Positions 1-10,405 of a stretch of 10,405 nt of DNA are shown piece after piece. The notes below the pieces were generated by a model. It was given only the letters and a program-made list of their open reading frames with translations. It ran no database searches and was not told the DNA's origin. This DNA comes from a bacterium (lineage in GTDB: Bacteria; UBP15; UBA6099; DSWB01): NCBI GenBank assembly GCA_020061125.1, contig JAGUYV010000429.1:1-10405 (forward strand), read 5' to 3'. Every line of letters begins with the position of its first letter. The stretch's first letter is position 1. The position numbers were made by a program, and so were the translations under genes.

Positions 1-47
1 AGCGCCGCGCACAGCGCAAGCGCGATCAGTACGGCCGCATACGGCAT
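1..47 (-). CDS. 5' end of an exported protein (partial, truncated by window edge)
   Basis: Only 15 codons are visible, reading MPYAAVLIALALCAA from the ATG at 47 toward position 1 and beyond. The hydrophobic run A4-A15 looks like the core of a signal peptide. The C at residue 13 preceded by L-A-L is a poor but possible lipobox. No good Shine-Dalgarno sequence precedes the ATG, and no longer in-frame ATG was found upstream, so the start is tentative. A promoter-like sequence lies about 140 bases upstream on the same strand. Function cannot be told from this fragment, and it could also be a chance open frame. Confidence 0.4.
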   Translation of the reverse strand, partial: MPYAAVLIALALCAA

Positions 48-178
48 GCGGGAACAATACGATATCCTTGAACCGCTCCGGGCTCGGGCGCTACTCTCGG
101 TTCTCATGACGAAAAGCCTCTCCTGCCTGATTTTTACGGGTCGGTGAAGCCTTGTGTTTATGACATGAACTTAACAAT

Positions 179-217
179 ATCATTACAATGATACATTCGG
201 CAACATTTAACAATCAA
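179..217 (-). promoter_or_regulatory. Sigma70-like promoter with palindrome over the -10, for the leftward gene
   Basis: On the minus strand a TTGATT box (212-217) is followed after 18 bases by TATCAT (188-193). The -10 box lies inside the palindrome ATCATT-AC-AATGAT (179-192), which could be an operator. Transcription would begin near 181 and leave a leader of about 130 bases before the ATG at 47. This is read from the sequence only. Confidence 0.4.
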
Positions 218-323
218 GGATGATCGCAAAAAAAACCTTCCGGCGCGGCCGCAGGCCATTACACGCGCTGCGCCCGGTGATGCGCACCCTTTGACATAAT
301 TTCCACTGCCCGGCCCGGTTTTT

Positions 324-354
324 TCTACACAAGCCGCGGGAAAACGGGTACAAT
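324..354 (+). promoter_or_regulatory. Sigma70-like promoter for the HD-GYP-like gene
   Basis: A good -10 box, TACAAT (349-354), stands about 77 bases before the ATG at 431. The -35 is weak: TCTACA (324-329) with a long 19-base spacer. The predicted start of transcription is near 361, so the in-frame TTG at 362 would be at the very 5' end and is unlikely to be the start codon. Confidence 0.35.
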
Positions 355-430
355 ATCCCTGTTGGCCTTGAGCGGACCGCAAAGAAGAATATTGCGGTTC
401 GGCATTTGCATGGTACTGAAAGGACCCGTC

Positions 431-2083
431 ATGACATTTGGCTTACCCGAACCGCCTTCGCTGATCACCCTGCAGGTCAGCGATCTCAAGGATATGGTGG
501 AATCGCAAAAGAGCGCCGGGCTGCGCATCCTAGACCTGGCGGCCATGGAGAACGAGGGCTACGCCACGCGCAGCCGCCTGGGGCCGCCTGCGCCCAAGGC
601 GCCCTGGTATCCCGCGGGCAAGGCCGTGACCTCCAAGGAATTCAAAATGGTCTCCCGCTTGCTGTCCGACATCTCCCAGCTCACCCTGGTTCCCACAGAG
701 CAGTTCCCGCAGCTCGCAGAACTGCACAACAAGCAGGATTACCACGAAATCCTCGAGCGCATCCGCGGCTTCATCACTGAACTGCTCATCCACTTCATGG
801 AAGCGCAGTTCACGGCCAAGATGCGCATCTTCGACGACATGAAGGCCCTGGTGCAGGAAACCTGGGGCGACATCGAGCAGCTCATGTTCAAAACCGCGGA
901 ACTGGCCGAAATGATCAAGCCCAATCTCCGGGACTTCCGCATCAGCTTCGACGACCTGCTGCCCACTTACCGCGAGAGCGCTGACGTCAAGCTGGCCATG
1001 GCCATCGAAACCAGCCACCAGGCCAACTTCGCCATGCGCATGGGCACCTGCCTCATCGCCTGCCTGCTCATCTACAATGAAATGCTCAAGGCGCGCGGCG
1101 CCAAGGACCCGCGACTGCGCTTCGATAAAGAGTACCGCAAACGCAACCCCGCCGAGATCTATTACTTGAGCGACAAGTTCATCGAAAACATGGCCTTCAC
1201 CGCGTACATCATCAACATGGGCCTGTACCATTCGTCACTGGACCCCGTGCTCCAGAAAATCCTGTCCGACACGCCGCCCTCGGCGGACGAGCACAGCGCC
1301 ATCCGCAAGGCCACCTACCAGAAGACTCTCGAGATCATCACCGCGCACACCCTGCTCGATCTGCCCGCGGGGAAGAACCTGCTCAAGGTGCTCATCGCCG
1401 AGGAGCAGGCCGACGGCGAGGCCGCGGCCCTGGTGGACCCCATGGTCCTGGAAATGCTCAAGGTGTGCATGGACTACTTCTCGCTGACATCGCAGAGGCC
1501 GTACCGGAAAAAATATCACCGCAGCCAGGTCATCGAGCACATCTGCGCGCGCTTGGGCGAAGAGTACAACATCGAGGCCGCGAATGTGCTGTTCAGCTTC
1601 TTCTATCCGTTCGCGCCGGGCGAAGTGCTCACCCTCAACGACCGCGCCACGGGCCAGCCCCTGTTCGTGGTCAAGGTGCTGTCGTATTCCAAAACCTCGC
1701 GCCACCCGCAGGCGCGAAGCCTGCCCGTGGTCAAGGTGCTGGACTCGGCCGAAGGCGCTCCCGCGCTCGGCGCGGGCGGCGCGCCCGTAAGCCTCATGGA
1801 TCTGCTCTTCAAGGACACCCGTTTCTCCAGAGACGAACTCGTGTTCATGGGCAGCGAAACCAAGGGCGCGTTCTTCCTAGCCCAGGTGCTCGACCCCGAA
1901 GCCTTCAAAGTCAGGTTCCTGCGCTGCGTCACGCGCTCCATCCCTAAAGCCAAGGCCGACGCCATCGTGGGCAAGGAACTCGAAGTCAAACCCGGCAACC
2001 CCGAGCAGCGCCTCTGGAAATGCCTCCCGGCGCTCTATCTTGCCGACACCGTGCCCACGCAGCCGGGCGATATTTTCGAGTGA
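431..2083 (+). CDS. Degenerate HD-GYP-domain protein (probably catalytically inactive)
   Basis: This 550-residue soluble protein has a C-terminal half that follows the HD-GYP (c-di-GMP phosphodiesterase) layout. In order: SHQANFAMRMG near H196, like the first HD-GYP helix; AYIINMGL at 258-265, where ALLHDIGK is expected; AEEQADGEAAA at 323-333, where HHERLDGSGYP is expected; VCMDYFSLTSQRPYR at 345-359, like VADVYDALTSDRPYR; and a C-terminal FYPFAPGEVLTLN segment from 391, like the usual YPPGTLVRL tail. The HD pair, the HH pair, the GYP triplet and the metal-binding Asp are replaced by I261/N262, A323/E324, E330-A333 and M347. I infer an inactive or repurposed fold, perhaps for nucleotide sensing or partner binding. 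The first 190 residues are mostly helical and match no family I know. The start at 431 is chosen because GAAAGGA lies 5-11 bases upstream; the in-frame TTG at 362 and ATG at 410 lack such a site. Confidence 0.75.
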   Translation: MTFGLPEPPSLITLQVSDLKDMVESQKSAGLRILDLAAMENEGYATRSRLGPPAPKAPWYPAGKAVTSKEFKMVSRLLSDISQLTLVPTEQFPQLAELHNKQDYHEILERIRGFITELLIHFMEAQFTAKMRIFDDMKALVQETWGDIEQLMFKTAELAEMIKPNLRDFRISFDDLLPTYRESADVKLAMAIETSHQANFAMRMGTCLIACLLIYNEMLKARGAKDPRLRFDKEYRKRNPAEIYYLSDKFIENMAFTAYIINMGLYHSSLDPVLQKILSDTPPSADEHSAIRKATYQKTLEIITAHTLLDLPAGKNLLKVLIAEEQADGEAAALVDPMVLEMLKVCMDYFSLTSQRPYRKKYHRSQVIEHICARLGEEYNIEAANVLFSFFYPFAPGEVLTLNDRATGQPLFVVKVLSYSKTSRHPQARSLPVVKVLDSAEGAPALGAGGAPVSLMDLLFKDTRFSRDELVFMGSETKGAFFLAQVLDPEAFKVRFLRCVTRSIPKAKADAIVGKELEVKPGNPEQRLWKCLPALYLADTVPTQPGDIFE

Positions 2084-2102
2084 GTTGACGGAAAGAAGCG
2101 AT

Positions 2103-2130
2103 CCACGAAGCACACGAAGAAAGCACGAAG
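2103..2130 (+). repeat. CACGAAG direct-repeat cluster
   Basis: CACGAAG occurs three times, at 2104-2110, 2113-2119 and 2124-2130, with spacings of 9 and 11 bases. The cluster sits between the stop of the HD-GYP-like gene and its terminator. From memory, this type of motif is scattered between genes in many environmental genomes. Its role is unknown. Confidence 0.5.
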
Positions 2131-2147
2131 AAAAGCAAAGACAAAGC

Positions 2148-2181
2148 AAAACTCTCCGGCCTTTGGCCGGAGAGTTTTTTT
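2148..2181 (+). terminator. Intrinsic terminator, probably bidirectional
   Basis: A perfect 14-bp stem (2148-2161 with 2165-2178) has a TTT loop and is followed by T residues to 2181. It lies 65 bases after the stop of the HD-GYP-like gene. On the minus strand the same hairpin is followed by TTTTGCTTTG, so it could also stop transcripts arriving from the convergent transaldolase-like gene that ends at 2281. Confidence 0.93.
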
Positions 2182-2238
2182 ATCTCTGGATAAATGAAGT
2201 TCCCTTGCTCCGGATAGGGTTCATGCGCGGACCCGCCT

Positions 2239-2255
2239 CTCCGTGCCCTCCGTGG
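2239..2255 (-). repeat. CACGGAG repeat, inverted relative to the 2103-2130 cluster
   Basis: On the minus strand CACGGAG occurs twice with a 9-base period (2239-2245 and 2248-2254 on the plus strand as CTCCGTG). It is a one-base variant of the CACGAAG motif on the other side of the terminator and is in opposite orientation. The two clusters flank the hairpin at 2148-2181. Confidence 0.4.
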
Positions 2256-2280
2256 CAAGCATTGCTTCAGGCCTCGCCGT

Positions 2281-4422
2281 TCATGCCTCCGGCAGCAGGG
2301 ATACGGCGAAGTCGCGGAACGCGTTGTACGCGGCCTGGAATTCCGCGGAGGTCTTTTTCACGGATCCGAAATCTTTCCACTGGTTGGGCGTGTGGCCGCG
2401 CTTGCCGAAATCACCCTCGATGCCCGCGTCCTTGAGGATGCGGTTCAGTTCCGCGTTCAGCTCGAAGCCCTGCACGAAATCCGGCCACGCGTTGAGCCGC
2501 TGAACCACTTCCGGGCCGAAATCGTCGCGAATGGATTCCACGAAAGCGGACAGGTCGAAATCGTCCCGGAGCGAGACCTGCAATACATTTTCCTGGTGGT
2601 TGCCGAATTCGGTGTGCACCATGTTCTGCGCGGACAGGGTCCAGTAGGTGTCCATGGGGCGGCGCTTGGATGCAGGCAGATAATTGATGCGTCCGAGGAT
2701 AAGGCGCGCCTGGTGCTCGCCCAGCGCATGGGCGCGGCACAGCCAGTCCACCCATTTCTCGCGGTTCTTTTCGGAGAAGAAAATATGCCACACGCGGCGC
2801 GCCACGAGCGTGCCGGATTTCTGCAAATCTTCTTCGAGTTGCACGAGTTCGGCCTTGGACGCTGCGCCGTCGAGCGCACGGATCACGGGCGCGTCAATTT
2901 CCCTGACCCCGTTGGCGTAGCACGAGGCCTGATACACCTTGTCCTCGAACGATGCCGCGGCTTTGACTTTTTCGAGCGTGCCGTTGGCTTTGGCCAGTGC
3001 GGTGATGCGGGCCAGGGCCTTGTCCGCGCCGATCTTTTTCTTGAGCTTCTGGAACAGGCGCAGCAAGGCGTCTTCGCGCAGGTGGCTCTCGAAGCGGCCG
3101 CCCATGTTAGTCATGTAGAGCTGTGTGGGAAGGATGCCTTTTCTGATGGCCGCGGCCATGCCCGCCATTTCCTCGAGGATCATGGTGACCTGCTGGGCCA
3201 CGGTGTAAATGACCGTGACATTGGAGCCGAGTCCGTGCTCGTTGATGGCGCGGGCGATGGCGCGCGCGGCCGGGTTGGACGCGGCCACTTTAATCACCAT
3301 GTTGGGCCGCGCGAGTTCGTCGTCCATGTCGTAGCCGGCCAGCGGGTAGGAATCGTACAGGCGCAGATCCTGCTGCGCGTATTCCAGGGCCGTGAGCGCG
3401 TCCATGATGCTGGCCTGGGCCTTGTGCGCGATGTTGGGGTTGAGCTGGAAGCTGACCACGCCGCCGCCGGTGGTGCCCGCAAGGTTGTAGAACACGGGGC
3501 GGAACACATGCAGGTTGTCCCACAGGGCCTCGAGCGTGGCGGACAGGGCGATGTCGTCCGCGTGCGCCGCGGGGTCCGCGATCCACTCCGCGCACTGGGG
3601 ATGCGCGGCCGCCGCGAGCTTGAAAGCGTCCTGCAGCGCGGGGTCGTCTTCATAGGCTTTTGCCGCGAGCACGGGGTTGGTGGACACCTGCTGGAACCCG
3701 AGGTGGCGCAGCCAGCGCAGGCCAAGGGCGTAGTCGTTGCCGAACTTGCAATAATCCAGCGCGGCCATGTGAAAGTACACATTGTCCTGTATTTCGTCCC
3801 GGGCGGCGAGCAGAAACTCGGGTGTAACCGGGGAGCGCCCCTTTGTGGCGGCGCGGATGCGTTGCGCGGTTTTGGCCACCATGCTCGCGCCGCCCTGCAC
3901 CAGTTCCATGCCCGCCAGCAGCCGGTCCACGGCCGCTTCCGCGGCAAGCGGCGCGCCGTATTCGTCGCACTCCCACCGCTCCCACGAAACCAGCGTTTCC
4001 AGAAGGAACTCGGCGGCCAGTTCTTTTTCGTCGTCGTCCAGCAGGCTGCTCTCCAGGCCCATGAAATTCAGGAAAGTTTCCAGCGCCCAGTCGTAGCAGC
4101 GGATGCGCATGATCATGCTGGCGGCGCGCGCGCCGTCCGACGCCGCGGCGTCCGGACGCGCCATGAAGAACTTGACGCCGAGCTGGCGCGCCGCGCCCGC
4201 GATCACGGACATGAGCGACCCGTTGATTTCCGGAAACAGAATGTGGTCCGCGGCCAGCTTGGTGTGGCCCCAGCACGCGAGTTGCGTGATGTTGCCCGCG
4301 TGGCAGTCGCGCACGGGCGCGCGGCCTTCCTGATTCAGGGCCCAAGGCCGGTCCGCGGCCGCGGCCGCCCGGAACTGTTTTTTCAAGGCGGTCAATGCGC
4401 CGTCTCTTTTTTTGGTTGCCAT
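2281..4422 (-). CDS. Long transaldolase-family protein
   Basis: This is a 713-residue protein; ordinary transaldolases have roughly 215 to 390 residues. A transaldolase-type barrel can be read between about residues 240 and 450. It includes VSTNPVLAAKAY (246-257), like the TNP strand, and VVSFQLNPN (322-330), like the V-S-x-E strand. MVIKVAASNP (375-384) holds K378, the likely Schiff-base lysine, and GSNVTVIYTVAQ (399-410) matches the N-x-T-x-x-F/Y-S segment. MGGRFESHL (440-448) resembles the G-R-x-D-D loop. The known enzyme moves a dihydroxyacetone unit between sugar phosphates; the substrate of this long form is unknown. The first 235 residues and the last 250 match nothing I can name. The ATG at 4422 has GGAGAG 8 bases upstream. 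It is the last gene of the leftward cluster. Confidence 0.75.
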   Translation of the reverse strand: MATKKRDGALTALKKQFRAAAAADRPWALNQEGRAPVRDCHAGNITQLACWGHTKLAADHILFPEINGSLMSVIAGAARQLGVKFFMARPDAAASDGARAASMIMRIRCYDWALETFLNFMGLESSLLDDDEKELAAEFLLETLVSWERWECDEYGAPLAAEAAVDRLLAGMELVQGGASMVAKTAQRIRAATKGRSPVTPEFLLAARDEIQDNVYFHMAALDYCKFGNDYALGLRWLRHLGFQQVSTNPVLAAKAYEDDPALQDAFKLAAAAHPQCAEWIADPAAHADDIALSATLEALWDNLHVFRPVFYNLAGTTGGGVVSFQLNPNIAHKAQASIMDALTALEYAQQDLRLYDSYPLAGYDMDDELARPNMVIKVAASNPAARAIARAINEHGLGSNVTVIYTVAQQVTMILEEMAGMAAAIRKGILPTQLYMTNMGGRFESHLREDALLRLFQKLKKKIGADKALARITALAKANGTLEKVKAAASFEDKVYQASCYANGVREIDAPVIRALDGAASKAELVQLEEDLQKSGTLVARRVWHIFFSEKNREKWVDWLCRAHALGEHQARLILGRINYLPASKRRPMDTYWTLSAQNMVHTEFGNHQENVLQVSLRDDFDLSAFVESIRDDFGPEVVQRLNAWPDFVQGFELNAELNRILKDAGIEGDFGKRGHTPNQWKDFGSVKKTSAEFQAAYNAFRDFAVSLLPEA

Positions 4423-4474
4423 AATGAAACTCTCCTTTCGGGCGCGGCCGGGCAGCGCCGCGCGCTGTTCCTAT

Positions 4475-4504
4475 ATGCTATCGCTTTTGGGGCGCGGGAA
4501 TCAA
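4475..4504 (-). promoter_or_regulatory. Promoter-like sequence upstream of the transaldolase-like gene
   Basis: On the minus strand TTGATT (4499-4504) and TAGCAT (4475-4480) are 18 bases apart. They lie in the 90-base gap between the Memo-family stop and the ATG at 4422. It may give the transaldolase-like gene its own transcript. The box sequences and spacing resemble the candidate at 188-217. Confidence 0.35.
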
Positions 4505-4512
4505 GACGCGGG

Positions 4513-5742
4513 TCAGCAGAAGACCATGCCCGCGTAGGAGACCAGCGAGCCGGTGCCGTCCACGATCTGGTCGTATCCGGCCAGGGCCGCGCGGTCCGCG
4601 TCCACGCAGGACAGGAACAGGGCCAGTGCGGACATGCCGCACACATGGCGCGCGTCCATGTCCTCGCGGAAGTGCGCGAAGAAAGCGTTTGGGTCGCGCC
4701 GCGTGAGGATGTCCGCGAGTTCGAGATCCCGCCGCCGCACAAGGTCCTGCATGGGCCGGTCCGGCGCCTCGGGGTCTCCGAAGCGCAGGCCCACATGCGC
4801 GAAGTCCACGCCCGCGATGAAAGTCGTGCGCTGCCGCGAGGCAATGGCGCGCAGGGCCGCGGCCATGGATTGCACTTCCGGGTCCTCATGGAAGGGAACG
4901 CCGCGGCCGAGCAGTTCGTACATGGACGACACATACAGCGGCAGGATGCGCGCCGGGTGGTCCGGGCCGAGCGCGTGCCGCAGGAACACGCACTGGAACT
5001 CGATGGAATGTTCGCCCCGGTGCGTGAACTCGTCGCCGCGCAGCGCGGGACCGAACTGCGCGATCAGTTCCCGTGCGGCGTCCTGGTGCAGGGGCATTGC
5101 GCCGAGCGGCGTGGCGAAATCCTTGGGCGCGAGGCAGAACACGCGAGACGACAGCGCGTGCGCGGTGCCGAGGATTATGTACAGGTCCGCGGGGTGGCGG
5201 CGGATGGCGTCAAACGCCGCGGCGAACACGGGGCCGCCCGCGGAGATGTCTATATGCGGGGCCACGATGCCGCGCGGCGACGCATTTGCGGGAATGTCCG
5301 GGGACTGTAGCTTTTCGTAGAATGCGTCGAGTTGCCTTTGCAGCGCCGCGGGGTCCGCCTCGTATGCCCGGCCCGCGAACGCGGGTTCACGCTCCGGGAG
5401 CGCGGCGTAGTCGCGGCGCAGAGCGTTCAGGTGCGCGCGGAACCGGGGCGTGTCCAGCAGATAGGCCTCGTCGAGCTGCCGCGCCAGGTTTTCAATCGCG
5501 CCCGGAGGCACGGGCGCTCCGAACCGCTCCTGGATTTCCCTGTACATGCCCGGAATGTCGTGGGCGCCGTCAAACAGGGACAGCACGGTGACCGTGAAGT
5601 CCGTGACATACAGGGTCTGTTCGCAAATATTTGACGGATCGTGCAGCGCGTAGTGGGGTTGTCCCTCAATGGTGACGGGAGAGGCTTCCACGGTCCGCAG
5701 CCTTGGAAAACCGGGTTCGCTTCCCGAATGGGTCATGGTCAT
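4513..5742 (-). CDS. Memo-family protein (AmmeMemoRadiSam system protein B) with extra N-terminal domain
   Basis: This is a 409-residue protein; Memo alone is about 290. Residues 157-409 are the Memo/MEMO1 domain: APHIDISAG (161-169), GTAHAL (192-197), EHSIEFQ (244-250), VDFAHVG (312-318) and HVCGM (366-370). H163, H195, D313, H316 and C368 correspond by eye to the metal-site residues H49, H81, D189, H192 and C244 of human MEMO1, so the site appears complete. Memo proteins resemble metal-dependent ring-cleaving dioxygenases; the bacterial reaction is not settled. Residues 40-105 form a separate helical module with LSLFDGAHDIPGMYREI, resembling small PqqD-like or winged-helix domains. The usual AMMECR1 and radical-SAM partners are not in this window. 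The start overlaps the stop of the upstream phosphodiesterase as ATGA. A second ATG six bases on (5736) is better spaced, at 8 bases, from GGAG and could be the true start. Confidence 0.85.
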   Translation of the reverse strand: MTMTHSGSEPGFPRLRTVEASPVTIEGQPHYALHDPSNICEQTLYVTDFTVTVLSLFDGAHDIPGMYREIQERFGAPVPPGAIENLARQLDEAYLLDTPRFRAHLNALRRDYAALPEREPAFAGRAYEADPAALQRQLDAFYEKLQSPDIPANASPRGIVAPHIDISAGGPVFAAAFDAIRRHPADLYIILGTAHALSSRVFCLAPKDFATPLGAMPLHQDAARELIAQFGPALRGDEFTHRGEHSIEFQCVFLRHALGPDHPARILPLYVSSMYELLGRGVPFHEDPEVQSMAAALRAIASRQRTTFIAGVDFAHVGLRFGDPEAPDRPMQDLVRRRDLELADILTRRDPNAFFAHFREDMDARHVCGMSALALFLSCVDADRAALAGYDQIVDGTGSLVSYAGMVFC

Positions 5743-6236
5743 GGCTCCGGCAGGCGGATGATTTGTCCGGACACGGCGCCGCCGTGCGCGGTGAGCAGGC
5801 CCACGGAATGGAATCCGCCGGACACATGGCCGCACGCGGACCCGGGGTTGAAGAGCAAAACGCCGCTGCGCGGCTCGTTCAGCGCCCGGTGCGTGTGGCC
5901 GAACACCACGGCGTGAATCTCCTCTCCCTGGAACTGGCGCAAGACATGGTCCTCGACGCCCGCGGGCGCGCCCCAGCCGTGGGTCAGCCCGATGAGGCAG
6001 CCCCCGGCGCTCACGATGCGCTTGTCCGGCAGAAGGCCCTGGCTGCGGAAACGGTCCATGTTTCCGCACACGGCCTTGACCGGCGCTATGGTTTCCAGTT
6101 CCTCGATCACGCCGAACTCCACGGCGTCGCCCGCGTGCAGAATCAGATCGCAGTCCCGGAAAATTTCAAACACGGCATCGGGGAGCCTGCGCGCATATTC
6201 GGGAATGTGGGTGTCTGAAATCACGCCGATTTTCAT
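5739..6236 (-). CDS. YfcE/MJ0936-type calcineurin-like phosphodiesterase
   Basis: This is a 165-residue metallophosphoesterase of normal length for the small YfcE/MJ0936/VPS29-like family. The full set of metal-binding motifs is present: SDTH (7-10), HAGD (34-37), GNMD (58-61), THG (85-87) and GHTH (113-116), followed by FNPGS (129-133). Relatives use two divalent metals to cleave phosphodiesters. The natural substrate is often unknown, and none can be chosen here. I start at MKIGVISDTH (6236) because the fold begins with this strand; the longer reading adds seven non-conserved residues. GGCGGA upstream is only a weak ribosome binding site. The stop codon shares ATGA with the Memo-family start, which suggests coupled translation and perhaps a shared pathway. 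The gap from yciO is 57 bases. Confidence 0.9.
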   Translation of the reverse strand: MKIGVISDTHIPEYARRLPDAVFEIFRDCDLILHAGDAVEFGVIEELETIAPVKAVCGNMDRFRSQGLLPDKRIVSAGGCLIGLTHGWGAPAGVEDHVLRQFQGEEIHAVVFGHTHRALNEPRSGVLLFNPGSACGHVSGGFHSVGLLTAHGGAVSGQIIRLPEP

Positions 6237-6293
6237 TGTTCCGCCATGATACAGCAAAAGGCACGGGGCGCGCCACTCGGAGCGCGCGGCGCG

Positions 6294-6911
6294 TCACAGG
6301 AACGGCGCGGCGTCGCCCTTGCCCTCGCGGATCACTTCCGGCTCCAGGCCCGAGAGGTCTATGACCGTGGACGGCTCCACGGGCAGAAGCCCGCCGTCAA
6401 TCACGAAGTCCAGGGCGTGGCCCAGAGTGTCGCGGATTTCGAGGGGGTCGTCGAAGATGTCGTTTTCGCGGCGCGTGGTGCTGGTGGTGATGATGGGGTT
6501 GCCCAGCTCGCGCACGATGGCCTGGGCGATTTCGTTGTCCGGCACGCGGATGCCCACGGTCTTGCGCTTTGTCATCACAAGGGACGGCACCTCGCGCGAG
6601 GCGGGCAGCACGAAGGTGTACGGCCCGGGCAGGTGCTTTTTCATGGCGCGGTAGGCCTCGTCGGACACGAACGCATAGCGGCTGATGTCCTTGAGATCCG
6701 CGCAGATGAAGGCCAGCATTTTGTTTTTCTTGTGCGGTTTGAGACGGTAGATTTTGTCCACGGCTTTTTTATTGAACAGGTCCGCGCCGATGCCGTAGGT
6801 GGTGTCCGTGGGATAGGCGATCAGCCCGCCGCCGCGCAGGGATTCCACGACCTTGTCAACAAGGCGCTTCTGGGGGTACTGGGGGTTAATTTTTAGAATC
6901 TGGCAGCCCAT
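6294..6911 (-). CDS. yciO: YciO-type protein of the TsaC/Sua5/YrdC superfamily
   Basis: This 205-residue protein is nearly the same length as E. coli YciO and follows it end to end: ILKINPQYPQ at the N-terminus, YPTDTTYGIG (33-42), LPGPYTFVL (94-102), KRKTVGIRVPDN (114-125), PSTVID (180-185) and a final GDAAPFL. The family binds nucleotide and RNA. Its TsaC/Sua5 relatives make threonylcarbamoyl-AMP for the t6A modification of tRNA, whereas the role of YciO itself is less certain. The KRKTVGIR segment supports YciO over TsaC. The ATG at 6911 is chosen because GGGAG lies 9 bases upstream and conservation begins there; the longer reading to 6992 would run through the probable promoter. It lies between the glycosyltransferase and phosphodiesterase genes on the same strand. 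Confidence 0.9.
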   Translation of the reverse strand: MGCQILKINPQYPQKRLVDKVVESLRGGGLIAYPTDTTYGIGADLFNKKAVDKIYRLKPHKKNKMLAFICADLKDISRYAFVSDEAYRAMKKHLPGPYTFVLPASREVPSLVMTKRKTVGIRVPDNEIAQAIVRELGNPIITTSTTRRENDIFDDPLEIRDTLGHALDFVIDGGLLPVEPSTVIDLSGLEPEVIREGKGDAAPFL

Positions 6912-6944
6912 GCGCGGCGCGCTCCCTGTTGCGTTGCCTTCATT

Positions 6945-6973
6945 AGTATAACGAAGAGAACCGCGCGCGGAAA
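6945..6973 (-). promoter_or_regulatory. Promoter of yciO
   Basis: On the minus strand a strong TATACT box (6945-6950) is preceded after 17 bases by a weak TTTCCG (6968-6973). It lies in the 84-base gap between the glycosyltransferase stop and the yciO ATG, and may also drive the phosphodiesterase and Memo-family genes downstream. Confidence 0.5.
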
Positions 6974-6995
6974 ACAATTCCCGGACCGGCAAACC

Positions 6996-8246
6996 TCAAG
7001 AGCGGCCGCGGCCCGCGTGCTTTTCAAACAGGGTGGCGTAGAACCGGGTCCAGACCTCGCGGCTGCAATGCGCCTCGGCGTGGGCGCGGCCGTTGCCGCC
7101 GTACCGCGCCGCCGCCTCGCGGTCCCGATACAACTCCAGAATGGCCCCGGCCAGCGCGCCGCTGTTTTCCGGCTCCACATGAACGCCCGCGCTGGCCGTG
7201 CGGATCAGCTCCCAGTTGTCGCCCTCCACATCCACCGCGGCCAGGATCGGGCGGCCCGAGGCCATGACTTCGTATGTCTTGCACGGGATCGTGGTCGTGG
7301 ACTTTCCCTTGCGCAGGGACACCAGGCACGCATCCGCGGTGGCGATCACCTCGGGCATGCGCGCCTGCGGCACCGGGTCGTGGAACGCCACATTTTTCAA
7401 TCCTCGTTCCGCCACGAAATCCACCAGCGTCTGCTTGTCCGCGCCCGTGCCCACGATCAGAAACTTGATGTCCGGCGTGCCGCGCAATTCCTCCGCGGCC
7501 TCGAGCATGAATGTGAGGCCCTGGGAATACCCGATGGTTCCGGCGAACAGGACCACGAAATCCGATTCCGAAAGCCCGTTCTCCCCGCGGAACCGGGTCA
7601 GGCGGTCCCCGGGCATATAGAACCCGGTGTTGACCCAGTTGGGAACGATGACCAGCTTGTCTTCGGGCACGCCCTTGCGCATGAGCGTGCGGCGGAACCC
7701 CTCGCAGATCACGGAAACCACGGCAGCCTTGCGGTAAATGAACCGCTCGACCCGGGTGAGCGCGCGGATCAGCCGGGGGTTGGTGATGACCCCGTGGTCC
7801 ACGGCGATGTCCGGGTAAATGTCCTGCACATTGAACAGGAACGGCGCACGGAACAGGCGGCCCAGAACCCAGCCGGAAACGCCCTCGAGCAGGGGCGGCG
7901 ATATCACGAAAATGAAATCGAACCGTGCGCCCCCGGTTTTGAGCTTCAGCCCGCCCAGAATGCAGGTGATCATGAACGAGATGTAATTCAATATTTTGCC
8001 GTGCGGGGTTTTGGCCGGATGCGCGTAAATCCAGGTGCGCAGAACGCGCGCGGCGCCGTGCCGCTCTTCGGCGAAGAGCTTGCCGCGGTATTCCGGGGGC
8101 ACCACCATGTGCGGGTGGTGCGGCATGCCGCACAGCACCGTGACTTCGTGTCCCATCGCCGCGTGGTCCTGCACGATCTCGTTGACAATGCGCGCGTTCG
8201 GGCCGATGTCCGGGTGGAACGACGAAGTAATGTAGAGCAGTTTCAT
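6996..8246 (-). CDS. GT4-family glycosyltransferase (WbuB/WcaI-like)
   Basis: This is a 416-residue GT-B fold glycosyltransferase. The N-terminal half (MKLLYITSSFHPDIGP, VTVLCGMPHHP at 36-46) is the acceptor domain, with ISPPLL (115-120) and NVQDIYPDIA (139-148) as in WbuB-type enzymes. The donor domain has VVLFAGTIGYSQG (231-243), FLIVGTGAD (262-270) and IPCKTYEVMASGRPI (320-334), the family's E-x-x-A-x-G-x-P loop. Such enzymes add a sugar from a nucleotide donor to a lipid-linked acceptor in O-antigen, capsule or exopolysaccharide synthesis at the inner face of the membrane. The specific sugar cannot be read. The hydrophobic stretch around 86-100 may touch the membrane. I start at MKLLYITSS (8246), with GGAA about 10 bases upstream; 32 further in-frame codons upstream lie in the leader and are not conserved in character. 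No other polysaccharide gene is adjacent. Confidence 0.88.
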   Translation of the reverse strand: MKLLYITSSFHPDIGPNARIVNEIVQDHAAMGHEVTVLCGMPHHPHMVVPPEYRGKLFAEERHGAARVLRTWIYAHPAKTPHGKILNYISFMITCILGGLKLKTGGARFDFIFVISPPLLEGVSGWVLGRLFRAPFLFNVQDIYPDIAVDHGVITNPRLIRALTRVERFIYRKAAVVSVICEGFRRTLMRKGVPEDKLVIVPNWVNTGFYMPGDRLTRFRGENGLSESDFVVLFAGTIGYSQGLTFMLEAAEELRGTPDIKFLIVGTGADKQTLVDFVAERGLKNVAFHDPVPQARMPEVIATADACLVSLRKGKSTTTIPCKTYEVMASGRPILAAVDVEGDNWELIRTASAGVHVEPENSGALAGAILELYRDREAAARYGGNGRAHAEAHCSREVWTRFYATLFEKHAGRGRS

Positions 8247-8269
8247 GAGCCGGTTTCCAGTGCAAAAAG

Positions 8270-8290
8270 TGCGGGCCGGCACGGCCCGCA
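8270..8290 (-). promoter_or_regulatory. Strong hairpin in the 5' leader of the glycosyltransferase
   Basis: A perfect 9-bp GC-rich stem (8270-8278 with 8282-8290) has a 3-base loop. It begins about 7 bases after the predicted transcription start and, on the minus strand, is followed by CTTTTT before the coding region. It could be a short attenuator or a 5' stabilising hairpin. The T-run is only five long, so full termination is uncertain. Confidence 0.5.
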
Positions 8291-8303
8291 GTACAACGCA
8301 ATA

Positions 8304-8333
8304 ATTATAGCAATCCGGCGGCACAACCGGAAA
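8304..8333 (-). promoter_or_regulatory. Promoter of the glycosyltransferase
   Basis: On the minus strand a perfect TATAAT (8304-8309) is preceded after 18 bases by TTTCCG (8328-8333). TTTCCG also sits at the -35 position of the yciO candidate. The predicted start of transcription is near 8297, giving a leader of about 50 bases that holds the hairpin. Confidence 0.5.
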
Positions 8334-8522
8334 TCCAGCCATCGCGGGATCTGGCGCCGCCGAAAAACTCTTTGTTCAGTCGGCATTTGCCCATGCAAAG
8401 TTCCATGAGCAATATGCAAAACCGCAGGCAAAGAGAAATCCGGGATACTGCGCGCGCTGCAAACTGCGGTCAATACACAGCGCGTTTCTCGATCATTATC
8501 TTGTTTTCGAAATCAACGATGT
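8334..8522. other. Gene-free stretch before the tandem repeats
   Basis: No convincing gene is seen in this stretch. There are scattered GCAAA/TTTGC words, including the small palindrome TTTGCCCATGCAAA near 8384-8397. An open frame of 76 codons on the minus strand (8243-8473) runs through the promoter and looks like chance. The A+T content rises toward the repeats. Confidence 0.4.
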
Positions 8523-8690
8523 TCAACAACTATTCCTTAGTTTAGTTTGTTGTCCAATAATTCGCGTTTCCCTACAATTCCCGCCTAAGTGCATAAAACC
8601 CGCATACTCCGGGTCTTGCTTTCGGGTCCCCCTTAGAAAAGGGGGATCAAGGGGGATGTAACCCATGCTCCGCAAATCTCCCCGCCACCG
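8523..8690 (+). repeat. Tandem 168-bp repeat, copy A
   Basis: This is the first of two direct copies with a 190-base period, 156/168 identical by hand count. The first 50 and the last 67 bases are identical to copy B, and all 12 differences fall in 8573-8623. The 3' part holds the hairpin TCCCCCTT-AGAA-AAGGGGGA followed by TCAAGGGGGAT. On the minus strand this reads as the peptide IPLDPPFLRGT, typical of a dispersed intergenic repeat seen in many genomes. The near-identical 11-mers ATCAACGATGT (8512-8522) and ATCAAGGATGT (8692-8702) flank this copy and could be a target-site duplication. Confidence 0.93.
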
Positions 8691-8712
8691 CATCAAGGAT
8701 GTCAAAGGATGA

Positions 8713-8880
8713 TCAACAACTATTCCTTAGTTTAGTTTGTTGTCCAATAATTCGCGTTTCCCCACAATCCCCACCTATACGCATGAATCCCGCAAACTCC
8801 GGTTTTTGCTTTTGGGTCCCCCTTAGAAAAGGGGGATCAAGGGGGATGTAACCCATGCTCCGCAAATCTCCCCGCCACCG
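8713..8880 (+). repeat. Tandem 168-bp repeat, copy B
   Basis: This is the second direct copy, separated from copy A by 22 bases. It ends 8 bases from the stop codon of the DUF559 gene. Its minus strand stays open in the same frame as copy A, but about seven of the residues encoded by the variable part differ. That argues against a conserved small protein. Confidence 0.93.
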
Positions 8881-8888
8881 CCGTGACA

Positions 8889-9266
8889 CTACCGCGCGTC
8901 GTGGCCCATGCCGCGTTTTTCTTCCACCCACACCTCCAGGGTTTTGAGAACTCCTTCCATGCCTTTTCTCACCTGTTCATCTTCGAACCGGAGCACAGAA
9001 AGGCCCAGGACTTCGAGCGCAGCCTGGCGGGTTGCATCGTAATCGTACCGGTCCCTGTGCGTGGAGCCGTCCACTTCAATCACCAAATCCAGCTCTTTGC
9101 AATAGAAGTCGGCGATGTAATTTCCGATTGGTTTCTGGCGGTGGAACTGGAGGCATAGGAACCAGCGCGCCTTGAGTTTGTTCCAGAGGAGCGCTTCGGC
9201 AAGTGTGCCGCCGCCTCGCAGTTTTCGCGAACGCATCTTGAGATTGGGATTGTAGTAGAGCTTCAT
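8889..9266 (-). CDS. DUF559 (Vsr-like, PD-(D/E)XK) endonuclease-like protein
   Basis: This 125-residue protein matches DUF559 over its whole length: SRKLRGGGTLAEALLWNKL (13-31), FHRQKPIGNYIADFYC (41-56), LVIEVDGSTHRDRYDYD (61-77) and LGLSVLRFEDEQV (87-99). D53 and E64-x-D66 are the likely metal-binding active-site residues, so the nuclease fold seems intact. Related Vsr-type nucleases cut DNA near mismatches, and DUF559 proteins are thought to be nucleases of uncertain role. No Shine-Dalgarno sequence precedes the ATG at 9266, so translation may be weak. The gene is bracketed by repeat copy B on its 3' side and an inverted copy of the repeat core 31 bases before its start. No methyltransferase, integrase or transposase gene is nearby. 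Confidence 0.85.
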   Translation of the reverse strand: MKLYYNPNLKMRSRKLRGGGTLAEALLWNKLKARWFLCLQFHRQKPIGNYIADFYCKELDLVIEVDGSTHRDRYDYDATRQAALEVLGLSVLRFEDEQVRKGMEGVLKTLEVWVEEKRGMGHDAR

Positions 9267-9297
9267 GCGGTCATATTAGGATGGCGAGGGTGGTTTG

Positions 9298-9333
9298 ACA
9301 TCCCCCTTGATCCCCCTTTTCTAAGGGGGACCC
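9298..9333 (-). repeat. Inverted copy of the repeat core
   Basis: These 36 bases are the exact reverse complement of 8624-8659 in copy A and 8814-8849 in copy B, including the CCCCCTT/AAGGGGG hairpin. Similarity stops on both sides, so only the hairpin core is present. Together with copy B it brackets the DUF559 gene with inverted ends. Confidence 0.93.
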
Positions 9334-9433
9334 AGGGCGAGCCGCCCAAGCAGTGCGCGCAAGCAAGCAGGGTATGTAATTTGCGGGCAATGGTTCTTCA
9401 CAGATTGTTTCTCTGTCGGCCCTCTGCTGCAGA

Positions 9434-9525
9434 AATTCGCGATTCCCTAAAACAATACATTAGTTTAGATTGGTGTCCCCATAATTGCATAATTGAATCG
9501 CATAATTGCGTATAATTAGACACCA
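9434..9525. repeat. Diverged, rearranged repeat relic with long imperfect palindrome
   Basis: TTAGTTTAGATTGGTGTCC (9460-9478) resembles TTAGTTTAGTTTGTTGTCC in copies A and B. AATTCGCGATTCCCTA (9434-9449) resembles AATTCGCGTTTCCCTA in copy A, but here it lies before that segment instead of after it. From 9471 to 9525 the arms TGGTGTC and GACACCA enclose four ATAATT words. It may be an old repeat end or a REP-like palindrome. It could also serve as a poor terminator for the gene ending at 9535. Confidence 0.6.
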
Positions 9526-9534
9526 TGGGGGTTT

Positions 9535-10083
9535 TCAATCAGTGACAAAGCAGGTCGTTCTCTTCACATAGTCAGCAGGGTACTCGAATCGATAATCCAC
9601 GCCTGCAATATCGTTTACAACAAGAGCCACGGTTTCGGCATCCTCGTAAAACTCCGCATCCGGGCAGGGGAACGATACGATCATGTATGCACTCTTGATG
9701 AGTTTGCACACATCCGGGCCTACGCTGTGCTCCCCGGCCCTGTAAAATTCGCCCTTGTCGTTTTCAAAAAACGACTGCCCTTCAAGGTCGCAAATGTACG
9801 GCTCCGTGTCCGGCCAGTCAAGGTTTGCCAAATAAACAAAAAAAGAAATTATCGTTGACGCCTTTGTTTTGCCCACGCATTCGCGCACTTGCTCCTCTGT
9901 CCACCGCTTTTTTTCCGCATTGCGCTGGCAGTCGTCCTGCCAGTAATCCGTGTTCATCACATGAGCCACAGCGTAAACTTGATTTCCAGCTACTTCCCGG
10001 CGCTGCGGCTCCTTGTTTTCTTTTCCTATTGCAAGGCAATACACGAAAAGCGCAATCCCTGCAATGATGGCTGATTTTCTCAT
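9535..10083 (-). CDS. Hypothetical exported or membrane-anchored protein
   Basis: I do not recognise this 182-residue protein. Residues 4-19 (SAIIAGIALFVYCLAI) form a signal peptide or single N-terminal anchor. C16 lacks a proper lipobox, so a lipoprotein is unlikely. The rest is acidic and rich in aromatic residues, with six further cysteines (C52, C69, C98, C126, C140, C178), which could form disulfides in the periplasm. A hydrophobic patch at 76-87 is too short to be called a membrane segment. The ATG at 10083 has GGGAGA 8 to 13 bases upstream, which supports a real gene. Its base composition is clearly less GC-rich than the genes left of 8250, and it stands alone between repeats, which suggests acquired DNA. 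Confidence 0.7.
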   Translation of the reverse strand: MRKSAIIAGIALFVYCLAIGKENKEPQRREVAGNQVYAVAHVMNTDYWQDDCQRNAEKKRWTEEQVRECVGKTKASTIISFFVYLANLDWPDTEPYICDLEGQSFFENDKGEFYRAGEHSVGPDVCKLIKSAYMIVSFPCPDAEFYEDAETVALVVNDIAGVDYRFEYPADYVKRTTCFVTD

Positions 10084-10294
10084 GGCTGTATTCTCCCTTC
10101 ATGTTTGCGTGGGGGGGACATCATCATAATTATGCCTCCCTTTTCCCTATTGGACCTCTTTTGCCTGGTTAATGCGACTCGCCGAGAAGCTCTTCGGATA
10201 TTCATGAACAGACACATCAACTACTCTCTGCAATGATTCTCTTATTGTACCACATTCATTTTGTATCAGTCTCTGTCTCTTTATGTACTCATAA

Positions 10295-10405
10295 CTATCG
10301 CAGGAGCAGGCGCTTGTGGAAAACGGCGAGTTGCTTGAGGTAGTCCGCGGGGCCGTGAATGGGGGAGTGGCTGATTTCTTCGAGGTAGGCGCGCGAAGGC
10401 AGGGC
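10295..10405 (-). CDS. C-terminal end of an unknown protein (partial)
   Basis: From the window edge, 36 codons run to a TAG at 10295-10297. The visible end includes LEEISHSPIHGPADYLKQL and closes with FHKRLLLR. Third positions are mostly G or C, as in the GC-rich genes of this window, which supports a real coding end. The rest of the gene lies outside the window, and I cannot name a family from this tail. The 197 bases between its stop and the gene at 10083 are A+T-rich and hold no clear terminator. Confidence 0.6.
   Translation of the reverse strand, partial: ALPSRAYLEEISHSPIHGPADYLKQLAVFHKRLLLR

Follow-up and report, generated by a model that had tools for sequence, protein, structure and literature searches.

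The 10,405-nt window analyzed here, which is the whole stretch of DNA under study and constitutes the entire contig C14 of the home genome G000 (a 4.1 Mb draft in 513 contigs), probably carries a mobile cassette, in which a DUF559 protein would be the dedicated enzyme of triplex-type (boxC/PIT/TM-like) repeats throughout bacteria, as RAYT is for REP. The partnership of gene and repeat spans bacteria, and the window is not a local oddity.

The DUF559 cassette of the window

The DUF559 open reading frame is intact and matches PF04480 with an E value of 1.8e-31 and 108.6 bits, against a curated Pfam cut-off of 20.6. The features of the locus are given below with the analyses that define them.

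8515..8691, + strand: first tandem copy, consisting of the cassette end with its hairpin and about 30-40 nt of the 3' flank of the gene, without the gene (92% identical to 8705-8881; alignment with the C34 cassette)
8624..8659, + strand: triplex-type hairpin repeat copy A, within the tandem duplicate of the cassette end (repeat comparison)
8705..8881, + strand: second tandem copy (copy B, 177 nt), adjoining the DUF559 gene on its 3' side (repeat comparison)
8760..9390, - strand: approximate unit in common with the C34 cassette, extending about 50-60 nt beyond each hairpin (alignment with C34)
8814..8849, + strand: triplex-type hairpin repeat copy B (GGGTCCCCCTTAGAAAAGGGGGATCAAGGGGGATGT), tail toward the 3' end of the gene (repeat comparison, motif finder)
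8889..9266, - strand: DUF559 (PF04480) gene, 125 aa, predicted Vsr-fold PD-(D/E)XK nuclease (ORF call, Pfam, AF2 model and fold comparison, dN/dS)
9298..9333, - strand: exact inverted repeat copy upstream of the gene, tail toward the gene start (repeat comparison, motif finder)

The initial annotation had placed the gene between repeat copy B and an exact 36-nt inverted copy, and its coordinates were confirmed: the stop lies 7 bases from the end of tandem copy B, and the ATG at 9266 lies 31 bases from the inverted hairpin copy, which matches copy A over 36 nt and copy B over 37 nt. Two hairpins are present on the left side of the cassette, 8515-8691 being the tandem duplicate of the cassette end. 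No transposase was found in the window cassette among its ORFs and their Pfam matches. As well, a 47-nt sequence (core AACAACTATTCCTTAGTTTAGTTTGTTGTCC) occurs at 8509-8555 and 8699-8745 to the left of the cassette and, in the same orientation, at 9432-9478 to its right, where the copy has diverged (72%); this may reflect a tandem target that was already there or a flank that was duplicated. Elsewhere in the window, ORFs 362-2083 (+, 573 aa) and 9535-10083 (-, 182 aa) gave no Pfam match.

Copies of repeat and cassette in the home genome

The palindrome TCCCCCTTNNNNAAGGGGGA occurs at 24 sites in the 4.1 Mb of G000, where the reversed control pattern has none, and a third G block is present at all 24. 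Three DUF559 genes were counted in this genome, located on C14 (the window), C34 and C363. Contig C34 carries a second complete cassette with the same two inverted hairpins, whose protein is 88% identical to that of the window, and the alignment of the two full cassettes covers the hairpins plus about 50-60 nt beyond each. With a dN/dS of about 0.15 between them, the two DUF559 genes are evidently under purifying selection. A further cassette copy on C303 is interrupted by the contig end, another (C34:13) is truncated about ten bases into the gene, and the third DUF559 gene, on C363, lacks such a repeat. By chance, about 0.005 repeats per gene would be expected within 200 bp. At this rate, a gene would have at least two with a probability of about 1e-5, which rises to 2e-4 when the repeats are restricted to intergenic DNA.

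On seven other contigs of G000 the repeat forms tail-outward pairs spaced about 220-530 nt apart, one of them with an extra copy, and no DUF559 match was found at these seven pairs. These pairs (L021, L022, L023, L025, L027, L029 and L030) mostly have an AGCA loop, and their spacers measure about 200-500 nt. A sequence of about 100 nt is common to the spacers on C71 and C210 and a different one to those on C420 and C455, and therefore further small repeats are nested inside.

A three-block repeat with a triplex code

In the repeat, a pyrimidine arm and a purine arm complementary to it are separated by a loop, and a linker leads to another G-rich arm (the tail), which mirrors the purine arm. 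In the window it reads CCCCCTT-agaa-AAGGGGG-atcaa-GGGGGAT, which conforms to the definition of the intrastrand triplex motif (TM/PIT/BoxC). Stem and tail follow the purine-motif triple-helix code, in which a stem G corresponds to a tail G and a stem A to a tail T or A, as in the combinations of GGAGGGG with GGGGTGG, AGAGGGG with GGGGTGT, AAGGGGG with GGGGGTT or GGGGGAT, and AAAGGGG with GGGGTAT. Full agreement was found at 57 of 64 loci, compared with 19.4 +/- 3.5 (maximum 32 in 20,000) when the tails were shuffled among loci, a permutation that ignores relatedness; the code holds for several distinct stem types found in different phyla. Judged by this covariation, the repeats carry a triplex code. 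The CCCCCTT-AGAA-AAGGGGG core from which the initial annotation started is indeed present but was too narrow, since it represents a single local variant within a much broader class. The conserved and informative part turned out to be the third block (AAGGGGG-ATGT), which that annotation had left unused.

Triplex-type repeats (boxC, PIT, TM) have been known since the 1990s, are common in hundreds of genomes and have been linked to genome instability. According to a previous survey, boxC, PIT and TM_ECO in E. coli and other bacteria have the same three-arm build, and the TM_ECO triplex was formed in vitro, while its formation in vivo was not supported (Holder et al. 2015, PMC4666352). The same study found no mobility activity beside these motifs, and the words DUF, endonuclease and ycjD are absent from its main text (PMC4666352).

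Pairing of DUF559 genes and hairpins across bacteria

Eighty relatives of the window protein, namely those closest to it, were taken from one-per-species genomes with the repeats disregarded in the selection. They represent Bacteroidota, Cloacimonadota, Nitrospirota, Planctomycetota, Zixibacteria, Desulfobacterota, Alphaproteobacteria, Patescibacteria and other groups, and 270 displaced windows on the same contigs served as controls. Inverted repeats were scored between the 350-nt flanks on either side, and the best score was at least 16 at 40/77 DUF559 loci and at 0/270 controls. With a strict finder, the three-block motif was detected within 350 bp of 70 of 73 DUF559 loci versus 10/270 controls (Fisher 7e-58), and tail-inward motifs were present on both sides at 40/73 loci versus 0/270 controls. 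The enrichment of DUF559 genes near such hairpins, which had been proposed from the window, is thus borne out across phyla. Moreover, enzyme and repeat type covary across phyla (protein identity 60.6% vs 54.8%, P ~5e-4).

Related G-tract hairpins flank most of 13 further DUF559 loci, which come from Alphaproteobacteria, Deinococcus, cyanobacteria and others. CGTC REPs were considered as a DUF559 partner and rejected, as these 13 loci showed a single CGTC-like palindrome, which did not adjoin the gene.

The Bacteroidota form of the repeat is present in 14/149 genomes of one class, in which the control pattern was found in 0/149, and reaches 80 copies per genome. All ten genomes with at least two repeats, the centre genome among them, carry DUF559, compared with 81/149 overall; G061, which has five repeats and seemed to be an exception, has, where a contig breaks off, the 3' end of a DUF559 gene within a few nt of a repeat. 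Counted the other way, 9 of 49 DUF559 genes of the census genomes have one exact repeat pattern within 200 bp, with other repeat forms left uncounted. According to the initial annotation, the association would be refuted if the repeat were equally common beside unrelated genes. This is true of single repeats, most of which lie beside unrelated genes, like REPs, but not of tail-inward pairs 150-900 bp apart, which contain DUF559 in 7/7 cases among the matches listed in the Bacteroidota census. The tail-outward pairs among the matches listed contain it in 0/16 cases, and 15 of these 16 are under 150 nt.

Mobility of the cassette

In one alphaproteobacterial genome of 1 Mb, four cassettes that are pairwise 89-98% identical over about 690-840 bp lie in different surroundings. 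These four (L202-L205) also possess long inverted ends, of about 60 nt, outside the hairpins, and they adjoin another repeated sequence (CACTAACCACTAAAAAATCCC plus hairpin). Genome G061 has two elements of 168 nt, 93% identical to each other, with unrelated flanks and with ends at the hairpins. Both retain the start of the gene (MKIYYN), the two hairpins and the bases that precede the far one, while the remainder is missing, and they are internally deleted, MITE-like copies.

The comparison of empty sites that the initial annotation had called for did yield orthologous sites without a cassette, in Pontibacter. At one intergenic site, G116 and G299 carry the cassette and G284 aligns across it; at the same site, another DUF559 cassette is found in two species, and four species have 65-121 nt in place of a cassette. 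Two of these four cassette-less sites hold a single palindrome that resembles a fusion of the second cassette's two outer hairpin arms, and cassette-less sites could be losses rather than pre-insertion sites. At three other orthologous sites (L216/L219, L217/L221 and L218/L220), the cassette, or a different DUF559 cassette, is inverted relative to the conserved flanks, as if it flipped between its inverted ends or reinserted. Going by the multiple cassettes in one genome, the deleted copies and the aligned sites, the cassette unit has been moved or lost, and the earlier proposal of a minimal nuclease cassette with inverted hairpin ends and without a transposase fits this behavior of a mobile unit. 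By eye, no target-site duplication was seen at the alphaproteobacterial, Pontibacter and G061 elements, and no usable empty site was found for the S. meliloti and Azospirillum megaplasmids.

The DUF559 protein

The AF2 model of the window protein has a mean pLDDT of 87, and its fold matches NGO0050 (PDB 3hrl; Z 15.8), I-Bth0305I (PDB 3r3p; Z 11.9) and Vsr (1cw0; Z 10.0); it also resembles Holliday junction resolvases (Z ~7). The match to I-Bth0305I is also found by sequence profile (E 1.4e-4), in agreement with the fold comparison. Residues E24, D53, E64, D66, H70 and D77 are invariant in 38 sequences. The protein is accordingly a predicted Vsr-fold nuclease, which in the model is structurally close to a homing endonuclease. 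Its E. coli relative YcjD has been assigned to the PD-(D/E)XK superfamily (PMC1189080), and the Caulobacter DUF559 protein VsrA was reported to be responsible for the SOS response upon loss of the methylase or methylation (PMC12907096), so at least one DUF559 member acts on DNA in vivo. Membership of a defense system was considered and set aside, as the weak PADLOC match to mREase_II, at 18 bits, stood alone. A link of DUF559 to transposons or to these repeats was not found in the open-licence literature, and it may have been described elsewhere.

Comparison with known systems

The closest parallel is REP-RAYT (REPtrons, REPINs), in which a single enzyme gene is likewise bracketed by inverted short palindromic repeats. 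Similar to REPs, the repeat studied here is also scattered as solitary copies and as short inverted pairs whose tags face outwards (the 16 tail-outward pairs), and the REPtron feature of a dispersed multicopy repeat, often in close inverted pairs, is seen in the 24 sites of G000, the up to 80 copies per genome and the 15 tail-outward pairs under 150 nt. However, the REP-RAYT enzyme is an HUH tyrosine (Y1) transposase, whereas the gene bracketed here encodes a predicted Vsr-fold PD-(D/E)XK DUF559 protein, and the REP tag is GTAG or CGTC, whereas the window repeat has neither and carries a mirror G block (triplex) instead. By analogy, the cassette may work like a REPtron with an unrelated enzyme and repeat; since the HUH enzyme and the GTAG/CGTC tag are missing, it is not filed as a REPtron.

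TM_ECO, PIT and BoxC share with the window repeat the build of a C-arm, a G-arm and a mirror G-arm. No mobility gene was reported for them (PMC4666352), whereas the motif studied here flanks a nuclease gene on both sides in many phyla.

By profile and fold, I-Bth0305I (3r3p) is the nearest solved relative with a described function. Its PDB description is that of a homing endonuclease and mobile intron protein, while DUF559 is here a bare 125-aa domain between hairpins, and no intron or intein was seen at the DUF559 cassettes. Free-standing homing endonuclease elements copy into a cut empty allele; here, cassette-less sites exist and cutting is putative. YcjD (E. coli) and NGO0050 (N. gonorrhoeae, 3hrl) have the same DUF559 family and fold as the window protein, and no assigned function for either was found in the literature covered. 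Finally, a DDE insertion sequence, or a MITE of one, involves a transposase and a target-site duplication; the cassette has no transposase, and no duplication was seen by eye.

Proposed mechanism and alternative explanations

We propose that the repeat would fold into an intrastrand triple helix from its C-arm, its G-arm and the second G-arm mirroring the first. In single-stranded or extruded DNA, such as that of the lagging strand, DUF559 may recognize the folded repeat and nick or cut beside it, after which the host would repair the break by copying from another repeat-ended unit. The host step must be assumed because strand joining is more than a restriction-fold nuclease would be expected to achieve by itself. 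In this way the cassette, its deleted copies and solitary repeats could spread without any transposase. Several observations weigh against this reading, namely the many single repeats next to unrelated genes, the C363 gene with its repeat-less flanks, the count of 9 in 49 for the exact pattern, the failure to see a target-site duplication, the possible origin of cassette-less sites by loss, and the distribution and one-sided position of the repeat in E. coli. We give about even chances to the wider proposal that DUF559 and the triplex repeats form a distinct, domain-wide class of mobile element, in which the nuclease would by itself recognize the triple-helical fold and drive copying through the repair system of the host, and from which boxC, PIT and TM, including those of E. 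coli K-12, derive.

A dedicated nuclease partner would explain the spread of triplex-type repeats, for which the 2015 survey found no adjacent mobility gene, and the orphan family DUF559, including E. coli YcjD, would become a testable mobility enzyme. If the proposal is true, REP-like systems arose with an unrelated enzyme, with the DNA triple helix as a possible recognition mark.

The strongest alternative, which we nevertheless regard as unlikely, is that another enzyme acting in trans, such as a Y1/RAYT-type transposase, or replication slippage mobilizes the hairpins, and that DUF559 is an accessory or passenger gaining from the bracketing, like TnpB/IscB in IS200/IS605-like elements. Hairpin ends and lone accessory nucleases do occur in IS200/IS605 relatives. 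As well, Y1_Tnp was found in 19/22 genomes searched, most of which had been selected for carrying the repeat, and four are present in G000. However, these four all lie on contigs without the repeat, and a RAYT linkage of the repeats was rejected, no Y1 gene coinciding with a repeat among the matches listed. Moreover, G116 has 32 repeats and three DUF559 genes with no Y1 transposase detected, and G101 likewise carries repeats and DUF559 with no detectable Y1_Tnp. The tracking of DUF559 type and repeat type across phyla, and the presence of DUF559 in all tail-inward pairs at gene distance, also speak against movement in trans.

It is improbable, to a greater degree, that DUF559 is a structure-specific repair nuclease which removes or resolves triplex or cruciform repeats, and which lies beside its substrate for regulation rather than as the cause of spread. 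Vsr is a repair nickase, and the fold of the window protein resembles Holliday junction resolvases too. This explanation would also suit the instability of TM loci in E. coli (PMC4666352) and the SOS response caused by VsrA of Caulobacter when methylation is lost (PMC12907096). Against it, duplication, deletion and exchange between sites affect the very units that bear the gene, and the patchy presence of the gene among close species is not the pattern of a housekeeping function. On present evidence, both movement in trans and a repair role are weaker than a mobile cassette with DUF559 as its dedicated enzyme.

That the hairpins, which are G+C-rich and near gene ends, are ordinary bidirectional terminators or insulators typical of small genes is very improbable, given that they also lie upstream of the gene, that the conserved third block covaries with the stem, that the motif is rare at neighboring positions (the 10/270 control windows), and that, according to the review of earlier work in PMC4666352, PIT elements acted neither as promoters nor as terminators in E. 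coli.

ycjD and TM repeats in E. coli

In E. coli, a TM-type sequence is located between the DUF559 gene ycjD and fabI, about 170 nt from ycjD and clearly on one side only. With a 41-nt query of this sequence, the median number of matching places in an E. coli genome was 19; the repeat is present in 5377/5426 genomes and ycjD in 3365/5426. Depending on the lineage, the sapF-fabI interval (L188, L197) is occupied by ycjD or by an oppositely oriented RND efflux operon, and the same swap has been described previously (PMC12817139). The interval was therefore rejected as a clean empty site: the ycjD-less strains examined carry the RND efflux operon, which makes the change a swap and not a simple insertion.

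DUF559 relatives were also observed on two unannotated human gut phage records, MT835749.1 and MT835756.1.
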